From Priestia megaterium (GTDB lineage Bacteria > Bacillota > Bacilli > Bacillales > Bacillaceae_H), in NCBI RefSeq assembly GCF_009497655.1, contig NZ_CP023317.1, forward strand, positions 1,641,501 through 1,705,500: 64,000 nucleotides of DNA, written 5' to 3'. The position numbers were made by a program, and so were the translations under genes. Shown here one piece after another: positions 1 through 64,000 of the stretch. The notes under the pieces were generated by a model, which saw nothing but the letters and a program-made list of their open reading frames with translations, was not told the origin of the DNA and did no database searches. Numbering within the stretch: position 1 is the first letter of the stretch; every line of letters starts with the position of its first letter.

Positions 1-641
1 AAGATAACCCGTTCTTCATCTTCCGATAGACTGGCATCCAATAAAGGAGGAAATGATTCTTTCATTAATTTATAGGCCTCAATAATGATATAGATGGCTA
101 GCACAATTCCAATAATCGGATCTAAAACATACCACCCAGTGAGATTTACAAGGAATAAACTTATAGCCACACCAAGTGAAGTATAAACGTCTGTCAGCAA
201 GTGAAGAGCATTTGATTTCATCGCCATGGATTTTGTTTCTTTAGCTGTTTTATGAACGATTTTTGAGACAATAAAATTAATTACTGCCCCAAACAGCATA
301 ACAAGAATCCCTAAGAAAGGAAGTTTAATTGGTTCGGGGTTCATGAGTTTGTGAATACATTCGTAGATAATCCAAATACCTGCTACAAAGATTAATAATG
401 TTTCAATGGTTCCAGAGATATTTTCTACCTTTCCGTGTCCATATCGGTGGATCTTGTCAGCCGGCTTTTTAGATATTCGAACAGAGAAAAAGGCAATCAA
501 GGAAGCTGCTAAGTCTAGAGACGAATGAATACCTTCTGATATAACTGCAACTGAACCTGTAAAGACGCCTACAACTATTTTTAAGACAACCAGAAGAGAG
601 TTACTCATAACAGAAAGAAAAGCAATTTTTGAAGAATTCAA
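1..641 (-). CDS. Cation diffusion facilitator (CDF) family metal exporter, C-terminus cut by window edge
   Basis: Integral membrane protein of the cation diffusion facilitator family, which exports divalent metals (Zn, Fe, Mn, Co) in exchange for protons. I translated the minus strand by hand: it gives about 213 residues with alternating hydrophobic helices. The first metal site reads SEGIHSSLD (the usual D-x3-D, here with E first) and the second reads HLLTD (HxxxD). The motif RYGHGKVEN between helices 2 and 3 is typical of the family. The best start is TTG at 641, about 8 nt after AGGTGG; GTG codons at 650 and 653 are in frame but overlap that ribosome site. The C-terminal cytoplasmic domain lies beyond position 1. 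The transported metal cannot be told from this fragment. Confidence 0.85.
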   Translation of the reverse strand, partial: MNSSKIAFLSVMSNSLLVVLKIVVGVFTGSVAVISEGIHSSLDLAASLIAFFSVRISKKPADKIHRYGHGKVENISGTIETLLIFVAGIWIIYECIHKLMNPEPIKLPFLGILVMLFGAVINFIVSKIVHKTAKETKSMAMKSNALHLLTDVYTSLGVAISLFLVNLTGWYVLDPIIGIVLAIYIIIEAYKLMKESFPPLLDASLSEDEERVI

Positions 642-872
642 TAAATTCACCACCTATAAGAGATGAATTAATGATATCAAGCGAATTGCATGTGGGTCTA
701 CAGCAACGTTTTTTACCATTTTTCAATAAATTAGGGAAGTTAAAAATAGTGTCGCTAAGCCAAATTCTCGCCGAATTAATGATAAATGCAATGTTTTATT
801 GAGTTGCAAAATAAAAGTATCCATCTCCTGATATACTTTTTTAAAAACCCTACTAAAAGGAGAATAGGAAAC

Positions 873-1256
873 ATGCTTAACCAATTAAAGTTGTGGGCTA
901 AAAAGTTAAAAAAGCAGCTATTTATCTTATACTTAGCTTATAAAGATAACCGAGTATCTTGGTATACCAAAGTATTTACTGCTTGTGTGGTTGCATATGC
1001 CTTCAGTCCAATCGATTTAATTCCTGATTTTATACCGGTTTTAGGCTATATTGACGATATAATCATTGTTCCTTTAGGAATTATGCTTGCTTTAAAGATG
1101 ATACCTAAAAATGTAATAGAGGACTGCACAATAAAAGCAGAAGAGCTCATTCAAAATGAAAAACCTAAAAATTGGGTTGTGGGTTCAATTATTATCATAG
1201 TATGGCTACTTATTTTTACGTGGAGCTGTTTTACTGTTTTTAAGTTTTTAAACTGA
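873..1256 (+). CDS. YkvA-type DUF1232 small membrane protein
   Basis: Small membrane protein of about 127 residues with the DUF1232 (YkvA) signature: a basic N-terminus, then a stretch reading AYAFSPIDLIPDFIPVLGY followed by DDIIIVPLG. That PxDLIPDxIPxxGxxDD core defines the family, whose biochemical role is unknown. A last hydrophobic helix sits at the C-terminus (about residues 105-122). The reading frame is open upstream to 786, but AAAAGGAG at 855-862 places the start at ATG 873. It is monocistronic and nothing nearby suggests a pathway. Confidence 0.85.
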   Translation: MLNQLKLWAKKLKKQLFILYLAYKDNRVSWYTKVFTACVVAYAFSPIDLIPDFIPVLGYIDDIIIVPLGIMLALKMIPKNVIEDCTIKAEELIQNEKPKNWVVGSIIIIVWLLIFTWSCFTVFKFLN

Positions 1257-1447
1257 ATGTACTCTTACAAAGAAAAAAATATATTAGGTTTACTATCGAT
1301 CGTTATGATAAAAAATGGTAAATGATATATACAATTGAAAGGAGTACATTAGAACACATGTAGCAAATTGATATTCAAGAAAAAAATAGACAGAGCTCTC
1401 TTTCAATGTATTTTCTCCATATTTATCTTAAAACAGAAACAAAGATT

Positions 1448-1499
1448 GTACCTTAGCCCATAATTGATACCCATAGTTATCAATTATGGGCTAAGGTAC
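1448..1499. repeat. Perfect 22-bp inverted repeat with 8-nt loop
   Basis: Arms 1448-1469 and 1478-1499 are exact reverse complements (right arm starts TATCAATTATGGGC and ends AAGGTAC), with loop CCCATAGT. There is no T-tract on either side, so it does not look like an ordinary intrinsic terminator. The surrounding 1257-1605 region holds no gene I can support. It could be a dispersed hairpin element, an RNA-processing structure or a protein site. Confidence 0.8.
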
Positions 1500-1605
1500 C
1501 TCTATGCCTTTTGAAGAAATGTTCGTTAATGGTTATATTTTTATATAAATTAGATTGATTTACAATTAGAAATAAAGGTTGAAATCAAGCTAATAATCCA
1601 TTTGT

Positions 1606-2103
1606 TTAGTACGGTTTTTTTACTATCCACTTTTTAGAGATGTAGTGTAAGAGAAAGCCTCTGTACTGATTTATAATATAGTAGCTAGCAATATAGAGTA
1701 TACTTCCAAATAAGAAGCTGTTAAGAATCATGCCTGTTAAAAAATTCTTTCCTACTTTTGCTCCTAGTTCTAGTCGATTATCTAAATCTTCATCTGTATT
1801 CTGAAGTAAAGTTTGATCAAGATCGATTGGGAATATATATCCTCCAACTACTGTATTCAAGTAAAACATCAACGGAAAGGCCCGCATAAAAAACATTCCA
1901 CCAATGAGTCCTGCTATGCTGTTTCCTTTACATAATTTAGCTAAACCTACGGATAGTATAAGGCCAAATCCAAAGGTAGGAACAAAGTTCACAACAGAAC
2001 CTAGACTAAAACCTAGCGCAACTTTATGTGAATGATCTTTTAATCGTAATAGTTTAATAAGTAAGTATTTAAACCGGCGCTTCAAACCCGCTATTTTGCT
2101 CAC
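1606..2103 (-). CDS. DUF2062 membrane protein
   Basis: About 165-residue membrane protein with the DUF2062 pattern. A basic N-terminus is followed by HKVALGFSLGSVVNFVPTFG, then a second hydrophobic segment with a conserved R-x-F-P turn (MRAFPLMFY), and two C-terminal helices. The family is widespread and of unknown function, sometimes near cell-envelope genes. The frame is open to 2157, but AGGGGG lies 7 nt before GTG 2103 and the upstream ATGs lack ribosome sites, so I choose GTG 2103. Monocistronic, divergent from the NlpC/P60 gene. Confidence 0.75.
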   Translation of the reverse strand: MSKIAGLKRRFKYLLIKLLRLKDHSHKVALGFSLGSVVNFVPTFGFGLILSVGLAKLCKGNSIAGLIGGMFFMRAFPLMFYLNTVVGGYIFPIDLDQTLLQNTDEDLDNRLELGAKVGKNFLTGMILNSFLFGSILYIASYYIINQYRGFLLHYISKKWIVKKPY

Positions 2104-2414
2104 ATTATTCCCCCTATCCTTTACCATGCAGCCTCTATTTTTCTTTTTTATGTTCACAATTATAAAAAGGTGCTTTATTGTATGAAAGATTTAGCGGTAT
2201 ATACGTAAAACAGTAAGGTCAAAGAATAGTAACTTTAACCATTATAAGTATATTTATACTTTATATGACAAAACAAATAATTACCTCCTAATAAATCAAG
2301 TGATTTTTAGAATTGTCACGAAAAATTCACAAATAGGTTGTTTCTTTTCTATTTCTCCCTGCTAAAATTTTATAGTCAAGAACAAGAAAAATATAACATC
2401 GGGGGATATACTTA

Positions 2415-3326
2415 GTGAAAAAGATAATTTCTTCATTAGCTTTATGCTCATCATTGATTGTTTTACCAACAATAAGCCATGCAGCTTTAGGGGACAAGCT
2501 ATTAAAAGAAGGTATGACAGATCCAGACGTAAAAGAATTACAGGATGTTTTAAGACAGAAGGGCATATTTTCAGCTACTTCGACTGCCTATTTTGGTTCA
2601 ATTACAAAAGATTCAGTTCTAAGCTTTCAGCGTTCTCATAGTTTAACCGCTGATGGAATGGTGGGACCTAATACATATCAAGCGTTAATAGCTAATTCAA
2701 CAAGTGCGGTTACAAGCAGTACACTTCTGAAATATGGAATGACTAGTAATGAAGTTGAAAAAGTACAGCAGCTGTTAAAGGAAAAAGGTTACTTTAACGC
2801 CACACCAACAGGATATTTTGGCACAATTACTCAAACTGCCGTTATGAATTTCCAACGGGATCATGGCTTAGCTGTGGATGGAATAGTAGGTCCAGCTACT
2901 TTAAATGCCTTAAATAACGCATCTACTAGCGCCACTGGTTCTTCAACTGTTAATAGTTCAACGCAAGCGACAGCTAGTGATATTGTGGCTTATTCTAAAA
3001 AATTCATAGGGGTGCCATATGTTTGGGGCGGAACTTCTCCAAATGGTTTCGATTGCAGTGGTTTCATTTATTATGTATTTAAAAATGGAGGTGGAGTAAC
3101 TGTACCGCGAACAGTAGCCACCTTGTATCAGTCAGGAAAAAGTACATCTACTCCGAATATTGGAGATATCGTATTCTTCGATACTACTGGAGGTCCTTCA
3201 CACGCTGGAATTTATATTGGAAACGGGCAGTTTATTCATGCTGGAAGTTCAACTGGTGTAACTATTGCATCGTTAAGCAATTCTTACTGGGCACCTCGTT
3301 ATTTAGGAAGTAAGTCTATTCTCTAA
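2415..3326 (+). CDS. Secreted peptidoglycan hydrolase: two PG-binding domains + NlpC/P60
   Basis: Exported cell-wall endopeptidase, 303 residues. A signal peptide covers residues 1-23 (cleavage after SHA). Two copies of the PG_binding_1 domain follow (about 26-95 and 102-167, each with a YFGxIT...AVxxFQ...DGxVGPxT pattern), then a Ser/Thr-rich linker (168-187) and an NlpC/P60 catalytic domain (188-300). Catalytic candidates are Cys214 in FDCSGF, His263 in SHAGIYIG and His275 in FIHAG. NlpC/P60 enzymes of this layout usually cut D-gamma-Glu-meso-DAP links in peptide stems. The start is GTG 2415 after GGGGGAT. The CwlS/LytE relatives of B. subtilis carry LysM domains instead, so I assign no gene symbol. 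Confidence 0.93.
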   Translation: MKKIISSLALCSSLIVLPTISHAALGDKLLKEGMTDPDVKELQDVLRQKGIFSATSTAYFGSITKDSVLSFQRSHSLTADGMVGPNTYQALIANSTSAVTSSTLLKYGMTSNEVEKVQQLLKEKGYFNATPTGYFGTITQTAVMNFQRDHGLAVDGIVGPATLNALNNASTSATGSSTVNSSTQATASDIVAYSKKFIGVPYVWGGTSPNGFDCSGFIYYVFKNGGGVTVPRTVATLYQSGKSTSTPNIGDIVFFDTTGGPSHAGIYIGNGQFIHAGSSTGVTIASLSNSYWAPRYLGSKSIL

Positions 3327-3471
3327 TAAACTAAAAAGTACTAGTTAGCAAGAACGAAAAGGCTTAGAACAAGGGGTAAGAATTAAAATTTTTTGAAGGT
3401 TACCTTTTTATTTTTATGAATATTGAGCTTTATGATACGATATGAAGTGAACTTTTTAAATGAGGGTCTAT

Positions 3472-4068
3472 ATGCAAAAAATTAAAGGTAAAAGGATAAA
3501 AATTAGTATATTTCTGCTAGGATTAGGGATTATTTTTTTTCTGTTTGCCGGGAAAGAGCTTGTGGTAAACGAAAAGCCTGTAAAATCTGACGTGATTATT
3601 GTGTTAAGTGGTGATAATGATCGACTGGAGAAAGGAATTGAATTATATAAAAAAGGCTATGCGGCTCATTTAATCCTTTCGAATGGCCAAGAGAATAATT
3701 TTTATCATCAAGCCAAAGACTCTGGAATACCTAAGGATTCAATTATATTAGAAAATCACGCTACAAGTACTACGGAAAATGCTAAATTTACAAAAAAGCT
3801 AATGATGAATTATCACTTTCAATCCGCTATCGTTGTTTCTTCAAACTATCATATGAAAAGGGTAGAAAAAAACTTTAATAAAGAATTTGAGGATACCCAA
3901 ATACAATTAACCTATTGTTCTAGTGGAAGTCGTTATTATAATCCACAGAGATGGTGGGAAACTGCTTTAAATAGAAAAGTTACTTACACAGAATACGTCA
4001 AACTTATTGGCAATTATTTTGGTTTTAGCGGAAAGAAATCTAAAGAATTATTAAGAGAATTTATTTAA
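3472..4068 (+). CDS. YdcF/SanA-like DUF218 membrane-anchored protein
   Basis: About 198 residues: one N-terminal membrane anchor (residues 12-28), then a DUF218 domain. Visible family features are the opening strand SDVIIVLSG, the KKGYAAHLILSNG segment, an acidic/asparagine turn ENHATSTTENA, and VVSSNYHMKR near the end. DUF218 proteins (YdcF, SanA, ElyC) are implicated in envelope or vancomycin-related phenotypes in other bacteria, but the reaction is not established. The frame opens with ATG 3460, but the GAGGG just before ATG 3472 makes that the better start. A strong hairpin follows the stop. Confidence 0.85.
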   Translation: MQKIKGKRIKISIFLLGLGIIFFLFAGKELVVNEKPVKSDVIIVLSGDNDRLEKGIELYKKGYAAHLILSNGQENNFYHQAKDSGIPKDSIILENHATSTTENAKFTKKLMMNYHFQSAIVVSSNYHMKRVEKNFNKEFEDTQIQLTYCSSGSRYYNPQRWWETALNRKVTYTEYVKLIGNYFGFSGKKSKELLREFI

Positions 4069-4070
4069 CA

Positions 4071-4119
4071 AAATAGCAAAAAGTCCATAGGGAATGCCTC
4101 TATGGACTTTTTGCTATTT
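4071..4119 (+). terminator. Intrinsic terminator, possibly bidirectional
   Basis: 20-bp perfect arms 4071-4090 and 4100-4119 with a 9-nt loop; the right arm contains CTTTTTGC. The A-rich left end and T-rich right end could serve both the DUF218 gene and the convergent DUF998 gene. Confidence 0.85.
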
Positions 4120-4178
4120 GAAATTCCGGCTAGTTTAACATAGTCTTGTAAGCTCATATGAAACGGAGTGATAGTGGA

Positions 4179-4796
4179 TTATTTGTTTAACATAAAGGAA
4201 AGCACGGTGCCCCATATAAAGATTACTAAATAGAATAACCTTTGCAGCAGACCGGTAGGCATAGGAACAAAAAATACAAGCATAATGAGTATAAGGATGA
4301 CTAGTAAGGAGACTAAGCAGCCATAAGTCCAATACTTGCCGCTGCTTAAAGATGATGCATACATCCAAAGACCAGCTAAAACAGTAACCATGCCAAGCTG
4401 AGCAAGTATTGAATGCCAAAATAAATTAATATCAGCCGGGATAAAGCCTGAAACAATATTACCTAAAGCTAATATAAGAATAAAAGCTGTTGCTAGTTGG
4501 CTTTTTCTCGTTTTCTTTAGGTTTTGTGAAATGTACAGAACACCAATTGAAAGTGTTAATCCGTTTATAATAAACAATACGTTCATCCAGAAATGGTGAG
4601 GAGAGCAAATTTCATGAGGTGCAATTGAATAGGTGTAGTTTCCACAAGAAGTTACACCAAGATCACTCATTGCGTGATGTAAAAAACTGTAGGGAGCAGT
4701 TGAAGTCAAAATAAAGAAAGGTTCAACTAAAAAATACAAGCAAGTAGCAAACCAGCTTAAAATGCCAACCTTTTTTGATATATACAGAATTATCAC
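4179..4796 (-). CDS. DUF998 family six-helix membrane protein
   Basis: About 205 residues, nearly all membrane helices, with DUF998 features: MSDLGVTSCG after helix 1, a loop with a histidine/proline cluster, then an N-G motif in the second helix and SGFIPADINLFWHSI in the middle. Function unknown. The start is uncertain. The track of open codons begins with GTG 4796, but GTG is itself part of the only good ribosome site (AGAGGTG), and nothing suitable precedes it. The next codons after a 6-nt spacer are CTG 4787 or, at shorter spacing, ATT 4790. This is another possible unusual start in the window. Confidence 0.75.
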   Translation of the reverse strand: MIILYISKKVGILSWFATCLYFLVEPFFILTSTAPYSFLHHAMSDLGVTSCGNYTYSIAPHEICSPHHFWMNVLFIINGLTLSIGVLYISQNLKKTRKSQLATAFILILALGNIVSGFIPADINLFWHSILAQLGMVTVLAGLWMYASSLSSGKYWTYGCLVSLLVILILIMLVFFVPMPTGLLQRLFYLVIFIWGTVLSFMLNK

Positions 4797-4936
4797 CTCT
4801 TAAAAAGCTTTATACCCGAATTATACATCCAAATAATGTTAAATCAAATGGTCTTGGAGTCTATTTTTAAATAGGGCTTGAGGTTGATGTGAGTAAGGAG
4901 GGCAAAGTGTTTAAACTTTGAGGGCTTAGGAAAAGG

Positions 4937-4969
4937 CCTCTTTACCAATGTTTTGTAGCGGTAAAGAGG
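4937..4969. repeat. Hairpin CCTCTTTACC / GGTAAAGAGG in the 4797-5085 gap
   Basis: Arms 4937-4946 and 4960-4969 are exact complements around a 13-nt loop. No T-run follows. The rest of this 290-bp gap shows no gene. It could be a weak terminator for something lost, or a regulatory hairpin. Confidence 0.5.
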
Positions 4970-5085
4970 TCCAAAAGCTGCTTAATTAGAAATGAATAAC
5001 TGCTGATTATGCGGTCTTTTTATAAAATATACGTAAAGTTAAGGTATCCAAAACGCAGTGACATTCAAGATGTTTTCTCTAGAAT

Positions 5086-5499
5086 TTAATAATCTGATGT
5101 TTTTTTTATATCTATATCATATTCATGTGCAAATGTTTCTAATTCCTTAAAAACATTTGGTGGATTAAATAATGCTATTCGCATATTCCACCCGTTTTCT
5201 ACTTTGACCACTGCCAATTTTGTTTTCCAACTTAAGCGTTTAAATACGATTTTTTTAATGTCCCCTGGTTTAACTGTTTTTTCATATACTTTGAACCATA
5301 ATATATATATTCTATAGGTTAAAGTATCTCTGTCTATCTGAAATTCATATCGGAGAAAAAGGGAAAGAAACAAGCAAAGGATAGCCAAAAGGTGTAAAAA
5401 GGCAAGTTCTTTATGTCGAACTGCTTGAATGAGTAATAAAGTATTTAAAAGTAATAAAGGATAAACAACAGTTTTTTGAGCGGTAGCTTTAAATAACAT
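5086..5499 (-). CDS. Two-helix membrane protein with PH-like cytoplasmic domain
   Basis: 137-residue protein of no firm family. Two closely spaced hydrophobic helices (about residues 11-27 and 33-50) are followed by a soluble part rich in beta-like alternation (FQIDRDTLTYRIYILWFKVYE... IKKIVFKR...). This layout resembles small bacterial PH-domain (DUF304-type) membrane proteins; that is an inference from layout only. GGAAGGAG is 5-6 nt upstream of ATG 5499, which is preferred over the open extension to 5529. Monocistronic, divergent from a DinB gene. Confidence 0.7.
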   Translation of the reverse strand: MLFKATAQKTVVYPLLLLNTLLLIQAVRHKELAFLHLLAILCLFLSLFLRYEFQIDRDTLTYRIYILWFKVYEKTVKPGDIKKIVFKRLSWKTKLAVVKVENGWNMRIALFNPPNVFKELETFAHEYDIDIKKTSDY

Positions 5500-5597
5500 A
5501 AAGTCTCCTTCCTTTAGTAAATAAGCCAACTTATTTTTCTTCTATGATATTATTTAGTTATTGATTTAGATTAGATTTATATTGGGAGGTCTTTTAT

Positions 5598-6101
5598 ATG
5601 TATAATACCATTTCAGATTTTATCAAAGAATGGAACAACGAAGCCATGCTGACTCAAAAAGTTTTGGATAGCTTGACAGATGATTCGTTGAAGCAACAAG
5701 TGTACCCTGAAGGGCGTACGTTAGGGAGAATTGCTTGGCATTTTACAACAAATATTCCAGATTACCTAACTGAGTTTGGATTAAGCATAGACAGAATTGA
5801 AAGTACAGCAAGCGTTCCATCTTCAGCACAGGAAATCGCTATAACCTTTAAAAATGTAAGTTCTCATGCTGCTAAAATTATCGAACAGCAATGGACAGAC
5901 GAATCTTTAGAACACACGCAAGAAGTGTTCGGAAGAACCCAATCAAATGCCACAATCTTAATGGGACTAATCAAGCATATTGTTCATCACCGAGGTCAAA
6001 TTACCATTCTTATGCGTCAAGCAGGCCTAAAACCTGCTGGAGTTTATGGGCCTCCAAAAGAAGATTGGGTTCATTTAGGTGTGGAAAATCCACCGCTTTA
6101 A
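5598..6101 (+). CDS. DinB-like metal-binding four-helix protein
   Basis: 167 residues of the DinB/YfiT four-helix-bundle superfamily. The three metal-ligand histidines expected for the fold are visible: His48 (AWHFT) and His127/His131 (KHIVHHRGQ). Superfamily members include bacillithiol- or mycothiol-dependent transferases and many uncharacterised proteins, so the reaction here is open. GGGAGG precedes ATG 5598 by 9 nt. A second, unrelated DinB protein lies at 50.7 kb. A terminator hairpin follows. Confidence 0.88.
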   Translation: MYNTISDFIKEWNNEAMLTQKVLDSLTDDSLKQQVYPEGRTLGRIAWHFTTNIPDYLTEFGLSIDRIESTASVPSSAQEIAITFKNVSSHAAKIIEQQWTDESLEHTQEVFGRTQSNATILMGLIKHIVHHRGQITILMRQAGLKPAGVYGPPKEDWVHLGVENPPL

Positions 6102-6123
6102 TAATATCAGGTAAATAAAAAAG

Positions 6124-6168
6124 AGGCTGCCCATAGAAAATACTATAAAATTATTTTCCAGGCAGCCT
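6124..6168. terminator. Terminator between convergent DinB and GNAT genes
   Basis: AGGCTGCC (6124-6131) pairs with GGCAGCCT (6161-6168), followed by TT; the A-rich flank on the left may serve the opposite strand. Confidence 0.6.
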
Positions 6169-6198
6169 TTACGTAAAACCTAATTAATCATTTAGTGC

Positions 6199-6735
6199 TT
6201 ACTCTGAAAAAGATTTTGAGTAATGTACAACACCTTGCACATTTTTTAGAGATCCTTCTGTTAACTCTATGGCCATAAAAAATTCTTCAGGCACGTCAAA
6301 TGGAGCATATATATTCCATGAGCTAGCTGGTTTAAATCCAAACTTAGGATAGTAATCTTTGTGCCCTAAAACAATTACTGAATGATAACCAAGCTCTTTT
6401 GCGCGTTTTAACGCAGCGTGTATTAGTTGGCTCCCAGCTCCTTGTTTTTGATACTGAGGTGCAACTGAAACTGGAGCAAGTGCTAAAGAAACGGTAGCGT
6501 TATCACCATCTATAATTGTTATTTTAGATAGAAGAATATGGCCTATAATATCTGCTGCATTCGGATTTAATGCGACTAGTGAAAGTTCAGGAATAAATTC
6601 ATCTGACTTCCTAATTCGTTTCACAAGTAAATGTTCTTTCTTATCGCTGTATTCTTCATTTAAAAAAGCGCTTTTCACAACTTTTTCAGTTTCATTATAT
6701 TCTTCAGTGAGTTCTTGTTTAATTAAGATATCCAT
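6199..6735 (-). CDS. GNAT N-acetyltransferase, YhbS-like
   Basis: 178-residue acetyl-CoA-dependent N-acetyltransferase of the YhbS type. The acetyl-CoA pyrophosphate loop QYQKQGAGSQLI is at about residues 94-105, preceded by the beta-strand segment VSLALAPVSVAP. The GYHSVIVLGHKDYYPKFGF stretch is the characteristic C-terminal part of YhbS proteins. The substrate is unknown. ATAGGAGAC lies just upstream of ATG 6735. Monocistronic. Confidence 0.88.
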   Translation of the reverse strand: MDILIKQELTEEYNETEKVVKSAFLNEEYSDKKEHLLVKRIRKSDEFIPELSLVALNPNAADIIGHILLSKITIIDGDNATVSLALAPVSVAPQYQKQGAGSQLIHAALKRAKELGYHSVIVLGHKDYYPKFGFKPASSWNIYAPFDVPEEFFMAIELTEGSLKNVQGVVHYSKSFSE

Positions 6736-6789
6736 TTAGAGTCTCCTATCAACTTGCTAAATTACCGCTTTTTATACTCCATAAATGGG

Positions 6790-6821
6790 GCTTCCTTTAT
6801 GCACACATTCATTAAGGAAGC
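6790..6821. repeat. Hairpin in the 6736-6999 intergenic region
   Basis: GCTTCCTTTATG (6790-6801) pairs imperfectly with CATTAAGGAAGC (6810-6821). No gene is visible in the gap. It may be an attenuator or terminator fragment ahead of the 7000 gene. Confidence 0.45.
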
Positions 6822-6999
6822 TTACTCACCCAGCTCTAAGCATAAGTTTAACAAACAAAAACCTCCAAAATTAGTATGTATATATTTTACAGTGTTGTAT
6901 TTTGTGAGTCCACCTTTAATACATAATATTTGTTTATTGATTATGGTAAAATACACTATATATGTTAAATTGAAGTATGTAAAGAAGGTGTAATGTCTG

Positions 7000-7305
7000 G
7001 TGTTGAAATTATTATTTATAAGTCTAGTAAGCTGTTTAATCATTTATAGTGGGAAACGTGTATGGAAAAAAGGTAGTACTAATTTTATTGCTGGATATGG
7101 AAAGATATTTACACCTAAGGATGAAAAGCAGCTCGCTAAAGGAATTGGACTTATTATTATGTTGTTTGGCTTTGAAACTATAATATTTCCCATTCTTTCT
7201 TTATTTTTTGAAGGGCTTGGCTTTTATTATGGATTGCTGATTGTGTTGAACTTCTTCGCTTTATTTGGACTTATGATAAAGGATCAGGTGCAAAGAGAAG
7301 CCTAA
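7000..7305 (+). CDS. DUF3784-like small membrane protein
   Basis: 101 residues, three membrane helices (about 2-17, 47-66, 72-92). The segment KKGSTNFIAGYGKIF after helix 1, followed by a charged KDEKQLAKG run and a glycine-rich helix, matches the DUF3784 pattern. Function unknown. The start is GTG 7000, 10-11 nt after AGAAGGTG. It heads a run of four small genes on the same strand (7000, 7320, 7518, 7789) with 14-40 nt gaps, probably one transcript. Confidence 0.75.
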   Translation: MLKLLFISLVSCLIIYSGKRVWKKGSTNFIAGYGKIFTPKDEKQLAKGIGLIIMLFGFETIIFPILSLFFEGLGFYYGLLIVLNFFALFGLMIKDQVQREA

Positions 7306-7319
7306 AGGGGGAGAAAACA

Positions 7320-7499
7320 ATTAATAAAAATATTCGGCTTATGATTGGTTTAATCAGCACTATTATCCTGTGTTTCTATGGAGTAAGAGGTTTATTCATA
7401 CATGAAACAATACCGTTTTCTTCTTATCTCTTTGCGGTAGGTGGAGCTATTTCTACCATTGCTCTTATCTGGGAATTAATAAAGAAAGATGCAGCTTAA
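7320..7499 (+). CDS. Small two-helix membrane protein, apparent ATT start
   Basis: A 59-residue protein with two hydrophobic segments (IRLMIGLISTIILCFYG and LFAVGGAISTIALIWEL) and a basic/acidic tail ending KKDAA. The ribosome site AAAGGGGGAG (7304-7313) is followed by a 6-nt spacer and then ATT 7320, the first codon of the open frame that makes sense. There is no ATG, GTG or TTG at usual spacing; ATG 7341 is 27 nt downstream of that site, has no site of its own and would cut the N-terminus before helix 1. The gene sits 14 nt after the DUF3784 gene and 18 nt before the DUF3923 gene. Family not recognised. Confidence 0.7.
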   Translation: MNKNIRLMIGLISTIILCFYGVRGLFIHETIPFSSYLFAVGGAISTIALIWELIKKDAA

Positions 7500-7517
7500 A
7501 TTGAAAGGAGTGATGAT

Positions 7518-7748
7518 GTGAAAAGACGATGGATTTCCTGGTGGATAGCTAATATAATTTGGATCATACTTTTCGTCGTAGGAACAGCTGTTGTCTGGAC
7601 AAGAGAAGTGGATGGAGCGGGTGTTACCCAAACACTAGAGCTGAAATTGTTGGCATTTATTGTTTTATTGATTGCATTTATTTTCCCTTTGATTATTCAA
7701 GTTATATGGCTAATTTTCAATTTTAAAGCTAACAAGCGTGTACTGTAG
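7518..7748 (+). CDS. DUF3923 small membrane protein
   Basis: 76 residues, two membrane helices (about 9-27 and 46-68). The pattern RRWISWWIANIIW, then a VDGAGVTQT loop between helices, agrees with my memory of DUF3923 proteins of Bacillus and Staphylococcus, which have no known function. AAAGGAG is 9 nt before GTG 7518. Third gene of the small-protein run. Confidence 0.75.
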   Translation: MKRRWISWWIANIIWIILFVVGTAVVWTREVDGAGVTQTLELKLLAFIVLLIAFIFPLIIQVIWLIFNFKANKRVL

Positions 7749-7788
7749 AAAATAGAAATGATGTTATGAAATAGAGGGAGTGATATGT

Positions 7789-7989
7789 ATGTACAGCAAA
7801 AAGTGCTCTAAATGTAATTCAACTTTAACCAAAGCTCGTATTCAATCATCACCTGGAAGTTTAGGTGTAAATAAAACGCCAAGCAGCGTATTAACTAATA
7901 ATCATAATTATAGTGAGTTAATACCTTATGTTTGTTCCAGCTGCGGTTATGTAGATTTTTATGTTGAGGATCATGAGAAATTTGTTTAA
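7789..7989 (+). CDS. Small zinc-ribbon protein (two CxxC pairs)
   Basis: 66 residues. CSKC at residues 5-8 and CSSC near residue 49 form a likely zinc ribbon, with a Ser/Asn-rich spacer between. The C-terminus is acidic/aromatic (YVDFYVEDHE). AGAGGGAG is 8 nt before ATG 7789; GTG 7780 is in frame but overlaps that site. Similar short zinc-ribbon proteins are common in Bacillus with no assigned role. Last gene of the small-protein run. Confidence 0.7.
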   Translation: MYSKKCSKCNSTLTKARIQSSPGSLGVNKTPSSVLTNNHNYSELIPYVCSSCGYVDFYVEDHEKFV

Positions 7990-8112
7990 TAGACCTTTTA
8001 AGATTTTTTATTTTCGAATACATTGTGATAAGTCACTGAACTTGGTATATCCTCTAATGTCAATTTTAATTAAAGGGTAAGGAAAATAAATGATCTCTGG
8101 AGGCCACTTATT

Positions 8113-8466
8113 ATGAAGAGAACACTTAGTTTTCTGTCAGTAGTTTATTTAATCGTTCTAACTGCATGTAATCAAGAAAGTTTAGGGACGAATACAGAGA
8201 GTTCTTCTGCTATCATTGTTGTAGTTGAAAACAAGGAATATAACGGAACAGAAGATAAATTAGATCAAACACAAGAAATAGGAGACCAAATAGGGACAAT
8301 AGAAAAGGAAACCAAAGCAACTAAAATGCCCGCGGGTAATAATCAATCAAACTATTTTACAGTTGGTTCAGAAATCTATTCAGTAAAAGGAACAGAGAAT
8401 TATATTATAGTTAAAGACAAAGATCATAAAAGTCAATTAATGAAAAAGGTAGTTCAAAAAAGGTGA
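8113..8466 (+). CDS. Small lipoprotein of unknown function
   Basis: 117 residues. A lipoprotein signal peptide ends in the lipobox LTAC with Cys19. The mature part is hydrophilic, Thr/Glu/Lys-rich (a likely disordered stretch at 20-75), then a short segment SNYFTVGSEIYSVKGTENYIIV that could form a beta hairpin. No family recognised. TGGAGG is 9-10 nt before ATG 8113. Monocistronic. Confidence 0.75.
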   Translation: MKRTLSFLSVVYLIVLTACNQESLGTNTESSSAIIVVVENKEYNGTEDKLDQTQEIGDQIGTIEKETKATKMPAGNNQSNYFTVGSEIYSVKGTENYIIVKDKDHKSQLMKKVVQKR

Positions 8467-8775
8467 GTATTATCTAATATTGTCAAACAAGATTTTAAGT
8501 CTCTTAACGAATATAAATATTATCTTGATACATTCCGCTTTTCCACCAGGAGTATTTGTCTTCCCCTTCAATCAACTGCTAGAAAGACCTAAACAAATGA
8601 AGTCTGCGTTTAGCTTAATAAAAAAACAAACTACTAATCGCTTGATCAATAGCTCGTTTTTTACTTCATCTAAAATACTTTTGTCTCAACCTCTTTTTTC
8701 ACCAGAATCTCTACTTCCGACTTTCTTATTCCCGAAAAAGAACTTTCCTGACACTGTTTTTCTAATCCGGAAATA
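8467..8775. other. Intergenic stretch upstream of the partition locus
   Basis: About 300 bp with no gene I can support. A TTG-started plus-strand frame (8480-8776) has no ribosome site and a low-complexity Phe/Ser/Pro translation. The minus strand reads for about 90 codons with one stop and includes the string NTPGGKAE, which might be a decayed gene, but I cannot name it. Confidence 0.4.
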
Positions 8776-8893
8776 AGTTCAACTAGATAAAAAAAATGTT
8801 GATATGTGTAAGTTTTTGATGATAAATCAGTTGAACTGAAGGATTGAAAATCTACCTTTTCTTTTGTATAATAAGTTCAACAGAAGTTCAACT
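8776..8893. promoter_or_regulatory. Four AGTTCAACT-type sites: putative parC centromere/operator
   Basis: The 9-mer AGTTCAACT occurs at 8776-8784 (+), as its exact complement AGTTGAACT at 8829-8837, as AGTTCAACA at 8874-8882 and as AGTTCAACT at 8885-8893. Two copies lie immediately downstream of the -10 element and one just upstream of the -35. This is the arrangement expected if the ParR-like protein binds the sites, both to repress its own operon and to load actin filaments on the DNA. Binding is an inference. Confidence 0.7.
8844..8872 (+). promoter_or_regulatory. SigA-type promoter of the parM-parR operon
   Basis: TTGAAA (8844-8849), exactly 17 bp, then TATAAT (8867-8872). The transcript would start near 8880, inside the two downstream AGTTCAAC sites, about 34 nt before the parM-like start. 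Confidence 0.8.
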
Positions 8894-8913
8894 AAAAAAA
8901 GAGGTGTATAGAG

Positions 8914-10095
8914 ATGAAAATTTCACGTTTTAATAAAGACTGTGGGAACTCAGTCGATATGAATATCATAGATGGATATCTATTTGATTTCCAAACCAAC
9001 GTAGTAGAACTCCAAAAAGAAGCTGCTGATTCATTCTTCACAGATGCTGTTACAGCACCAGAGGAATTTAAAAAGCGTATCTTATTATCTACAACCATTG
9101 GAGAGGAAGAAAAAGAACGTTATTTCTTAGTGGGTGACATTGCCGCCAGCCAACAATTAGCAAACAATCATATCAATCGTTTACATAATAAAATTACAAG
9201 TCATATTCCATACGTAACATTTTTAGCTGCCGTTGCATACTACCACGCGTTACACACAAAAGATCAAAAGGACAACAACATCCAAATTGACTATTTCTCT
9301 ACAATGTTACCAATTTGGTTACTAAAAAAAGAAAGTACGTTTGGTGAAGCGCAAAAGGCTATGGCAAATCGCTTTGTTGGTGATCACACTTTTTATATCC
9401 ATACCCCAGGATTTGAAAAAGAATTAAAAGTATCTGTGGAAGAAAGTGTTTGTTTAAAGGAAGGTGAAATCGCACGTTTTGCGTTAAAGAAAGACCTAAC
9501 GCTTCAAGACCGTGAAGATGCTAATGAATATGTGGAATGTGAAACCGTAATGATCGATATCGGTGGAGGATCCATTGATGTTGTAATCTTACCTGAAGGG
9601 TTGAAGGCTGCGAACAGTCGTGAATCGTTCCAAAGTATCGAGGGTATTCCCTACTTAGCACATATCGATAAGTTACGAAAAGAGAAATTCCCAGAGTTGT
9701 TTACCGATTTACGCGCTTTTGATCAATTTATTTTAGATAACTACAGCAAACAAAAGTTTGAACTAAAAAATGAAAACACAGGTGAATCCATTGATTTAAC
9801 AGCTCAAATCAAATCTTCTCTAAGAGATTATGTAGAGATCTTACTAGCTAAGTTAAATGATGTCGCCCCACCACCAGCAAATAAAATCCGAAAATATGTA
9901 TATAGTGGCGGTGTCGCTCCTACACTAGAAGTAGCGATTATGAATAGCATGCGTGAAAAAATTGGCGAAGAACGCACAGAGAAATATCATAAAGTGCCTG
10001 AGGATAGCCGTCACTTAAATTTATTCGGCTTAGAAATCCGAAGCATGGGGTACCTTCAAAAGAAACAAGCCGAGAAGAAAGCCGTTAAATCCTAA
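8914..10095 (+). CDS. ParM/Alp-family actin-like plasmid-segregation ATPase
   Basis: 393-residue actin-fold ATPase related to ParM, AlfA and Alp7A, which polymerise to push or pull plasmid copies apart. The phosphate-2 loop MIDIGGGSIDVV is clear at about residues 212-223, and the adenosine-region glycine pair appears as YSGGVAPTLE at about 331-340. The N-terminal phosphate-1 loop is weaker (RFNKDCGNS, where ParM has DxGxxx). Lengths and domain order fit the family. The start is ATG 8914, 9-10 nt after GAGGTG. It is followed after 17 nt by a ribbon-helix-helix partner gene and preceded by repeated sites, so the trio forms a ParMRC-type system. Nothing in the sequence suggests inactivation. No replication initiator gene is present in the window. 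Confidence 0.9.
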   Translation: MKISRFNKDCGNSVDMNIIDGYLFDFQTNVVELQKEAADSFFTDAVTAPEEFKKRILLSTTIGEEEKERYFLVGDIAASQQLANNHINRLHNKITSHIPYVTFLAAVAYYHALHTKDQKDNNIQIDYFSTMLPIWLLKKESTFGEAQKAMANRFVGDHTFYIHTPGFEKELKVSVEESVCLKEGEIARFALKKDLTLQDREDANEYVECETVMIDIGGGSIDVVILPEGLKAANSRESFQSIEGIPYLAHIDKLRKEKFPELFTDLRAFDQFILDNYSKQKFELKNENTGESIDLTAQIKSSLRDYVEILLAKLNDVAPPPANKIRKYVYSGGVAPTLEVAIMNSMREKIGEERTEKYHKVPEDSRHLNLFGLEIRSMGYLQKKQAEKKAVKS

Positions 10096-10112
10096 CAGCG
10101 TAGGTGATAACC

Positions 10113-10490
10113 ATGTCAGAGCGTCAAAACGCCTTTACGATTAAAACTAATCAGTTGAGTGATGAAGTCTATGATATACTTGCAAAATATGCAAAGTCTC
10201 GAAAATTAGGGGACTATATTTCATCTCTAATTGTTCGTGACCTTCATAGTTCATCTTCCAATCAAGTAGAAGCAGGACACAGAACAGAAGAACTTCTTGA
10301 ACATATCAATTCCGAACTACGGGAATTAAAGAAATTAGCTCAGTCCAACGGGTTTGTGAGTAAACAAGAGGAGATAGAAGAGAAGCCTTCAGAAAGCCAC
10401 CAAACCTTCAAAGAAGGTAAGGTTGCAGATCTAGAGCAATTATCTGGGTCATTAGATGATGATGATTTAGAGGAATACAACGATTTTTAA
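10113..10490 (+). CDS. ParR-like ribbon-helix-helix adaptor protein
   Basis: 125 residues. The N-terminal part (FTIKTNQLSDEVYDILAKYA then KLGDYISSLIVRDL) has the strand-helix-helix pattern of a ribbon-helix-helix DNA-binding domain (about residues 6-46). A charged linker with a possible short coiled coil (ELLEHINSELRELKKLAQ) follows, and the C-terminus is acidic and ends DDDDLEEYNDF. In ParR-type adaptors the C-terminal tail binds the actin filament end. It is the second gene of the partition operon. The start is ATG 10113 after TAGGTGA; upstream GTG 10104 overlaps the site. It probably binds the AGTTCAACT sites and represses the operon. Confidence 0.82.
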   Translation: MSERQNAFTIKTNQLSDEVYDILAKYAKSRKLGDYISSLIVRDLHSSSSNQVEAGHRTEELLEHINSELRELKKLAQSNGFVSKQEEIEEKPSESHQTFKEGKVADLEQLSGSLDDDDLEEYNDF

Positions 10491-10492
10491 TT

Positions 10493-10546
10493 AAAAAAGC
10501 TACTAGTATGTGGGACGAGACTGTCCCACATACCAGTAGCTTTTTT
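10493..10546 (+). terminator. Strong terminator of the partition operon
   Basis: Long stem (24-nt arms 10493-10516 and 10523-10546, one mismatch) ending in TTTTTT, directly after the parR-like stop. Confidence 0.92.
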
Positions 10547-10979
10547 GTTTTCAATATGTCTATTCGTTTTTGATACATTATCATATGTACAAAAAACGTG
10601 TTAAACCTAAAAAAATGGGAGGAAACAGCTTATTTATGGATAATAATAATTAGCACGAGTACTTTTATTTATTCTAATTTTGCTTTGTCTCAAGAACATT
10701 AATAATTAAGTTTAGGTATTCTAAATACCATATCGAAGCTCAATCACACCATGAAGTGTTAGATAAAAGGTACGCTTATCGTCTCCCAAGATGACAAGGA
10801 CATTGCGGAGTTTAGGTTGGATTCAAACGAATAAACATGACTATAAATTTATTAGATTAATAGCTTGCTAACTCTGAAGGTATTCAGAATTAGCGGGCTA
10901 TTGTTTTTACATTGAAACGCTTGTACGTGAATTTAATTTATATAGCTTTTTTAAGCAACATATAATTGATTGGCTCTAA
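10547..10979. other. Gene-poor gap with a gene ghost near 10765-10827
   Basis: No intact gene. Plus-strand codons 10765-10827 read KGTLIVSQDDKDIAEFRL before a stop, with another stop immediately upstream. The translation looks protein-like, and a terminator hairpin at 10859-10908 follows. I read this as the 3' end of a decayed gene; the family is not recognised. Confidence 0.4.
10859..10908 (+). terminator. Terminator hairpin after the 10.8-kb gene ghost
   Basis: AATAGCTTGCTAACTCTGAA (10859-10878) pairs with 10883-10902 with three mismatches, followed by GTTTTT. Confidence 0.75.
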
Positions 10980-11099
10980 TTATTTAGTCACGATAAGCGC
11001 TCGAATAATTTCATTCCAGTAGTATTTGAAATCTTTTTTACTCGTATCTTTTTGTGTTAAACTCATCGATTCCTTTGTATTTTCTTTTTTTATATTCAT
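10980..11099 (-). CDS. 39-residue peptide, divergent from the LysR gene
   Basis: A short frame, ATG 11099 to TAA 10980, encoding 39 residues. The N-terminus is very basic and hydrophilic (MNIKKENTKES), and the C-terminus is amphipathic and ends NEIIRALIVTK. AAGGGGA stands 8 nt before the ATG, which is good support. No family recognised. It lies divergent to the LysR gene, with the 27-bp palindrome at 11187-11213 between them, so it could be a target of that regulator. Confidence 0.55.
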   Translation of the reverse strand: MNIKKENTKESMSLTQKDTSKKDFKYYWNEIIRALIVTK

Positions 11100-11186
11100 T
11101 ATGATTTCCCCTTATCACTTTGTATTTAGTATGTTGTGGTTTGATTTACCATATTTTATAATGAAATTAACGATCGTTACAGATGA

Positions 11187-11213
11187 ATATTCCGATTGAA
11201 TCAATCGGAATAT
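11187..11213. promoter_or_regulatory. 27-bp perfect palindrome, likely LysR operator
   Basis: Arms ATATTCCGATTGA (11187-11199) and its exact complement (11201-11213) around a single central base, 24 bp before the LysR start codon. LysR proteins commonly autoregulate through dyad sites in such divergent regions. A further half site ATCCGATTA follows on the right. Confidence 0.75.
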
Positions 11214-11236
11214 CCGATTACATAGAGGTGAGGGAA

Positions 11237-12160
11237 ATGGAAATAAAACAACTGATTACATTTAAAACAGCTGCAGAAAATTTAAATTTTACATATACGG
11301 CTAAAATTTTGAATTTTGCTCAATCAAGCGTTACCGCACAAATAAAAGCTCTTGAAAATGAACTTGAAACGCCTTTATTTGAACGTCTTGGGAAACGCTT
11401 GGTTTTAACAGAGGCAGGTAGAGAATTTAAAAGATACGCAGATAAAATGATTCAATTGACTAAGGAAGCAAAAAACGCTGTAAGTGGAGTGGAGGAGCCT
11501 TCGGGTACGCTTATTATTGGATCTTCTGAAAGCCAGTGTACCTATAGATTGCCTCCCATATTAAAAGAGTTTAAGGATCAATTTCCTAAGGTTAAAATGA
11601 TTTTTAAACCTATTTATTCTCAAGAACAAACAAGAGCGCAGCTACTAGACGGCACTCTTGATATCGCCTTTACAATGGAGCCTATTCAGCATCATGATGC
11701 AAATCTACATACACAATGTCTTGTTGCAGAAGACTTAAAAATTGTTGCTTCTCCTCAGCATCCTTTAGCTGATAAAACGGATATCTACTTAGAAGAGCTT
11801 GAAAATGAGACTCTCTTGTATACCGAATCAGGTTGTTCATATCGCGTAGTGTTGGAAAACTTGTTTCGTGAGGCGGGTATTTGTACATCCACTAAATTCG
11901 AATTTGCAAGTGTGGAAGCTATTAAGCAATGTGTGATGTTGGATTTAGGTATTGCGATATTGCCTGAAGTAGTGGTAAAAGGAGAGCTTGAGAAAGGAAT
12001 ATTAAAAGAATTGGCTTGTACTAAAGTGGATACGACCCTTTATACACAAATGTTTTGGCATAAAGATAAATTTATGTCTCTTCCTTTACAATCGTTTATT
12101 CAATTGGCTTGCAGTACTTTTGGTTTAAATTATATAGGTACCGAAAGTGAAAAACTCTAG
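11237..12160 (+). CDS. LysR-family transcriptional regulator
   Basis: 307 residues, normal LysR length. The winged helix-turn-helix is at residues 1-60 (LITFKTAAENLNFTYTAKIL, then SSVTAQIKALE), followed by the linker helix and a periplasmic-binding-like effector domain with TESGCSYR and LGIAILP segments seen in Bacillus LysR proteins. AGGTGAGGG is a few nt before ATG 11237; the open frame extends upstream to 11183 but runs through the operator palindrome, so I reject that start. Possible targets are itself, the divergent 39-residue gene and the downstream hydrolase. Effector unknown. Confidence 0.9.
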   Translation: MEIKQLITFKTAAENLNFTYTAKILNFAQSSVTAQIKALENELETPLFERLGKRLVLTEAGREFKRYADKMIQLTKEAKNAVSGVEEPSGTLIIGSSESQCTYRLPPILKEFKDQFPKVKMIFKPIYSQEQTRAQLLDGTLDIAFTMEPIQHHDANLHTQCLVAEDLKIVASPQHPLADKTDIYLEELENETLLYTESGCSYRVVLENLFREAGICTSTKFEFASVEAIKQCVMLDLGIAILPEVVVKGELEKGILKELACTKVDTTLYTQMFWHKDKFMSLPLQSFIQLACSTFGLNYIGTESEKL

Positions 12161-12325
12161 GTACATTATGCCGACTAAAGAATTACACAGGATACATAAA
12201 ATAATCTGATATCTTTCCCAATAAGATAAGAGGTGAAGGAAATCTTCATTCCTTCACTAATATATAGATGAACATTAATAAACTAGATTTTAATTGGTGA
12301 AATCTGAGTTAGGAGTTGATCTAAT

Positions 12326-13015
12326 TTGAAAATGCGAGTAAATCAAATTAAACTAAATGGTTTAACATTTCAATATCGAGAGGCGGGCGAAGCTTCAGCA
12401 CCTGTCATTGTTGCACTTCACGCTTTAGGAATGAGTGCAGAATCGTGGGACGAAGTAGCGGCTGCATTAGGAAAGGAATACCGGTTTTTAGCTTTAGATC
12501 AAAGAGGACACGGTGGAAGTGAGAGAGCCGGCACGTATACGTTTGAACTTATGTGTGATGACTTGCTTCAGTTTGTAAATGCGCTGAAATTAGAGCGCTT
12601 TACGTTAATGGGTCACTCTATGGGTGGCACCGTCTCCTACCTTTTTTCCGAGACATTTCCATCAAGGGTAAAACGGTTAATTGTTGAAGATACACCTCCA
12701 CCTTTTACAGGAGAGAAGTTCGAAATTCCTTCTAAACCTCCTGGCTCTCTACCATTTGACTGGGAGGTTGTACCTTCAATTCTTCAACAGTTGAACAACC
12801 CGAAGCCTAAATGGTGGGGAAGTCTTACAGAGATAATTGCACCTACTCTCATCATAGGAGGAGGATCTAGCCATATCCCTCAAGATAAGTTGCAGGAAGT
12901 TTCTAAACGTATTCCAGATTGCAAGTTAGTGACGATAGAAGGAGCTGGACATGAGGTGCATACAGAGAATTTATCAGCGTTCTTAACTGCTGTGAAAGAT
13001 TTCCTTGATTCGTGA
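12326..13015 (+). CDS. Alpha/beta-fold hydrolase
   Basis: 229 residues. An alpha/beta hydrolase with oxyanion region HALGMSAESW, the DQRGHGGSE turn, nucleophile Ser98 in MGHSMGG and catalytic His209 in GAGHEVH. A cap region is short. AGGAG lies 10 nt before TTG 12326; ATG 12332 is an alternative 16 nt away. The gene follows the LysR gene by 165 bp, so it may belong to the same regulon. Family members include esterases and C-C hydrolases; the substrate is unknown. Confidence 0.88.
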   Translation: MKMRVNQIKLNGLTFQYREAGEASAPVIVALHALGMSAESWDEVAAALGKEYRFLALDQRGHGGSERAGTYTFELMCDDLLQFVNALKLERFTLMGHSMGGTVSYLFSETFPSRVKRLIVEDTPPPFTGEKFEIPSKPPGSLPFDWEVVPSILQQLNNPKPKWWGSLTEIIAPTLIIGGGSSHIPQDKLQEVSKRIPDCKLVTIEGAGHEVHTENLSAFLTAVKDFLDS

Positions 13016-13063
13016 CTTTCTGGAGCTTTTATTTAATTTAAAAGATTATTTAAGTGAATAGAC

Positions 13064-13101
13064 ACCAAATAACGAGCCTTACTTAAGGCTCGTTATTTGG
13101 T
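13064..13101. terminator. Shared terminator between convergent genes
   Basis: Perfect 18-bp arms (13064-13081, 13084-13101) around a 2-nt tip; right arm ends CGTTATTTGGT followed by CTTATTCTTTT. Confidence 0.85.
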
Positions 13102-13102
13102 C

Positions 13103-13690
13103 TTATTCTTTTACGATAGGAACATTCTTAAAAAATTTTTCTCGAATAGCTGCCGATTTAACTGTTTTATTTATCTTTTCTTTATTATCATCTATAAATT
13201 GCTGTGCTTTTTCTTTATCAAATAATTTATTACTATCCGGTAAAGTTTTAATGTTGCCAGAAATAAACTGTTCCATTTCTTCTCTAGATACTGAGAATTT
13301 TTGATTGTCTACTTTAAAACTGTAACCTTGAGCATTAGGCACTAATATTGCTAAATAAATAGCATTATAAAGAAAGTTTTTCTCTAGCGTATTCTTACCG
13401 TCAAACCAATATTTTAACGTTTCATCTTCAGATAAAGAGCCCTCTTTAGTACCATAAATTATTTTTGGTGTTTTATTATGTAAATCGATTTCTTTAAACG
13501 TTTCTCCTCCAGGCAATGCTCTTACGATAGCTGAAACGTTAGAATTATCTCCGACATAAGTTCCGCTATGCTCTTTAAGCTTTTGTACATCAACAGTGTT
13601 AATACTTGTGACTTCTTCTTTTGAAGAACAGCCGGCTATGCCTACAAGGAGTAATAAGATTAAACAAAAAAGCACCTTAAAATATTTCAT
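13103..13690 (-). CDS. Lipoprotein with DUF4825-like domain
   Basis: 195 residues. The signal peptide ends in the lipobox GIAGC with Cys21. The mature domain starts LKEHSGTYVGDNSNVSAIVR and continues to KIIYGTKEG and a Tyr/Asn-rich helix; this agrees with DUF4825 as I remember it, a family of Bacillus secreted proteins without known role. GGAGG is 5 nt before ATG 13690. The C-terminal quarter (DKEKAQQFIDDNKEKINK) is a charged helix outside that domain. Confidence 0.75.
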   Translation of the reverse strand: MKYFKVLFCLILLLLVGIAGCSSKEEVTSINTVDVQKLKEHSGTYVGDNSNVSAIVRALPGGETFKEIDLHNKTPKIIYGTKEGSLSEDETLKYWFDGKNTLEKNFLYNAIYLAILVPNAQGYSFKVDNQKFSVSREEMEQFISGNIKTLPDSNKLFDKEKAQQFIDDNKEKINKTVKSAAIREKFFKNVPIVKE

Positions 13691-13920
13691 AAAAACCTCC
13701 ATTTTATTACTATAATACCCTTATGTGGATTTTTCACGAATTATCAGTGTATCGTAAATATGATGTTTTGAAAAGATGTAGGTACTTTTGTACAGAATAA
13801 CCTTTGCTGTAGGGGATGTTTTGTCTACTGTCAGTAGAAGGAAGGAACTTTGAAACATGAAAAGACCCCAAAGCTTTCTTGAAAAAGCGCTTTGAAGTCT
13901 TCATTTCTCGTGTTTTGCTT

Positions 13921-14760
13921 TTAAGAGCTAATCCTTACAATTGATTTGATAATTTGTTCCCAGTCCTCGCTATGAACTTCATGTCCTGTACCTTCAAGAG
14001 CTATTAATTTAGCATGAGAAATAGCTTTTGCAAGAGCAAGTCCATGTTCGTATGGGAGTGCCGGATCTTCTGTTCCATGAATGATCAATGTAGGTATACT
14101 AATTTCACTCGACCTGTCATAATATTGGCCTCCTCCTTGAAGCAAAGCATGGTTAAATCTACTCGGCAGCTGTTTGGCCCGGGCAGCTTCTCTTTTTGCT
14201 AGCTTATACATCCTTTCCTCTTCATAAGGTTTTGTTCCACTTAACGTTTTCCATCCACCTGCAAGATAGGGAACGGTTTCCTCATGTTTTGACCAGTCTA
14301 TGGAAGTGCTTTTTGTATGATAATCAAGTATGCGCTGATCCATTGGAGGCAATTTTTCCGCCTCCGTTCCAAAAACGCTTGATGCAATTAAAGTAAGAGA
14401 GTCTATGCGTTCGGGATATCTAAGAGCAAGAATCTGTCCTATCATCCCGCCCAAAGACATTCCAACAATATGAGCTTTTTCGATAGAGTAAGCATCTAAA
14501 ACGCCAATTGCATCGTCAGCCATATCCGTTATTGTATAGTTAGAAGTTCCGGGTGGATAAGTGGTAGAGCGGCCTAAATCACGATGGTCGTAACGAATAA
14601 CAAATCTCTCCCTATCAGCAAGACGAAGACAGAAGTCTTCATCCCACCAATCTAACGAGGACATTGCTCCCATTATTAAAAGTACAGCAGAATTTTCGGG
14701 GTTTCCAAAGCTTTCTGTGCAAATCTCTACGTTATCTATTTTTAGTATTTGTTCATTCAT
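13921..14760 (-). CDS. Alpha/beta hydrolase (RdmC-like esterase group)
   Basis: 279 residues. An alpha/beta hydrolase with nucleophile Ser102 in VGMSLGG, the YDHRDLGRS turn, acid candidate in HGTEDPALP and catalytic His in GTGHEVHSED. The overall sequence resembles aclacinomycin methylesterase-type hydrolases, which are often misannotated; the real substrate is unknown. AGGAGG is 7 nt before ATG 14760. A weak hairpin with AAAGC/GCTTT arms at about 13865-13900 may end the transcript. It is only distantly similar to the 12326 hydrolase. Confidence 0.88.
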   Translation of the reverse strand: MNEQILKIDNVEICTESFGNPENSAVLLIMGAMSSLDWWDEDFCLRLADRERFVIRYDHRDLGRSTTYPPGTSNYTITDMADDAIGVLDAYSIEKAHIVGMSLGGMIGQILALRYPERIDSLTLIASSVFGTEAEKLPPMDQRILDYHTKSTSIDWSKHEETVPYLAGGWKTLSGTKPYEEERMYKLAKREAARAKQLPSRFNHALLQGGGQYYDRSSEISIPTLIIHGTEDPALPYEHGLALAKAISHAKLIALEGTGHEVHSEDWEQIIKSIVRISS

Positions 14761-15039
14761 TTGTGTACCTCCTCTTAAGTGTTAGAGAAATGAAAAGCAG
14801 CTCTTTATTCAGTTCTCTAAAATGAGGTTATTTCCTTTTTGAATTTTATTTAGGGAATCGATTATTTTGCCTATCTCTTTACCAAAAAGTGAAATATAAC
14901 CAAAACTAAGGGAAGAGGACGAGCATAAACTGTTAGAGACCGAGAGTTTACTATCTGTAATAAGTTCTATATTGACTAGAATAGAGCAGGAAAGTTGAAT
15001 GCACGTATGGAAGACTAATCATGTGAGGTGAAAACGAGA

Positions 15040-15516
15040 ATGAATGATTACTATGGAGAGCTTTGCACAAGGTTATACGAAGTTGATAAATCCGTTGCAG
15101 AGAGAAAAGAGCTGGAGTTTTATCTTTCCTTTGTAAAAGACCAAAATATGAAAGTATTAGAACCGATGTGTGGGAAAATACTTTTAACGATTATAAAGAA
15201 AAAAAGTGAAATTGAAGAACTAGTAGATTGGACTGAAACAAATAGAGTATCTTTTAATAAAGAAATCATCGTCGTTTACAAAAAAAGCTTCTACGATAGA
15301 AAAGCGAGCTCTTTGAATACTAAGATAAAATATGAGCTACTTCAAGGAAATCAGACAAAAAAGGTGGAGATAATGGATTTTCCTCTTCGACTTTATAGTT
15401 CAGAAGAATTTGAAAGTATCCTTAGCTCTAATGGATTTAACAACCTTACTGTTCATGAAGTAAAAGATGGCTACGGAGAAGGCGTCTCATTTTCTGTTTA
15501 TGAGTGCGGAATATAG
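15040..15516 (+). pseudogene. SAM-dependent methyltransferase with internal in-frame deletion
   Basis: The frame encodes about 158 residues whose two ends belong to a class I methyltransferase. The N-terminus (YYGELCTRLYEVDK...LEFYLSFVK...VLEPMCG) stops exactly at the SAM-binding glycine motif. The next residues, KILLTIIKKK, jump to the C-terminal beta sheet (FPLRLYSSEEFESILSSNGF). The bulk of the Rossmann core, roughly 90-140 residues, is missing without a frameshift. A protein lacking the cofactor fold should not methylate, so I call this a pseudogene, although the frame is open and AGGTGA precedes ATG 15040. GTG 15028 is also in frame. Confidence 0.75.
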
Positions 15517-15654
15517 ACAGTGTAATACCATTTAAACTTTGATTACCTTTTTCATTCATTAAAACTTGATAGATTAATATACATATACAGGATTGCTGAA
15601 TTCGTGTGCTACTGGTAAGCATATGAATTCATCGTTCCCATGAGGAGATGCTTT

Positions 15655-16431
15655 ATGAAGCGGTTAATAAATAAAGTTGCGATTGTTACTGGTGCTAGTC
15701 GAGCGCAGGGTATTGGTACTGAAATATGTCGGGAGTTAGCTAGAGAAGGGGCAGATATCTTTTTTACCCATTGGTCAAAGTATGATCATTCGATGACTTA
15801 TTTTAATGAAGATGATGCTAATTGGTCGAAGCATCTTATGGAGGAGATTCGCAGTCTGGGAGTACGATGTGAATCGATGGCATTGGATTTATCACAGCCC
15901 GATGCACCAATAAAGCTGCTTGATACAGTTCAAACCAAACTGGGTTCTCCATCAATCCTTGTAAATAATGCAACACATTCTGTGGACGTGGATTTTCGTT
16001 CTATAGATGCTGATGTTCTCGACGCTCATTATGACGTGAATGTTAGAGGGACATGTCTTTTAACTGTTGAGTTTGCACGTCTAATCGAAGGCAAACATGG
16101 CGGTCGAATTATTAATATGGTATCAGGTCAAGATAAGTCACCTGAGCCTGGAAATTTGGCTTATGTTGCCACCAAAGGTGCCGTTTCTACATTTACTAAA
16201 TCAGTTGCTATTGAATTAGCACCTCTTAAAATTACTGTTAATGCTGTAGATCCTGGACCAACTAACACTGGCTGGATGAGCAGTGAGTTAAAGGAAGATT
16301 TACTGCCTAAGTTCCCAATGGGTCGACTCGGTGAGCCTCGAGATGCCGCCAAATTAATTATCTTTTTAGCAAGTGAAGAAGCGGAATGGATTACCGGACA
16401 AATTATCCACTCAGACGGTGGCTTTTGGTGA
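15655..16431 (+). CDS. Short-chain dehydrogenase/reductase (SDR), FabG-like
   Basis: 258 residues. A classical SDR with NAD(P)-binding TGASRAQGIG near the N-terminus, NNA, and catalytic Ser157, Tyr170 and Lys174 (YVATK). The ending SDGGFW is typical of FabG-like members. An insertion rich in aromatic and charged residues after strand 2 (HWSKYDHSMTYFNEDD) sets it apart from true FabG. GAGGAG precedes ATG 15655; the open frame extends to 15640 without a separate site. Probably a reductase of unknown small substrate. Confidence 0.9.
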   Translation: MKRLINKVAIVTGASRAQGIGTEICRELAREGADIFFTHWSKYDHSMTYFNEDDANWSKHLMEEIRSLGVRCESMALDLSQPDAPIKLLDTVQTKLGSPSILVNNATHSVDVDFRSIDADVLDAHYDVNVRGTCLLTVEFARLIEGKHGGRIINMVSGQDKSPEPGNLAYVATKGAVSTFTKSVAIELAPLKITVNAVDPGPTNTGWMSSELKEDLLPKFPMGRLGEPRDAAKLIIFLASEEAEWITGQIIHSDGGFW

Positions 16432-16493
16432 TTTAACATAGTAGCGGTCTTTCAATCTTTTAGCGGATTTTTATATGGAACAAGTAGCTGAAA

Positions 16494-16520
16494 GGATCTT
16501 CAAATGAAGATTCTTTTTTT
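16494..16520 (+). terminator. Terminator of the SDR gene
   Basis: GGATCTTC (16494-16501), loop AAAT, GAAGATTC (16506-16513), then TTTTTTT. Confidence 0.88.
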
Positions 16521-16667
16521 ATAATGTAAAGTAACATTAATGGGCTATGAAGGGAAAAGTACGGGCTTTTCTAAATCAATAGTAAAATAAGGTATCTCAT
16601 TATGGTGAATGCTTTATCACTTTCACTTATTGACGACAAATCGGGTATATTCAGGGGGAATATGTAT

Positions 16668-17459
16668 ATGTCAGGCTTTGAGGAAGAAGAAGTACTAACA
16701 GGAGGGAATGTCTCTAACGTTTATCGTTCGGGAAATACTGTACGACGAGAATTAAAATCAGGTAGTCATAAAATTCATAGAATATTAAAGCATTTAGAAA
16801 ACAAAGGGTTTAGTTATGCACCAAAATTTTTAGGTATTGACGAAAAAAGGAGAGAGGTCTTGTCATTTATTGAAGGTGAAGCTGGTAATTATCCTTTAAA
16901 GCAATATATGTGGTCCGATGATGTTTTGATAGAAATAGGGAAAATGCTTCGTCTTTATCATGATTCAGTGAGCGATTTTTCATTTGATGATAGCTGGAAA
17001 TCAATAGATAACACTCCTAAACCATTTGAAATACTATGTCATAATGATTTTGCTATATACAACATTGTTTTTAATGATGAGAGACCAATAGGAATTATTG
17101 ATTTTGATGTTGCTGCACCTGGGCCAAGGCTTTGGGACATAGCTTATACTCTTTACACGTGCGTCCCTTTGAGTAGATTTTATCTTTCAGAAACAGGTGA
17201 GAAAATTCATTATAATTCATCACAGCATGCTCAAGATAGAAAGCGAAGAGTGAAATTATTTTTTGAATCTTATGGCGAAGAATTACAAGAAGGTTATTTG
17301 GAAATGGTATTGCTGCGATTAGAGGGGTTATGTAAAACAATTACAAGAAAAGCTAGTGAAGGTGATATTGCGTTTCAAAAAATGATAGACGAAGGGCATC
17401 TTGAGCATTATCAAAACGATATCAAATTCATTTATGAACATACAAAAGAATGGATTTAA
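16668..17459 (+). CDS. Aminoglycoside-phosphotransferase-family kinase (APH fold)
   Basis: 263 residues of the APH/choline-kinase fold. The catalytic loop CHNDFAIYN contains Asp127 and Asn132, and the metal-binding IIDFDVAAPG contains Asp145/Asp147. A short N-lobe has SNVYR and a conserved Arg/Lys pair. Members phosphorylate aminoglycosides, sugars or other small hydroxyl compounds; chromosomal Bacillus members are mostly uncharacterised and this should not be read as a proven resistance gene. AGGGGG at 16653-16658 favours ATG 16668 (spacing 9) over ATG 16662. A GNAT gene starts 22 nt after the stop, likely co-transcribed. Confidence 0.85.
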   Translation: MSGFEEEEVLTGGNVSNVYRSGNTVRRELKSGSHKIHRILKHLENKGFSYAPKFLGIDEKRREVLSFIEGEAGNYPLKQYMWSDDVLIEIGKMLRLYHDSVSDFSFDDSWKSIDNTPKPFEILCHNDFAIYNIVFNDERPIGIIDFDVAAPGPRLWDIAYTLYTCVPLSRFYLSETGEKIHYNSSQHAQDRKRRVKLFFESYGEELQEGYLEMVLLRLEGLCKTITRKASEGDIAFQKMIDEGHLEHYQNDIKFIYEHTKEWI

Positions 17460-17481
17460 TTTTAATAGAGGAGCCCTTGTC

Positions 17482-17940
17482 ATGCGAATTATTAATATTA
17501 GAGAACAGGTAGAGTACAAAGACAAAGCTATTGAATATACTCAGCGTAAGTGGGCGAGTAAAGAGAATTTAAAGCTTTACGAAGACTGTATTATACATAG
17601 CTTAAACACAAATAGTTGTCTTCCAGTCTGGTACCTGTTAGAAGACGAAGGAGGAATTATCGGCTGCGCAGGGCTTATCACCAACGATTTTATAAGTCGA
17701 ATGGATTTATGGCCCTGGGTGTGTTCTCTTTACATTGAAGAAAGTTATCGAGGTAAATCCTTAGGTGAGCAACTTCTTTTAAAGCTGAAAGAAGATACGA
17801 AAAATGCCGGATTTGATAATCTTTATTTATGCACCGACTACGTTGGATACTATGAAAAGTATGACTTTTCATATATAGGCGATGGTTATCATCCGTGGGG
17901 GAGTAGTTCAAGAATCTATAGGGCTAATTTAATAGGTTAA
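17482..17940 (+). CDS. GNAT N-acetyltransferase
   Basis: 152 residues. A GNAT fold with the acetyl-CoA loop ESYRGKSLGEQLLLKL at about residues 91-106 and a DNLYLCTDYVGYYEKYDF C-terminal part. The sequence WPWVCSLYIEESYRG is typical of the uncharacterised acetyltransferases seen in Bacillus. AGAGGAG is 8 nt before ATG 17482; the frame extends upstream into the kinase gene, but without a site. Second gene of a two-gene unit with the APH-like kinase. Confidence 0.88.
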   Translation: MRIINIREQVEYKDKAIEYTQRKWASKENLKLYEDCIIHSLNTNSCLPVWYLLEDEGGIIGCAGLITNDFISRMDLWPWVCSLYIEESYRGKSLGEQLLLKLKEDTKNAGFDNLYLCTDYVGYYEKYDFSYIGDGYHPWGSSSRIYRANLIG

Positions 17941-18375
17941 CTATCAATTTTTTTATAAAATGTTTTTAGCTGTTTCAATCAGTGAATAGCGGGTATAAGT
18001 TGATTATACAAGCGTAGCCCCCCCCAGGAACATGCATGTATATTTCTTTTTCTTACTTACCCTGTTGAATCCTCTTTTTCATGGAGGATTCTTTTTTTAT
18101 GTCTAAAAGAAGACTTCTCAGACTATATACATCAAACACCTTAAACATCCCTTATGTATTTTATACTCACTGAATCTAGGTCACGTTACAAGATGAAAGA
18201 GATTCAGAGGTCTCATGGGACTGTGGATAAATGTAAGAAACCTTGCAGAAATACTAAAGACAGGTATAGCCAAATTTTTATTTTATAAAATATTTTTATA
18301 CTTTTACGCGCTTTGCTTATGCCAATTTTTGCTTTTTTTATAGTGTGTACTATAAATGTATAAGGAGGTGAAATT
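17941..18375. other. 435-bp intergenic region with a terminator
   Basis: It contains a run of eight C (near 18018-18025), a terminator (GAATCCTC 18067-18074, GAGGATTC 18084-18091, then TTTTTTT) and the leader of the 18376 gene. No further gene is seen. Confidence 0.6.
18067..18098 (+). terminator. Intrinsic terminator
   Basis: Perfect 8-bp stem followed by eight T; ends the kinase/GNAT unit. Confidence 0.88.
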
Positions 18376-18609
18376 ATGCCAAGACGTCGTAGTGGAGATC
18401 GTCGTACATCTCAATCTCGCTCTATAGTAGATAATTTTCGAAGAGGAGATAAAATTCAAGTTTTTTCTGCTGGGAGACAGCTTGATGGAAATGGTACGTT
18501 TATTCGAGCAGAAGGCGGATTCTTAGTATGGGAAGATAATTCAGGTAATAGAAATACGACTAGTTTAGAAAGTATCAGCGTTCGCAGATTAAGAAAACGT
18601 AATTTCTAA
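18376..18609 (+). CDS. Small basic protein, beta-rich core, unknown function
   Basis: 77 residues. The ends are very basic (MPRRRSGDRRTSQSR and VRRLRKRNF). The centre (RGDKIQVFSAGRQLDG, then GTFIRAEGGFLVWED) alternates in a way that suggests a small beta barrel, with N-G turns and a serine-rich loop. Short spore-coat and DUF2642-type proteins of Bacillus show comparable cores, but I cannot place it in a family. A good AAGGAGG stands 8 nt before ATG 18376. Monocistronic with its own terminator. Confidence 0.7.
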   Translation: MPRRRSGDRRTSQSRSIVDNFRRGDKIQVFSAGRQLDGNGTFIRAEGGFLVWEDNSGNRNTTSLESISVRRLRKRNF

Positions 18610-18640
18610 TAATTTGGACAGGCTCTGATTTTATATAAAT

Positions 18641-18706
18641 AAAAAAACACTTTCAAGCTGATAACTGGGTATGGAGTACCGAACAATCACTTGGAGGTGT
18701 TTTTTC
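18641..18706. terminator. Terminator hairpin with A- and T-tracts
   Basis: AAAAAAACAC plus TTTCAAG (18641-18657) pairs with CTTGGAGGTGTTTTTT (to 18706). It can end transcription in both directions, between the 18376 gene and the convergent DedA-PAP2 gene. Confidence 0.7.
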
Positions 18707-18746
18707 TCATGGGAAACATCACAAATGAATTTTTTTACAGTATCAC

Positions 18747-20039
18747 TTATAGATTAATACCTTTCATAAGACGGAAGGTTTCAAGAAGTAAAACGTTTAA
18801 CCCTAGCCATACTCCTCCAAATACATATCCTGCTGCAATGTCGCTGGGATATTGGATACTCAGATACAAACGACTAATCGCAATAAGCAATAAAATAAGA
18901 ATGGCCGCTATTGGTGCTAATGTAGGAATCCATAACCTTTTAGAGTGTCGAACCAGCATAAATACAGCAAACCCATAAATAACAAAAGCCATTAAAGACT
19001 GCTCGCTTGGAAAGGTGTATGAAAGCTGTTCTATCAACGATTTTCTAATAGGGGAGAAATGGTGGAACATTCGTCTCAGGCTTTCTTCGTATAGTTCTCC
19101 GCCGCCTGCAGCAACTACCAGAGATAACAATTCAATTTTTTTATCTCTGCCTTTCCATAAAATCCATACAAGTGTAAAGAAAATCAATGCTACCAGAACT
19201 TTCCTAGATCCTAGCATGAAAAATACCCGCATTGGTACATTCCAATCTTTATTAAAAAGGGCTGTTATTAATAAACTCGTTAATTTGTTAAAATCCCCAA
19301 ACTCGTTTGCGATAAAGTCTTGCGTCATTCCAATCATAAGCAGAATAAATCCTAATGTAACTAATGCTGTAAATATAAAAACAAGACCTGCCCGTTTCCG
19401 CGTATGAAATACGTTTACTATCCACTTGAGGCAATTAACTGCTATCTTTTTAATCGTTACTTTGAACTTTTTATAAATGTAAATAGCAACGAACAAACAT
19501 ACAGCTACAATCATCCCAATGACAAAATACTTCTTGATAGCATGATGAAACTGTTCCCACTGAGGTCCTAATAACTTTCCTAGAGTAATAAATGTGGTGA
19601 CCCAAAGAAATGAGCCACTATAGGCGTACAGTGCATACGTACGAAAGGGAAGCCGAGTAATTCCTGAAAAATATCCTGTAATATGTCTAATAACCGGGAG
19701 GAAATAAGCAATAATCAACAGCTTGTTTCCATGTACACTAAACCATTTTGACATTCTTTCAATTCGCTCTGGCCCCATATGAAGGGCTTTTCCGTATTTA
19801 TCAAAAAAAGGAGTCCCTAACTTATAGCCTACCCCGTAAGCTATGGTCATTCCAACCATACTCCCCATACCAGCCACCAGGATACTTCCCACCCAGCTTA
19901 AATGTCCTTGAAAAGCAAGAACCCCAGCGTAGCCCATGAGCAGCTCCCCTGGAAGAGGAAGAGCAAGAAGTTCCAGCATCAATGCCAGAAACAGCACGAT
20001 ATATCCGTATTGATTTATATAAGATGTGATAAAATCCAT
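18747..20039 (-). CDS. DedA-PAP2 fusion membrane protein with decayed PAP2 active site
   Basis: 430 residues, about ten to twelve helices. Residues 1-200 are a DedA-family transporter domain (LLALPLPGELLMGYAG, then FLPVIRHITGYFSGITRLPF). Residues about 220-430 are PAP2-like. The three PAP2 motifs have changed. Motif 1 (K-x6-RP) reads LRRMFHHFSP. Motif 2 (PSGH) reads PSEQ. Motif 3 (SR-x5-H-x3-D) reads SRLYLSIQYPSD, with Gln where the catalytic His belongs. I checked the codons: both Gln are CAG/CAA. DedA proteins move undecaprenyl phosphate or phospholipids, and PAP2 enzymes dephosphorylate lipid phosphates, so this C-terminus probably binds but does not hydrolyse. The start is ATG 20039 after AAGGAC. 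Divergent from a lipid-glycosyltransferase/deacetylase pair. Confidence 0.85.
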   Translation of the reverse strand: MDFITSYINQYGYIVLFLALMLELLALPLPGELLMGYAGVLAFQGHLSWVGSILVAGMGSMVGMTIAYGVGYKLGTPFFDKYGKALHMGPERIERMSKWFSVHGNKLLIIAYFLPVIRHITGYFSGITRLPFRTYALYAYSGSFLWVTTFITLGKLLGPQWEQFHHAIKKYFVIGMIVAVCLFVAIYIYKKFKVTIKKIAVNCLKWIVNVFHTRKRAGLVFIFTALVTLGFILLMIGMTQDFIANEFGDFNKLTSLLITALFNKDWNVPMRVFFMLGSRKVLVALIFFTLVWILWKGRDKKIELLSLVVAAGGGELYEESLRRMFHHFSPIRKSLIEQLSYTFPSEQSLMAFVIYGFAVFMLVRHSKRLWIPTLAPIAAILILLLIAISRLYLSIQYPSDIAAGYVFGGVWLGLNVLLLETFRLMKGINL

Positions 20040-20511
20040 GGTTTGTCCTTCTTTCATAATATGTATTTGCCTAAAGCACGGCGAATAACTCAAATATGCT
20101 TGGATTTGATTGAAAATAAGAGGAGGGAAAAGGTTAATTTCACCTTTGATTTTTTTAATGTAGCACTATTTATTAAAAAAACTGGATTTTTCATTAATTT
20201 TTAATGTTATTTTTAGCCTATTTTTAATTACAAAACGTAGACTGAAAATGTGCTATTTGAAAGCTCAACTTAAGACTGTTTGTTTTTCTAATAAATAGTG
20301 TAAGGAGTTCCCAAACAATCTATGTAACGAAAAAAAAGAAAAGATGCACTACCAAAAAGGCTAAATACCCGGTATTGATTTTTTATCATGCTTACTCTTT
20401 TATCAGCAGAGCAATTATTTAATCGCCTAAACAAAAGAACAAAAAGATGTGCTGAAAAGTCTCAGTTTTACCCCATAGCAAAAGCATACAAACTACAAGG
20501 AGGGAAAAATC
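20040..20511. other. Divergent promoter region of the envelope locus
   Basis: About 470 bp between divergent envelope genes, very AT-rich, with homopolymer T and A runs and no gene. A weak hairpin with AAAGGT/ACCTTT arms near 20129-20146 precedes a T-run. I could not fix a promoter with confidence. Confidence 0.4.
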
Positions 20512-21714
20512 ATGAATAATCGTGAACAGGATAAATACTTAATTCTTTCCGCTACGTTTGGAGAAGGACATAAACAAGTGGCAAATGCGATAAGTGAAGC
20601 AGTAAGTAATATGGTTGCTGATGTTGAGCCTATTACCATTGACATTATGGAGTGGGTTCATCCCAACCTTTATCCAATCAGCCATTATATTTATAAAAAA
20701 GGAATTAAGAAGTTTCCACAAGTGTATAGCTTTTTGTATGAAAAAACTCGTGTGAAAAGTTCTTTTTCTGTTAAGTTAAATTCGATCTTTTTGTCAGGAA
20801 TGCAAACCGTGCTTAAAATCATACAGGAAATAAAACCGAAAGTAGTGGTTAGTACCTACCCATTTGCTGCAGGAATTATATCGAAATTAAAAGAGCAAGG
20901 GTTAATTGATATTCCAGCGGTAACCATCATCACAGATTATACGGATCATTCTTATTGGATTCATCGCTCTACAGATCAATATGTGGTAGGGTCTGCGCGA
21001 TTGCGTGATCAATTAATTGCGTTAGGGGTAGAGGCAGATAAAATTAAAAACACTGGAATACCTGTACGGAAAAGATTTATAGATGTTCTTCCAAAGGATC
21101 TTCTCTTAGATAAATATATGATCAATCCAAATATGTTCACCTTGCTTATCATGGGAGGGGGCGACGGATTTTTTGGAAAAGGGATTTCAACCTTTAAGGC
21201 CTTAGAGTCCATCTCTACACCGATTCAACTTTTTATAGTATGCGGTAAAAACAAGAAGTTAAAAACACAATTAGAGTGGGAATTAAAAGACTCAAAGCAT
21301 GACGTGAGAATTTTGGGATACTGTGAAAGTATTGAAGAATTAATGGCTATTTCAGATTTAATGATCAGCAAGCCGGGGGGAGTGACAACCTCTGAGGCAA
21401 TGGCGATGGGTTTACCAATACTGCTTTATCATTCGTTACCAGGACAAGAAGAAGACAATGCAGAGTATTTATGTCGTTCAGGATTCGCACTTTCTGTAAA
21501 AACAGAAGAAGAGTTGATTGCGCGGGTCGAAAATCTGGTCCACTATTCAGCACCTTTAAGCTGGATGAAACAAAGAATGAAAAAATACCAAACTAAAACA
21601 TCATCCATAGACGCTCTCCGTGTCATTGTCGGAGAAGCAAGACGCGGTTCATTACTCAACGCAACAAGTGGTAGAACGATACAAAAGCAAGAAGAGATAG
21701 AGGTGAGTATATAG
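20512..21714 (+). CDS. UgtP/MGDG-synthase-like processive glycosyltransferase
   Basis: 400 residues. A GT-B, family-28-type glycosyltransferase. The N-terminal MGDG_synth domain (about 10-185) has ATFGEGHKQVANAI, VSTYPFAAG and VTIITDYTDHSYW. The C-terminal UDP-sugar domain (about 200-380) has LIMGGGDGFFGKG, LMISKPGGVTTSEAMAMG and LPGQEEDNAEYL. B. subtilis UgtP uses this scaffold to build diglucosyl-diacylglycerol, the anchor of lipoteichoic acid; this is a paralogue-like relative, so the acceptor may differ. AGGAGGG precedes ATG 20512. The deacetylase gene starts 1 nt after its stop, implying translational coupling. Confidence 0.9.
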   Translation: MNNREQDKYLILSATFGEGHKQVANAISEAVSNMVADVEPITIDIMEWVHPNLYPISHYIYKKGIKKFPQVYSFLYEKTRVKSSFSVKLNSIFLSGMQTVLKIIQEIKPKVVVSTYPFAAGIISKLKEQGLIDIPAVTIITDYTDHSYWIHRSTDQYVVGSARLRDQLIALGVEADKIKNTGIPVRKRFIDVLPKDLLLDKYMINPNMFTLLIMGGGDGFFGKGISTFKALESISTPIQLFIVCGKNKKLKTQLEWELKDSKHDVRILGYCESIEELMAISDLMISKPGGVTTSEAMAMGLPILLYHSLPGQEEDNAEYLCRSGFALSVKTEEELIARVENLVHYSAPLSWMKQRMKKYQTKTSSIDALRVIVGEARRGSLLNATSGRTIQKQEEIEVSI

Positions 21715-21715
21715 T

Positions 21716-22414
21716 ATGGGCTTTATGATTTCTGCTATTATTTTTTTTATTTTGTTATACACCGTTATTCCGTATTTCCTATCACGTAGCCTAGGAGTGA
21801 ACGTAATTAAAAGAGGAAGGGATTTATCCAAAATTGCTTTTACGTTTGATGATGGTCCGAATCCTGTTTATACCCCGATACTTCTTGATTTACTGAAGAA
21901 AAATGAAGTGAAGGCAACCTTTTTTGTGGTTGGTACCAAAGCAGAAAAGTATCCTGAACTAATTCAGCGCATGCATAATGAAGGCCACTTAATCGGAATT
22001 CATAACTACGCACATCACTCCAACTGGTTTATGTCGCCTTGGAAAGTTCGAAAAGGACTTAAGAATACAGCCAAGGTAATTAAATCTATCACTGGAGTCA
22101 CACCTATTTATTATCGCCCGCCTTGGGGAATGCTCAACCTTTTCGATTTTATTAGAAGAGGTAAATATAAGATTATTCTATGGTCAATCATGGCGGAAGA
22201 TTGGCGAACCTCTGGCGGAAGCGAAAAGATTAAACAACGCCTAGCCAATATAAAAGGCGGGGACGTCATTTTGCTGCACGACTGCGGAGATACGCTCGGG
22301 GCGGAATCTGAAGCTCCGAGAAACACAATTAATGCGTTAAGAGATGTATTAAAAACAGTGAAAACAAAAGGATTCACTTGTGTCCGTGTTGATGAATTGG
22401 TAGAGAAGCTATAG
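21716..22414 (+). CDS. Membrane-anchored polysaccharide deacetylase (NodB domain)
   Basis: 232 residues. An N-terminal signal anchor (residues 4-22) is followed by a carbohydrate-esterase-4 domain. Motif 1 is TFDDGPN, with general base and metal Asp. Motif 2 is GIHNYAHHS (H-x3-H-like zinc ligands). Motif 3 is YRPPWG and motif 5 is LLHDCG. The enzyme should remove N-acetyl groups from a surface glycan at the outer membrane face. AGAGGTGA inside the end of the upstream gene serves ATG 21716. It forms an operon with the UgtP-like gene; a clean terminator follows. Confidence 0.92.
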   Translation: MGFMISAIIFFILLYTVIPYFLSRSLGVNVIKRGRDLSKIAFTFDDGPNPVYTPILLDLLKKNEVKATFFVVGTKAEKYPELIQRMHNEGHLIGIHNYAHHSNWFMSPWKVRKGLKNTAKVIKSITGVTPIYYRPPWGMLNLFDFIRRGKYKIILWSIMAEDWRTSGGSEKIKQRLANIKGGDVILLHDCGDTLGAESEAPRNTINALRDVLKTVKTKGFTCVRVDELVEKL

Positions 22415-22503
22415 GTAGTAAGAGAACTATCTTTATTAAATTAAAACTTGCGAATGACATTTTAATTCTTGTCATTACCGTAACTAAATATCTTATCTGT
22501 TAT

Positions 22504-22538
22504 AAAAAAGAACCTCTATTTTAAAGAGGTTCTTTTTT
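22504..22538 (+). terminator. Terminator of the glycosyltransferase-deacetylase operon
   Basis: AAAAAAGAACCTCT pairs with AGAGGTTCTTTTTT (14-bp arms 22504-22517 and 22525-22538). Confidence 0.93.
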
Positions 22539-22661
22539 ATGGCCAGTAAAAATATATGGTAATATAATCTTATATTGGATATATTTATAATTTCGTGGTT
22601 TTTAAAATCTGTGTTGAATCAGCAGTCAATTTAAACGACATCTATGAAAGTAGGGTAGTTC

Positions 22662-22844
22662 TTGAAAAAAGTTATTTTGAAATTCTTTGTATATTTTTTA
22701 ATCTTCTTCGGAGGAAACTTAATGATTAATATTCTGTTTACCTCTAATTCTGATCTTTTAACAGCATTTTCAACCGCTTTTGGAGTTTCTTTTGGAATTG
22801 CTATCTTTGGGTATTGTACACATAAAAGAGGCAAGGAAGCATAA
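22662..22844 (+). CDS. 60-residue two-helix membrane protein
   Basis: Two membrane helices (about 4-22 and 35-50) joined by a short polar loop (TSNSD), with a basic tail (HKRGKEA). The start is TTG 22662; the preceding TAGGGT is only a modest ribosome site. The composition and positive-inside tail favour a real gene. No family recognised. Confidence 0.55.
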   Translation: MKKVILKFFVYFLIFFGGNLMINILFTSNSDLLTAFSTAFGVSFGIAIFGYCTHKRGKEA

Positions 22845-22932
22845 GATGCTGTGTTTTTGACCCACTACATAAAAGATTTTATGAGAAACGTAAATATCAT
22901 AGTATTAAATTATAAAAATGTTGAGGTTTGAG

Positions 22933-23364
22933 ATGGAGAATTTGTTGAATTACATTTATTTTTTTATGGCCATTTTAATTGGCTTGTACTTTTTTATCAC
23001 CAATAAACACTCTAGAAAGCCACTATTCATGTTGTTACTATCGATGCTTTTATTTTATAGCAGCGCGTATTCTTTTTACTATAAGACTTATCCAATTAAC
23101 TTACTCAGTACATTATCCATACTTGTGTTTTGGTGGATCATTCTTTTATTACTAAGAGAGATTTATTCTAGAGAAGAAAATATTTTCTGGAGTCTTTGTT
23201 TAATCTATGTAGCGCTATACCACTTATTGCACTACGTTTTTGATTCATTGGCTCAAAAGAATGTTTGGTATGGATTTATCTTTTATGTTTATACAAATGT
23301 AGGATTACTTCTGCTTGGCTTGTACTATTTCTCAAGAGTTTATAAAAATAGAACCGTGCATTAG
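22933..23364 (+). CDS. Four- to five-helix membrane protein, unknown function
   Basis: 143 residues, nearly all hydrophobic: helices at about 5-22, 32-50, 54-72, 85-105 and 115-135, with a short polar tail (RVYKNRTVH). Aromatic-rich (Tyr/Phe). I do not recognise a family. GAGG is 7 nt before ATG 22933; ATG 22918 is in frame without a site. Monocistronic or weakly linked to the small gene upstream. Confidence 0.65.
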   Translation: MENLLNYIYFFMAILIGLYFFITNKHSRKPLFMLLLSMLLFYSSAYSFYYKTYPINLLSTLSILVFWWIILLLLREIYSREENIFWSLCLIYVALYHLLHYVFDSLAQKNVWYGFIFYVYTNVGLLLLGLYYFSRVYKNRTVH

Positions 23365-23538
23365 AATGAACAAAGCTCCTTGGAAATCATTGTCCACAAT
23401 TCTTGTTATGTAAGGTTTTTATAACAGATTGCTTTGCAGAAGATCAATTATTTAATAAATAGTATTAAATCTCATGGACGCCTTGTATATTTTTATAGTA
23501 TTTACCGCAATTTAAAAGAAAAAGGTGAGGCTGATATA

Positions 23539-23751
23539 ATGGCTAAAATAATTCCATCCTTATGTATTACGTTGGGTGCTTATGTTCTTATTGCGTTCAT
23601 TGACGCTTTTCAGGGAAACTATATGTTTCAATCGCTTTATAATATAAAACAATATTTTATAATTGCACGTGGGGAAGATTATTTTTTGATTATTTTATTT
23701 GCTTTGTTGTTCGTTACTGTTAGCATTTTTCCTGTGTTAAAAAAACAATAG
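23539..23751 (+). CDS. 70-residue two-helix membrane protein
   Basis: Two hydrophobic helices (about 5-21 and 48-65) with a polar connecting loop (FQGNYMFQSLYNIKQ). AAAGGTGAGG at 23521-23530 sits 8 nt before ATG 23539, which decides the start although the frame is open to 23434. No family recognised. The stop lies 9 bp from the end of the convergent gerB-type gene, with no room for a separate terminator. Confidence 0.65.
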   Translation: MAKIIPSLCITLGAYVLIAFIDAFQGNYMFQSLYNIKQYFIIARGEDYFLIILFALLFVTVSIFPVLKKQ

Positions 23752-23760
23752 CCTCCCTTG

Positions 23761-24864
23761 TCATGAAAGGGCAGGCTTTATTTTTTGTTTTATATATGCT
23801 GTAATCAGCAATAAGATGGGAATTGCTATATGAAAAGGGAGGTGCAATAAATAAGGAACAATTTTGAGTCCTTCATTTATATGAGCTTGGTAACTAGGAG
23901 CAATCATCAGTGAGGAGAAAAAAATAACACCGCCAATTAAATAAATGTTTGTAACAGAAGATTTCATTCGAAACAAATCAGCCGCGCCAATCACTGCACA
24001 AAAGAAATAGATGGTTATTTTAACAAAACCTAAAATGACCATGAGAATAAGAATAAAGGTATCCAGCCTTTGAATAAAACTAGCTATGTTAATGTAACTC
24101 ACAGCTGTAAGAGCCGGGAAAGAGGATCTTAAAACAGTCTCTGGTCCGAGTACACACAAAAGAATAATCGAATTAATGGTTAAGACAATTCCTCCTGTTA
24201 TAATGGCGGATAGTCCAATTGCTGCAGCCTGACTTTTTTTATTCAAATAAGGAAGAATCATAGTAAAGGTAATCAATTCCCCGAAAGGCACAGTAATACC
24301 AAGAGGGACTAACTCTTTCCCTATGTTTCCCCATCCATTTGCTAATACGGGTTGAAGGTTTTCCACCTTGATATAGCCTCCTACTACATACAAAACATTT
24401 AATATAAAAAGAGTCAGTAAAATAACAACAAAACATAAGCATGTAACTCGTGCGAATGCTTCTATTCCTAAGTAAATACTATAAATTAACACAAAGGTCA
24501 TACATATGCCCAGCGTAATAATCGATGTAACATAGTAAGAAGAACTAATTAGTAATTCTTCAAAATCACGTAGTACTCTAGAAGCAATATAAACAAAATA
24601 TATAATATAGCAAAAGCTAATAGCACCGCCTACGTATTTACCCCAGATTTTAATGAGATAGCCAGTCAAAGGCATATTAGGGTATCTCTTATATAAGGAG
24701 ATATAGACTAAATACAGTACACACCCAAAAAAAGTAGCCAAAAGGGGGACTATCCATGCATCTTGCCTAGCAGCCTTTCCTATATCTAAAAGTAACGTAC
24801 TGCCCAATATAAAGATAAACATCATACAAAATAATTGAAATCCATCGATTTTTATTTTAGTCAA
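23761..24864 (-). CDS. Spore germinant receptor B subunit (GerAB/GerKB permease type)
   Basis: 367 residues, ten predicted helices, of the endospore germination permease family (APC superfamily). It opens KIDGFQLFCMMFIFILGSTLL, where the family has a Gln-rich first helix; later landmarks are SRVLRDFEELL and VPFGELITF. In the inner spore membrane the B subunit binds the germinant and, with A and C subunits, forms the receptor. The start appears to be TTG 24864, 12 nt after GAGGAG. It is the last gene of the A-C-B operon. Which germinant it senses cannot be read from sequence. Confidence 0.92.
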   Translation of the reverse strand: MTKIKIDGFQLFCMMFIFILGSTLLLDIGKAARQDAWIVPLLATFFGCVLYLVYISLYKRYPNMPLTGYLIKIWGKYVGGAISFCYIIYFVYIASRVLRDFEELLISSSYYVTSIITLGICMTFVLIYSIYLGIEAFARVTCLCFVVILLTLFILNVLYVVGGYIKVENLQPVLANGWGNIGKELVPLGITVPFGELITFTMILPYLNKKSQAAAIGLSAIITGGIVLTINSIILLCVLGPETVLRSSFPALTAVSYINIASFIQRLDTFILILMVILGFVKITIYFFCAVIGAADLFRMKSSVTNIYLIGGVIFFSSLMIAPSYQAHINEGLKIVPYLLHLPFHIAIPILLLITAYIKQKIKPALS

Positions 24865-24883
24865 CGCTTTTTCAGCTCCTCAT

Positions 24884-26077
24884 CTAATTTACCTCATAAG
24901 GATTTGTACGCATTCCGGTATTTACGATACTGACGTTCACATTCATCGATACCTTCGCACTTGAAAATAGATTCTTCCAATTCTGTTTATGCTGACGCCA
25001 ATAACTAGGGTTGGTTCGAGATAAGCTATCACCAAAGCCAAATATATCTGCCTTTTCTTTTTGTGCGATGGTAATAGTCTTTGTAATTTCCTTTTGCAGT
25101 TCATTTTGGACTTCTTTTTCCAACTCTTTTAAGACCTTAGGGTTGCTTAAATCTTTCTGGCATGATGTTTCCGTAATTTCTCCCATCACATTCAAATCTG
25201 TATGAATAAAAGGTTGTCCATGGCGGATTTTTGTCTTTATTTGACTTTTTATTCCGGTCGTCGTAACTGTGATATTCTCATTTATATTACAAGGGAAAAC
25301 AAGGGCCGTGCTCTTCACTTTAGACGTAGCAAGTTGAACAGATCGAGCTTCATCCCCATCCAGCCATTGAACTAATTTCCCTTTTCTAAACATAGCTAAT
25401 CCTTTTACCTGCATAGCGCTTGGGCTGGTATTCTCTAAATTGCCTGCTTCTTCTGACTTCTGAGAGGGTTTGTTAATGGTGATTCCAGGAAGAGATAGGT
25501 CTTTTCCCTCACTCAAAAGCATAGAAATAACTTCATATGCTTGTACATTACTAACTATTCCGTACATTTTTTGATTGTTCTGGGTTGTACTTAGGATACT
25601 TTTGACTGGAGTAACCTCGAAAGGTTCAATCACACCAAGCAATTTCTCAGCAGTTCCATCACGTGCAATAAAAACTGGAATACTTGTACGAGCTTGCTTG
25701 CCTCGATCCAAGGCATCAAATAATGAGCTAAGGTCATTTCTTGCTAACTTTTCACCTACAACGATAAGCGAAAGATGAGAAGTAATATGTTCTCTTGGGA
25801 TGACGACAGAGGCTTTTTTTAATGCTTCCACTAACGTTTTGGCCGTTACTGTATAGTTAATGACAGGAAGACCTTGTCCTCCCGACGAACTGCCTTGTGA
25901 CAAACCACTTGGGTTAATGACCTGATAGGTTACTTTATAAGGTTGTTCCAAATTTTCATTCTTATCAATTCCCAATCCTATAATAACTCCTATTTGGTTT
26001 AATTCTCGGTAATTCGAACATCCTGAAACGCATAAACAAATGGCAGCGATCCATAAAAGCGAAAGATAAGTTTTCAT
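24884..26077 (-). CDS. Spore germinant receptor C subunit, GerAC-type lipoprotein
   Basis: 397 residues. The lipoprotein signal peptide has its lipobox at VSGC (Cys20). The mature part has the Ger(x)C landmarks: YRELNQIGVIIGLGIDK near the start, REHITSHLSLIVVGE in domain 1, and a C-terminal domain ending with conserved asparagine/threonine patches. GerAC is lipidated by Lgt and sits on the outer face of the inner spore membrane. Middle gene of the operon, 19 bp before gerB and 30 bp after gerA. Confidence 0.93.
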   Translation of the reverse strand: MKTYLSLLWIAAICLCVSGCSNYRELNQIGVIIGLGIDKNENLEQPYKVTYQVINPSGLSQGSSSGGQGLPVINYTVTAKTLVEALKKASVVIPREHITSHLSLIVVGEKLARNDLSSLFDALDRGKQARTSIPVFIARDGTAEKLLGVIEPFEVTPVKSILSTTQNNQKMYGIVSNVQAYEVISMLLSEGKDLSLPGITINKPSQKSEEAGNLENTSPSAMQVKGLAMFRKGKLVQWLDGDEARSVQLATSKVKSTALVFPCNINENITVTTTGIKSQIKTKIRHGQPFIHTDLNVMGEITETSCQKDLSNPKVLKELEKEVQNELQKEITKTITIAQKEKADIFGFGDSLSRTNPSYWRQHKQNWKNLFSSAKVSMNVNVSIVNTGMRTNPYEVN

Positions 26078-26107
26078 TTTCTATCCTCATTCATCTTTAT
26101 ATGACGT

Positions 26108-27610
26108 CTATTTATTTTGATGTTTTTTCAACAGAGATGGTAAAGAGAATCGAACTAAAGTATCCTTTTGCTTTTTAAAATCAAAGGGAGCAAAAGGTGA
26201 AAAGTAGGGGATACCGAAAGATCTTAGACTACTTATATGAAGCCATATACATAAGGTCATAAGCAAAATTCCATATAAGCCAATAAATGCTGAAATTAGA
26301 ATCAAGATAAACCGAAAACCACGGGCCGCATTGACAATGCTAGTAGATGGCAGTGTAAAATTGCTGATGGCAGAAATAGCAACAATGATCACAACAGCCG
26401 CCGATACAAAACCTGCTTCTACAGCTGCTTGTCCTAAAATCAGCGCTCCTACGATTGAGACTGCTGGTCCGATTGCTCTAGGCATTCGGATTCCTGCTTC
26501 TCGCAACATCTCAAAAGCTAATTCCATCACTACCATTTCTACAATTGCTGGAAAAGGAACTCTTTCTCTTTGCGCCATTAAACTGACCATTAATGTGTTT
26601 GGAATAAGTCCCTGATGATGCGTAATCAATGCTAAATAGATAGCAGACGCATACATAGACAGAAAAAAAGAACCAAATCTTAGTATCCTTAAAAAGGAAG
26701 CAATATAATAATTTTGATAATAATCTTCGGGAGACTGAAAAAATTGAGAAAAAATAGCAGGTGCGATTAATACAAAAGGTGTTCCTTGTACAATAATAGC
26801 AATTCGACCTTCTAATAAATTTCCTACAACGGCATCAGGTCGTTCCGTATTTAATAGAAGTGGAAAAATAGTCGTCCTATCATCCCGGATAAATTCCTCA
26901 ATATAGTTCGACTCGAGGACCCCATCTACCTTAATCTCTTTTAAACGTTCTTTGACTTCCTCTACAATACGTTCATCTGCATTCCCTTGAATATACATGA
27001 TCCCTATATCTGTTTGGGTTACGCTTCCAATTTTCATGCTGTCTAAGCGTAAATTAGAATCCTGAATTCTAGCTCGTATTAAAGAAGTATTCGTCCTTAA
27101 ATTCTCTGTGAAACTATCTTTAGGTCCTCTAACAACCGTTTGACTGGTTGGTTCTGTTACTGCGCGGGACTGAAGTTTTTTTGTATTGCCAATGAAAATT
27201 CTAGAACTTCCATTCAGTAGTATGACTGTATCACCAGTTAAAACGGCTGACATAAATTCATGCCAATTCTCTTTTATAGTCAATTGAGATACAGTTAACA
27301 TCTGGGGTATTTGTGCTTCTATCTCTTTGGCGGTTACTACTTGATTACTTTCCTTAAGCCACTGAATAAGAGGAGTCATGATATTCTCATTTATAATGTT
27401 TTCATCTGCTAATCCGTCAAGGTGAATAACGGCTGCTTTTAACGTGTTTTGATACGGAGACTCAACCATTCGAACCAATACATCGGAGCTATTTCCTAAT
27501 TCGTTCAATAGTCTCTCTATATTTTTATTTACATCATCATATAAGGGAGTTGCTGAACAATCTGTTGTCTTTTCTTTATTAGAGCTTTTCAGAAGATATC
27601 TTTGTCGCAC
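26108..27610 (-). CDS. Spore germinant receptor A subunit (GerAA type)
   Basis: 500 residues. A large N-terminal soluble domain (about 1-240) with the GerA signature LVRMVESPYQNTLKAAVIHL and ALLNGSSR-like turn (VILLNGSSRIFIGNTK) is followed by five to six membrane helices and FRFILILISAFIGLYG. RPDAVVGNLLEGRIAIIVQG is a diagnostic GerA stretch; A subunits are now thought to form the ion channel of the receptor. The start is GTG 27610 after AAAGGTGG. First gene of the A-C-B operon, expected to be forespore-expressed under SigG, though I could not fix the promoter. Confidence 0.93.
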   Translation of the reverse strand: MRQRYLLKSSNKEKTTDCSATPLYDDVNKNIERLLNELGNSSDVLVRMVESPYQNTLKAAVIHLDGLADENIINENIMTPLIQWLKESNQVVTAKEIEAQIPQMLTVSQLTIKENWHEFMSAVLTGDTVILLNGSSRIFIGNTKKLQSRAVTEPTSQTVVRGPKDSFTENLRTNTSLIRARIQDSNLRLDSMKIGSVTQTDIGIMYIQGNADERIVEEVKERLKEIKVDGVLESNYIEEFIRDDRTTIFPLLLNTERPDAVVGNLLEGRIAIIVQGTPFVLIAPAIFSQFFQSPEDYYQNYYIASFLRILRFGSFFLSMYASAIYLALITHHQGLIPNTLMVSLMAQRERVPFPAIVEMVVMELAFEMLREAGIRMPRAIGPAVSIVGALILGQAAVEAGFVSAAVVIIVAISAISNFTLPSTSIVNAARGFRFILILISAFIGLYGILLMTLCIWLHISSLRSFGIPYFSPFAPFDFKKQKDTLVRFSLPSLLKKHQNK

Positions 27611-27715
27611 GTTTTACCACCTTTTATATGAGTGAATATTTGTTATACAACGAGTAACGTTATCATTCCTATAAAATGTAAAAAATATGCACGTGAGGAA
27701 AATACATAAAATAAA

Positions 27716-27871
27716 GTGATAGTAAATGTATCTAATTTTGTTTTCTTTTTTGTCGTATTAGTTGAATGTCAAAATAAAGCCGAGGATTCTTTAGAGTTTT
27801 TAGAAGAAGATCAAAGCGGGTTAGCTAGTATTACCTTATATCCAGTGACAGATCAGAAGATATTGTTTTAA
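27716..27871 (+). pseudogene. Decayed paralogue of the 31-kb lipoprotein gene
   Basis: Codons 27716-27871 read FFVVLVECQNKAEDSLEF, then ASITLYPVTDQK and a stop. The intact gene at 31081-31479 has FFVSLVGCQSKVEDPLEF and ATITLYPVENSK at the same spacing. The copy has no start site, has lost the lipobox (LVEC instead of LVGC) and is cut off after 51 codons, against 132 in the intact gene. It is a truncated, decayed duplicate. The rest of the 27611-28112 gap contains nothing else but a terminator. Confidence 0.8.
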
Positions 27872-28013
27872 GAATTAAGTAATTGGAGAGAAAAGCACAT
27901 CGTATTTCTCTGTATATCTGATGTTTTTATTGCCGATATCGTACATTATGATAACTAAAAATGAAGGGAATATTCAAATTGGCTGATTCCAAAATTCCCA
28001 ATGCAAAAGAATA

Positions 28014-28056
28014 AAAAGCCCTCTCTTAAATATAAGTGCTTAGAGATTGGGCTTTT
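28014..28056. terminator. Terminator hairpin
   Basis: AAAAGCCC TCTCTTA (28014-28028) pairs with TTAGAGA TT GGGCTTTT (28040-28056). A- and T-rich ends permit use in either direction; probably ends the convergent AraC-type gene. Confidence 0.7.
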
Positions 28057-28112
28057 GTATAGGAATATGTTCAGCATTATAAGTGAATTTCTACTTGGAA
28101 TGCTTTTCTCTT

Positions 28113-29006
28113 TTACGCCTTAACAGCCTGTTTTTTTACCGGAATGTAGATGTCAATCTCTTTATTTTCTGAGCCATAACATCTTTTGTCGTACAGTTCA
28201 AATTCCATTGATCCGTAGTGTTCATAACCCGATTCAGGGAACCATTCTGTAAAAACATAATTCCACGTGGACTGAATGGAAGAAGTAAAAGATTCTTCAT
28301 TTGATTTTGGTGTAGTAAATACGGCATATTCTAGTTCAGGGAAGCTTTTGTAAACTGTTCCTTCAGGTGCTGGAGTGTCTTTCTCAACTTCCATACCAAT
28401 TACATAAACAAACTCACCCGTTTCAGGATTAAAGTCAGTGCAAATACCAAGCTCCACGTTTTTGTTTATGGGATGGGGTATTCTAGAGCCTAATCCATTT
28501 TGCATGTACTGTTGCCAAAATTCAGGAATGTCTTTATTATTCTGGCCACCCTCGTTCTTTGTTTTTAGCTCATATCCAATGACATAAAAAGCAGGTTTAG
28601 TGACTAGTTTTGGTTCCATCTTATTTCCTCCTGACAAAATTGCAGTATTTAGGTAGGCTTTTCCTCGCAGCGGTCCAGATATTCTTCTTGCGTTACGGTA
28701 TTGTTTCGGTGAAACATCATAAAATTTTTTGAACGCTCTGTTAAAAGACTCTTGATAGTGGAAACCAACATCAAGTGCGATATCAATGACTTTTTCATCT
28801 GTGAAAAATAAGCGTTCTGCTGCGCGCGTAAGTCTTCGTTTCCTCACATAATCCATCACTGATTCTCCAACCATGGCTTGGAAGACACGGTGATAATGAA
28901 AAGGAGAAAAACAGGCAATTTCTGCTAACTTTTCTAAAGTGATTTGTGTCTCCAAATTCTCCTCAATGTAATCCAGCGTTCTCTGTATACAAGTTACATA
29001 ATTCAT
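28113..29006 (-). CDS. AraC-family regulator with GyrI-like effector domain
   Basis: 297 residues. Two AraC helix-turn-helix motifs lie in residues 5-105 (ITLEKLAEIACFSPFHYHRV and the second ending FKKFYDVSPKQYR). A GyrI/SOUL-like effector-binding domain follows (about 130-295, with ELKTKNEGGQNNKDIPEFW and YEHYGSMEFELYDKR). This is the layout of Rob/BltR-like regulators that sense lipophilic or cationic compounds; the ligand is unknown. AGGTGA precedes ATG 29006. Monocistronic. Confidence 0.9.
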   Translation of the reverse strand: MNYVTCIQRTLDYIEENLETQITLEKLAEIACFSPFHYHRVFQAMVGESVMDYVRKRRLTRAAERLFFTDEKVIDIALDVGFHYQESFNRAFKKFYDVSPKQYRNARRISGPLRGKAYLNTAILSGGNKMEPKLVTKPAFYVIGYELKTKNEGGQNNKDIPEFWQQYMQNGLGSRIPHPINKNVELGICTDFNPETGEFVYVIGMEVEKDTPAPEGTVYKSFPELEYAVFTTPKSNEESFTSSIQSTWNYVFTEWFPESGYEHYGSMEFELYDKRCYGSENKEIDIYIPVKKQAVKA

Positions 29007-29198
29007 TTACATTCACCTACCTTACGTTCACTATAACAGCAAACAAATCTTTGTTCTTAACATTTTTTGCTATATTTAATTAGGTGGGGGGACTTTTCCA
29101 ATATACGCCTCTAGATGTATAGTCCTAAGAGGATTTTAATGTTAAAATTTTCTGTGTAAATTAATGGAAAAAATACATTGTTAAAGGGAGCGTTTGAA

Positions 29199-29786
29199 TT
29201 GAAAAAACTTTGTTTTAGCTTAATAATTATTTTTTTATTAGGCGCTTGTTCTTATCAGGAAAGTACAAAAGAAGCTAGTGGAAAAATTGTATTACCAACT
29301 TCCATATTTAGTTCATCGAAAAATAATGCCTTAATTGATGAAAAAGAAATGAAAGAAAGTATAAAGACATACTTAGATACTAACGAGGATCTATCCAATA
29401 CCGGTGATCAATTTGAAGAAATGATGGAGTCCGATCAAAAATTAAATAAAGCTCAAACGAAAAAATTTGAACAGTTAAAAGACCTGGTGAAAGCAAATGA
29501 TCATAACTTTTCCACCTATATTTCGCAAAATACTTTACCAGAAGGATATAAAAAAGATTCAGAGAGAATTAGCCGCTATATTATGGGTTCCAATCAAATT
29601 TTGGATGAACTGGATCAAGCAATCGATGACATGGTTGAGCATATGAGTGAAGGAGATTTTTCTGAAACAGAAATTGAGTCACTTATGAATAAAAATAAAA
29701 GTGTAAATGGAAGAGAGCAGATAAAGATAGAGAGTTTCCTAGATGACAAAAATATTGATACAAAAGCTTTTGGACGAAAGAGTTAA
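29199..29786 (+). CDS. Lipoprotein (NDxxF-type), acidic helical
   Basis: 195 residues. TTG start 29199, 8 nt after AAAGGGAG (29183-29190). The signal peptide ends at LGAC with Cys17. The mature protein is strongly charged and helical: KEMKESIKTYLDTNEDL, then SDQKLNKAQTKKFEQLKDLV, then DELDQAIDDMVEHM. It resembles the NDxxF-motif lipoproteins of Bacillus, for which no activity is known; that assignment is tentative. The next gene (ATT 29827) lies 40 bp downstream and may be co-transcribed. Confidence 0.7.
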   Translation: MKKLCFSLIIIFLLGACSYQESTKEASGKIVLPTSIFSSSKNNALIDEKEMKESIKTYLDTNEDLSNTGDQFEEMMESDQKLNKAQTKKFEQLKDLVKANDHNFSTYISQNTLPEGYKKDSERISRYIMGSNQILDELDQAIDDMVEHMSEGDFSETEIESLMNKNKSVNGREQIKIESFLDDKNIDTKAFGRKS

Positions 29787-29826
29787 AACATTTTAATAGA
29801 TTTTCTTTGGTTAGGGGGAGTTTACT

Positions 29827-30438
29827 ATTGGAATAGTTAAGTCTACAAACAAACTTGCATTTTCTATTATCTATTTAGTCTTCGGTACAGCTTTGGGGAT
29901 AGCAGCCAAATATTTAGATACTGTTGCAGGTGTTGATGGAAGTTGGCGGATGAACATCCTGCCATATTTTGGAGGTTTGTGTTCGAGGACAGGGATTTGG
30001 ATACTGATTGCTACCCTTATAGCTGCGTATAGTAAAACCAAAATTAGTGCGGCTCTTAATACATTCATGTTCTTTATAGGAATGCTAACAGGCTATTATA
30101 TATATTCCGCTTTTTTATTTGGATTTTTTCCAACTAGTTATTTTTTACTGTGGGGAAGTATCGCAATAGCGTCTCCGTTTCTAGCAGCTATTGTATGGAT
30201 GGCTAAAAATAATTTACGTCTAGCTTGGATATTACCAGCTTTGCCTATGGGGTTATTGTTAAGTCTTTCTTTAGCGGTTGGAATATTTTATATACATGTA
30301 AACTATATTGAAGAATTCATTATGTATGCTGTTTTATGCGTAGTCTTTTACAAAACTCCAAAGCAGCTAGCGGCAACAATTGCTGTTTCGTTTATTATTT
30401 CGTTTATTATCAAACAAGTAAGTCCCTTTCACTTTTGA
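29827..30438 (+). CDS. Multi-helix membrane protein, apparent ATT start
   Basis: About 203 residues with six hydrophobic segments. AGGGGGAG (29813-29820) is followed by exactly 6 nt and then ATT 29827, whose frame continues GIVKSTNKLAFSIIYLVFG as a complete first helix. The only conventional start, TTG 29893, lies inside that helix and has no ribosome site. Later segments include a Pro-Gly kink (ILPALPMGLLLSLSLAVG). Family not recognised with certainty; DUF6518-like small permeases have a comparable layout. It lies 40 bp after the lipoprotein gene. A sequencing artefact is possible but unlikely, because the same pattern recurs elsewhere. Confidence 0.7.
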   Translation: MGIVKSTNKLAFSIIYLVFGTALGIAAKYLDTVAGVDGSWRMNILPYFGGLCSRTGIWILIATLIAAYSKTKISAALNTFMFFIGMLTGYYIYSAFLFGFFPTSYFLLWGSIAIASPFLAAIVWMAKNNLRLAWILPALPMGLLLSLSLAVGIFYIHVNYIEEFIMYAVLCVVFYKTPKQLAATIAVSFIISFIIKQVSPFHF

Positions 30439-30602
30439 TTTAGATTAAGATTTTTGTTTTTTAATGAACGTTTACTATGGGAAAAGAAGATTTTGGTAAC
30501 TAACTATACATACAATTTAAAGTGTTTTTTACATATATATTCTTTAAAATACAGTAATTGGGAAACTTTTAGAGGAGTAATTCGTATAAAAGGTAGGAGG
30601 TG

Positions 30603-30785
30603 ATGGATATTAACACTGAAAAACGTCTGGATGAAATTGAAAGAAAATTAGATGATTTACATAATAAGATAAGTAATCAAGAAAATAGAGCAAAGTATAA
30701 ACCTATCTTTACAGTTGTACTCATTTTATCTGCAATTCTCATATTTTTTGTGCTGATAGGTGTTGTAAGTTTTTTCACAGGTTAA
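30603..30785 (+). CDS. 60-residue protein: coiled coil plus one membrane helix
   Basis: A tail-anchored layout. A charged helix INTEKRLDEIERKLDDLHNK forms a likely coiled coil (residues 3-28), then one membrane helix runs to the C-terminus. Start choice is unusual. AGGAGGTG (30595-30602) overlaps GTG 30600 and leaves no spacer to ATG 30603. The codon at proper spacing (6 nt) is ATT 30609, giving a protein that begins with the coiled coil. I report ATG 30603 conservatively. A hairpin terminator follows. Confidence 0.7.
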   Translation: MDINTEKRLDEIERKLDDLHNKISNQENRAKYKPIFTVVLILSAILIFFVLIGVVSFFTG

Positions 30786-30796
30786 TTTTTTTACTA

Positions 30797-30822
30797 GTCT
30801 CTCAGAATTATTTCTGGGAGAC
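30797..30822 (+). terminator. Terminator-like hairpin
   Basis: GTCTCTCAGA (30797-30806) pairs with TCTGGGAGAC (30813-30822), followed by CTTTC; the T-tract is weak. Confidence 0.6.
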
Positions 30823-30895
30823 CTTTCATTGTTTAAACTAACGGCAATTTGCTTTATATAGAATATGCCTGAGGATAAAAGGGGATAAAATTATA

Positions 30896-30991
30896 ATGGA
30901 AAGTGAAAAGAAACGTTCCGCATTTAGCGCATCTTTCAAAATCTACGATCAGTTTTTAAAAAAGATCTTACATATGTTCTTTACTAGATAA
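30896..30991 (+). CDS. Possible 31-residue basic peptide
   Basis: ATG 30896 to TAA 30989-30991 encodes MESEKKRSAFSASF, then KIYDQFLKKILHMFF: an amphipathic, basic peptide. AAAGGGG lies about 11 nt upstream, a longer spacing than usual. It occupies an otherwise empty 295-bp gap. Listed as possible only; conservation in related genomes would decide. Confidence 0.3.
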   Translation: MESEKKRSAFSASFKIYDQFLKKILHMFFTR

Positions 30992-31080
30992 TATTCTATG
31001 CGGCGTTAACTAAAAATATATAGTTTAATACAATATAAGTTAGTAAAAATGACATTATACTGTTTACATGGAGGACGAGG

Positions 31081-31479
31081 ATGAGAAAGTTTTGTATTGC
31101 TTTATTTAGTCTTTTCTTTTTTGTTTCATTAGTTGGATGTCAAAGTAAAGTTGAGGATCCTTTAGAGTTTTCAGGTGAAACTCAAAGCTGGTCAGCTACT
31201 ATTACGTTATATCCCGTTGAAAATAGTAAAGAAACAGCTCAAATTAACTTAAATTATCTAGGTAGTAAGGTAGAAAACGTAGGGGATTTTGGAATTAATT
31301 TAGACACTTCAAATAATCAAAATGGAATTGCAGTGAGAGACGCAAGGTTAAATGAAGAAGGGAATTTTAAAGAGAAAGTAAAGGTTGACGCTAGTGAAGG
31401 TATAATGAAATCTAAACATTTGATTTTAACTGCTAAATGGAATGACAAATCAGAAGATGTTGTTTTAAAAGGTAAGTAA
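31081..31479 (+). CDS. Small secreted lipoprotein with beta-rich domain
   Basis: 132 residues. The signal peptide has its lipobox at LVGC (Cys20). The mature domain (about 110 residues) alternates strand-like segments: WSATITLYPVE, then AQINLNYLG, then KHLILTAKWNDKSEDVVL. An immunoglobulin-like or C2-like sandwich is likely, by inference. GGAGGACGAGG precedes ATG 31081. A degraded copy lies 3.3 kb upstream at 27716-27871. No family name recognised. Confidence 0.75.
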   Translation: MRKFCIALFSLFFFVSLVGCQSKVEDPLEFSGETQSWSATITLYPVENSKETAQINLNYLGSKVENVGDFGINLDTSNNQNGIAVRDARLNEEGNFKEKVKVDASEGIMKSKHLILTAKWNDKSEDVVLKGK

Positions 31480-31589
31480 TTCGAGAGAAAAAGTACCCCA
31501 TACTCATCTATATCAAGTATTCCCCCAGGTCATCAGAGTAGGGGCACTATACGAACATTTTTAAAAATCTAATAGAGGATTATTAATGC

Positions 31590-33110
31590 TCACTTTCGTC
31601 TATTTCGTCTTATTTTCACGTAAGTAGTTGGTGATGTACCAATGACGTTCCCGCATGAATCTAATGCTTTGACTTGAAAATAGGGACCACCTGCCTCAGC
31701 ATGAATATCTGTTTCAAATCCAGTACGAGGGGTACTAAATACCACTACTGACAATTTAAAAGGTGTTGGTCCCGCCAGTACCTGCCAAGCGACTGTTTCT
31801 GTTGAACCATTCCATGATGCGTAAACTGTAGCTTCACCGTCGGGCAATAAGTCTACAGTTATGCTAGGCGGATAAAGTGGGAGACCTACCCACTTATTTT
31901 TAAAGGCTCGATACGAAAGATTCTGATTTGGATACTGCATATCATATAACAAATTAAATGAAGGGTTTCTCCGTGTATTGCCAGCGTTCCTAAATTCCGA
32001 AAGGTACGGTTCTTGTCCCCACCCAATGAGTTGATTTCCATTGGAAAGCTTTTGCGCATTTCCTTGACTTGGAACATATAAAGCAGGGTCATGATAATAT
32101 GTTCGATCTACATTTGCAACCTTGTGTTTATAATCTAAGTGAAGAATTAAACCACGCGCTTGCCCTTGAGGTGGAGAATCAGGAGAAGCACAGCAGGCAT
32201 TGTCAAACAAGCTTATCCTGTTTTCGGACCTGTAGCGCGCATCATGCTGCCAAGAAAATTTAGCGTTCGGTCCAAGCCTAAAATCACTTTGCTTTCCACC
32301 AAGTTTCCAAATTACCTTTCCCGTTTCTTTGTCAATATTATAAATAGCCCACATACTACGCATGCTCACTAAAAGTGTATTGTTTGGACCTTCTTCGACT
32401 GAATTTACGTGGTAACAATCCCATATATTGTTAGAGCTTGTTGCGGATGAAGCAGGTACCATCGAATCAGCTGGATTAATATGTTTAAGTACATCCCAAA
32501 AGAAAAGAAGCTCTCCCGTCTCAATGTCTACTTCTTGAATAGAGTAATTACTAAAATACCCATGTAATGGCCCTCCATACTTAGATAAATCTGCGGGTAT
32601 TTGTTTTACGGCTGTAAACAAAGCCGTATTCCGTTTGGTAATTGTAAACTCGTGCAAATCAGAGGTAAACCCTTTTTTAGCAAATAACTTTTTAATGACC
32701 TCATAATGCTGATTGATAATTTGAAAATAAGCACCAGGCTCAGGTTCACCTACTGGAAGGTTAGGGTCTGAAGTTTGAGTTCCTGAAATTGTCCCTTGCC
32801 ACATCGTAAGAACAGGGTTCCCGCAGTATATTTGTACTCGAAAGTCTGTATTTTGGATATACCTACTAGCAAGCGGTCTAAACCACACTGGATTACCCGT
32901 CTGATCCATAATTAGTGCGCCGGTCTGTCCAATCATCGCTGCTCCATATACCGTATAGGGTGCAACAAATAATAGGCCGGGAGCTGTTCCAGGCTTATTA
33001 GTATTAATGGTAACCTTCATGGGATGTAAATTAGGAGCCGAAACAAAATTCCATACTTGCGGGTTTGGATGATCAGTGGATGATTGTGAATTAAACTTAT
33101 CCATTCTCAC
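31590..33110 (-). CDS. Arylsulfotransferase (ASST)-family beta-propeller protein
   Basis: About 506 residues. The repeated beta-propeller pattern of the ASST family (Arylsulfotran_2 type) is visible: GALIMDQTGNPVWFRP, the segment SDLHEFTITKRNTALF, IWDCYHVNSVEEGPNNTLLV, then VIWKLGG and FSWQHDARY. His residues in DLHEF, CYHVN and WQHDA match positions used for catalysis or binding in ASSTs. Bacterial ASSTs transfer sulfate between phenols. A C-terminal Ig-like tail (about 415-505) follows. I see no signal peptide, which is unusual because characterised ASSTs are exported. GAGGAG sits 6 nt before GTG 33110; ATG 33104 and ATG 33116 are alternatives. Monocistronic. Confidence 0.8.
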   Translation of the reverse strand: MRMDKFNSQSSTDHPNPQVWNFVSAPNLHPMKVTINTNKPGTAPGLLFVAPYTVYGAAMIGQTGALIMDQTGNPVWFRPLASRYIQNTDFRVQIYCGNPVLTMWQGTISGTQTSDPNLPVGEPEPGAYFQIINQHYEVIKKLFAKKGFTSDLHEFTITKRNTALFTAVKQIPADLSKYGGPLHGYFSNYSIQEVDIETGELLFFWDVLKHINPADSMVPASSATSSNNIWDCYHVNSVEEGPNNTLLVSMRSMWAIYNIDKETGKVIWKLGGKQSDFRLGPNAKFSWQHDARYRSENRISLFDNACCASPDSPPQGQARGLILHLDYKHKVANVDRTYYHDPALYVPSQGNAQKLSNGNQLIGWGQEPYLSEFRNAGNTRRNPSFNLLYDMQYPNQNLSYRAFKNKWVGLPLYPPSITVDLLPDGEATVYASWNGSTETVAWQVLAGPTPFKLSVVVFSTPRTGFETDIHAEAGGPYFQVKALDSCGNVIGTSPTTYVKIRRNRRK

Positions 33111-33257
33111 TCTCATCTCCTCTAACTTTTATTAGTAAACACTGTCTCTTGAGCTATTAATATGTCATTCGCTTCAAAATATGTACATACATTTTAGGTT
33201 TACTGGTGTCTTTTGTTTATTTGAAACGGTTATATGTAAGGTAGATAAAATAAATAT

Positions 33258-33295
33258 AAAAAACGAGCTCTTAGCAGATAAGAGCCCGTTTTTCT
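33258..33295. terminator. Terminator hairpin in the 33117-33470 gap
   Basis: AAAAACGAGCTCTTA pairs with AAGAGCCCGTTTTT with one mismatch. It lies between two minus-strand genes; no gene is visible that would need it, other than the antiporter read in the minus direction. Confidence 0.7.
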
Positions 33296-33470
33296 TGTTC
33301 ATATACGATTATATATTATCAATACAGCAATACTTTAATTGTGTTTAAAGTTGAAAACCATGCAAAAGAAAAGCAAATTTTTGTGTATATATTATTCGTC
33401 AAGATTTAAAAAGATGATTAAGCTTTGTCTTTATGTAAGCTGAAATTTTCATCTTTTTCTTGAAAAAATT

Positions 33471-34514
33471 CTATAAAAGGTAAAAACTAAAGCCTATCGC
33501 AATGTAGGTACCAACAAGTAAAACACCTTCAAACCAGTTGGAATCACCATCGTTCACAACGGTCACCGTCATGAGAGCGGCAAGAATCATCGCAATCATT
33601 TCCGCTGTATTAAACACAAGAGGCAAGAAATCATACAAGTATGAGAACAGAACAAGTATAGGAGCAACAAACATGGCCGTTTGGACGGTTGAACCAATGG
33701 AGATCTCCACCATTACGTCCATTCTGTTATTATAGGCCATGGCAATTGCTGACACGTACTCTGCAGCACTTCCCACTATGGCCACAACAATAATTCCAAT
33801 AAAAACGTGACTCCAGCCTAAGGCATCACCTACTGGCTCAATGGTGCCAACAAGTTTCTCACTAATATAAGCTAGTACAATTGTGGCCAGTCCAAGCACA
33901 ACGATTGCTTTCTTTTTTCCCCATTCTGGTTCCTCTCCATTTTCTTCTGCGTTTCCGGTAAAAATCCCTTTATGTGTGACAAGTTTAAAAAGAAGAGCAA
34001 GCAGGTAAATGGTCAACATCACAATAGCAAAAGAAGTGGATAGAACCTGCATATCTTTATCATCCAAGCGTTTTGCAAAGATAAATGGCAATACAAAAGT
34101 TACGATAATAGCAAACATTAAGAGGGAGGTATTATGTCGTGTTTTAAACACACTAAATTTTTGCTTTTTAAATCGAATACCTCCAACGATCATGGATATT
34201 CCACTGGCAAAAAGAAGATTAACAAGAACTGCTCCCGTAATTGAGGAAATGACGATTGTATTTAATCCTTTACTTAATGCAAAAAATGAAATAATAATTT
34301 CCGCAGCGTTGCCAAACGTAGCATTCAGTAATCCGCCTGCTGTTGGACCTACTACAACGCTAAGGCTTTCAGTGGAACGTCTAATGTAATTAGCCAAACT
34401 AATTAATGTCACGCAATAAATAAAAAACATGAAAATATAATTCCAATTAAACATGCTGCCAATAATTGAAAGAGGTACACCAATAATCATAAAAATAAAA
34501 AAGACTTTATTCAT
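33471..34514 (-). CDS. Ca2+/H+ antiporter (CaCA superfamily, CAX/YfkE type)
   Basis: 347 residues, eleven helices. The two inverted alpha-repeats of the CaCA superfamily are clear: GGLLNATFGNAAEIIISFFAL in the first half and GSAAEYVSAIAMAYNNRMD in the second, each carrying the cation-coordinating Glu. An acidic loop (NAEENGEEPEWG) separates the halves. The protein exports Ca2+ in exchange for H+. B. subtilis YfkE (ChaA) is the nearest named relative I can recall. GGAGG is 5 nt before ATG 34514; ATG 34532 is in frame without good spacing. Monocistronic. Confidence 0.93.
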   Translation of the reverse strand: MNKVFFIFMIIGVPLSIIGSMFNWNYIFMFFIYCVTLISLANYIRRSTESLSVVVGPTAGGLLNATFGNAAEIIISFFALSKGLNTIVISSITGAVLVNLLFASGISMIVGGIRFKKQKFSVFKTRHNTSLLMFAIIVTFVLPFIFAKRLDDKDMQVLSTSFAIVMLTIYLLALLFKLVTHKGIFTGNAEENGEEPEWGKKKAIVVLGLATIVLAYISEKLVGTIEPVGDALGWSHVFIGIIVVAIVGSAAEYVSAIAMAYNNRMDVMVEISIGSTVQTAMFVAPILVLFSYLYDFLPLVFNTAEMIAMILAALMTVTVVNDGDSNWFEGVLLVGTYIAIGFSFYLL

Positions 34515-34822
34515 ATTTTCCTCCATGGTCATTATAGATCCTATAGCAAGAAGAGAAGCTCTATATTATCTTAGCGTTTTTATTAATATAACTCTTAAGA
34601 CTTTTGTTATTCACATGGAGAGTGCAACTAGCAATTAACTCGATGCATAGAAAGAGAACATACGTAATAGCTGCTACAAAAGGAGACTAAAGTTAAAAAA
34701 AGAAAAGAACCTTACAAGATAAAGCGCTATGAACTCCTCAGCATAAGCTTCAAAGTATACTGAATAGTCTTTTCTGAATAACTAATATGTATCTTTTATA
34801 TGTTCAAAAGATATGAATTTTT

Positions 34823-34845
34823 CAAACGTCTATAATTGACGTTTG
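34823..34845. promoter_or_regulatory. Inverted repeat upstream of the acyl-CoA ligase gene
   Basis: CAAACGTC (34823-34830), 7 nt, GACGTTTG (34838-34845): perfect 8-bp arms, followed by the palindrome CGTTAACG at 34846-34853. It sits about 110 bp before the ligase start in a 440-bp gap without other genes, and could bind a TetR/FadR-type fatty-acid regulator. This is an inference. Confidence 0.55.
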
Positions 34846-34955
34846 CGTTAACGTTAAGTTTGGGTAATGTAGTTTATAGAGTTAAAAATAATTAGAATGA
34901 AGCACCATTTAAATATGATTCAAACTGGTCATTATCATTAAAGGAGAGAGCTATC

Positions 34956-36452
34956 ATGTATACACTTGGAGAACTATTAGAACAAAGAGCTAAACAATCT
35001 GCTGAAAAAGAGGCTTTAATTTGGAGTACATCTTTCCATACATTTAAAGAATATAATGAACGTGTCAATCAGCTGGCTCATTACCTGTTAAGCCATAATG
35101 TTAAAAAAGGAGATCGAATTGCAATTCTATGTCAAAATAATCATCCGTTTCCTACCATTCTGCTAGCTGCATTAAGAATTGGAGCCGTAGCGGTTCCTAT
35201 TAGCTGGCAGCTGACGAAGTACGAAATTATCGATATTTTAGACAGTGCACAACCTAAAGTTATTTTCTACGACCAAAAATTTCATGAGGTTATTCCTTTT
35301 GATTCTGAAATATTAAATGACGTTATTACTTTACAAGTAGGAAGAGAAAATAGTGTGGAGACAGTTGAAGAATATAATGACATTTTTTCTGCGTATTCTA
35401 TACTAAACCCAAATATACAGGTCTCTCAAGATGACATTGCGATGCTTCTTTTTACTTCTGGAACAACTGGCAATGCAAAGGGCTGTATGATTGAGCATGG
35501 TCACGTGTATTCTTATATACAACCATCGAGTCAACGAATAGACTATGAAGAGGATGGTCGATTTCTTGCCTCGCATCCTTTTTATCATATGAGTTCTATT
35601 AACAATATTTTAAAATCTGTTTCCAACGGAATGGGGTTGTTTCTGTTGTCAGATCCTACACCAGAAATCATTTGGGAAACGATTGAAACTCATAAGATCA
35701 CTATGATGTTAGCGTTTCCCTCTACGTATATGCAGATGCTCGAAGTAGTGAAAAATGCAGGGCCAAAGAAATCTTCACTAAAGGTTGCTATTGCAGGAGG
35801 AGCAAAAGTTCCTGCTTATCTTATTAAGGAATATGATAAATTAGGCATTAGCATGATACAAGGGTATGGAAGTACAGAAGCATGGACAGTGAGTGTATGG
35901 ACACCGGATATGGGAAATGAAAAAATTGAATCGGCGGGTAAGCCTCTTTCCGGTGTAGAAGTGAAAATTATTGATCCCGAATCAGGAAAAGAAGTAAAAA
36001 CAGGAGAAGTTGGAGAAATTATTATAAAAAGTCCCTATTGCTTTAAAGGCTATTGGCATAATCAAGAGGCAACTGATAAAGTGCTTCGAGACGGCTGGTT
36101 CTATATGGGGGACGCTGGAAAGATAGATCAAGACGGCTTTTTATATATTATGGGACGCTATAAAGACGTTATTGTATATGGCGGCGATAATATCTATCCT
36201 GATCAGGTCGAAGAAATCATTGAGCAAATAGGCACGGTTATAGAAGCTGCTGTAGTAGGAGTAGAAGATCCTGTTTATGGAGAAAAACCTAGAGCTTATG
36301 TAGTAAAGGATCCTCATTCTTCTTTAACAAAAGAAGACATTCTAAATTATTGTAGTGATCGTCTAGCAAGTTACAAAGTTCCGGAAGTTTATTTTATTGA
36401 TCAACTCCCTAAAAATCAGCTCGGTAAAGTGTTAAAAAGAGAACTAAAATGA
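34956..36452 (+). CDS. Fatty-acyl-CoA synthetase-like AMP-binding ligase
   Basis: 498 residues, an ANL-superfamily adenylating enzyme. The P-loop is LLFTSGTTGNAKGCMIEH (about 164-181), the A5 motif GYGSTEAW, A7 FYMGDAGK, A8 GRYKDVIVYGGDNIYPDQVEE split by normal spacing, and the catalytic Lys near the C-terminus in LPKNQLGKVLKR. It should activate a carboxylic acid, probably a medium- or long-chain fatty acid, to its acyl-CoA via acyl-AMP. Chain-length preference cannot be read. GGAGAG is upstream of ATG 34956. Monocistronic with a GC-rich terminator. Confidence 0.9.
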   Translation: MYTLGELLEQRAKQSAEKEALIWSTSFHTFKEYNERVNQLAHYLLSHNVKKGDRIAILCQNNHPFPTILLAALRIGAVAVPISWQLTKYEIIDILDSAQPKVIFYDQKFHEVIPFDSEILNDVITLQVGRENSVETVEEYNDIFSAYSILNPNIQVSQDDIAMLLFTSGTTGNAKGCMIEHGHVYSYIQPSSQRIDYEEDGRFLASHPFYHMSSINNILKSVSNGMGLFLLSDPTPEIIWETIETHKITMMLAFPSTYMQMLEVVKNAGPKKSSLKVAIAGGAKVPAYLIKEYDKLGISMIQGYGSTEAWTVSVWTPDMGNEKIESAGKPLSGVEVKIIDPESGKEVKTGEVGEIIIKSPYCFKGYWHNQEATDKVLRDGWFYMGDAGKIDQDGFLYIMGRYKDVIVYGGDNIYPDQVEEIIEQIGTVIEAAVVGVEDPVYGEKPRAYVVKDPHSSLTKEDILNYCSDRLASYKVPEVYFIDQLPKNQLGKVLKRELK

Positions 36453-36460
36453 AGAGGGTT

Positions 36461-36492
36461 AAAAGCGCGGGCTGAATGCAGCCCGCGCTTTT
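36461..36492 (+). terminator. GC-rich terminator of the acyl-CoA ligase gene
   Basis: AAAAGCGCGGGCTG / CAGCCCGCGCTTTT, perfect 14-bp arms with loop AATG. Confidence 0.95.
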
Positions 36493-36531
36493 ATAATTTA
36501 ATAGAAGCGAAATCATTTTAACGCAAAAATG

Positions 36532-36753
36532 TTAAGTAGAAAGTTTCCTGATATCAGAGTAACAAATACAAAGTGTATTTTCATATTCAGATTCGTATCC
36601 TGTAAATACGAGATTTCTTTCTTTATTATCGTAATGAAATCCGAATTTCTTTAAATCATCTTTCAAGATATCTACACTAATTTTAATGGAAGAAGCAATA
36701 TCTTCATAAGAAGCACCATTATTTAGCTTTTGAACAATCTCACCTATTAACAA
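36532..36753 (-). CDS. Small HTH-like protein
   Basis: 73 residues. The N-terminal half (EIVQKLNNGASYEDIASSIK, then VDILKDDLKKFGF) looks like a homeodomain-type helix-turn-helix, and the second half (NKERNLVFTGY) like a short beta hairpin. Two cysteines (CIC) are near the end. TTG start 36753 is 7 nt after GGAGG. Possibly a DNA-binding protein; family unknown. Confidence 0.6.
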   Translation of the reverse strand: MLIGEIVQKLNNGASYEDIASSIKISVDILKDDLKKFGFHYDNKERNLVFTGYESEYENTLCICYSDIRKLST

Positions 36754-36885
36754 GTTACGACCTCCAGTAGCATATGTTTCTTCAGTAATAATTTATCCTA
36801 AATAGCTGCTTTTATGAAAGTTGTGCGGAAAGCCATTCTAGATTATTAAAATTTGCATTGAGTGCTTCGTTTGCTAATTAGTGAA

Positions 36886-37083
36886 TTAATTATGTTTTTT
36901 CTTTTTACAATAATCATTAAAACAATAAATGAAAAAAATACTCACAAAAAAACCAACGAAGAGACCAATGAGACTTTCTAATTGAAAATCTTTTTCCCCA
37001 ATTATTTGGCCGTAAACGATTCTGAATATCACACCAAAAAAAGAAAGAACAACAGCCGTTGTGGTAATACGTAAAAAGTTAAT
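36886..37083 (-). CDS. 65-residue two-helix membrane protein, apparent ATT start
   Basis: An open minus-strand frame with no ATG, GTG or TTG at useful spacing. AAAAAGGTG (37091-37099) is followed by 7 nt and ATT 37083. The translation is NFLRITTTAVVLSFFGVIFR for helix 1, a polar loop YGQIIGEKDF, and LIGLFVGFFVSIFFIY for helix 2, ending CKKKKHN. The hydrophobic pattern with a lysine-rich tail supports a real protein. A related 3' fragment lies at 42396-42473. No family recognised. Confidence 0.6.
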   Translation of the reverse strand: MNFLRITTTAVVLSFFGVIFRIVYGQIIGEKDFQLESLIGLFVGFFVSIFFIYCFNDYCKKKKHN

Positions 37084-37255
37084 AAAATCACACCTTTTTA
37101 CAAAGTGTATTCCCCTTTTTTAATACATTTAAAGTTAAGACTGATTATAGGAGGTTCTAAAGTGCAAGTGAGAATATCACTTAGAAAACACAATAAATAA
37201 TACAAATATGGAACTTTTATGAAATTAGTTCGTAAAAGATATAGGAGGCGATAAT

Positions 37256-37393
37256 ATGGATATATCAAGTGTTAATTGGGCGGACGTAGCTTTTCAAATC
37301 TTTTGGTTAATTTTAATGGTTTCTTTAGGTTTGTTTATTTATAAAGTCGTTCAAGTTAAAAAACAAAATAAACATTTTGGAAAGAATAGATGA
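37256..37393 (+). CDS. 45-residue single-helix membrane protein
   Basis: ATG 37256 after AGGAGGCG gives MDISSVNWADVAFQIFWLIL, a membrane helix and a basic tail (VKKQNKHFGKNR). Too short for most gene finders but with an ideal ribosome site. Next gene begins 53 bp downstream. No family recognised. Confidence 0.65.
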   Translation: MDISSVNWADVAFQIFWLILMVSLGLFIYKVVQVKKQNKHFGKNR

Positions 37394-37446
37394 TCCTTTT
37401 ATACATAAAGATGTGAATGGAGTATTCAAGCAAAAGAGGTGTTTTT

Positions 37447-37638
37447 TTGAGAAAATTGATAAAAAAATATTCATTTATTTGTACAGGATTCTTATTTGGT
37501 TATTTTCTTTTACTGATTTTAGGCTTAGATGTTTCTATTAGTATGTTTAAAGTGTTTATACCAGTAGCAGCTGTAGGACTGTTGCTTGGAGAAATTATAA
37601 ATATGACTTTTAATCATCATCAGACTAATATGAACTAA
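37447..37638 (+). CDS. 63-residue two-helix membrane protein
   Basis: The start is TTG 37447, 6-7 nt after AAAGAGGTG; the frame is open to ATG 37417 but without a site. The protein starts with a basic LRKLIKKY, has helices at about 9-25 and 33-50, and ends in a His/Asn-rich tail (NHHQTNMN). No family recognised. Part of a same-strand run with the 37256 and 37707 genes. Confidence 0.65.
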   Translation: MRKLIKKYSFICTGFLFGYFLLLILGLDVSISMFKVFIPVAAVGLLLGEIINMTFNHHQTNMN

Positions 37639-37706
37639 CATTATAATTCCGCTCAAAAATTACATAAAAACAAATAAAAGCATAAGACAAGAAAGGTAGA
37701 GTATAT

Positions 37707-37943
37707 ATGGCTTGTTGCAATCATTGCAATTACAAATGGAACGCTAAAAATGTATGGTTACTTGGGTTTTCTAAGAAAGGAAAGAAGTGTCCTAAATGCC
37801 ATACCAGACAATTTATCTCCATTAAAGGTGCTGGTCCTTTAATGGGGCTAGGTTATTTAAGTGGGATTGTTGCTATATCTCTTATTGGTTTATTTCCGTT
37901 TATCGTAAAGCTAACAGATAAAGAAGAGCACAGATGGAAGTAA
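37707..37943 (+). CDS. CXXC-20-CXXC small zinc-ribbon membrane protein (TIGR04104-like)
   Basis: 78 residues. Cys4-x2-Cys7, then exactly 20 residues, then Cys28-x2-Cys31: the CXXC-20-CXXC signature of a small Firmicutes family. One or two membrane helices follow (about 46-67), then a charged tail. The zinc ribbon would face the cytoplasm. Function unknown. GAAAGG is upstream of ATG 37707. A perfect terminator ends this small-gene run. Confidence 0.8.
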   Translation: MACCNHCNYKWNAKNVWLLGFSKKGKKCPKCHTRQFISIKGAGPLMGLGYLSGIVAISLIGLFPFIVKLTDKEEHRWK

Positions 37944-37946
37944 ATT

Positions 37947-37986
37947 AAAAAAGCAAAGAGAATATTAATATTCTCTTTGCTTTTTT
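37947..37986 (+). terminator. Terminator of the small-gene run
   Basis: AAAAAAGCAAAGAGAATATT pairs with its exact complement, ending TTTTTT. Confidence 0.93.
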
Positions 37987-38049
37987 CTTGGTTTTACATT
38001 CATAGAAGCCATATAGTAAATCAATTATAAAACACCTTTTTTTTACTAC

Positions 38050-40272
38050 TTAATTCTCTTTTTCTGATACCACTTCAGCTTTACCTGGCCAGAAAGCAAA
38101 TCTTCCTAAAACCGTAGTGATCGCAGGTACAAGGAATGGTCGCACAATAAATGTATCTAACAGAACACCTAAAGCCGTGATAATTCCGAACTGAACCAGA
38201 ACTTGAATAGGCAGTGTTGCTAGAACCGCGAATGTAGCAGCTAAAATAATTCCAGCTGATGTGATAACACCGCTTGTTTCACTTACGCCTTCTTTAATCG
38301 CTTGTTTTAACGGCATGTATTTCTTTTTCTGCCAGATGCTTGAGATCATAAAAATATTATAATCCTCACCAAGCGCCACTAAGAATACAAATGCGTATAA
38401 AGGAATCGCTCCTTGGATAGCATCTGCTCCCATGATATTGTGGATGATGAGCCAGCCTAAGCCTAAAGCTGCACTGTAAGAGAGGATAACGGTTCCCACT
38501 AAATAAAGCATAGCTACAATAGAACGCAAGTAAGCCACTAGCAGCAGCGATATAAAAATAATAATTAACGGGACAATAATACTGTTGTCTTTATCACTAA
38601 CAGTCATCGTGTCATATTGCGTCGCTGTTTGACCGCCAATCCATACTTTGGATTTTACTGAGGAAACTCCGGACTGTGACAGTGCCTTTTCGGCTGCATC
38701 TTTCAAGTCTGGAATAGCCTCCATAGCTGTTATACTATATGGATTTACATTAAACGTGACGTCATATACCTTTAAATCCTTATTACTTTTACCGCTTTGA
38801 GGTGCAGAAACGGTACTAATAAGATCGTTTTTCTTTAACTCTTTTTCTAGATTTACCGATTTTCCTTCTGTATCAATTACTACTTGTGCTGGTGCTAGTT
38901 CACCAGGAGAGTAAGCGTCAGAGATAATCGTAAATCCTTCACGAGAAGGCATATCTTCAGGGAAAGAAGACAATAAATCATACGTGTACTTGATTTGACT
39001 AGAGTATATGGATAAAGCTCCAAAAAAGACTAGACAAGCTACAATGATTGTCCATGGTTTAGTCGTAACCACATTACCGATCCAATTCCCGAAACGGTTT
39101 TTCTCTTTTCGGTCACGCACCGGTTTTCCTTTCTTTTTCGCCAATTCTTCTTCCATTTCGGGAGTGCGAGGAACAAAAGGATAAAAAGAACCTCTTCCCA
39201 TAACTGCAAGCAGGGCAGGAATAAGAGTTAAGCTCGCTAATCCCATAACCAGAATAGATAAACTAAACGGGATTGCAAAACGGTGGTAAGCCCCGTACTT
39301 TGCCACGATTAAAGCTAAAAGAGAGATGACAACCGTAAAGCCACTCATCGCTATAGCACCTGAAGCACCTTTAAAGGCGTTGATAAGTGCTTGTCTCTTA
39401 TCTTTTACTTTGCGAAGCTCATCGCGATAATGAGAAATTAAAAATAAACAATAGTCTGTTCCGGCTCCAAATAACAAGACCGTCATAATGGATATGGACT
39501 GTGAATCGACCGTAATCCATCCTTTATCTGCTAAAATACCGAGAATTGGACTCAGCACCCCATAGGCAAAACCTACACCGATCAAAGGAATAATCGCTAA
39601 AATTGGGGAACGATAAATTACAAGAAGTAAAATTAAGACTAATAAAACTGTCGCGATTAGTAAGGAAACGTCTGCTCCTTCAAATAGGCTGGTTGCATCT
39701 ACTTGAATTCCTACAGGTCCTGTAACGCGCGTGCTTAGCTTATCTTTTTCATCGATATCCGTCGCAAAAGAATCGTATGAAACATTCTCTTTTACTTGTT
39801 TTTTAATCGTATCTAGGTTTTTTTCTAGTACATCCGTTTCAACGTTTTCTTCAAAGAAAATAGGCTGTACAAGAGTTGTTCCGTCTTTCGAAACCATCTT
39901 TTGCAGAGCTGCTAACGGTAATTTATGCAAAGGCGGAGTAGACGTTTGTGCTTCTAATGGTTTCTTTTCTAAATCCGCCGCCATTTGCTGAATAGATTTT
40001 AGATCATCATTATTCAAACCTGATTCTTTGTGCCATGTAAGTAAGGCAGGAACCCCTGATGAATTAGGGAATTCTTTCTTTATAAGATTTTCAGCTTCTA
40101 CGGAAGGTGAATTCTCACTTAAGTTTGGTGCATTGTTTACTTCCGTCTTATTCACAGCAGGCCAAGCAATCGTGAGGACTACAGTTGCCAAAATCCATAC
40201 GGCAATAACAACCCATCGACTCACTTTCCCAGTCATAAATCGGCTGAATGTTGCTAAAGGTGATTCTTTCAT
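38050..40272 (-). CDS. MMPL/RND-superfamily exporter (YdfJ/YdgH-like)
   Basis: 740 residues with the MMPL layout: one N-terminal helix (about 18-38), a large extracytoplasmic domain, five to six helices with FGAGTDYCLFLISHYRDEL (residues about 265-283, the proton-relay D-Y pair), then a second domain and helices with VALGEDYNIFMISSIWQ. Both halves carry the GTDY/GEDY motif expected for proton-driven MMPL transporters, which export lipids, peptides or drugs. GAGGGAG precedes ATG 40272. It is divergent from a TetR gene, which very probably represses it through the 40323-40353 site. Confidence 0.92.
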   Translation of the reverse strand: MKESPLATFSRFMTGKVSRWVVIAVWILATVVLTIAWPAVNKTEVNNAPNLSENSPSVEAENLIKKEFPNSSGVPALLTWHKESGLNNDDLKSIQQMAADLEKKPLEAQTSTPPLHKLPLAALQKMVSKDGTTLVQPIFFEENVETDVLEKNLDTIKKQVKENVSYDSFATDIDEKDKLSTRVTGPVGIQVDATSLFEGADVSLLIATVLLVLILLLVIYRSPILAIIPLIGVGFAYGVLSPILGILADKGWITVDSQSISIMTVLLFGAGTDYCLFLISHYRDELRKVKDKRQALINAFKGASGAIAMSGFTVVISLLALIVAKYGAYHRFAIPFSLSILVMGLASLTLIPALLAVMGRGSFYPFVPRTPEMEEELAKKKGKPVRDRKEKNRFGNWIGNVVTTKPWTIIVACLVFFGALSIYSSQIKYTYDLLSSFPEDMPSREGFTIISDAYSPGELAPAQVVIDTEGKSVNLEKELKKNDLISTVSAPQSGKSNKDLKVYDVTFNVNPYSITAMEAIPDLKDAAEKALSQSGVSSVKSKVWIGGQTATQYDTMTVSDKDNSIIVPLIIIFISLLLVAYLRSIVAMLYLVGTVILSYSAALGLGWLIIHNIMGADAIQGAIPLYAFVFLVALGEDYNIFMISSIWQKKKYMPLKQAIKEGVSETSGVITSAGIILAATFAVLATLPIQVLVQFGIITALGVLLDTFIVRPFLVPAITTVLGRFAFWPGKAEVVSEKEN

Positions 40273-40322
40273 TAATTCTCCCTCATTTCCAAATCTGTTT
40301 GTTTCTATTACAATATATATAG

Positions 40323-40353
40323 AACCTTCAATAATTATATATACCAGAAGGTT
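40323..40353. promoter_or_regulatory. Probable TetR operator between MMPL exporter and regulator
   Basis: AACCTTC (40323-40329) and GAAGGTT (40347-40353), perfect arms separated by 17 nt, in the 136-bp divergent intergenic region. Each arm carries an AT-rich flank. Assignment to the adjacent TetR is inference from position. Confidence 0.65.
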
Positions 40354-40408
40354 AATTAATCAACTAGTTTAAATGTGGCAATTTCTTGAACTAGAAGGAG
40401 GCCCTCTT

Positions 40409-41029
40409 ATGAATACTGATAAGACACCAAAAAAAAAGCCTGGCAGACCCAAAATAACAACTGAAAATAATATAACAAGAGAGCAAATTTTAAAGACTGC
40501 TGCCCATTTATTTATGGCATATGGATATGAAAGAGTCTCAATGGAGCAAGTAGCTGAGGCTAGCGATGTGACTAAGGCTAGTGTTTACTACTACTTTAAA
40601 AATAAGGCCACTTTATTTACCGTTTCGGTATCAAGCATGTTCCAACGTATTACAAAACAGACAGAGAAATTATTACAAAATTCCAAAGGGCTGAAACATA
40701 GATTATACGAGGTAACATTGGATCACTTAAAGAGACCGCATATTGATTTTGAAACATTATTGCAGGAAGCTACTTCTTCGCTTACAGAAGATCATATTCA
40801 TGAAATTCGTGAAGCAGAGAAAGCCATACATCAGGCATTGGAGAACGTATTCAAACAAGCTGCAACCAACGGTGAAATTGTCGTAACAAGCCCTCGCTTG
40901 CTTGCGCATACATTTTCTATGGTCACAATGATTCGGAATAAAAAAGAATTAATAACTGAATTAGGAGGCCCTGAAAAAACGGCTCAGGCTCTAGTAGATC
41001 TTTTTTGGGTAGGGATTAGTCCTAATTGA
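40409..41029 (+). CDS. TetR/AcrR-family repressor
   Basis: 206 residues. The TetR helix-turn-helix spans about residues 22-68 (ILKTAAHLFMAYGYERVSM, EQVAEASDVTKASVYYYFKN). A basic leader (KTPKKKPGRPK) precedes it. The ligand domain is variable, as usual. AGAAGGAGG is directly upstream of ATG 40409; the open frame starts earlier at 40373 but overlaps the operator side. It is divergent from the MMPL exporter and probably represses both genes. Confidence 0.92.
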   Translation: MNTDKTPKKKPGRPKITTENNITREQILKTAAHLFMAYGYERVSMEQVAEASDVTKASVYYYFKNKATLFTVSVSSMFQRITKQTEKLLQNSKGLKHRLYEVTLDHLKRPHIDFETLLQEATSSLTEDHIHEIREAEKAIHQALENVFKQAATNGEIVVTSPRLLAHTFSMVTMIRNKKELITELGGPEKTAQALVDLFWVGISPN

Positions 41030-41060
41030 CCCGTTTTATTGCATGGTACAAAGAAGAAAT

Positions 41061-41107
41061 AAAGAACGGCTAAAAAATATTGATGAATATTTTTTAGCCG
41101 TTCTTTT
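41061..41107 (+). terminator. Terminator of the TetR gene
   Basis: AAAGAACGGCTAAAAAATATT pairs with AATATTTTTTAGCCGTTCTT; perfect arms of about 20 bp. Confidence 0.93.
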
Positions 41108-41334
41108 CATTGGTCGCAAGCACTTTGTAAAAAAAAGCCTGAAATAATAGCGATTACCTATTAACCATCCAACTTATAGAGATGTTGGCCCGAAGTTTTC
41201 ATTAATCATGTAAAAAAGCGACATTATATGATAAAAAACGTAAAAATTTAATAATTTGGTTTTTATTTGTATTTAAAGCAGTATTTTATAGAAGGTTAGT
41301 GTTAAAATAATGAAAATCCTATCTTTTAGGGTTG

Positions 41335-41381
41335 CCTTTAGCATATATGGTTATTCTATTGTAAACAAAACCTTTAGCATA
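41335..41381. repeat. Direct repeat CCTTTAGCATA upstream of the TerC gene
   Basis: Exact 11-mer copies at 41335-41345 and 41371-41381, 36 bp apart, about 30-70 bp before the TerC-family start. The spacing of about three and a half turns could suit a regulator. No yybP-ykoY manganese riboswitch is recognisable here. Confidence 0.5.
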
Positions 41382-41412
41382 GCAGCTTACATTTTGGAAA
41401 GGGGAGAAGCGG

Positions 41413-42186
41413 ATGGAATCTATTTGGCTCGAATACGTATGGGCATTATTGATTCTAATTGGATTAGAAGGATTATTATCAGCTGACAATGCTCTTGTAC
41501 TGGCAGTTATAGCCAAGCATTTACCCGAGGATCAGAAAAAAAGAGCGATTAATTACGGAATTCTGATGGCATTTATTTTTCGATTTGGAGCTCTTTTTGC
41601 CATTTCATTTATCGCCAACGTCTGGTGGATACAGGCCATAGGAGCCGTTTATCTCCTGTATCTAGGTTTGAAGCATGTCATTCAGGCGCGGTTTGGGAAA
41701 CATAATGAGAATATTCATGATGATGATGAGAAGGAGTCTGCTGGAAAGGGGTTCTGGCCAACAGTGGGGAAAATTGCGTTAGCTGACCTTGCTTTTGCCA
41801 TAGATTCTATTTTAGCTGCAGTGGCCATAGCTCTTGGGCTTCCGGATTCACAGTTTGGAGAAATCGGTGGGATGGATGGAGGACAGTTTGCAGTTGTAGT
41901 TCTTGGAGGAGTTGCAGGTCTTATCTTAATCAAGTTTGCAGCAACCTGGTTTGTAAAACTTCTCGAAAAGCGACCTGCCTTAGAAACGACAGCATATGCA
42001 ATTGTTGCCTGGGTCGGTGTGAAACTTGCGGTTATTACTTTTGCACATAAAGATATCGGGGTCTTAGATTCTCATTTCCCTCATAGCACTGCTTGGACAC
42101 TGATTTTCTATGGGGTATTAGTTGGTATCGCGCTATTGGGTTGGTTTGCACCGGGCAATAAGTCATCAGAAAAATCATCGGCTTAA
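41413..42186 (+). CDS. TerC-family membrane protein, likely Mn2+ exporter (YceF/YkoY type)
   Basis: 257 residues, seven to eight helices. The TerC hallmarks are GLEGLLSADNALVLAVI with Asp25-Asn26 in helix 1 and ADLAFAIDSILAA in the middle. B. subtilis relatives YceF (MeeF) and YkoY (MeeY) export manganese and support metalation of exported proteins; that role here is inferred from family. A His/Asp-rich loop (HNENIHDDDEKE) could bind metal. AAAGGGGAG is upstream of ATG 41413. Monocistronic, with direct repeats in the promoter region. Confidence 0.9.
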   Translation: MESIWLEYVWALLILIGLEGLLSADNALVLAVIAKHLPEDQKKRAINYGILMAFIFRFGALFAISFIANVWWIQAIGAVYLLYLGLKHVIQARFGKHNENIHDDDEKESAGKGFWPTVGKIALADLAFAIDSILAAVAIALGLPDSQFGEIGGMDGGQFAVVVLGGVAGLILIKFAATWFVKLLEKRPALETTAYAIVAWVGVKLAVITFAHKDIGVLDSHFPHSTAWTLIFYGVLVGIALLGWFAPGNKSSEKSSA

Positions 42187-42325
42187 AAGTAATCGAGCGT
42201 AATGCGCACCCTGAATTTACTAATTACCCTTACTCTTCCCGTCAAAATGGATCCCTATTTCAGCATTTGAAAGGATGTTTAGATTCTATACAAAAGTGAG
42301 TTTTGCTGTTTCAAGCCTAACGATC

Positions 42326-42358
42326 AAGTGCGTTAACCCAAGCAGGGTTAACGCACTT
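42326..42358 (+). terminator. Terminator downstream of the TerC gene
   Basis: AAGTGCGTTAACCC / GGGTTAACGCACTT perfect arms, followed by TT and AT-rich sequence. Confidence 0.92.
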
Positions 42359-42395
42359 TTTAATTGAAACGATTGTGAAAACGAACTTAGTTATT

Positions 42396-42473
42396 TTATT
42401 TATTATTTTTGTTCCCTTTACGATAATCAGTAAAGCAGGAAATCAAGAACCCCCAAAAAAATAAAACAATGAA
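42396..42473 (-). pseudogene. 3' remnant of a paralogue of the 37-kb small membrane gene
   Basis: The minus strand reads VLFFWGFLISCFTDYRKGNK then NNK and a stop, with a stop codon just upstream. The intact gene at 36886-37083 ends FVGFFVSIFFIYCFNDYCKK. Nucleotides also match over the stretch around TGATTATCGTAAA versus TGATTATTGTAAA. Only the last helix survives. The remaining 42187-42844 gap has a terminator and no other gene I can support. Confidence 0.6.
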
Positions 42474-42844
42474 TTAACTTAACTTTAAGTCCGTACGGTT
42501 AAGGTGTAGACTTATTTTTATGATTTGAAAAATCGTTTTTTTTTGGAATTATTCTTGGAAACCTTGACTTAAAGCTAACTTTAACTTGTATTAAAAAAGC
42601 AATTAGATAAAGCCATCGAACTTCATTTTTGATCCGTAAGTATAATGATTTGCAAAATCTTAGATGTTTTACAATACGTCAACTCCAGTACTTTAGGAGT
42701 AATATAAGTAGTAGCGCTATCTTCATATTGAACAAGGGTATAAAGCTTTTTTCTTTCAAGTATATTCATAAAAGCATTTCTTTCCGTATTTTATGCTATA
42801 ATAATCCCTAGTTTTTTAGTTTGTATAGAGAGGTGTAAAACAGA

Positions 42845-43558
42845 ATGATGCCAAAATATCTGCAAGTAGCTGGCCAAATTGAATCTGATATTACTGAGCA
42901 TGTTTATCAAAAAACAAATAAACTTTTGACTGAAGATGAATATGCAGCAAAGTATCAGGTGAGCCGTAATACAGTACGAAAAGCAATTGAAATTCTCGTA
43001 AATAAAGGATATGTATATCAAGTTCAGGGCAGCGGTGCATTTATTCGTAATCATCACAACAATGGATACGTTAATCTTGAAAAGCTACAAGGAGTTACCA
43101 ATGACTTTAGTGACCGTCTTGTAGAAAACAAGCTCCTAGATTTTAAAGTAATTACTGCGGACGAGGAACTCGCTCAAAATATGGGATGCAAGATTGGATC
43201 ACCTATTTATTATGTGAAAAGGCTAAGATATGTTGATGGAGATCCATTTTCAATTGAAACTTCATATTTTAACAAAAATCTTGTTAAATATCTTGATGAA
43301 AATATTGTAAAAAAATCCATTTATACATATTTACGCAATGACCAGCAACTAGCAATTGGCTTTGCAGATCGTGTTATTCGTGCCGATTATCTTATGTGTG
43401 AGCAAGCTGATTTATTGGGATTAAAAGAGAATGATCCGGCTTTGGTGGTAGATAATACGGTTTATTTAATAAACGGTGCTATTTTTGATTATTCACAGTC
43501 AGTGCATCACTTCAAACATGTAAAATTGCTAAAAGTATCAAATATGAAGGGTAGTTAA
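42845..43558 (+). CDS. GntR/UTRA-family repressor of the beta-glucoside operon
   Basis: 237 residues. A GntR winged helix-turn-helix (about 5-72: YAAKYQVSRNTVRKAIEILV, then GYVYQVQGSGAFI) is followed by a UTRA effector domain (about 90-232, with SPIYYVKRLRYVDGDPFSIE). UTRA regulators of PTS operons usually bind the 6-phosphosugar and release DNA. GAGAGGTG sits 8 nt before ATG 42845; ATG 42848 is equally possible. It lies immediately upstream of the PTS operon, whose promoter carries a palindrome just after the -10, so it is the likely repressor. Confidence 0.9.
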   Translation: MMPKYLQVAGQIESDITEHVYQKTNKLLTEDEYAAKYQVSRNTVRKAIEILVNKGYVYQVQGSGAFIRNHHNNGYVNLEKLQGVTNDFSDRLVENKLLDFKVITADEELAQNMGCKIGSPIYYVKRLRYVDGDPFSIETSYFNKNLVKYLDENIVKKSIYTYLRNDQQLAIGFADRVIRADYLMCEQADLLGLKENDPALVVDNTVYLINGAIFDYSQSVHHFKHVKLLKVSNMKGS

Positions 43559-43564
43559 GGTGCA

Positions 43565-43590
43565 AAGAGAGCTCAGGGCTCTTTTTTTTT
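43565..43590 (+). terminator. Terminator between the GntR gene and the PTS operon
   Basis: AGAGAGCTCAGGGCTCT followed by a T-run of ten or more. It separates regulator and operon transcription. Confidence 0.75.
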
Positions 43591-43613
43591 TTGTCTGAAA
43601 ATAAAAAAAATAG

Positions 43614-43642
43614 TTTACATATGAATCTGAGTAAGTTATTAT
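43614..43642 (+). promoter_or_regulatory. SigA-type promoter of the PTS operon
   Basis: TTTACA (43614-43619), 17 bp, TATTAT (43637-43642). The operator palindrome at 43653-43670 overlaps the expected transcription start. Confidence 0.65.
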
Positions 43643-43652
43643 AAATTTATAA

Positions 43653-43670
43653 AATTTGTACCAACAAATT
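43653..43670. promoter_or_regulatory. Probable GntR operator of the PTS operon
   Basis: AATTTGT, 4 nt, ACAAATT: a perfect 18-bp dyad located ten bases after the -10 element, with a further half site GATTTGTAC at 43672-43680. Placement fits repression by the adjacent GntR-UTRA protein. Confidence 0.7.
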
Positions 43671-43700
43671 AGATTTGTACTTACGAAAGGGTGTACATAT

Positions 43701-44042
43701 ATGGTTGAAGAATCGATTGAGATTAGCTCTGAAGATATTTTTGGATTAATTGCATTTTCAGGTGATGCTAAAGCGAGCTATCACGCTGCTTTACATCTGC
43801 TCAGAGAAAACAAAGTAGAAGAGGCAGAAGCAGAAGTAGCAAAAGCGAATTCAATTTTAAACGAAGCACATGCTATTCAAACAAAATTTGTCACACTAGA
43901 GGCCCAAGGGAAATCGGCACGGGTTGGTGTATTGATGGTTCATGCCCAAGACCATTTGATGAACACGATCTTAGTAAAAGAGCTATTGGATCATATGATG
44001 ACCATGCAAAAAGAAATTAACTTATTGAAAGGGATGAATTGA
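43701..44042 (+). CDS. PTS lactose/cellobiose-family IIA component
   Basis: 113 residues, the all-helical IIA-Lac fold. The phosphorylated histidine should be His81 in MVHAQDHLM, the family signature. It takes phosphate from HPr and passes it to IIB (44044). GAAAGGGTG is upstream of ATG 43701, and an open extension to 43656 overlaps the operator. First gene of the operon IIA-IIB-glucosidase-IIC; the IIB start is 1 nt after its stop. Confidence 0.92.
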   Translation: MVEESIEISSEDIFGLIAFSGDAKASYHAALHLLRENKVEEAEAEVAKANSILNEAHAIQTKFVTLEAQGKSARVGVLMVHAQDHLMNTILVKELLDHMMTMQKEINLLKGMN

Positions 44043-44043
44043 T

Positions 44044-44352
44044 ATGGTGAAGATTGGATTATTCTGTGCAGCAGGTATGTCAACAAGTATGTTAGTGGAG
44101 AAAATGAAAGCGTTTGCTGGTGAGCGTGGTGTAGAAGCTGAGATTGCAGCTTACCCTGAGTCAGAGATGGAAAAGTATGTTGATAATATCGATGTTGCTT
44201 TATTAGGTCCTCAGGTAAAGTATTTGTTAAACAAAGGAAAAGCTGTTTGTGAACCAAAAGGTGTCGCTATTGATGTTATTAACACGGTGGATTACGGCAT
44301 GATGAATGGTGCAAAAGTACTTGAACACGCGATTAAATTAGCGAATAAATAA
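44044..44352 (+). CDS. PTS lactose/cellobiose-family IIB component
   Basis: 102 residues. The phospho-accepting Cys8 is in KIGLFCAAGMSTSMLV, the canonical IIB P-loop. It receives phosphate from IIA and gives it to the sugar as it crosses through IIC. Directly coupled to the IIA gene; the glucosidase follows within 15 bp. Confidence 0.93.
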   Translation: MVKIGLFCAAGMSTSMLVEKMKAFAGERGVEAEIAAYPESEMEKYVDNIDVALLGPQVKYLLNKGKAVCEPKGVAIDVINTVDYGMMNGAKVLEHAIKLANK

Positions 44353-44366
44353 ACGGGGTGAATGAT

Positions 44367-45773
44367 TTGAAAATGCCAAAAGATTTCTTGTTCGGCGCAG
44401 CTTCAGCTTCTTATCAAGTAGAAGGGGCATGGAACAAGGACGGTAAAGGGGTTTCGAACTGGGACGTCTTCTCAAAGATTCCCGGTAAAACATTTGAAGG
44501 AACAAACGGTGATGTGGCCATTGATCATTATCACCGATATAAAGAAGACATCGCACTTATGGCAGAGATGGGATTGGAATCGTATCGGTTTTCCATTGCC
44601 TGGACACGTATTCTTCCCAACGGTACAGGTGAAGTAAATCAAAAAGGATTGGAATTCTATAATAATGTCATTGATGAATGTTTAAAACACGGAATTGTTC
44701 CGTTCGTCACATTGTATCACTGGGACCTTCCTCAAACGCTTGAAGAAGAAGGCGGCTGGCTAAATCCTAAAACAGCCAATGCATTTGTCACGTTTGCTGA
44801 TGTTTGTTTTAAAGCATTCGGCGATCGAGTACGGAATTGGATTACCTTTAACGAAACGGTTATCTTTTGTTCGTTAGGCTATTTAACCGGTGCTCATCCA
44901 CCAGGAATTGAAGGGGATGCGAAAGCATACTTTCAGGCGACACATAATGTGTTTGTGGCTCATGCCCGTGCGGTTGAACTTTTCAAACAGTCAAGCTATG
45001 AGGGGGAAATTGGCATTACTCATGTTTTTAACCCGGCGTTTAGCATTGATGAAGACGAAGAGAACAAATTTGCAGAAAGACATGCGAATGCATATTCGAC
45101 ACATTGGTATTATGATCCAATTTTGAAAGGAGCTTACCCACAATATGTAATAAAAGAGCTCGAAGCTAAAGGGCTACTCCCGCAAATGACAGAAGAGGAA
45201 CTGGATTTGCTTCATAGAACGGCACCTATGAATGATTTCATCGGATTAAACTATTACTGCCCACAGCGCGTAATGAAAAACGATTCAGCCCTCGTATTGT
45301 CTGGTGGACGTGAGAACTCAACAGGTAAACCTGGAAATCCTTCATTTGACGGTGTATACAAAACAGTCATGATGGAAGAAAAGGTATATACCAAATGGGG
45401 ATGGGAAATCGCTCCTGATGCTTTTCTAGAAGGGATGCGTATGCTTAAAGAACGCTACGGGGACATCAAAATGTATATCACGGAAAACGGTTTAGGAGAT
45501 GAAGATCCTATCGTTGGTGAAGAGATTCATGATCAACCTCGAATCGACTATATTGAAAATCATTTAAGCGCTGTCAAAAAAGCTGTCATGGAAGGAATTA
45601 ACGTCTCAGGATACTTTGCATGGTCTGTCATTGATTTGCTTAGCTGGTTAAATGGTTATAAAAAACAATACGGATTCATTTATGTCGATCACAAAAATAA
45701 TCTTGCAAGAAAACGAAAGCAATCATTCTTTTGGTACAAGGATATTATCGCTACACGCGCAGAAGAACTTTAA
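44367..45773 (+). CDS. 6-phospho-beta-glucosidase, GH1 family
   Basis: About 468 residues, a (beta/alpha)8 GH1 enzyme. Acid/base Glu is in TFNETV and the nucleophile Glu in MYITENGLG. The N-terminal GAASASYQVEGAW is the family signature. The segment DLLSWLNGYKKQYGFIYVD carries the Ser, Lys and Tyr that bind the 6-phosphate, so the enzyme should split phosphorylated beta-glucosides (cellobiose, salicin, arbutin type) delivered by the PTS. GGGGTG is 6 nt before TTG 44367; GTG 44358 overlaps that site, and ATG 44373 is a second choice. Third gene of the operon. Confidence 0.94.
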   Translation: MKMPKDFLFGAASASYQVEGAWNKDGKGVSNWDVFSKIPGKTFEGTNGDVAIDHYHRYKEDIALMAEMGLESYRFSIAWTRILPNGTGEVNQKGLEFYNNVIDECLKHGIVPFVTLYHWDLPQTLEEEGGWLNPKTANAFVTFADVCFKAFGDRVRNWITFNETVIFCSLGYLTGAHPPGIEGDAKAYFQATHNVFVAHARAVELFKQSSYEGEIGITHVFNPAFSIDEDEENKFAERHANAYSTHWYYDPILKGAYPQYVIKELEAKGLLPQMTEEELDLLHRTAPMNDFIGLNYYCPQRVMKNDSALVLSGGRENSTGKPGNPSFDGVYKTVMMEEKVYTKWGWEIAPDAFLEGMRMLKERYGDIKMYITENGLGDEDPIVGEEIHDQPRIDYIENHLSAVKKAVMEGINVSGYFAWSVIDLLSWLNGYKKQYGFIYVDHKNNLARKRKQSFFWYKDIIATRAEEL

Positions 45774-45785
45774 GGAGGTACCCCT

Positions 45786-47114
45786 ATGGGTCGCTTAGAA
45801 AGTGTATTTGAAAAGTTCACCCCGTTCTTCCTTCGATTTGCAAATGCAAAACCAACACTTGCAATTAAGGATGGGTTTATTTTAACAATGCCGATGACAA
45901 TTATCGGCTCTCTCTTTCTATTAATTCTCGCTGCCCCTATTCCAGGCTGGGAAGAGGCTATGGTGAAATTATTTGGAGAACAGTGGAACCTTCCACTTAC
46001 CCAGGTTGTCGGTTCTACATTTGATATTCTGGCTCTTATTGGTGTGTTTGGAATCGCTTATTCATACGTCCGGAACGAAAAAATTGAAGGTACGCCAGCT
46101 GGTATTTTAGGTGTAGTTGCCTTCCTTATTATCACTCAGTCCTCTGTCTTGGCAAAAAGCGGAGAAACCGTCACAGGTGTTATTCCCAAAGTTTGGACCG
46201 GCGGGCAGGGTGTACTAGCCTCGATTGTAGTTGGTCTATTTGTTGGTTTTGTGTATTCGCAGTTTATTAAGCGTGATATTCGTATTAAAATGCCAGAAGG
46301 TGTTCCGCCAGGCGTTGCAAACTCGTTCTCTGCACTAATTCCTGGGTTTGCCATCATTACAGTAGCTGCCATTGTCTTTGGATTATGCCAAGCTTTTGCA
46401 AATAAGACATTCACTGAAATTGTTTATAAACTGCTGCAAGTACCCGTGCAAAATTTGACGGACACGCTTACTGGTGCAGTTCTTATCATGGTCTTAATGT
46501 CACTTCTTTGGTGGTGTGGAATTCATGGTGCTGCCATTATTATGGGAGTAATGGGACCGCTTCTAACAGCCAATGCTCTACAAAACCAAGCAATATTGGA
46601 TTCTGGTAAAGAGCTTGTTGTAGGCGAGAATGCTAAAGTTGTAACCATTCAATTCTTGGATGTATTTACGAAACTAGGGGGATCAGGTATTACCATTGGT
46701 TTTATTATTGCAGCCCTTATAGTGGCCCGATCATCGCACTTAAAGCAGCTCGGTCGATTATCTTTAGCTCCTGGCTTATTCAATATAAACGAGCCAATCA
46801 TTTTTGGTATGCCAATTGTATTTAACCCAATAATGTTTGTTCCTTTTATTATTGTTCCTGCAATCGCATCATTTATGGTTTACTTCTCTATCATTTGGGG
46901 ATGGGTAGAGCCTTTCAATGCACTTCAGGTTCCTTGGACCACACCGCCGGTTGTTTCTGGCTTCTTGATTGGCGGCTGGAGAGGGGCTTTATTGCAAATA
47001 GTAACCATTGCAATGTCAGTAATGATTTATCTTCCTTTTGTCAGAATGCAAGATAGTATTTCTTACAATGAAGAGCTCGAAGCAAAAAAACAATCAGAAA
47101 GTAATATTGCTTAA
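45786..47114 (+). CDS. PTS lactose/cellobiose-family IIC permease
   Basis: 442 residues, about ten helices, the IIC-Lac/CelB fold. Family landmarks are MPMTIIGSLFLLILAAPIPG in the first helix and FNINEPIIFGMPIVFNP, the conserved N-E-P-I-x-F-G loop near the sugar site. It translocates the beta-glucoside while IIB phosphorylates it. AAGGAGG is 7 nt before ATG 45786. Last core gene of the operon; a terminator follows, and the ROK kinase gene lies beyond it. Confidence 0.94.
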   Translation: MGRLESVFEKFTPFFLRFANAKPTLAIKDGFILTMPMTIIGSLFLLILAAPIPGWEEAMVKLFGEQWNLPLTQVVGSTFDILALIGVFGIAYSYVRNEKIEGTPAGILGVVAFLIITQSSVLAKSGETVTGVIPKVWTGGQGVLASIVVGLFVGFVYSQFIKRDIRIKMPEGVPPGVANSFSALIPGFAIITVAAIVFGLCQAFANKTFTEIVYKLLQVPVQNLTDTLTGAVLIMVLMSLLWWCGIHGAAIIMGVMGPLLTANALQNQAILDSGKELVVGENAKVVTIQFLDVFTKLGGSGITIGFIIAALIVARSSHLKQLGRLSLAPGLFNINEPIIFGMPIVFNPIMFVPFIIVPAIASFMVYFSIIWGWVEPFNALQVPWTTPPVVSGFLIGGWRGALLQIVTIAMSVMIYLPFVRMQDSISYNEELEAKKQSESNIA

Positions 47115-47127
47115 AACAACTAAATAA

Positions 47128-47167
47128 AGAATTACCCCCCGTATACTTTTATAGGGGGAAATTCTTT
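47128..47167 (+). terminator. Terminator after the IIC gene
   Basis: AAAGAATT plus CCCCC (47128 on) pairs with GGGGGAAATTCTTT; the kinase downstream may depend on readthrough or its own promoter. Confidence 0.8.
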
Positions 47168-47226
47168 ATTTATGCACTTATAATGAAGTTATAGTCAATA
47201 TTTTGAAGAAGAAAGTAGGATATACA

Positions 47227-48120
47227 ATGAAATTTGTATTAGCTTGTGATATTGGTGGTACCGATTTAAAAATGGGGAAATTTTCTCTTTCCGGTGATCT
47301 TGTTGAATCCGTAAAAATACCTCTAGCCAATAGGAAAGGGCAGACTATTCTTACTCAAATTGAAAGCCGAATGGATTCTGATGTAGTAGGGCTAGCTCTA
47401 AGCATACCTGGTTTTATTAATCCTAATACAGGTTTTATTGAAATGGGCGGTGCTATTGAAGATTTTAATGGGTTCAATATCTTTGCATATTTTAAAGAAC
47501 AATTTCCTGATTTGGAAATAAGTGCAGAAAACGATGCGAATTGTGTAGCTCTAGCAGAAAAATGGAAAGGAAGTGCAAAAGAAGAGACTGACTTTCTTTG
47601 TCTAACTATTGGAACAGGAATTGGAGGCGCAATTTATTTGAACGACGCTCTTTATAGAGGGAGACGTAACCAATCTGGTGAGTTTGGACATATGTTCAGT
47701 GAACACGTTACGAGTGATAGTGCAGAAAATCATAAATTTAACAAAACAGCTACGCTGGCGGTTATTCGCCAAAAATATGCAGAGTGTATGAATATACCTT
47801 TTCAAAATGTCTCAGGTGAACAAATCTTTGAAGCTTACGACCAAGGGGAAGAAGTGGCATCGCTTCTGGTTAGTGACTTATATAGTGGATTGGCAATGAA
47901 CATCTTAAACTTATATTATGTGTTTGCTCTTCCTACTTTTTATATCGGGGGAGGAATTACTTCAAGAAAAACATTCATAAACGAATTAAAACAGAGAATC
48001 TTAGAAATTGATCCAGCATTCTGTGCTGTTATCAGATCTACTAGTTTTGGAAATCAATCAGGTATGATTGGTGCAGTTTACCATCATATTGCGTCTCGAA
48101 AAACGTTGGAGTTAATTTGA
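47227..48120 (+). CDS. ROK-family sugar kinase
   Basis: About 297 residues. The ROK/actin fold has phosphate-1 loop ACDIGGTDLKMGKF, catalytic Asp in ENDANCVALAE and phosphate-2 loop LTIGTGIGGAIY. The usual ROK zinc motif (C-x-C-G-x2-G-C) is absent; GHMFSEH replaces it, as in zinc-free members. In Listeria a ROK beta-glucoside kinase (BglK) phosphorylates cellobiose inside the cell; a similar role next to this PTS is an inference. The start is uncertain: TTG 47203 or ATG 47227, the latter after a weak AGGAT. Confidence 0.85.
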   Translation: MKFVLACDIGGTDLKMGKFSLSGDLVESVKIPLANRKGQTILTQIESRMDSDVVGLALSIPGFINPNTGFIEMGGAIEDFNGFNIFAYFKEQFPDLEISAENDANCVALAEKWKGSAKEETDFLCLTIGTGIGGAIYLNDALYRGRRNQSGEFGHMFSEHVTSDSAENHKFNKTATLAVIRQKYAECMNIPFQNVSGEQIFEAYDQGEEVASLLVSDLYSGLAMNILNLYYVFALPTFYIGGGITSRKTFINELKQRILEIDPAFCAVIRSTSFGNQSGMIGAVYHHIASRKTLELI

Positions 48121-48242
48121 GACTAAACAGTAGAGCTATGGCATGTACAGACCATAATGAAGAGATTTTCATCTAGATCTAGATAAGGTATAGGTAGAGA
48201 ATTGAGTGGTTTATAGGTCAATATCAACATAAAGATTTAAAT

Positions 48243-48285
48243 AAATAAGCGTAGCTGAAGTAAGCAGCTGCGCTTATTTATTTTT
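48243..48285 (+). terminator. Terminator of the ROK kinase gene
   Basis: AAATAAGCGTAGCTG pairs with CAGCTGCGCTTATTT (one mismatch), followed by ATTTTTG. Confidence 0.85.
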
Positions 48286-48362
48286 GCAAAGACCGTTCGT
48301 TAAAATGCAAAATGAAAATGTCCCTGCATTTATGAAAAAACACTGGAGTAGATAGATAACGC

Positions 48363-48572
48363 CTACCTACACATAAAAGAATAATCATTGGTAAAAGGGT
48401 TATGTATCTCAAGTATGACTTCTCCGCCTTTATCGTAACATTGTGAACTGATGCTTTCGATTTGCTTGCTATTAAAATAACTAGCGCAATTTACTAATAC
48501 GGAGATGACAAGTAATAAGGTTAGAATAATGAGTAGTATGTCTTTAAATCTTATTTGAAAAGTTGATTGCAA
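48363..48572 (-). CDS. 69-residue single-helix membrane protein
   Basis: TTG 48572 stands 7 nt after GAGAGGAG, which decides the start over the longer open frame. One membrane helix (about 12-33) is followed by an extracytoplasmic part with two cysteines (SSQCYDKGG ... SFMCR) that could form a disulfide. No family recognised. The 48631 gene lies just upstream on the same strand. Confidence 0.6.
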   Translation of the reverse strand: MQSTFQIRFKDILLIILTLLLVISVLVNCASYFNSKQIESISSQCYDKGGEVILEIHNPFTNDYSFMCR

Positions 48573-48630
48573 TTTTATGCTCCTCTCTAATTGATAAAAC
48601 TCCACCATTCGTTATTCTACAGACAGCGTA

Positions 48631-48975
48631 TTATTCCATATGACTAGTGAACAGTAATATGGATGTCAAAAATAGTAGAAGAAGAACATATAGTACAGAT
48701 ATTGTACCTAATTTTAAGACAAGTAGATTCATCATAATAAATAAAACACTGATAGATAAAAAAAGTCTGTACACAAAATCTAGTCTCTTATTCGCAAAAA
48801 TATATCTCTTAGTGTTTTCTGAAGACTTATATCTTTTATCTATTACGCTTGTGCTAACTACTATAAATGCAAGGATGGACCATGGTATAAAGCTACTTTT
48901 ACTGATAAGTAAATATACGGAAAATACGGCCAATAAGTAAGGAAATAAACGATGCTGAACATATCTTTGACTCAT
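48631..48975 (-). CDS. Four-helix membrane protein, unknown function
   Basis: 114 residues: two helices (about 10-24, 28-43), a basic loop with DKRYKSSENTKRY, and two more helices (70-88, 91-108). AAAAGGTG is upstream of ATG 48975. Likely a two-gene unit with the 48363 gene. No family recognised. Confidence 0.65.
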   Translation of the reverse strand: MSQRYVQHRLFPYLLAVFSVYLLISKSSFIPWSILAFIVVSTSVIDKRYKSSENTKRYIFANKRLDFVYRLFLSISVLFIMMNLLVLKLGTISVLYVLLLLFLTSILLFTSHME

Positions 48976-49187
48976 CTACACACATCACCTTTTCTAAAAT
49001 TGGTATTTGCATTAGACATCTACTCAATAACTGTTCTCATTTGAGTTTGGTTATTCACTTCCAATTCGTTCACTCCTTAAGAATAGTTCAGGTTTGAGTA
49101 TACCATAAAAGGTAATAAAATCCTTTTAATCTATAATATTGATCATTTTAAAATAATTTCATATGTTTTAGAGAACAATTACAATAC

Positions 49188-49221
49188 AAAAAAGGTAGTG
49201 CATGTTGCATTACCTTTTTTT
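49188..49221. terminator. Terminator hairpin
   Basis: AAAAAAGGTAGTGCA pairs with TGCATTACCTTTTTT (one mismatch). It lies in the 325-bp gap 48976-49300 between minus-strand genes and probably ends the 49301 transcript. Confidence 0.8.
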
Positions 49222-49300
49222 GTACGTTTATTTTTTATATCTATATAACATCGAATTGATCATGATTAAGAAAAAACGGGCATGTGGCATAATCTTAGAT

Positions 49301-49612
49301 TCAACTAACTTCTGCTTCCATGTAACGAAATCCAAAAAACGTGTAATATGTGACACGGTAATTTTTAATTGATTTTTGTTTCACACTATTCCACTGATGT
49401 CCATTCGGCTTTGCTTGGTAACTTTGCACCATAAACTTATCCAGTGGTTCAAGTGACCACTTTCGGAAATTTTCTTCGAGTTCTTCTACTTTCTTTTTTT
49501 CTTCTGATGAACCTAAAGCGCTTGCTTCATTAGCTGTTATCCTTGGTATGCCAATAGCTACAATAATAATAACCCCAACAAGAATGCTCCAACTCAAAAT
49601 CCGCTTTTTCAT
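49301..49612 (-). CDS. Small membrane-anchored extracytoplasmic protein
   Basis: 103 residues. One N-terminal hydrophobic anchor (about 7-22) is followed by a charged helix (SSEEKKKVEELEENFRKW) and an aromatic beta-like end (YRVTYYTFFGFRYMEAEV). GAAAGGGAG is upstream of ATG 49612. The Lrp gene ends 20 bp before it, so the two may be one transcript. No family recognised. Confidence 0.65.
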   Translation of the reverse strand: MKKRILSWSILVGVIIIVAIGIPRITANEASALGSSEEKKKVEELEENFRKWSLEPLDKFMVQSYQAKPNGHQWNSVKQKSIKNYRVTYYTFFGFRYMEAEVS

Positions 49613-49631
49613 ATTGGATATTTCTCCCTTT

Positions 49632-50054
49632 CTATTTTATTGCTTTATAGACAACTGGTGATGAAAGTTTAATCAATGTAGATGGCTCTCCAAAAGCCAT
49701 AGATTCATCAATAAATGTTTCAAGAGATTGAACGGAGTGAGTTAAAACCTTTACTAGATAGTTGTATTGACCCGCCAAACGATGACATTCAATAACCTCA
49801 GGGTGTTCTTTACAATATTCTACGAATTGCTTGCATTTTGTATTGCTAAATAAAATAAAAGCAGTTACAGGTTTGTTGAAATTTTCAGGGTTAATTATTG
49901 CTCTATATCCATCTATTATGTTTTTCTCTTCAAGTTTTTTTACTCTTTCATTAACAGCAGGGGTGGATAAACCAACCAGCTTTCCCAACTGTGTAACGGA
50001 CAAACGAGCATTCTCTTGTAGATGTAGTAATATATTTTTATCAATTTCATCCAT
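49632..50054 (-). CDS. Lrp/AsnC-family transcriptional regulator
   Basis: 140 residues. The N-terminal winged helix-turn-helix (DEIDKNILLHLQENARLSV, TQLGKLVGLSTPAVNERVKK) is standard Lrp/AsnC, followed by the RAM ligand domain (about 65-138, with CHRLAGQYNYLVKV). Such regulators respond to amino acids as octamers. GGGGT precedes ATG 50054. It is divergent from the DUF1272 gene at 50199. Target unknown. Confidence 0.92.
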   Translation of the reverse strand: MDEIDKNILLHLQENARLSVTQLGKLVGLSTPAVNERVKKLEEKNIIDGYRAIINPENFNKPVTAFILFSNTKCKQFVEYCKEHPEVIECHRLAGQYNYLVKVLTHSVQSLETFIDESMAFGEPSTLIKLSSPVVYKAIK

Positions 50055-50198
50055 AAAACATACCCCGCTTTAAATTATAAATTAAAATAATGAATTTTTC
50101 GTCAATATTAAAGCTATTAATTAGTAATACAATAAAATAGATATGTGAAAATAGAAATTTATACAATACAATTTAATTATATCAAAAGGAGGGATTTA

Positions 50199-50399
50199 AT
50201 GGCTTTAGAAATGAGAAATACATGCGAAAAGTGCAATAAGAAACTCCATAATAGCTCTGTTGCTTATATCTGTACACATGAATGTACATTCTGTGATAAA
50301 TGTAGTGAAAGTGCGATGTATATTTGTCCTAACTGTGAAGGGGAGCTGGTCAAGAGACCAAGGGGGCAAGAAAATCCGCTAAGTTGCTCATTGATTTAG
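50199..50399 (+). CDS. DUF1272 small cysteine-rich protein
   Basis: 66 residues with the DUF1272 cysteine pattern: CEKCNKKL, then CTHECTFCDKC and CPNCEGEL. The spacing implies two zinc sites in a RING- or LIM-like fold. Function unknown. AAAAGGAGG is 6-7 nt before ATG 50199; the frame is open upstream to 50145 without a site. Directly followed by the decayed isochorismatase gene. Confidence 0.85.
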   Translation: MALEMRNTCEKCNKKLHNSSVAYICTHECTFCDKCSESAMYICPNCEGELVKRPRGQENPLSCSLI

Positions 50400-50622
50400 A
50401 CACAACACTGTATAGATAGTGAAGTCAGAACAGCTACAATCAATGGGGTGGATGTGACATTAGTGGGTGATGGACATTCAACAATGGACAGTAATGGTTT
50501 TAAGTGCTGAACAAATCATAAAGCATTATAAGGAAACTTTACATGGTCATTACAACGTTGCACACTTTTCAATTGTCAGAAATGCAGAGGAAGACTTGTT
50601 TTGTCCCACACTTTATTCATAA
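50400..50622 (+). pseudogene. Isochorismatase-family cysteine hydrolase, truncated and frameshifted
   Basis: The frame starting near 50403 reads QHCIDSEVRTATINGVDVTL, then VGDGHSTMDSNGF, then hits a stop. The next frame continues SAEQIIKHYKETLHGHYNVA to a stop at 50620-50622. This is the C-terminal half of an isochorismatase-like hydrolase (the family has C-V-x-S-T-x-R-x-A, then D-x-H-S-T, then A-x-x-I-I). The catalytic N-terminal half is gone, and a frameshift separates the two parts. It begins right at the end of the DUF1272 gene, suggesting a deletion joint. Confidence 0.75.
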
Positions 50623-50640
50623 AGGTAATAGTACACAACT

Positions 50641-50689
50641 AAAATAAAGCTCTAAAAGTGTTTAATGGACGCTTTTTAGAGCTTTATTT
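50641..50689. terminator. Terminator, probably of the former hydrolase gene and of the DinB gene
   Basis: AAAATAAAGCTCTAAAA pairs with TTTTAGAGCTTTATTT around a 15-nt loop; A- and T-rich ends suit both strands. Confidence 0.8.
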
Positions 50690-50706
50690 CTGCATTATGT
50701 CTCAAT

Positions 50707-51204
50707 CTAAGCAGGAAAGCCTCCCGTTGGCGGTGGCCATGCTCCGTTTAATCTTCTCATAATGACAATTTCACCTAGATGATAGCTGTTGTGAGAAGCA
50801 ATATTACGCAGTAATCCCCCTGGGGTTTCACTTGGCCAAGCATCCAGAGGTTCTTCGATTGATAATGTCTCAGCTAAGTGACAAGCTTCGTCAATTCCAT
50901 CACAAAAATGCTGGATCGTCTTTTGCCATTCTTCCTCATCAACCGGAGCAGGATGTTCAGGCCAGCTTTCACTTACACTTTTCGGTCTCTCAGGGTTTTC
51001 TCCTTTAGCAAGAGCAAGTAAAAAGTCTTGCCAATAGCTCATATGCTTCACTAATTGATAAATAGAGTAAGGTAATTCCTTTTGTTTATGTGAAGCAAGT
51101 TCCATATTAATATCGGTTATTGCATTAATTGTTGGAAGATGACCTCTTTCACCTCTGAGTGATTTGATAAGCGCATCGCGAAATGCTGTATTCGTTTGTG
51201 TCAT
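50707..51204 (-). CDS. DinB-superfamily protein (second in window)
   Basis: 165 residues, four-helix DinB fold. Metal ligands are His54 (LVKHMSYWQDF) and His in ASHNSYHLGEIV near the C-terminus, giving the three-His set. The sequence is clearly different from the 5598 DinB protein. The activity is unknown; thiol-dependent transferase is one possibility. Start ATG 51204, about 10 nt after GAAAGG. Monocistronic. Confidence 0.88.
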   Translation of the reverse strand: MTQTNTAFRDALIKSLRGERGHLPTINAITDINMELASHKQKELPYSIYQLVKHMSYWQDFLLALAKGENPERPKSVSESWPEHPAPVDEEEWQKTIQHFCDGIDEACHLAETLSIEEPLDAWPSETPGGLLRNIASHNSYHLGEIVIMRRLNGAWPPPTGGFPA

Positions 51205-51376
51205 GTTTTTTCAGACCTTTCTTTTCAAAGTATTAAGCTTGTAACAGTCTAACACAAATCAGTTTAATATATGTACTTCCGCGATTTCGGAAATATGAAA
51301 ACCCTTACTAAATACTAGTTGAAGAGTAAATGCCCAATATAAGAACAAGAGATTTTCGGTTAAACATCTTTGTGTG

Positions 51377-51688
51377 TTAAAAAGCCTTTAGTACAATAAC
51401 ACCGGTAATAATAAGAGTAACGGAGATAATCTTTCTTTTGTTTTTTGATTCCTTAAATATATAAATACCTAACAGCGTTGTACTAGCAATCGTTAGCCCT
51501 GCCCATATAGCAAAAACAATACCCATTTCAAAATAGTGTGTCGTTAGAGAAATAAAATAAATACAGGCAATGAACAGCAAGAATGCGCCTATCGTGGGAA
51601 CAGTTTGTCTAAAGCCTTTAGATAGTTTTACACACATTTGCCCTGCAATGCCTAAAACTAAGCCAATCGTTAAAAATACGTATCCCAT
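51377..51688 (-). CDS. SMR-family transporter subunit lacking the essential Glu
   Basis: 103 residues, four helices, small multidrug resistance family. The usual helix-1 Glu (Glu14 of EmrE, proton and substrate site) is Gly13: the helix reads GLVLGIAGQMCVKLSKGF. I confirmed the GGC codon. The conserved Trp of helix 3 is kept (VFAIWAGLT). The stop of the partner gene overlaps its ATG (51688), so the two are translationally coupled and surely form a heterodimer. See the partner for the complementary change. Confidence 0.88.
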   Translation of the reverse strand: MGYVFLTIGLVLGIAGQMCVKLSKGFRQTVPTIGAFLLFIACIYFISLTTHYFEMGIVFAIWAGLTIASTTLLGIYIFKESKNKRKIISVTLIITGVIVLKAF

Positions 51689-52026
51689 TACGCTGCCCTT
51701 CTTTCTTTAGAACTTCCTTTAATGTTAAGAGAAACTGCACCAATTACGATAAGAGAAACTCCTAAGATTTTAGATAAGGAAATAGTTTCATCAAAAAAAA
51801 TAATACCTGTGACAACAACAAGTACGGTTGCTCCTCCTGCATATAAAGCACTTGCTACTCCTACTTCACCTTTGGCGTTAAGGACCATATAAGCAGCAAT
51901 CGAAGAACAATAAAATAGTATGGCTAAAACAGTCGGAACAAAGTTTGTGAATCCATTTGTAAGATTAAGAAAAAATACTGCGATTACCTCCAAGATGATG
52001 GCAAGAAACAATAGTAAATAAAACAA
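51688..52026 (-). CDS. SMR-family transporter subunit keeping the essential Glu
   Basis: 112 residues, four helices. Helix 1 keeps the Glu (LAIILEVIAVFF), but the conserved helix-3 Trp is replaced (ASALYAGGA, Trp to Tyr). A hydrophilic C-terminal tail (SSKERRAA) ends the protein. With the 51377 subunit it forms a paired SMR exporter of the YkkCD/EbrAB type. First gene of the pair, divergent from a LysR regulator whose operator-like array lies between. No guanidine riboswitch seen. Substrate unknown. Confidence 0.9.
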   Translation of the reverse strand: MFYLLLFLAIILEVIAVFFLNLTNGFTNFVPTVLAILFYCSSIAAYMVLNAKGEVGVASALYAGGATVLVVVTGIIFFDETISLSKILGVSLIVIGAVSLNIKGSSKERRAA

Positions 52027-52141
52027 TCAGATTTCCTCCTTTTAGTCACCTCATTTTAAGAACTTTACGTAATGGCTACTAAATAATTGCAGTAGCACTC
52101 GGATGTCATTATTTTATCTAGAGCTTGATATCTTGTAAAAT

Positions 52142-52173
52142 AATGATAAATGATTGTAGATATCATTATCATT
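52142..52173. promoter_or_regulatory. Tandem inverted half-sites in the SMR/LysR divergent region
   Basis: AATGATA (52142-52148), AATGATT (52149-52155), a 5-nt centre, then TATCATT (52161-52167) overlapping TATCATT (52167-52173). A doubled dyad of this kind fits LysR tetramer binding and control of both divergent promoters. Inference from position. Confidence 0.65.
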
Positions 52174-52214
52174 AATACCTAAATGAATGAACGTAAGTAG
52201 AAAGGAGGATGTTT

Positions 52215-53102
52215 ATGGAAGTAGAAGATATACGTATATTTATAGCTGTGGCAGAATACGGAAGTGTAAGTCTTGCTGCTGATAAGCTAGGTTACGTCCA
52301 ACCAAATGTAACAGCACGTATTCGATCTCTTGAACGAAAAATTGGACACCCATTGTTTCATCGTCACAGACGCGGAATGACATTAAATGTAGAAGGTCGA
52401 AAACTTTTAACGTACGGAGAACAAATGATGAGGCTAATGGATGAAATACAGAAAGCATTTCAAGATGAGCGTAACCTTGTTGGATCATTATGTATTGGAT
52501 TAGTTGAAACGGTAGTAGGCTTTCCTGAAATCATTTCTTCCTATCATAATAAGCACAAAAATGTGGATATTTCTCTAGTATCAGGAGTAAGTACACAATT
52601 AATAGAGAAAGTTCTTAAGTTCCAGCTAGACGGGGCATTTGTAGCAGAACCAGTAAATGTGTCAATGCTTGATCAAATTCCGGCTTTTGATGAAGAAATT
52701 GTACTTGTATGCAGTGCAAATGAAAAAGGGAAGAAGCAGATTCAGTCTGCCAGAGAGTTACTGCACCTACCATTCATTTTATTTAATGAAGGCTGCCAAT
52801 ATAGAGAAAGACTACAGCGATGGTTAAAAGACGAACAAATCGTATCGCCGAAAATTATGGAATTTGCTACACTTGAAACGATTATGGGGACAGTAGTTTC
52901 TGGTCTTGGTGTGACACTTATAGCCCGGTCATTAGCGGAGAGATATGAGAGGGAAGGGTTAGTACAGCTCTTTTCAATACCTGGGCCTTATAGAAACCTT
53001 AGGATTGTATATGTTCGTCGTTCCGACTCCTATCTAGGAGTAACTGAGCGTGAGTTTATAAAGACAATCAGCGAAGTAAGAGAAGGGAAAAAGCAGAAAT
53101 AA
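52215..53102 (+). CDS. LysR-family regulator, divergent from the SMR pair
   Basis: 295 residues, normal LysR length. The helix-turn-helix is at 1-60 (IFIAVAEYGSVSLAADKLGY, then QPNVTARIRSLE), and the effector domain has FNEGCQYRERLQRWL and VSGLGVTLIARSL. AAAGGAGG is 6 nt before ATG 52215; ATG 52209 overlaps the site. It probably controls the paired SMR exporter. Confidence 0.92.
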   Translation: MEVEDIRIFIAVAEYGSVSLAADKLGYVQPNVTARIRSLERKIGHPLFHRHRRGMTLNVEGRKLLTYGEQMMRLMDEIQKAFQDERNLVGSLCIGLVETVVGFPEIISSYHNKHKNVDISLVSGVSTQLIEKVLKFQLDGAFVAEPVNVSMLDQIPAFDEEIVLVCSANEKGKKQIQSARELLHLPFILFNEGCQYRERLQRWLKDEQIVSPKIMEFATLETIMGTVVSGLGVTLIARSLAERYEREGLVQLFSIPGPYRNLRIVYVRRSDSYLGVTEREFIKTISEVREGKKQK

Positions 53103-53217
53103 ACAGACGGTGTTTTCACAAAGAGCTTTTTTATGTAGCTTATGTTTAGTATGAATATACCAGGTATTAATTTGAGCAGTAAAAGTGAGCTTTAGCTGCA
53201 AATAAAAGGAGAAAAGC

Positions 53218-53736
53218 ATGAGAAAAGCAACTATATCAAAATTAGACAAATTAGTGGGCTTAAATGTAAGATGCGCGGGGAGAGCCTCAAATTTGTTTTG
53301 GCTAGGATTTGGAGAAAAAATTTTAGTAACCAGAAGGGGGAAAACGGAAGAGGTAGCTGAATACGCTTTACATATTCAATGTTCATGGCGTATTGTCAAA
53401 GGTAATAAAATTGTAGTAGCCTCACGGGATTTCTATTCTCCAAGAACAGGATTGGATGATGAAAATGAGTACTTTGAATGGGATGTCCAGGGAAATAATC
53501 GATTCGATGAACGAATTGAATCTTTTATAGAAGGTATAAACGAACACACGATTGTTGAAAGAGTTGACTCGGATGAAGTAGGAGGGCTAAAGATCTTTTT
53601 ATCTCAAGGTTATTTAGTGGAGGGATTTCCGGATACATCAGAAGACGATGAGTATAGTGAGTTCTGGAGACTTTTCAACCGAAAGGAAGACAGCCCTCAC
53701 TTTGTTGTCACAGGAAAAGGTATTGAAAACGAGTAA
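53218..53736 (+). CDS. Uncharacterised 172-residue soluble protein
   Basis: 172 residues, acidic, no membrane segment or signal. Segments such as GRASNLFWLGFGEKIL, then ALHIQCSWRIV and WRLFNRKEDSPHFVVTGKG look like a compact alpha/beta domain with a conserved aromatic pattern. Related hypothetical proteins occur in Bacillus; some stand-alone immunity proteins look similar, but I have no firm link. AAAAGGAG is upstream of ATG 53218. Its own terminator follows. Confidence 0.7.
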   Translation: MRKATISKLDKLVGLNVRCAGRASNLFWLGFGEKILVTRRGKTEEVAEYALHIQCSWRIVKGNKIVVASRDFYSPRTGLDDENEYFEWDVQGNNRFDERIESFIEGINEHTIVERVDSDEVGGLKIFLSQGYLVEGFPDTSEDDEYSEFWRLFNRKEDSPHFVVTGKGIENE

Positions 53737-53754
53737 TCGTATAATTAAAGAAAC

Positions 53755-53801
53755 GAAAAAAGCACAAACCCGTTGGAACCAAACGTTTTTGTGCTTTTTT
53801 C
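53755..53801 (+). terminator. Terminator
   Basis: GAAAAAAGCACAAA pairs with TTTGTGCTTTTTTC around a 19-nt loop. Confidence 0.88.
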
Positions 53802-53817
53802 TTATTTTATAGTTGAG

Positions 53818-53964
53818 TTACATATAATCATAAGCGGAATCATCAAAATAGAGCCAGTGATAATATTCAACCTGCGGATCTGTCATTTTTAAAACTTCTT
53901 CTTCATTGAATTTTTTATACTCAACTAATTTCTGCACTTTAGAATTTCTTTCCACTTGGCTCAT
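53818..53964 (-). CDS. 48-residue protein, possibly BH0509-like
   Basis: ATG 53964 follows AAGGAGG by 8 nt. The sequence MSQVERNSKVQKLVEYKKFN, then EEEVLKMTDPQVEYYHWLYF is mostly helical and charged. The L-x-K-M-T-D-x-x-V/L-E-x-x-Y pattern resembles the short BH0509-type proteins of Bacillus; this is tentative. Function unknown. No other gene in the 53737-54318 stretch, apart from terminators. Confidence 0.65.
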   Translation of the reverse strand: MSQVERNSKVQKLVEYKKFNEEEVLKMTDPQVEYYHWLYFDDSAYDYM

Positions 53965-54252
53965 TTTAAATCCTCCTTATAGTTTGAAAAGTAACAATGT
54001 ATTTAAATTTAGAAAGCGTTTTCTTTTTTCTTATTTTTATTATATATCTCAATATGAGATTAAAACAATATCAATTATAGATGATTTTTCAAAAAACAAT
54101 ATAGAAATGGTATTATGGCGTCGGATTGGGACAACAAGGCTTCTGCAATCGAAATTAAATAATAGGTGATTGCCAACGGCCAGGTTAAAAATTTTTGTTC
54201 GTATCGTTGCTTAATTCCTAAAAAAACATTATGATAACTAGCTCTATAAACT

Positions 54253-54290
54253 AAAAATAAAGCTAGCTGGGTTAAGCTAGCTTTATTTTT
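54253..54290. terminator. Terminator hairpin
   Basis: AAAAATAAAGCTAGCT pairs with AGCTAGCTTTATTTTT (perfect 16-bp arms, 6-nt loop). It probably ends the minus-strand 54319 gene, or something lost on the plus strand. Confidence 0.88.
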
Positions 54291-54318
54291 TTATGTTGTT
54301 TTGCAGAGTGATAAATTT

Positions 54319-54510
54319 TCAACTGTCGTTCACTTTGGTATAAAAACTCTTTATCAATTTCATCATGTTACGCCCCGAGGTTTTTGACATTTGATGATGA
54401 TCTTCATCATCACGTGTACTCAGGTACCAGCTTCCCTTGTCATCTTCATTTAATCTATATACCTTATTGGTTCTACTATCTGTATAAAAGTTTCCATCCT
54501 TCAGCCTCAA
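54319..54510 (-). CDS. Small hydrophilic protein, unknown function
   Basis: 63 residues: MRLKDGNFYTDSRTNKVYRL, then a charged middle EDDKGSWYLSTRDDEDHH and a basic helix (SGRNMMKLIKSFYTKV). TTG start 54510 is 7-8 nt after GAGGGG. Looks like a small cytosolic beta-hairpin protein. No family recognised. Confidence 0.6.
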   Translation of the reverse strand: MRLKDGNFYTDSRTNKVYRLNEDDKGSWYLSTRDDEDHHQMSKTSGRNMMKLIKSFYTKVNDS

Positions 54511-54658
54511 ATAATCGCCCCTCTACCAAGTGTCTATCCTGTATTATGCCCAAGATATCAATTTTATGAAAAATTTTATATACACAAAAACAGCAGGTTT
54601 CTTAATACGCTTATTATTTTGTATGTAATTTACACAGGTGCAAAAAAGGATAAGGGCT

Positions 54659-54832
54659 ATGAGTGAGAAAATATTTAGTAATGGAGAAATAGTAACTATA
54701 AGAGTATCGAATGAATCAGTAACAATCTTAAAAAATCATTATGTAAAAAACATGAAAAGATACTCTTATACAGTCGACAAATATCCAAGTACCTTTTTCT
54801 TTGAAGAAGAATTAAAAAAACACGAACTATAA
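54659..54832 (+). CDS. 57-residue protein, unknown function
   Basis: MSEKIFSNGEIVTIRVSNES then VTILKNHYVKNMKRYSYTVD, ending FFFEEELKKHEL. It alternates like a small beta sheet with a helical end. AAGGA stands 12 nt before ATG 54659. GTG 54638 is in frame without a site. A strong terminator follows. No family recognised. Confidence 0.55.
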   Translation: MSEKIFSNGEIVTIRVSNESVTILKNHYVKNMKRYSYTVDKYPSTFFFEEELKKHEL

Positions 54833-54872
54833 TTATTGATAAATAAGTTTTGATATAAAAATCTTTTTAAAT

Positions 54873-54905
54873 AAAAACAGACTCTGAAAATAGAGTCTGC
54901 TTTTT
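54873..54905. terminator. Shared terminator before cspD
   Basis: AAAAACAGACTCT pairs with AGAGTCTGCTTTTT; convergent genes on both sides can use it. Confidence 0.9.
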
Positions 54906-54915
54906 AGTATGGTTT

Positions 54916-55116
54916 TTATGCTTTATTTACGTTTGTCGCTTGTGGTCCGCGTTGCCCCTGTTCGATATCAAAAGTCACTTCTTGACCTTCATCCAAGGAT
55001 TTAAAGCCTTCACCTTGAATAGCTGAGAAGTGAACAAATACATCTTCTCCACCTTCACGCTCGATAAATCCAAAACCTTTGTCAGCATTAAACCATTTCA
55101 CTTTACCGTGTTCCAT
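54916..55116 (-). CDS. cspD: Cold-shock protein, CspD type
   Basis: 66 residues, a single cold-shock (S1-like OB) domain. RNP1 is KGFGFI (13-18) and RNP2 is VFVHF (26-30). It binds single-stranded RNA and DNA and acts as an RNA chaperone. The sequence is close to Bacillus CspD/CspB; choosing D among paralogues rests on [16 protein letters not shown] and is less certain than the family. AGGAGGC is upstream of ATG 55116. Confidence 0.95.
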
Positions 55117-55866
55117 TTTTTGTTGCCTCCTAGAATGTAGAAAATAAACCAGATTATCATTAAATCTAGCTTATTTATTATATTATCCCAATAGAGACAT
55201 CTTAAACTTAAATTAATGTGATCTTTCTAACTTTCTTTATCAATACTCACTTCACTAAAAAGGTGATTGGGGTATGACGATCTACATCATAATGAGGTTC
55301 ATATGCAAAAACCTCAAAATATTTATAAGTGATCTTCTAAACATCGAAATGATAGAAGTCAAAGATCAACCAATGCCCACATACTCATTATGGGCATTTT
55401 ATTCATAAATATGAACTAAATTAGATGAGAGAGCACACGGGGACCCGTCTGCCCAAAAGAAAGGGAAGTTCACTCAAAATCTTTTTGAATAGTGGTGTAA
55501 AAATAGATTCTATTAGATAAGAATTTATGTACCTTTTCATATAAATCCAACCTTCGCATGAAGCATCCTTAAACTTGTTTACAAATAAAAAATGACGCCG
55601 TTGGAGGCGCCATTTTTTATAGAATAGAGAAGGACACACCCTATGCACGGGCGGTACTCTTAACACATCGTCTTGATTTGATAATACCCAGTGTTTAAGT
55701 TTAATAAACCTTTTTTTGGTATGACGATTTATGCAGAATATCTACATGTACCTTTTTAGTGAACATAAGGTCTCCTAGAGGCATCAATCAAAAGAGTTCT
55801 TACAGGTGCAGTTTCTTATGAAGGAATTTCAAATAATTTCTAGCATTCTATTGGAGATTATTAAGA
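55117..55866. other. 750-bp gap with two stand-alone terminators
   Basis: No supported gene. Hairpins at 55372-55398 (AATGCCCA / TGGGCATT then TTA) and 55587-55618 (AAAAAATGACGCC / GGCGCCATTTTTT, one mismatch) look like terminators without an obvious gene. A minus-strand frame 55421-55666 lacks a convincing ribosome site. The region may encode small RNAs or be decayed. Confidence 0.5.
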
Positions 55867-56511
55867 TTATTTATTGAATTTCTCTGGAAACTGTTTCACA
55901 ACTCCCGCAGATATAGTATCTGCCATTAAGACGATATGTGAGATTCCTTCATCAATTGCAACGATTCTTGCTTCCCAATCTTTTTCTAAGCTTGCAGATA
56001 AATCATTTGTCACCAATTTTAGATGCATATACAGTAATTTCTTTAAGTCTTCATTTTTTAAATAAGGGTTAGCCTGGCTAAGGAACGCTGCTATATCATC
56101 AGCATTTCGATACCATTCTTTGTTTAATTGATTCACCAAGGCTTTCTTTCCCGTTTTAGCTGCATCTACAATTTTGCCAGCAATCACAATATGTTCCTTA
56201 AGCAAAGCCGTAAGTTTGTTCCCAGCTTTTTCTCCGTATATCGGCTTCACAGCATTCCCGATATCTTCCTGATTTTTTAATAACCTTGCCAACACCTGTT
56301 TTTGGTCTTCTGATCCTGCTGTTGTTGCACTTGTAATATAATTACTTGTCCACAATACATGATCCATCCAAAGTCTTCTGAATTCATTTTCAAACGTTAC
56401 CTGAGATTGACTAACACGATGTTCTGGTGCTTCAGCACGAGCACTACTTGGTTCAACCAGCATGTTTAGCGAAAATAACACAATAAATCCTACCCATAAT
56501 AATCTTTTCAT
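55867..56511 (-). CDS. Secreted all-helical protein, unknown function
   Basis: 214 residues. A signal peptide (1-27, cleavage near SARAEA) is followed by a helical domain made of two similar halves: FRRLWMDHVLWTSNYITSAT, LLKEHIVIAGKIVDAAKTG, then KEWYRNADDIAAFLSQANPY and LLYMHLKLVTNDLSASLEKD. His/Asp placement repeats between halves. Homologues occur in Bacillus without a known role. GGAAGGAG is 8 nt before ATG 56511. Confidence 0.75.
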   Translation of the reverse strand: MKRLLWVGFIVLFSLNMLVEPSSARAEAPEHRVSQSQVTFENEFRRLWMDHVLWTSNYITSATTAGSEDQKQVLARLLKNQEDIGNAVKPIYGEKAGNKLTALLKEHIVIAGKIVDAAKTGKKALVNQLNKEWYRNADDIAAFLSQANPYLKNEDLKKLLYMHLKLVTNDLSASLEKDWEARIVAIDEGISHIVLMADTISAGVVKQFPEKFNK

Positions 56512-56866
56512 AAAAGCCGCTCCTTCCAATTTATACGAGTATTCGGCTTATTATTTGTATATGGGATTTTTTACATTCCTTAAAATGTTACTTTCTCATA
56601 ATAATTCTTTATAGAGTATTGTCACACTCCCAATCAGTTCACACGGATGAAAGGTTGACTCATCCAATTATTTATACATTATCTAAAAAATGTATTTAAC
56701 ATAAGAACCTAATGGTAACACTATAAACAATAGTTAGTGAGTATGATTTCATTCCATACATTTAGGGTTTCGGTTAGTTAAAACGAGAAAAGACGAGATA
56801 AGAATTAATGAGCTATTTCTTTCACATAAGCTTGTCAGAATACTATCTAAAGAGAGGTCGAACAAT

Positions 56867-58462
56867 ATGAAAGTGACGGATACACTTGTTCAATGTTTAG
56901 AAAATGAGGGAGTTGAATATATTTTCGGAATACCTGGTAAAGAGACGTTGGATTTTATTGATTCTTTATCCAACTCTAAACAGATTCAATTCGTGAATGT
57001 GCGGCATGAACAAGGAGCTGCTTTCATGGCAGATGTATACGGAAGGTTAACAAACAAAGTAGGGGTATGTTTATCAACATTAGGACCAGGAGCTACTAAT
57101 TTATTGACAGGTATATCTAGTGCAAAGCTAGACCACTCTCCTGTTGTAGCATTAACGGGACAGGCTGTTTTGGGGAGACAGCATAAAGAGTCACATCAAT
57201 ATATGGACATTATTAAAATGGTAGAACCAGCAACGAAGTGGCGTGTTCAAATAAAAGATGCACAAACGCTTCCTGAGATTATTCGAAAAGCATTTAAAAT
57301 TGCACAAATGGAAAAGCCAGGACCCATAGTAGTAGAATTGCCAGAAGACTTAGCAACTCAAATCGTTCCCATCAAACCTATTTCACCTACATCTATACCC
57401 GTAAGTATACCTATCATGGAGTCAATTCAGGCTGCCAATACTCTTATTAGGCAGTATGAGAGACCTTTTGTTATTATCGGTAACGGCGTTGTTAGACAGG
57501 AAGCCGTGGATGAGCTTCAACTATTTATTGAACGTCTTCAATCACCGGTTACCCATAGTTATATGGCTAAAGGTGTGTTATCAAAAGATCATCCACAAAA
57601 TTTCTTTACGTTTGGATTTAATGAGAAAGATGAAGTGCTCGCAGGCTTAAAGGAAGCTGATCTGCTTATTGTAATTGGGTTTGATTTTGTCGAAAAGTTA
57701 CCCAAAGAATGGAACACGGAAAAAACACCAATTTTACATATAGATACCTTACCAGCAGAAATAGATGAATATTATCCTGTAGAAGTCGAATTGGTTGGAG
57801 ATATAAAGCAGACTTTACGGGTATTCAATCAGCTGGATATTCCTTCTAAACCGTGGATTCCTTCTGGTAATCTCCAGAAACAAATTAAGCAATCCTATCA
57901 TATTGAAGAGAAAAAGATAGACAGCAATTTACTTCATTTGACAATCGAGAATATCTTGCATAGTATCGACAAGCTCTCTTCAGAGGAAACAATTGTGATT
58001 TCAGATGTGGGAGCTCATAAAGTATCTATAGCTCGAACTTATCAACCCAAAAACGCTAACAAGTTCATTATATCAAATGGTCTAGCTTCCATGGGTATTG
58101 CTTTACCAGGCTCAATTGGAGCTAAACTAGCCTGCCCTAATGATTCAGTTATTTGTATTACTGGAGATGGAGGAGCTTTAATGAATTTTGCAGAAATAGA
58201 GACGGCAAAGCGCTTAGGGCTTTCATTCATTATTATTGTCTTAAACGACTCTACATTAAAAATAGAGCAGGAAATGATGAACAAAAAGTTTGGTAAGAGC
58301 TATGGAGTAACTTTTACAAACCCAAATTTTGTCCAATTGGCAACTAGCTTTGGAATTAAAGGAGAACGGGCAAATAGTTTAGTCGAATTTGAAAATATAA
58401 TAAAAAGAGCCTTAAAAAATTCAGATGAGATTGTCCTAATTGACGTTCTTTTAAAAAGCTGA
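56867..58462 (+). CDS. ThDP-dependent acetolactate-synthase-like enzyme
   Basis: 531 residues, three-domain ThDP enzyme. Activating Glu48 is in VRHEQGAAFMADVYGRL. The central domain follows (about 185-320), and the ThDP-Mg motif starts ITGDGGALMNFAEIETAKRL and ends VLND. Closest to acetolactate synthases (AlsS/IlvB type), which condense two pyruvates. The residues LGRQHKESHQYMD fit that group. There is no small-subunit gene or alsD next to it, so catabolic acetolactate formation is the more likely role, but other 2-oxoacid substrates are possible. GAGAGG precedes ATG 56867. Monocistronic. Confidence 0.88.
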   Translation: MKVTDTLVQCLENEGVEYIFGIPGKETLDFIDSLSNSKQIQFVNVRHEQGAAFMADVYGRLTNKVGVCLSTLGPGATNLLTGISSAKLDHSPVVALTGQAVLGRQHKESHQYMDIIKMVEPATKWRVQIKDAQTLPEIIRKAFKIAQMEKPGPIVVELPEDLATQIVPIKPISPTSIPVSIPIMESIQAANTLIRQYERPFVIIGNGVVRQEAVDELQLFIERLQSPVTHSYMAKGVLSKDHPQNFFTFGFNEKDEVLAGLKEADLLIVIGFDFVEKLPKEWNTEKTPILHIDTLPAEIDEYYPVEVELVGDIKQTLRVFNQLDIPSKPWIPSGNLQKQIKQSYHIEEKKIDSNLLHLTIENILHSIDKLSSEETIVISDVGAHKVSIARTYQPKNANKFIISNGLASMGIALPGSIGAKLACPNDSVICITGDGGALMNFAEIETAKRLGLSFIIIVLNDSTLKIEQEMMNKKFGKSYGVTFTNPNFVQLATSFGIKGERANSLVEFENIIKRALKNSDEIVLIDVLLKS

Positions 58463-58522
58463 TTGCGATTTCTCCATTATCTTAACGAGTTATCTCTGTT
58501 AAGAGATTAATCTGTAGATTCA

Positions 58523-58924
58523 CTAGGAAATAAATGTTTTTAATTTTTTAAAATAAGCTAGGCTCATTTCAACCCAAATCCAACTATAAAGAAAAGTAAA
58601 TACAAAAATTAAACCAGTAGTAGAAAGAGAAAAATTATTGGGAATCGCAGGACCTAGTACTGGGAATTTGAAACCGTACAATAAGGTAATAATCCCAACA
58701 GTTAATAGAGTGGCGCCACTTATAACAATGTACAATCTCTTGTTAAAAATGTAAAAAGCGGCGCCTATGCCCATTCCCAATATTCCGGTTGTAAAAGGAA
58801 AAATAATAAGTTCACTTGGCTGGATAATCAGAAGAAGCAGATTTGTTAGTGTATAGGTAAGAAACCCTAGAGGAAGCGAAAGTATAAAACAAAAAAGAAT
58901 GGGTGCGGTAGATAATGGACTAAT
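58523..58924 (-). CDS. Four-helix membrane protein, start uncertain (ATT or 5'-truncated)
   Basis: By hand the minus-strand frame runs from an upstream stop near 58953 to TGA/TAA at 58523 and reads as a smooth membrane protein: SPLSTAPILFCFILSLPLGF, then LLLLIIQPSELIIFPFTTG, GMGIGAAFYIFNKRLYIVIS and so on. No ATG, GTG or TTG occurs before TTG 58786, which is inside the protein. ATT 58924 has only AGGA upstream at 6-7 nt. Either an unusual start is used or the 5' end was lost. About 133 residues as listed. No family recognised. Confidence 0.5.
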   Translation of the reverse strand: MSPLSTAPILFCFILSLPLGFLTYTLTNLLLLIIQPSELIIFPFTTGILGMGIGAAFYIFNKRLYIVISGATLLTVGIITLLYGFKFPVLGPAIPNNFSLSTTGLIFVFTFLYSWIWVEMSLAYFKKLKTFIS

Positions 58925-59086
58925 GAAAATTCCTATAAAAAGTAATAAATATTAATTTGAAATATATACTAAATGAAGAAAAGGCACAGGCAAGTATAGA
59001 ATAAAAACAGCATGTATATCCACATTATGAAAAAACGTATCCTTAATGCGCGATGAACATTGTTTAATTAAAAGGAGGAGTTTTAT

Positions 59087-59248
59087 ATGAGTGATAATCA
59101 ATCAAATGATTTAGAACAGGTATCAGAGGAATTAGCTGATCTTGAGAAAGAGTTTGCAACAAAGCCTTCTGATCCTTATCCCCATGAGTATTATACTGGA
59201 GACACTTCTATAGTTTCTAATGCTGTGCCAGGAAACGATAAAGAATAA
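59087..59248 (+). CDS. 53-residue acidic protein, unknown function
   Basis: ATG 59087 follows AAAGGAGGAG closely. The product (MSDNQSNDLEQVSEELADLE, then KEFATKPSDPYPHEYYTGDT) is acidic, with a short helix followed by a Pro/Tyr-rich disordered tail. It has a clean terminator. Short acidic proteins of this type are common in spore formers. Function unknown. Confidence 0.7.
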   Translation: MSDNQSNDLEQVSEELADLEKEFATKPSDPYPHEYYTGDTSIVSNAVPGNDKE

Positions 59249-59286
59249 AAATTTCCCCTTATCTATTAATAGATAAGGAGAAATTT
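59249..59286 (+). terminator. Terminator of the 59087 gene
   Basis: AAATTTCCCCTTATCT / AGATAAGGAGAAATTT, perfect 16-bp arms with one mismatch in the middle. Confidence 0.85.
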
Positions 59287-59491
59287 AGAGCATATAAGCT
59301 TAAGCACTGTATTTTTCCAGAACCAAAATACATCTCATAAAAAGACAGTTATATTTCATTTATTATTTTAAATTAAAAGTAATCGCTTTCATTTTTGCTT
59401 TCCCGAAATCATTTGATAGGTTATAATAAATATCTACAAAAATATTAAATGATATGTAAGTAACAAGCAATTACACCCTTAATATTTAACT

Positions 59492-59535
59492 AAACAGAAA
59501 AACTCCCTTAAGGTATTAGGGGAGTTTTTCTGTTT
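59492..59535. terminator. Second terminator in the 59249-59582 gap
   Basis: AAACAGAAAAACTCCC pairs with GGGAGTTTTTCTGTTT, then TT. It most likely ends the convergent minus-strand 59583 gene; 59287-59491 shows nothing else. Confidence 0.88.
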
Positions 59536-59582
59536 TTATGTATACTATATAAGGGTAATTTCACCATAATAATAGGGCAAAC

Positions 59583-59987
59583 TCATTTTTCAATTCTAAC
59601 TAATGTTTTTTCTGGCATGTCAATGTCGTCGATGTCAAAGTAATGGATGTTTAACGTTAATTTCCTCTCTGGTTCTTCAGCTTCTTCTCCTACCCAACAA
59701 CTATACAATTCAAAAAAGTCTCCTGACTTAAGATAGCGGTCCATCAATTTGCATAGTGCAATTAGTTTCTCTTTTGATTCTTTGCGCCTGCTCTTATTCA
59801 TATATTCCGTAATCTCAATTCCCCAGTCACTTGCAACTTCATAAACATAAAGGGTAGTAAATTGGTGTTTCTTTATGTTCAATCGATTTCTTTCATCTGA
59901 AAAGCAATTCCCAATAGTAACTAAATTATCTAATTCCTTATTAATAGGTAATTCTACGTTCGAACCTATATAAGTAGCTAAACTCAT
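59583..59987 (-). CDS. Uncharacterised 134-residue soluble protein
   Basis: 134 residues, no membrane segment. MSLATYIGSNVELPINKELD, a mid helix NKSRRKESKEKLIALCKLMD, then FELYSCWVGEEAEEPERKL and a final beta-like NIHYFDIDDIDM. Two cysteines are not paired in a known motif. CGGAGTG is upstream of ATG 59987. Homologues exist in Bacillus as hypothetical proteins; no function known. Confidence 0.7.
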   Translation of the reverse strand: MSLATYIGSNVELPINKELDNLVTIGNCFSDERNRLNIKKHQFTTLYVYEVASDWGIEITEYMNKSRRKESKEKLIALCKLMDRYLKSGDFFELYSCWVGEEAEEPERKLTLNIHYFDIDDIDMPEKTLVRIEK

Positions 59988-60241
59988 TTGTATTCACTCC
60001 GTTCCTCATCTAAATAACCCGTTAAGTTTTGTGGAACTAACCTAGGTTGTTAACATCCTAAGAAATACATCCTGTTATCAAAAAGGTGTTTCACTAAACT
60101 TTATTACAAATACTCGAGTTTTATTCAAGGTTTACTATTATTCTACTTAATATATGAATAGGCTGCGAAATGTTTATATACCTGTAAATGGGGGATTTAC
60201 CATATAAGAACATTGATACCTAATTGGAAGGAGAATGAAAA

Positions 60242-60559
60242 ATGAACAATAATACTGAAACCGTTGAGAATAAAGTAGAGGATAAACTAAATGAAATGAG
60301 TCAAGAGAAGAAAGACAACATCCTTTCCAGTTTTAACGAATTTAAAAGTTACTTAGGGGATAAAGTCACAAAAGGTGAGAAACTAGGGTTAAATGATAAT
60401 CAACTAGCTCTAGCAGCTAAAAAAATAGCTGACTATCTCGCAACCCATGAGGAGCCACAAAATGAAGAGCAATACTTGTTACATGAGTTATGGAAAGTTG
60501 GAAACGAGGAAGAACAACATCATCTTGCTCATATGCTTGTTAAATTAGTCAAAGAATAA
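60242..60559 (+). CDS. DUF3243 protein (YmfJ-like)
   Basis: 105 residues, all helical and acidic: SFNEFKSYLGDKVTKGEKLG, LAAKKIADYLATHEEP, then LHELWKVGNEEEQHHLAHML. This matches DUF3243, a Bacillus family including YmfJ, with no known activity. GGAAGGAG precedes ATG 60242. A terminator follows at 60632-60665. Confidence 0.85.
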   Translation: MNNNTETVENKVEDKLNEMSQEKKDNILSSFNEFKSYLGDKVTKGEKLGLNDNQLALAAKKIADYLATHEEPQNEEQYLLHELWKVGNEEEQHHLAHMLVKLVKE

Positions 60560-60631
60560 TCTAAATCGATTATAGATTACGTTTTCCCATTATTTATTAG
60601 AGGTTCAAGTGAATTCAATCCACATAGCAAC

Positions 60632-60665
60632 GAGCCACTTGCGTAAAATAAGTGGCTTTTTTTTC
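60632..60665 (+). terminator. Terminator of the DUF3243 gene
   Basis: GAGCCACTT / AAGTGGCTT(T) stem followed by eight T. Confidence 0.9.
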
Positions 60666-60790
60666 TCTTTCATGCTGCACCTCTGTTTATTTTTTAATAT
60701 GTCCCTGCGATGCATCAATTAAAAGATAAAGCTATATTTCCCCAACAATAATTTGACTACATGCTATAACTCACTTCATTGAAAACATCA

Positions 60791-60818
60791 ATACGAATCC
60801 AACGGATTCGTATTTTTC
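60791..60818 (+). terminator. Stand-alone terminator in the 60560-61004 gap
   Basis: ATACGAATCC (60791-60800), AAC, GGATTCGTAT (60804-60813), TTTTT. No protein gene precedes it after the DUF3243 terminator, so a small RNA of about 100-120 nt ending here is possible. Confidence 0.7.
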
Positions 60819-61004
60819 GGTGACATTCAAAATACGTACCAAGCAATAGAAAGAAGAGGTTTTGAACGTTTATAATTCGGTTAAACATGAAGTAACAAAT
60901 TATTTTTTATTTATTCTGCATATTTAAATTATTCGTTCGTAATGGTACAATAAAATGATGGAAAGAAGATATGATGCTTCTTTCTTAATAAAGGATGAAG
61001 AAAT

Positions 61005-61700
61005 ATGGATATTAAGGCTCAGCAAACAAAATTGGCGAATAACTTGGGCAAATTGTTACGAGATAACTTTGGAAAAGGCCCCGAGGCTGTTCATGTTACG
61101 ATTTATGAACCTTATGTTGTTATTTATGTCAGTGGCTTTGTATCGCCGATGGAACAAGTACTGTTAAACCAGAATGAAGAACTTCAGGTTATGACTACAA
61201 GAGAGCTTTTGGTAAAGACTCTTGAACCTCAAATCACTGGTCAAATTAAAGGGATTACAGACCTTGACATCCAGCACTTATATTATGATTGGAATTTAGA
61301 TCATCACTCCGGAATTTTTGTGGGAGTTTGTCTGGACGATTTGAAAGCCGATTTGACTGAGGGTGACCCTTACCCAGGAAAACAAGCAATTCATGATCGG
61401 ATTATAAAGATGAGTGAAATTGCACAAAAAGGGCCTGAGAAAATCTCTTCGTATAAATTAAGTGATCGTACATTGGTCATCGTAAGAGAAGGAATACTGG
61501 TGGCTATTGAAAAGCAGCTAATTTCGTTGGGTTTTGATGACACCTTACGCATCTCTAAACGCCCTTTGGAAAAAGGAATCTTACGACAAAACGATGACTA
61601 TGATGAGATATTAAATGCAGACATTCTTGATATTTTTGTGGATTGGGATTTTGAAAAGGATAATAGCATTATTACTCTTATCTTAAAACCAAAAAATTAA
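61005..61700 (+). CDS. DUF2294 protein with internal duplication (copy 1)
   Basis: 231 residues. The N-terminal DUF2294 domain (about 8-113: LANNLGKLLRDNFGKGPEAV, then TTRELLVKTLEPQI and LYYDWNLDHHSGIFVGV) is followed by a second, weaker copy of the same pattern (RTLVIVREGILVAIEKQLIS, then ILDIFVDWDFEKDNSIITLI). DUF2294 has no established activity. AGGATG lies upstream of ATG 61005. A paralogue follows at 62233 with the same layout, and an RsbT-like kinase after that. Confidence 0.85.
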   Translation: MDIKAQQTKLANNLGKLLRDNFGKGPEAVHVTIYEPYVVIYVSGFVSPMEQVLLNQNEELQVMTTRELLVKTLEPQITGQIKGITDLDIQHLYYDWNLDHHSGIFVGVCLDDLKADLTEGDPYPGKQAIHDRIIKMSEIAQKGPEKISSYKLSDRTLVIVREGILVAIEKQLISLGFDDTLRISKRPLEKGILRQNDDYDEILNADILDIFVDWDFEKDNSIITLILKPKN

Positions 61701-61735
61701 TGAGGCAGTAATGAATTGGACACATTGTGCCAAAC

Positions 61736-61785
61736 ATAAGCCGAGGAAGAAAAGCTCATACCTTTTCTTTTTCGGCTTATTTTTG
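61736..61785 (+). terminator. Terminator after the first DUF2294 gene
   Basis: ATAAGCCGAGGAAGAAAAG pairs with CTTTTCTTTTTCGGCTTAT (arms 61736-61754 and 61762-61780, one mismatch), then TTTTTG. Confidence 0.9.
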
Positions 61786-61877
61786 TTGTTTCAAAAGAGT
61801 AAGTCCTTTTGTAACGGAATAATCCCCTAAAATAGCATCTGAAAATAGGATGTGCCAACAGAAAGGATTTGGTCGGT

Positions 61878-62093
61878 ATGGCTGATAATCATGAGATTGT
61901 ATTGTTTATAAAAGAGCTTCGTCGATTGTTGCAGGATTACAAAAAGTATGACAATGAATTTTACAAAGAAGAAATTAGCAAGGATATAATACTTTTAAGT
62001 ACCATTATCTACGGAAGTAAAATTGGAATTTCAAATAAAAGAAGAATCTTTAAACATAGAAAATACAAAGGTAAACAGAAACCAATCTATTAA
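61878..62093 (+). CDS. Small charged protein between the DUF2294 copies
   Basis: 71 residues: helical N-terminus MADNHEIVLFIKELRRLLQD, then DYKKYDNEFYKEEISKDI and a strongly basic end (KRRIFKHRKYKGKQK). AAAGGA is 10 nt before ATG 61878. It may bind nucleic acid through the basic tail, but no family is recognised. A hairpin terminator overlaps its stop. Confidence 0.6.
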   Translation: MADNHEIVLFIKELRRLLQDYKKYDNEFYKEEISKDIILLSTIIYGSKIGISNKRRIFKHRKYKGKQKPIY

Positions 62094-62123
62094 AAATGTA
62101 CTAGTATGACTAGTTTACATTTT
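62093..62123 (+). terminator. Hairpin terminator
   Basis: AAAATGTACTAGT pairs with ACTAGTTTACATTTT with one bulge, followed by AT-rich sequence. Confidence 0.65.
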
Positions 62124-62232
62124 ATAGAAAGTGAATTCTTATTACCTAAAATGATCTTATGATGAAGAAGGAGTTTTCATAAAACATCACGAATAGTATA
62201 CCTTATGAAACTAGAAACTAGGTGCACCATCT

Positions 62233-62922
62233 ATGGATAAAACGAAACTGGAAAAAGAATTAAGTAGTTATATGGGAAGGTTACTTCGTGAAAATTTTGG
62301 AAGAGGTCCTGGAGGTGTATTCACCGTCATTTCTCCTCCTTTTATAACCGTTTATTTTAAAGCCTTTTTATTACCTTTAGAAAAGGCTTTGCTAGACAAG
62401 GGACAAGTTATCTATGTTCAAAAAACACGTGATTTGTTGATGGAGACTTTAATTGAAGAGATAAAAGGATATATCCAATTAAATATACATTTAGATATTG
62501 AAGAATTTTATTATGATTGGAATTTAGAGCTGCAGTCTGGCATGTTTATCATGATCCATTCTGATAAAAATAACATAGTCAACCATTCCTATAAAAATCA
62601 GAAATTGCTGCATAAAGAAGTTGAGGAAGTGACTCAAAAAGCAGAAAAACTTCCTCAAGATGTTTCTTCTTATTTATTAGATCAGAGAACACTCCTTATA
62701 ATCAGGGAAGGTATTATGGTAAATGTAGAGAAAGAATTAGTTCAATTAGGGTTTGAAGAAAACCTTACATTGGCTAAAAGAAATCTCGAAAAAAGGCTAC
62801 TTCATGAGCATAGCCAATCATTAGAAGTAATTTTAGATTCAAAGGTAACAGATATACTAGTCGCATGGGATTTTCATAAAGATAAAAGTACAATTCTTCT
62901 GATTTTAAACCCAACTTCATAA
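62233..62922 (+). CDS. DUF2294 protein with internal duplication (copy 2)
   Basis: 229 residues, paralogous end to end to the 61005 protein: SSYMGRLLRENFGRGPGGVF, then KTRDLLMETLIEEIKG, FYYDWNLELQSGMFIMI, then the second half RTLLIIREGIMVNVEKELVQ and DILVAWDFHKDKSTILLIL. Identity looks moderate, so the duplication is old. No good ribosome site precedes ATG 62233 (only CTAGGTG at about 6 nt), which is acceptable. It precedes the RsbT-like gene by 115 bp with a terminator between. Confidence 0.85.
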   Translation: MDKTKLEKELSSYMGRLLRENFGRGPGGVFTVISPPFITVYFKAFLLPLEKALLDKGQVIYVQKTRDLLMETLIEEIKGYIQLNIHLDIEEFYYDWNLELQSGMFIMIHSDKNNIVNHSYKNQKLLHKEVEEVTQKAEKLPQDVSSYLLDQRTLLIIREGIMVNVEKELVQLGFEENLTLAKRNLEKRLLHEHSQSLEVILDSKVTDILVAWDFHKDKSTILLILNPTS

Positions 62923-62955
62923 CGGCACTGATAAGCTAGGCACTGAACTAGATGT

Positions 62956-62995
62956 AGGCCAAAAAGAAAGGTTATCTAACCTTTCTTTTTGGCCT
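62956..62995 (+). terminator. Terminator of the second DUF2294 gene
   Basis: AGGCCAAAAAGAAAGGTTA / TAACCTTTCTTTTTGGCCT, perfect 19-bp arms with a 2-nt tip. Confidence 0.93.
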
Positions 62996-63036
62996 ATTGT
63001 TTTTCCCCTCCTATTAAAATAAAGAAAGTGGTGATA

Positions 63037-63471
63037 ATGATGCTATTTCAATCGGATGAAGGAAAGGAACCTTTAACTGTTGAGATACACACTGAAGTGG
63101 ATATAGTAGAAGCGCGTCAGAAAGGACGGATGTTCTCTAACTGCTTAGGCTTCAGCACACTTGATCAAGCCCGAATTATTACGACTATTTCAGAATTGTC
63201 CAGAAATATATATAAATATGCCACGACGGGAAAAATTATAATGGAAATAATAGAGAATCAACTTGAAATAGGACTCAAAATAATAGCTATAGATAAAGGA
63301 CCAGGCATTAAAAATATTCAACAAGCGCTAGAAAGTGGCTATACAACGTCAGGGGGATTAGGCGTTGGTTTATCAGGGGTAAAAAAATTAATGGACGAAT
63401 TCACCATATCATCTCAAGAAGATCATGGCGTTAACATCGAGGTTATAAAATGGAAAAAAAGAAATAAATAA
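63037..63471 (+). CDS. RsbT-like serine kinase/anti-sigma ATPase
   Basis: 144 residues, HATPase_c fold of the RsbT/RsbW group. The N box is ISELSRNIYKYA (Asn57), the G1 box is DKGPGI (86-91) and the G2 box is GGLGVGLSGVKKLMDEF (107-123). RsbT phosphorylates RsbS/RsbR in the stressosome and switches on RsbU in the SigB pathway. Here no RsbS, RsbR, RsbU or RsbW gene is adjacent, so the partner is unknown. The start is ATG 63037 (or 63040) after AAGTGGTGATA. Confidence 0.85.
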   Translation: MMLFQSDEGKEPLTVEIHTEVDIVEARQKGRMFSNCLGFSTLDQARIITTISELSRNIYKYATTGKIIMEIIENQLEIGLKIIAIDKGPGIKNIQQALESGYTTSGGLGVGLSGVKKLMDEFTISSQEDHGVNIEVIKWKKRNK

Positions 63472-63565
63472 AAGAAACACAAGGTAAAAGGTTAAGAACT
63501 GACTTCCTCTTTACAAAAAACTCCTTTATTAAATAGGAGATAGCTTCTAAAAATATCATCCCCTG

Positions 63566-63622
63566 ATGATCCTGCTCTAGGATACGGTTAAGATATTTCA
63601 CATGCTTGAGTTGGTGCCTTCA
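63566..63622 (-). pseudogene. Fragment of an IS6-type transposase
   Basis: The minus strand reads HQLKHVKYLNRILEQDH (about 17-19 codons). IS6/IS240 transposases contain KYLNNIxEQDHRFIK at this place, close to the catalytic Glu. Both sides have lost the similarity. It is a relic of an insertion sequence; ends are not recognisable. Confidence 0.55.
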
Positions 63623-63731
63623 GCATGTGCTTCTCCTCTATTAACTCTTAGCCGTAGGACAAAAATTTTTCTCTGCAGTAATCACAAGAGGCTTAAAAAC
63701 ATGAGAAAAAGGTGTGGGAAATTATGAGCAA

Positions 63732-63754
63732 TTCCATTTAATCGTTAAATGGAA
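63732..63754. promoter_or_regulatory. Perfect 10+3+10 palindrome next to a terminator
   Basis: TTCCATTTAA, TCG, TTAAATGGAA (63732-63754), directly before the terminator at 63756. Could be an operator or a paired hairpin. Confidence 0.5.
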
Positions 63755-63755
63755 G

Positions 63756-63792
63756 GAGCAAGCTCTCATGATAGAGAGCTTGCTCTTTTTAT
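63756..63792 (+). terminator. Terminator with no visible gene upstream
   Basis: GAGCAAGCTCTC (63756-63767) pairs with GAGAGCTTGCTC (63774-63785), then TTTTTA. The remaining 63793-64000 shows no gene. Confidence 0.85.
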
Positions 63793-64000
63793 TTCTTAAT
63801 ATAATCCTATCTGACAAAAAACAGCCTGTTTCAAGTACACCAAAAACATACATTTATGATACATAGATTTTGAGATCATCTCTGGAACATTTCTACCCGT
63901 ATTAGGGACGTAATAGAGGGAGAGTGTGTAAAGAGGTTACCCCTTACTTAACTCAGTTATATAAACAAACAATACTCATATACATTTATTGAATGGCTTT

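Follow-up and report, generated by a model that had tools for sequence, protein, structure and literature searches.

An Alp7AR partition cassette of plasmid origin in the Priestia megaterium chromosome and its possible service to a scarred plasmid in trans

The stretch of Priestia megaterium DNA analysed here (64,000 nucleotides, called the window) contains an actin-type partition cassette that, judged by its sequence, is a member of the Alp7 systems. Its parts and surroundings, in window coordinates, are as follows.

8479-8709: left end of the insert, without likeness to plasmids, containing one copy of a dispersed repeat
8710-10763, plus strand: captured plasmid-derived segment, by homology to plasmids
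8776-8784: site 1 of the alp7C-like array, AGTTCAACT
8829-8837: site 2 of the array, AGTTGAACT
8844-8872, plus strand: SigA-type promoter lying between sites 2 and 3 (TTGAAA-17-TATAAT, 11/12 consensus)
8874-8882: site 3 of the array, AGTTCAACA, one mismatch
8885-8893: site 4 of the array, AGTTCAACT, 11 bp past site 3
8914-10095, plus strand: alp7A, 393-aa actin-like ATPase, by Pfam and solved-structure matches
10113-10490, plus strand: alp7R, 125-aa adaptor with a conserved N-terminus and an acidic C-terminal tail
10497-10542: terminator-like hairpin of 20 pairs, with a T run after it on the plus strand
10764-10834, plus strand: remnant (last ~22 codons) of a lipoprotein-like host gene, disrupted here and complete in sister genome G007

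An earlier reading made from the letters alone (the sequence-only reading) had proposed a ParM/Alp-like actin at this locus, which was borne out and placed in the Alp7A family. The protein matched the Pfam family Alp7A_like_C (PF22128, E = 3.8e-63), its top match among solved structures was Alp7A (5ec0, E = 1.2e-116), and it was 50% identical to pLS20 Alp7A over the whole length. Residues D9/G11/N12, D215/G217-219 and G332/G333, which we take to form the nucleotide (ATP) pocket of Alp7A, are common to the two proteins. By analogy with pLS20 Alp7, the window Alp7A may segregate a plasmid by means of dynamic filaments.

The adaptor gene lies immediately 3' of alp7A, as in Alp7 systems, and starts at an ATG with AGGTGAT upstream (by eye); the mechanical ORF start was a GTG at 10104. 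Its product is homologous to Alp7R, being 29% identical over its full length (E = 5e-10) to the protein encoded behind alp7A on pLS20, and both proteins carry an acidic tail ending in DF. The adaptor had been called a ribbon-helix-helix protein in the sequence-only reading, and this DNA-binding fold is a candidate. A Pfam search with the window Alp7R returned zero families above the cut-off, the best match of a profile search in the PDB had an E value of 0.2, and the AlphaFold model was poor (pLDDT 63).

Among the alp7 loci read, two types were distinguished. Type I (Alp7A 92-95% identical, four sites) includes the window locus, and type II (Alp7A ~91%, R 67-69%, distal sites mostly gone) includes the locus on the plasmid C2 of the same cell. 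The four window sites follow AGTT(C/G)AAC(T/A), and the mismatch in site 3 is the identical last base found on type I plasmids showing four sites. Enrichment of AGTTSAACT over the whole window was rejected, with 22 matches (at most one mismatch) against 20.6 in shuffles. Four sites within 118 bp correspond to a Poisson P of ~1e-7, or 6e-5 after correction for the number of such stretches and 0.007 when every start is counted. Fourteen of 16 type I loci (window included, L064 left out as a duplicate of L077) contained four sites spaced 53-54/45-46/11 bp, and the remaining two contained three. Since such a cluster is improbable and its positions are repeated on the plasmid relatives, it is not due to chance.

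Promoter-like sites in 8400-10800 numbered nine, equal to the shuffle mean; the one at 8844-8872 scored best, and a similar TATAAT stands at the equivalent place in the type I copies compared. The array overlaps this promoter upstream of alp7A, as in Alp7 systems, and is the predicted centromere. At 10497-10542 the terminator scan called the hairpin on the minus strand, and the plus strand continues into TTTTTTG; an Rfam search of 8300-11100 gave sub-threshold matches over the terminator only (sau-19, 36.7 bits against 80 needed, and rliD). All of the parts that had been described from the letters, namely the actin and adaptor genes, four sites, a near-consensus SigA promoter and a terminator, were found where they had been placed.

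The window spans bases 1,641,501-1,705,500 of C1, the 5,027,195-bp contig of a three-contig assembly that also contains C2 (139,750 bp) and C3 (76,501 bp). The locus lies on this 5.03-Mb chromosome, not on an ordinary plasmid, and the flanking genes, suspected to be chromosomal, proved syntenic with sister genomes. A look at the same place in related chromosomes, which had also been suggested, found the locus absent from the site in all four sister genomes, unlike the conserved loci of cParM systems. Homology to the sister genomes stopped on the left at 8477/8478 in three of the four (G001, G003 and G007) and at 7257 in G008, and restarted on the right at 10764 in three (G001, G007 and G008) and at 10956 in G003. 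At the insertion site, G001 and G007 instead contained ~1 kb with a lipoprotein-like gene, complete in G007 but carrying a frameshift in G001, which presumably encodes a lipobox.

Unbroken homology to plasmids, for example to NZ_CP085443 (84%), extends over 8710-10770, and a few bases are shared at the right junction (by eye). Because the sister flanks are continuous, the locus is missing between them and 8710-10770 resembles plasmids, sequence comparison indicates that a ~2.05-kb plasmid fragment replaced host DNA (~1 kb in two sister genomes) in the present lineage. The simplest reading is a single illegitimate recombination event. Integration of a whole plasmid was not supported, as plasmid-like DNA was seen only at ~8710-10770; in the plasmid search of window positions 1-25000, the 15 of 88 records that were listed all fell within 8707-10509. 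The left edge of the insert holds, at 8533-8699, a copy of a dispersed chromosomal repeat of ~170 bp, of which 40 copies were scored in the genome, all on C1; the evidence speaks neither for nor against this repeat as the cause of the insertion.

Relatives of Alp7A were encoded on 136 of 72,556 plasmid records, 87 of them from Priestia, and the Priestia proteins were 90-95% identical to that of the window (best 95.4%). The 50,697 phage records gave one relative, 46% identical. A scan of genome contigs gave two, one of which was a type II alp7A under a Sphingomonas title and is likely contamination. In a DNA tree, the window copy was nested among plasmid copies with moderate support (SH-aLRT 93.8, UFBoot 86 for the group formed by it and 11 plasmid loci); protein trees gave no resolution of its position.

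The chromosomal location, the plasmid-borne closest relatives, the empty sister sites, the clean junctions and the nesting in the DNA tree together make it almost certain that the locus was captured from a Priestia plasmid. The suggestion of a captured system or a trace of a plasmid thus held for capture, on the strength of the plasmid relatives, empty sites and clean junctions, and gained no support for integration of an entire plasmid. The word orphan, also used for this locus, is inexact, since plasmid C2 of the same cell carries a second alp7AR, of type II. No rep gene lies beside the window locus, as had been noted, which is weak evidence since plasmid alp7AR loci are also distant from rep: among 16 Priestia plasmid neighbourhoods (2.5-6 kb of flank on each side), an annotated rep was present in one, p3_CACC119, by a count that rests on an incomplete gene table. 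With 15 of 16 plasmid neighbourhoods also devoid of an annotated rep, its absence from the window says little.

The clearest resident chromosomal Alp7A-type actin of the genome is another locus, C1:3322118-3323236, which, unlike the window locus, is conserved among the sister genomes. The downstream flank of the insert matched plasmids of 164-172 kb (L072, L073 and L077), neither p3 nor C3, which gives no support to the idea that the cassette simply moved to the chromosome from C3. The species sample of P. megaterium consisted of one genome.

Both reading frames, the promoter, the four sites and the hairpin are intact. Pairwise dN/dS between the window and 13 type I loci was 0.028-0.052 for alp7A and 0.06-0.19 for alp7R. 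In outgroup triplets, alp7A showed 29-45 silent and 3-6 replacement changes on the window side and 32-58 and 4-7 on the plasmid side. For alp7R the triplets gave a mixed result, replacements numbering 5-7 on the window side and 2-3 on the plasmid side with one outgroup, but 1-2 and 3-4 with the other. The captured Alp7AR is probably working, to judge from the intact cassette and an actin gene constrained like the plasmid copies. As part of the time was passed on plasmids, this constraint falls short of proving that selection acted on the chromosomal copy.

The main rival to a chromosomal role is therefore a passive relic, that is, a recent plasmid fragment with workable genes, no selected role and decay ahead of it. 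We regard this as a serious possibility, short of an even chance. The locus is known from one genome only and is found at that place in none of the four sister genomes, its insertion broke the lipoprotein-like gene, and the low dN/dS could predate the chromosome and have accumulated on plasmids. A relic is harder to reconcile with alp7A changes that are as constrained on the window side as on the plasmid side (those of alp7R being mixed), and with the undamaged promoter, four sites, two genes and hairpin.

The third contig of the assembly, C3, encodes a Rep that is 94% identical to the Rep of p3_CACC119 (331 aa searched), and a search of its 76.5 kb did not find alp7A. At C3:10205-10383 there is a scar in which the tail of alp7R is left. 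The DNA before it (C3:9670-10205) matched the gene pair preceding alp7 on p3, L077 and L008 (82-84%), and C3:10266-10383 matched the final ~117 bp of alp7R together with the terminator (80-88%), with ~2.1 kb missing at the scar (the array, alp7A and most of alp7R). C3 has lost its own alp7CAR by deletion. The scar was common to 17 PLSDB plasmids, 16 over the full 714 bp and one over 82%, all at least 95% identical; by accession adjacency, 12 of these had a type I companion, two had type II only and three had none.

Behind rep (Rep3) and a tyrosine recombinase gene, at C3:63467-63592, C3 has an array of its own. It consists of four AGTTNAACT sites (AGTTCAACT/AGTTAAACT/AGTTTAACT/AGTTTAACT) with spacing of 55/51/11 bp, compared with 53/45/11 bp in the window. 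C3 thus shows the motif and spacing of alp7C, with neither alp7A nor a whole alp7R in cis, that is, an orphan alp7C. The 1.05 Mb of loci examined contained groups of at least three sites in two settings only, ahead of alp7A and beside the recombinase on C3 and p3. A strict four-site pattern had one match in 10 Priestia genomes, on C3, and matched one contig in IMG/VR, which encodes Alp7A and Alp7R; because of the mismatch in site 3, most genuine type I arrays escape this pattern, and those of G003:C15 and G008:C7 escaped it as well. With up to one mismatch per site and spacing of 44-55/50-52/11 bp, the array was present on all eight plasmids read that have a C3-type recombinase (C3, p3, pBM600, L142, L144, L145, G003:C15 and G008:C7). 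Five of these were hand-picked from 42 records; 24 of the 40 listed match through the array stretch. Between the sites the sequence diverges among the eight plasmids.

On all eight plasmids the array follows the recombinase gene, which raises the alternative that it serves the neighbouring tyrosine recombinase as a resolution site, with a likeness to alp7C by ancestry or chance and no partition in trans. TnpI of Tn4430 uses a resolution site of such a kind, and on six plasmids the 11-bp pair lies within an inverted repeat (by eye). We nevertheless consider this explanation unlikely. The array occurs at type I loci and in the window with no such recombinase alongside. Of the integrases near alp7A, that adjoining it on pBM400 shows no relationship to the recombinase (E = 0.04), and that on L077, at a distance of 3 kb, shows a remote one (22%, E = 1e-9). 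G001 has an array with no close recombinase homologue (best E = 1.5e-5). On L115, the array stands at alp7A and a 55% recombinase homologue lies 3.2 kb from it. On the IMG/VR contig, alp7AR stands together with six sites in symmetric array (11/52/54/52/11), a related MerR protein (29%) and a related recombinase (55%). This makes it plausible from sequence that the array on C3 represents one half of an ancestral alp7 centromere whose genes were lost.

C3 also encodes a MerR/DUF3967 protein, and the stretch upstream of its gene is rich in CTAG (14 CTAG against ~2 expected from base composition). Counts of 11-14 were obtained in five of six regions of the C3 plasmid type, and L144, which is longer, had 14 against 9; L115 showed no CTAG excess. 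This protein and stretch may be the main partition system of C3.

Taken as a whole, the best explanation is that a captured, intact Alp7AR serves C3 in trans, to which we give a probability of roughly 0.4. A ~2.05-kb plasmid piece with a complete Alp7 cassette entered the chromosome. Alp7R made from it would bind the AGTTNAACT sites around the promoter of its own operon. As one pair of these palindromes follows directly on the -10 box, such binding should also control the operon; ATP-driven filaments of Alp7A would move the Alp7R-bound DNA. Filament dynamics of Alp7 and autoregulation by Alp7R are known from pLS20, with ParMRC as an analogue. C3, which lost its own alp7CAR, keeps the four-site array near rep, where chromosomal Alp7R could bind and from which Alp7A could segregate the plasmid. 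We tentatively favour such help in segregating C3, because Alp7R from the chromosome or from C2 is expected to meet the C3 array. Where the sequence-only reading considered a new job, this would be an old one carried out from a new location. A split system, with motor and adaptor genes on the chromosome and C3 as a cargo that has the centromere only, is possible if somewhat doubtful; more generally, Priestia plasmids with Rep3 and the recombinase might hitchhike, through an orphan alp7C, on any Alp7AR, plasmid-borne or chromosomal.

Among the 40 listed recombinase plasmids (of 42 records), 34 had an alp7A plasmid under a neighbouring accession number, two carried alp7A themselves and six, three of them of the C3 family, had no alp7A companion in PLSDB. 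Co-residence here means accession numbers at most 8 apart, with the NC records of one strain joined by name; such adjacency can mix submissions, and the CP0854xx rows and CP064271-CP064277 may span more than one strain. The co-residence may only mirror how common alp7AR is in Priestia. Against a trans role of the window locus, the type II Alp7R of C2 might serve C3 instead, and the array pair beside the recombinase is inside a longer inverted repeat (by eye) that could be a recombination core. Also counted against it were the mixed alp7R triplets, the MerR/DUF3967 candidate of C3 itself and the six companionless plasmids.

Two further roles were weighed. The captured centromere and Alp7AR could act as a chromosomal incompatibility device that titrates or mispairs incoming plasmids of the same type and so excludes them, and the genome does hold a type II alp7 plasmid and no type I plasmid. 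Cross-recognition between ParR and parC has been linked to incompatibility in Clostridium perfringens (PMC9426499). We consider this improbable, because closely similar type I loci live side by side in a strain: p3 and p5 coexist in CACC119 (A 97%, R 92% identical), as do pBM400 and pBM700 (A 94%, R 81%), some plasmids carry both types, and the genome is a single case (n = 1). Domestication for positioning the chromosome or for another cell function has been proposed for chromosome-encoded ParMs, a precedent given in PMC12270681, and the cis array of the window is intact on the chromosome. This is the least probable of the readings and a very remote one, as the sister genomes do not have the window locus, which sets it apart from the conserved cParMs and from C1:3322118-3323236.

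A search of open-licence literature found no paper on a chromosomal Priestia Alp7 locus or an orphan alp7C. The present case stands apart by its recent capture, for which plasmid relatives can be named, and by an arrangement split between the cassette and a plasmid with a scar. Accounts of actin-type plasmid partition usually present it as one package encoded in cis. Should the C3 array be served in trans, an actin motor could be shared or borrowed by plasmids and owned by a chromosome, which would bear on plasmid compatibility and on the purpose of chromosomal ParMs.

The window locus has the actin-adaptor order of pLS20 Alp7AR/alp7C of Bacillus subtilis (structure 5ec0). It differs from it in being chromosomal, where the pLS20 system is on a plasmid, and in its sites, as the window-type site is absent (at up to one mismatch) from the 260 bp upstream of pLS20 alp7A. 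The Priestia plasmids p3_CACC119, pBM400, pBM700 and pBM500 have Alp7A proteins 92-95% identical to that of the window and, for type I, the same sites and spacing; in contrast to these plasmid loci, that of the window consists of a bare 2-kb fragment within a chromosome. The cParM systems (PMC12270681) are chromosome-encoded, several being conserved on the chromosomes of their groups and others not. They resemble the window locus in having a ParM-type cassette with an adaptor and a site array on the chromosome, and the window locus differs in being a capture in a single lineage with plasmid relatives identifiable on the donor side. SGI1 (PMC10954446) exploits the ParAB of an IncC plasmid through stolen parS sites, and like C3 it has centromere sites without a complete partition system, the system being encoded elsewhere. 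That case involves ParABS and a plasmid-encoded motor, whereas the arrangement predicted here is of the actin type, with one copy of the motor on the chromosome.

A dispersed repeat of about 170 bp lies at the following position in the window.

8533-8699: window copy of the repeat; further copies on the chromosome (C1)

The genome contains at least 40 copies of this repeat (the window copy and at least 39 more places), and each of the 40 copies listed is chromosomal. Among these 40, orientation tracked the half of the contig, with 13 of 15 copies in the right half on the plus strand and 20 of 25 in the left half on the minus strand (Fisher P = 6e-5). The repeat had no match in Rfam.

On plasmids, alp7A was observed at two or three places on individual Priestia replicons, types I and II together (NZ_CP048884, NZ_CP085432 and others). 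Priestia type II alp7AR was also found on a contig of 3.2 kb whose record bears the name Sphingomonas sp. PsM26 (JARUXA010000101.1), which is probably contamination of that assembly. One IMG/VR contig, on which alp7AR lies under an array of six symmetrically placed sites, also encodes relatives of the recombinase and the MerR protein of C3, one of the strain's own plasmids; this contig is perhaps closer to a plasmid than to a virus.

IMGVR_UViG_3300033056_000006 (L115 / L147): IMG/VR contig, 54.6 kb
L139 3593-4494 (C3): CTAG-rich stretch upstream of the MerR/DUF3967 gene

Counterparts of the stretch and the gene were found on plasmid p3_CACC119 and in L142, L143 and L145; across these plasmids and C3 the stretch contains 11-14 CTAG per about 0.8-1.0 kb, against about 2 expected. 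Stretch and gene together constitute a candidate single-protein partition system.

The chromosome encodes a second Alp7A-type actin, which matches the Alp7A of the window at 49%.

G000:C1:3322118-3323236 (L061 6086-7243): second Alp7A-type actin gene, chromosome
L061 5366-6070: its partner gene

Across the loci concerned (L061, L062, L063, L066, L067 and L068), the surroundings of the actin gene were similar in all five megaterium-group genomes; the gene also occurs in another genus, at a different site (context from one of that genus's two genomes). The partner retains an Alp7R-like tail (FKEGQLI..TGTI..DVDF), has a new N-terminal part of ~55 aa with a hydrophobic stretch, and appears to contain an internal duplication. 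It is read as a derived Alp7R, possibly redirected to a target other than a plasmid.

Across the order, the Pfam family Alp7A_like_C (PF22128) was present in 158 of 299 genomes, mostly as a single copy of ~395 aa. In all four single-contig examples inspected, from a set including L128, L129, L130 and L131, an RHH-looking gene of 187-197 aa lay downstream. This pair may be the conserved cParMR that PMC12270681 describes in Bacillus.
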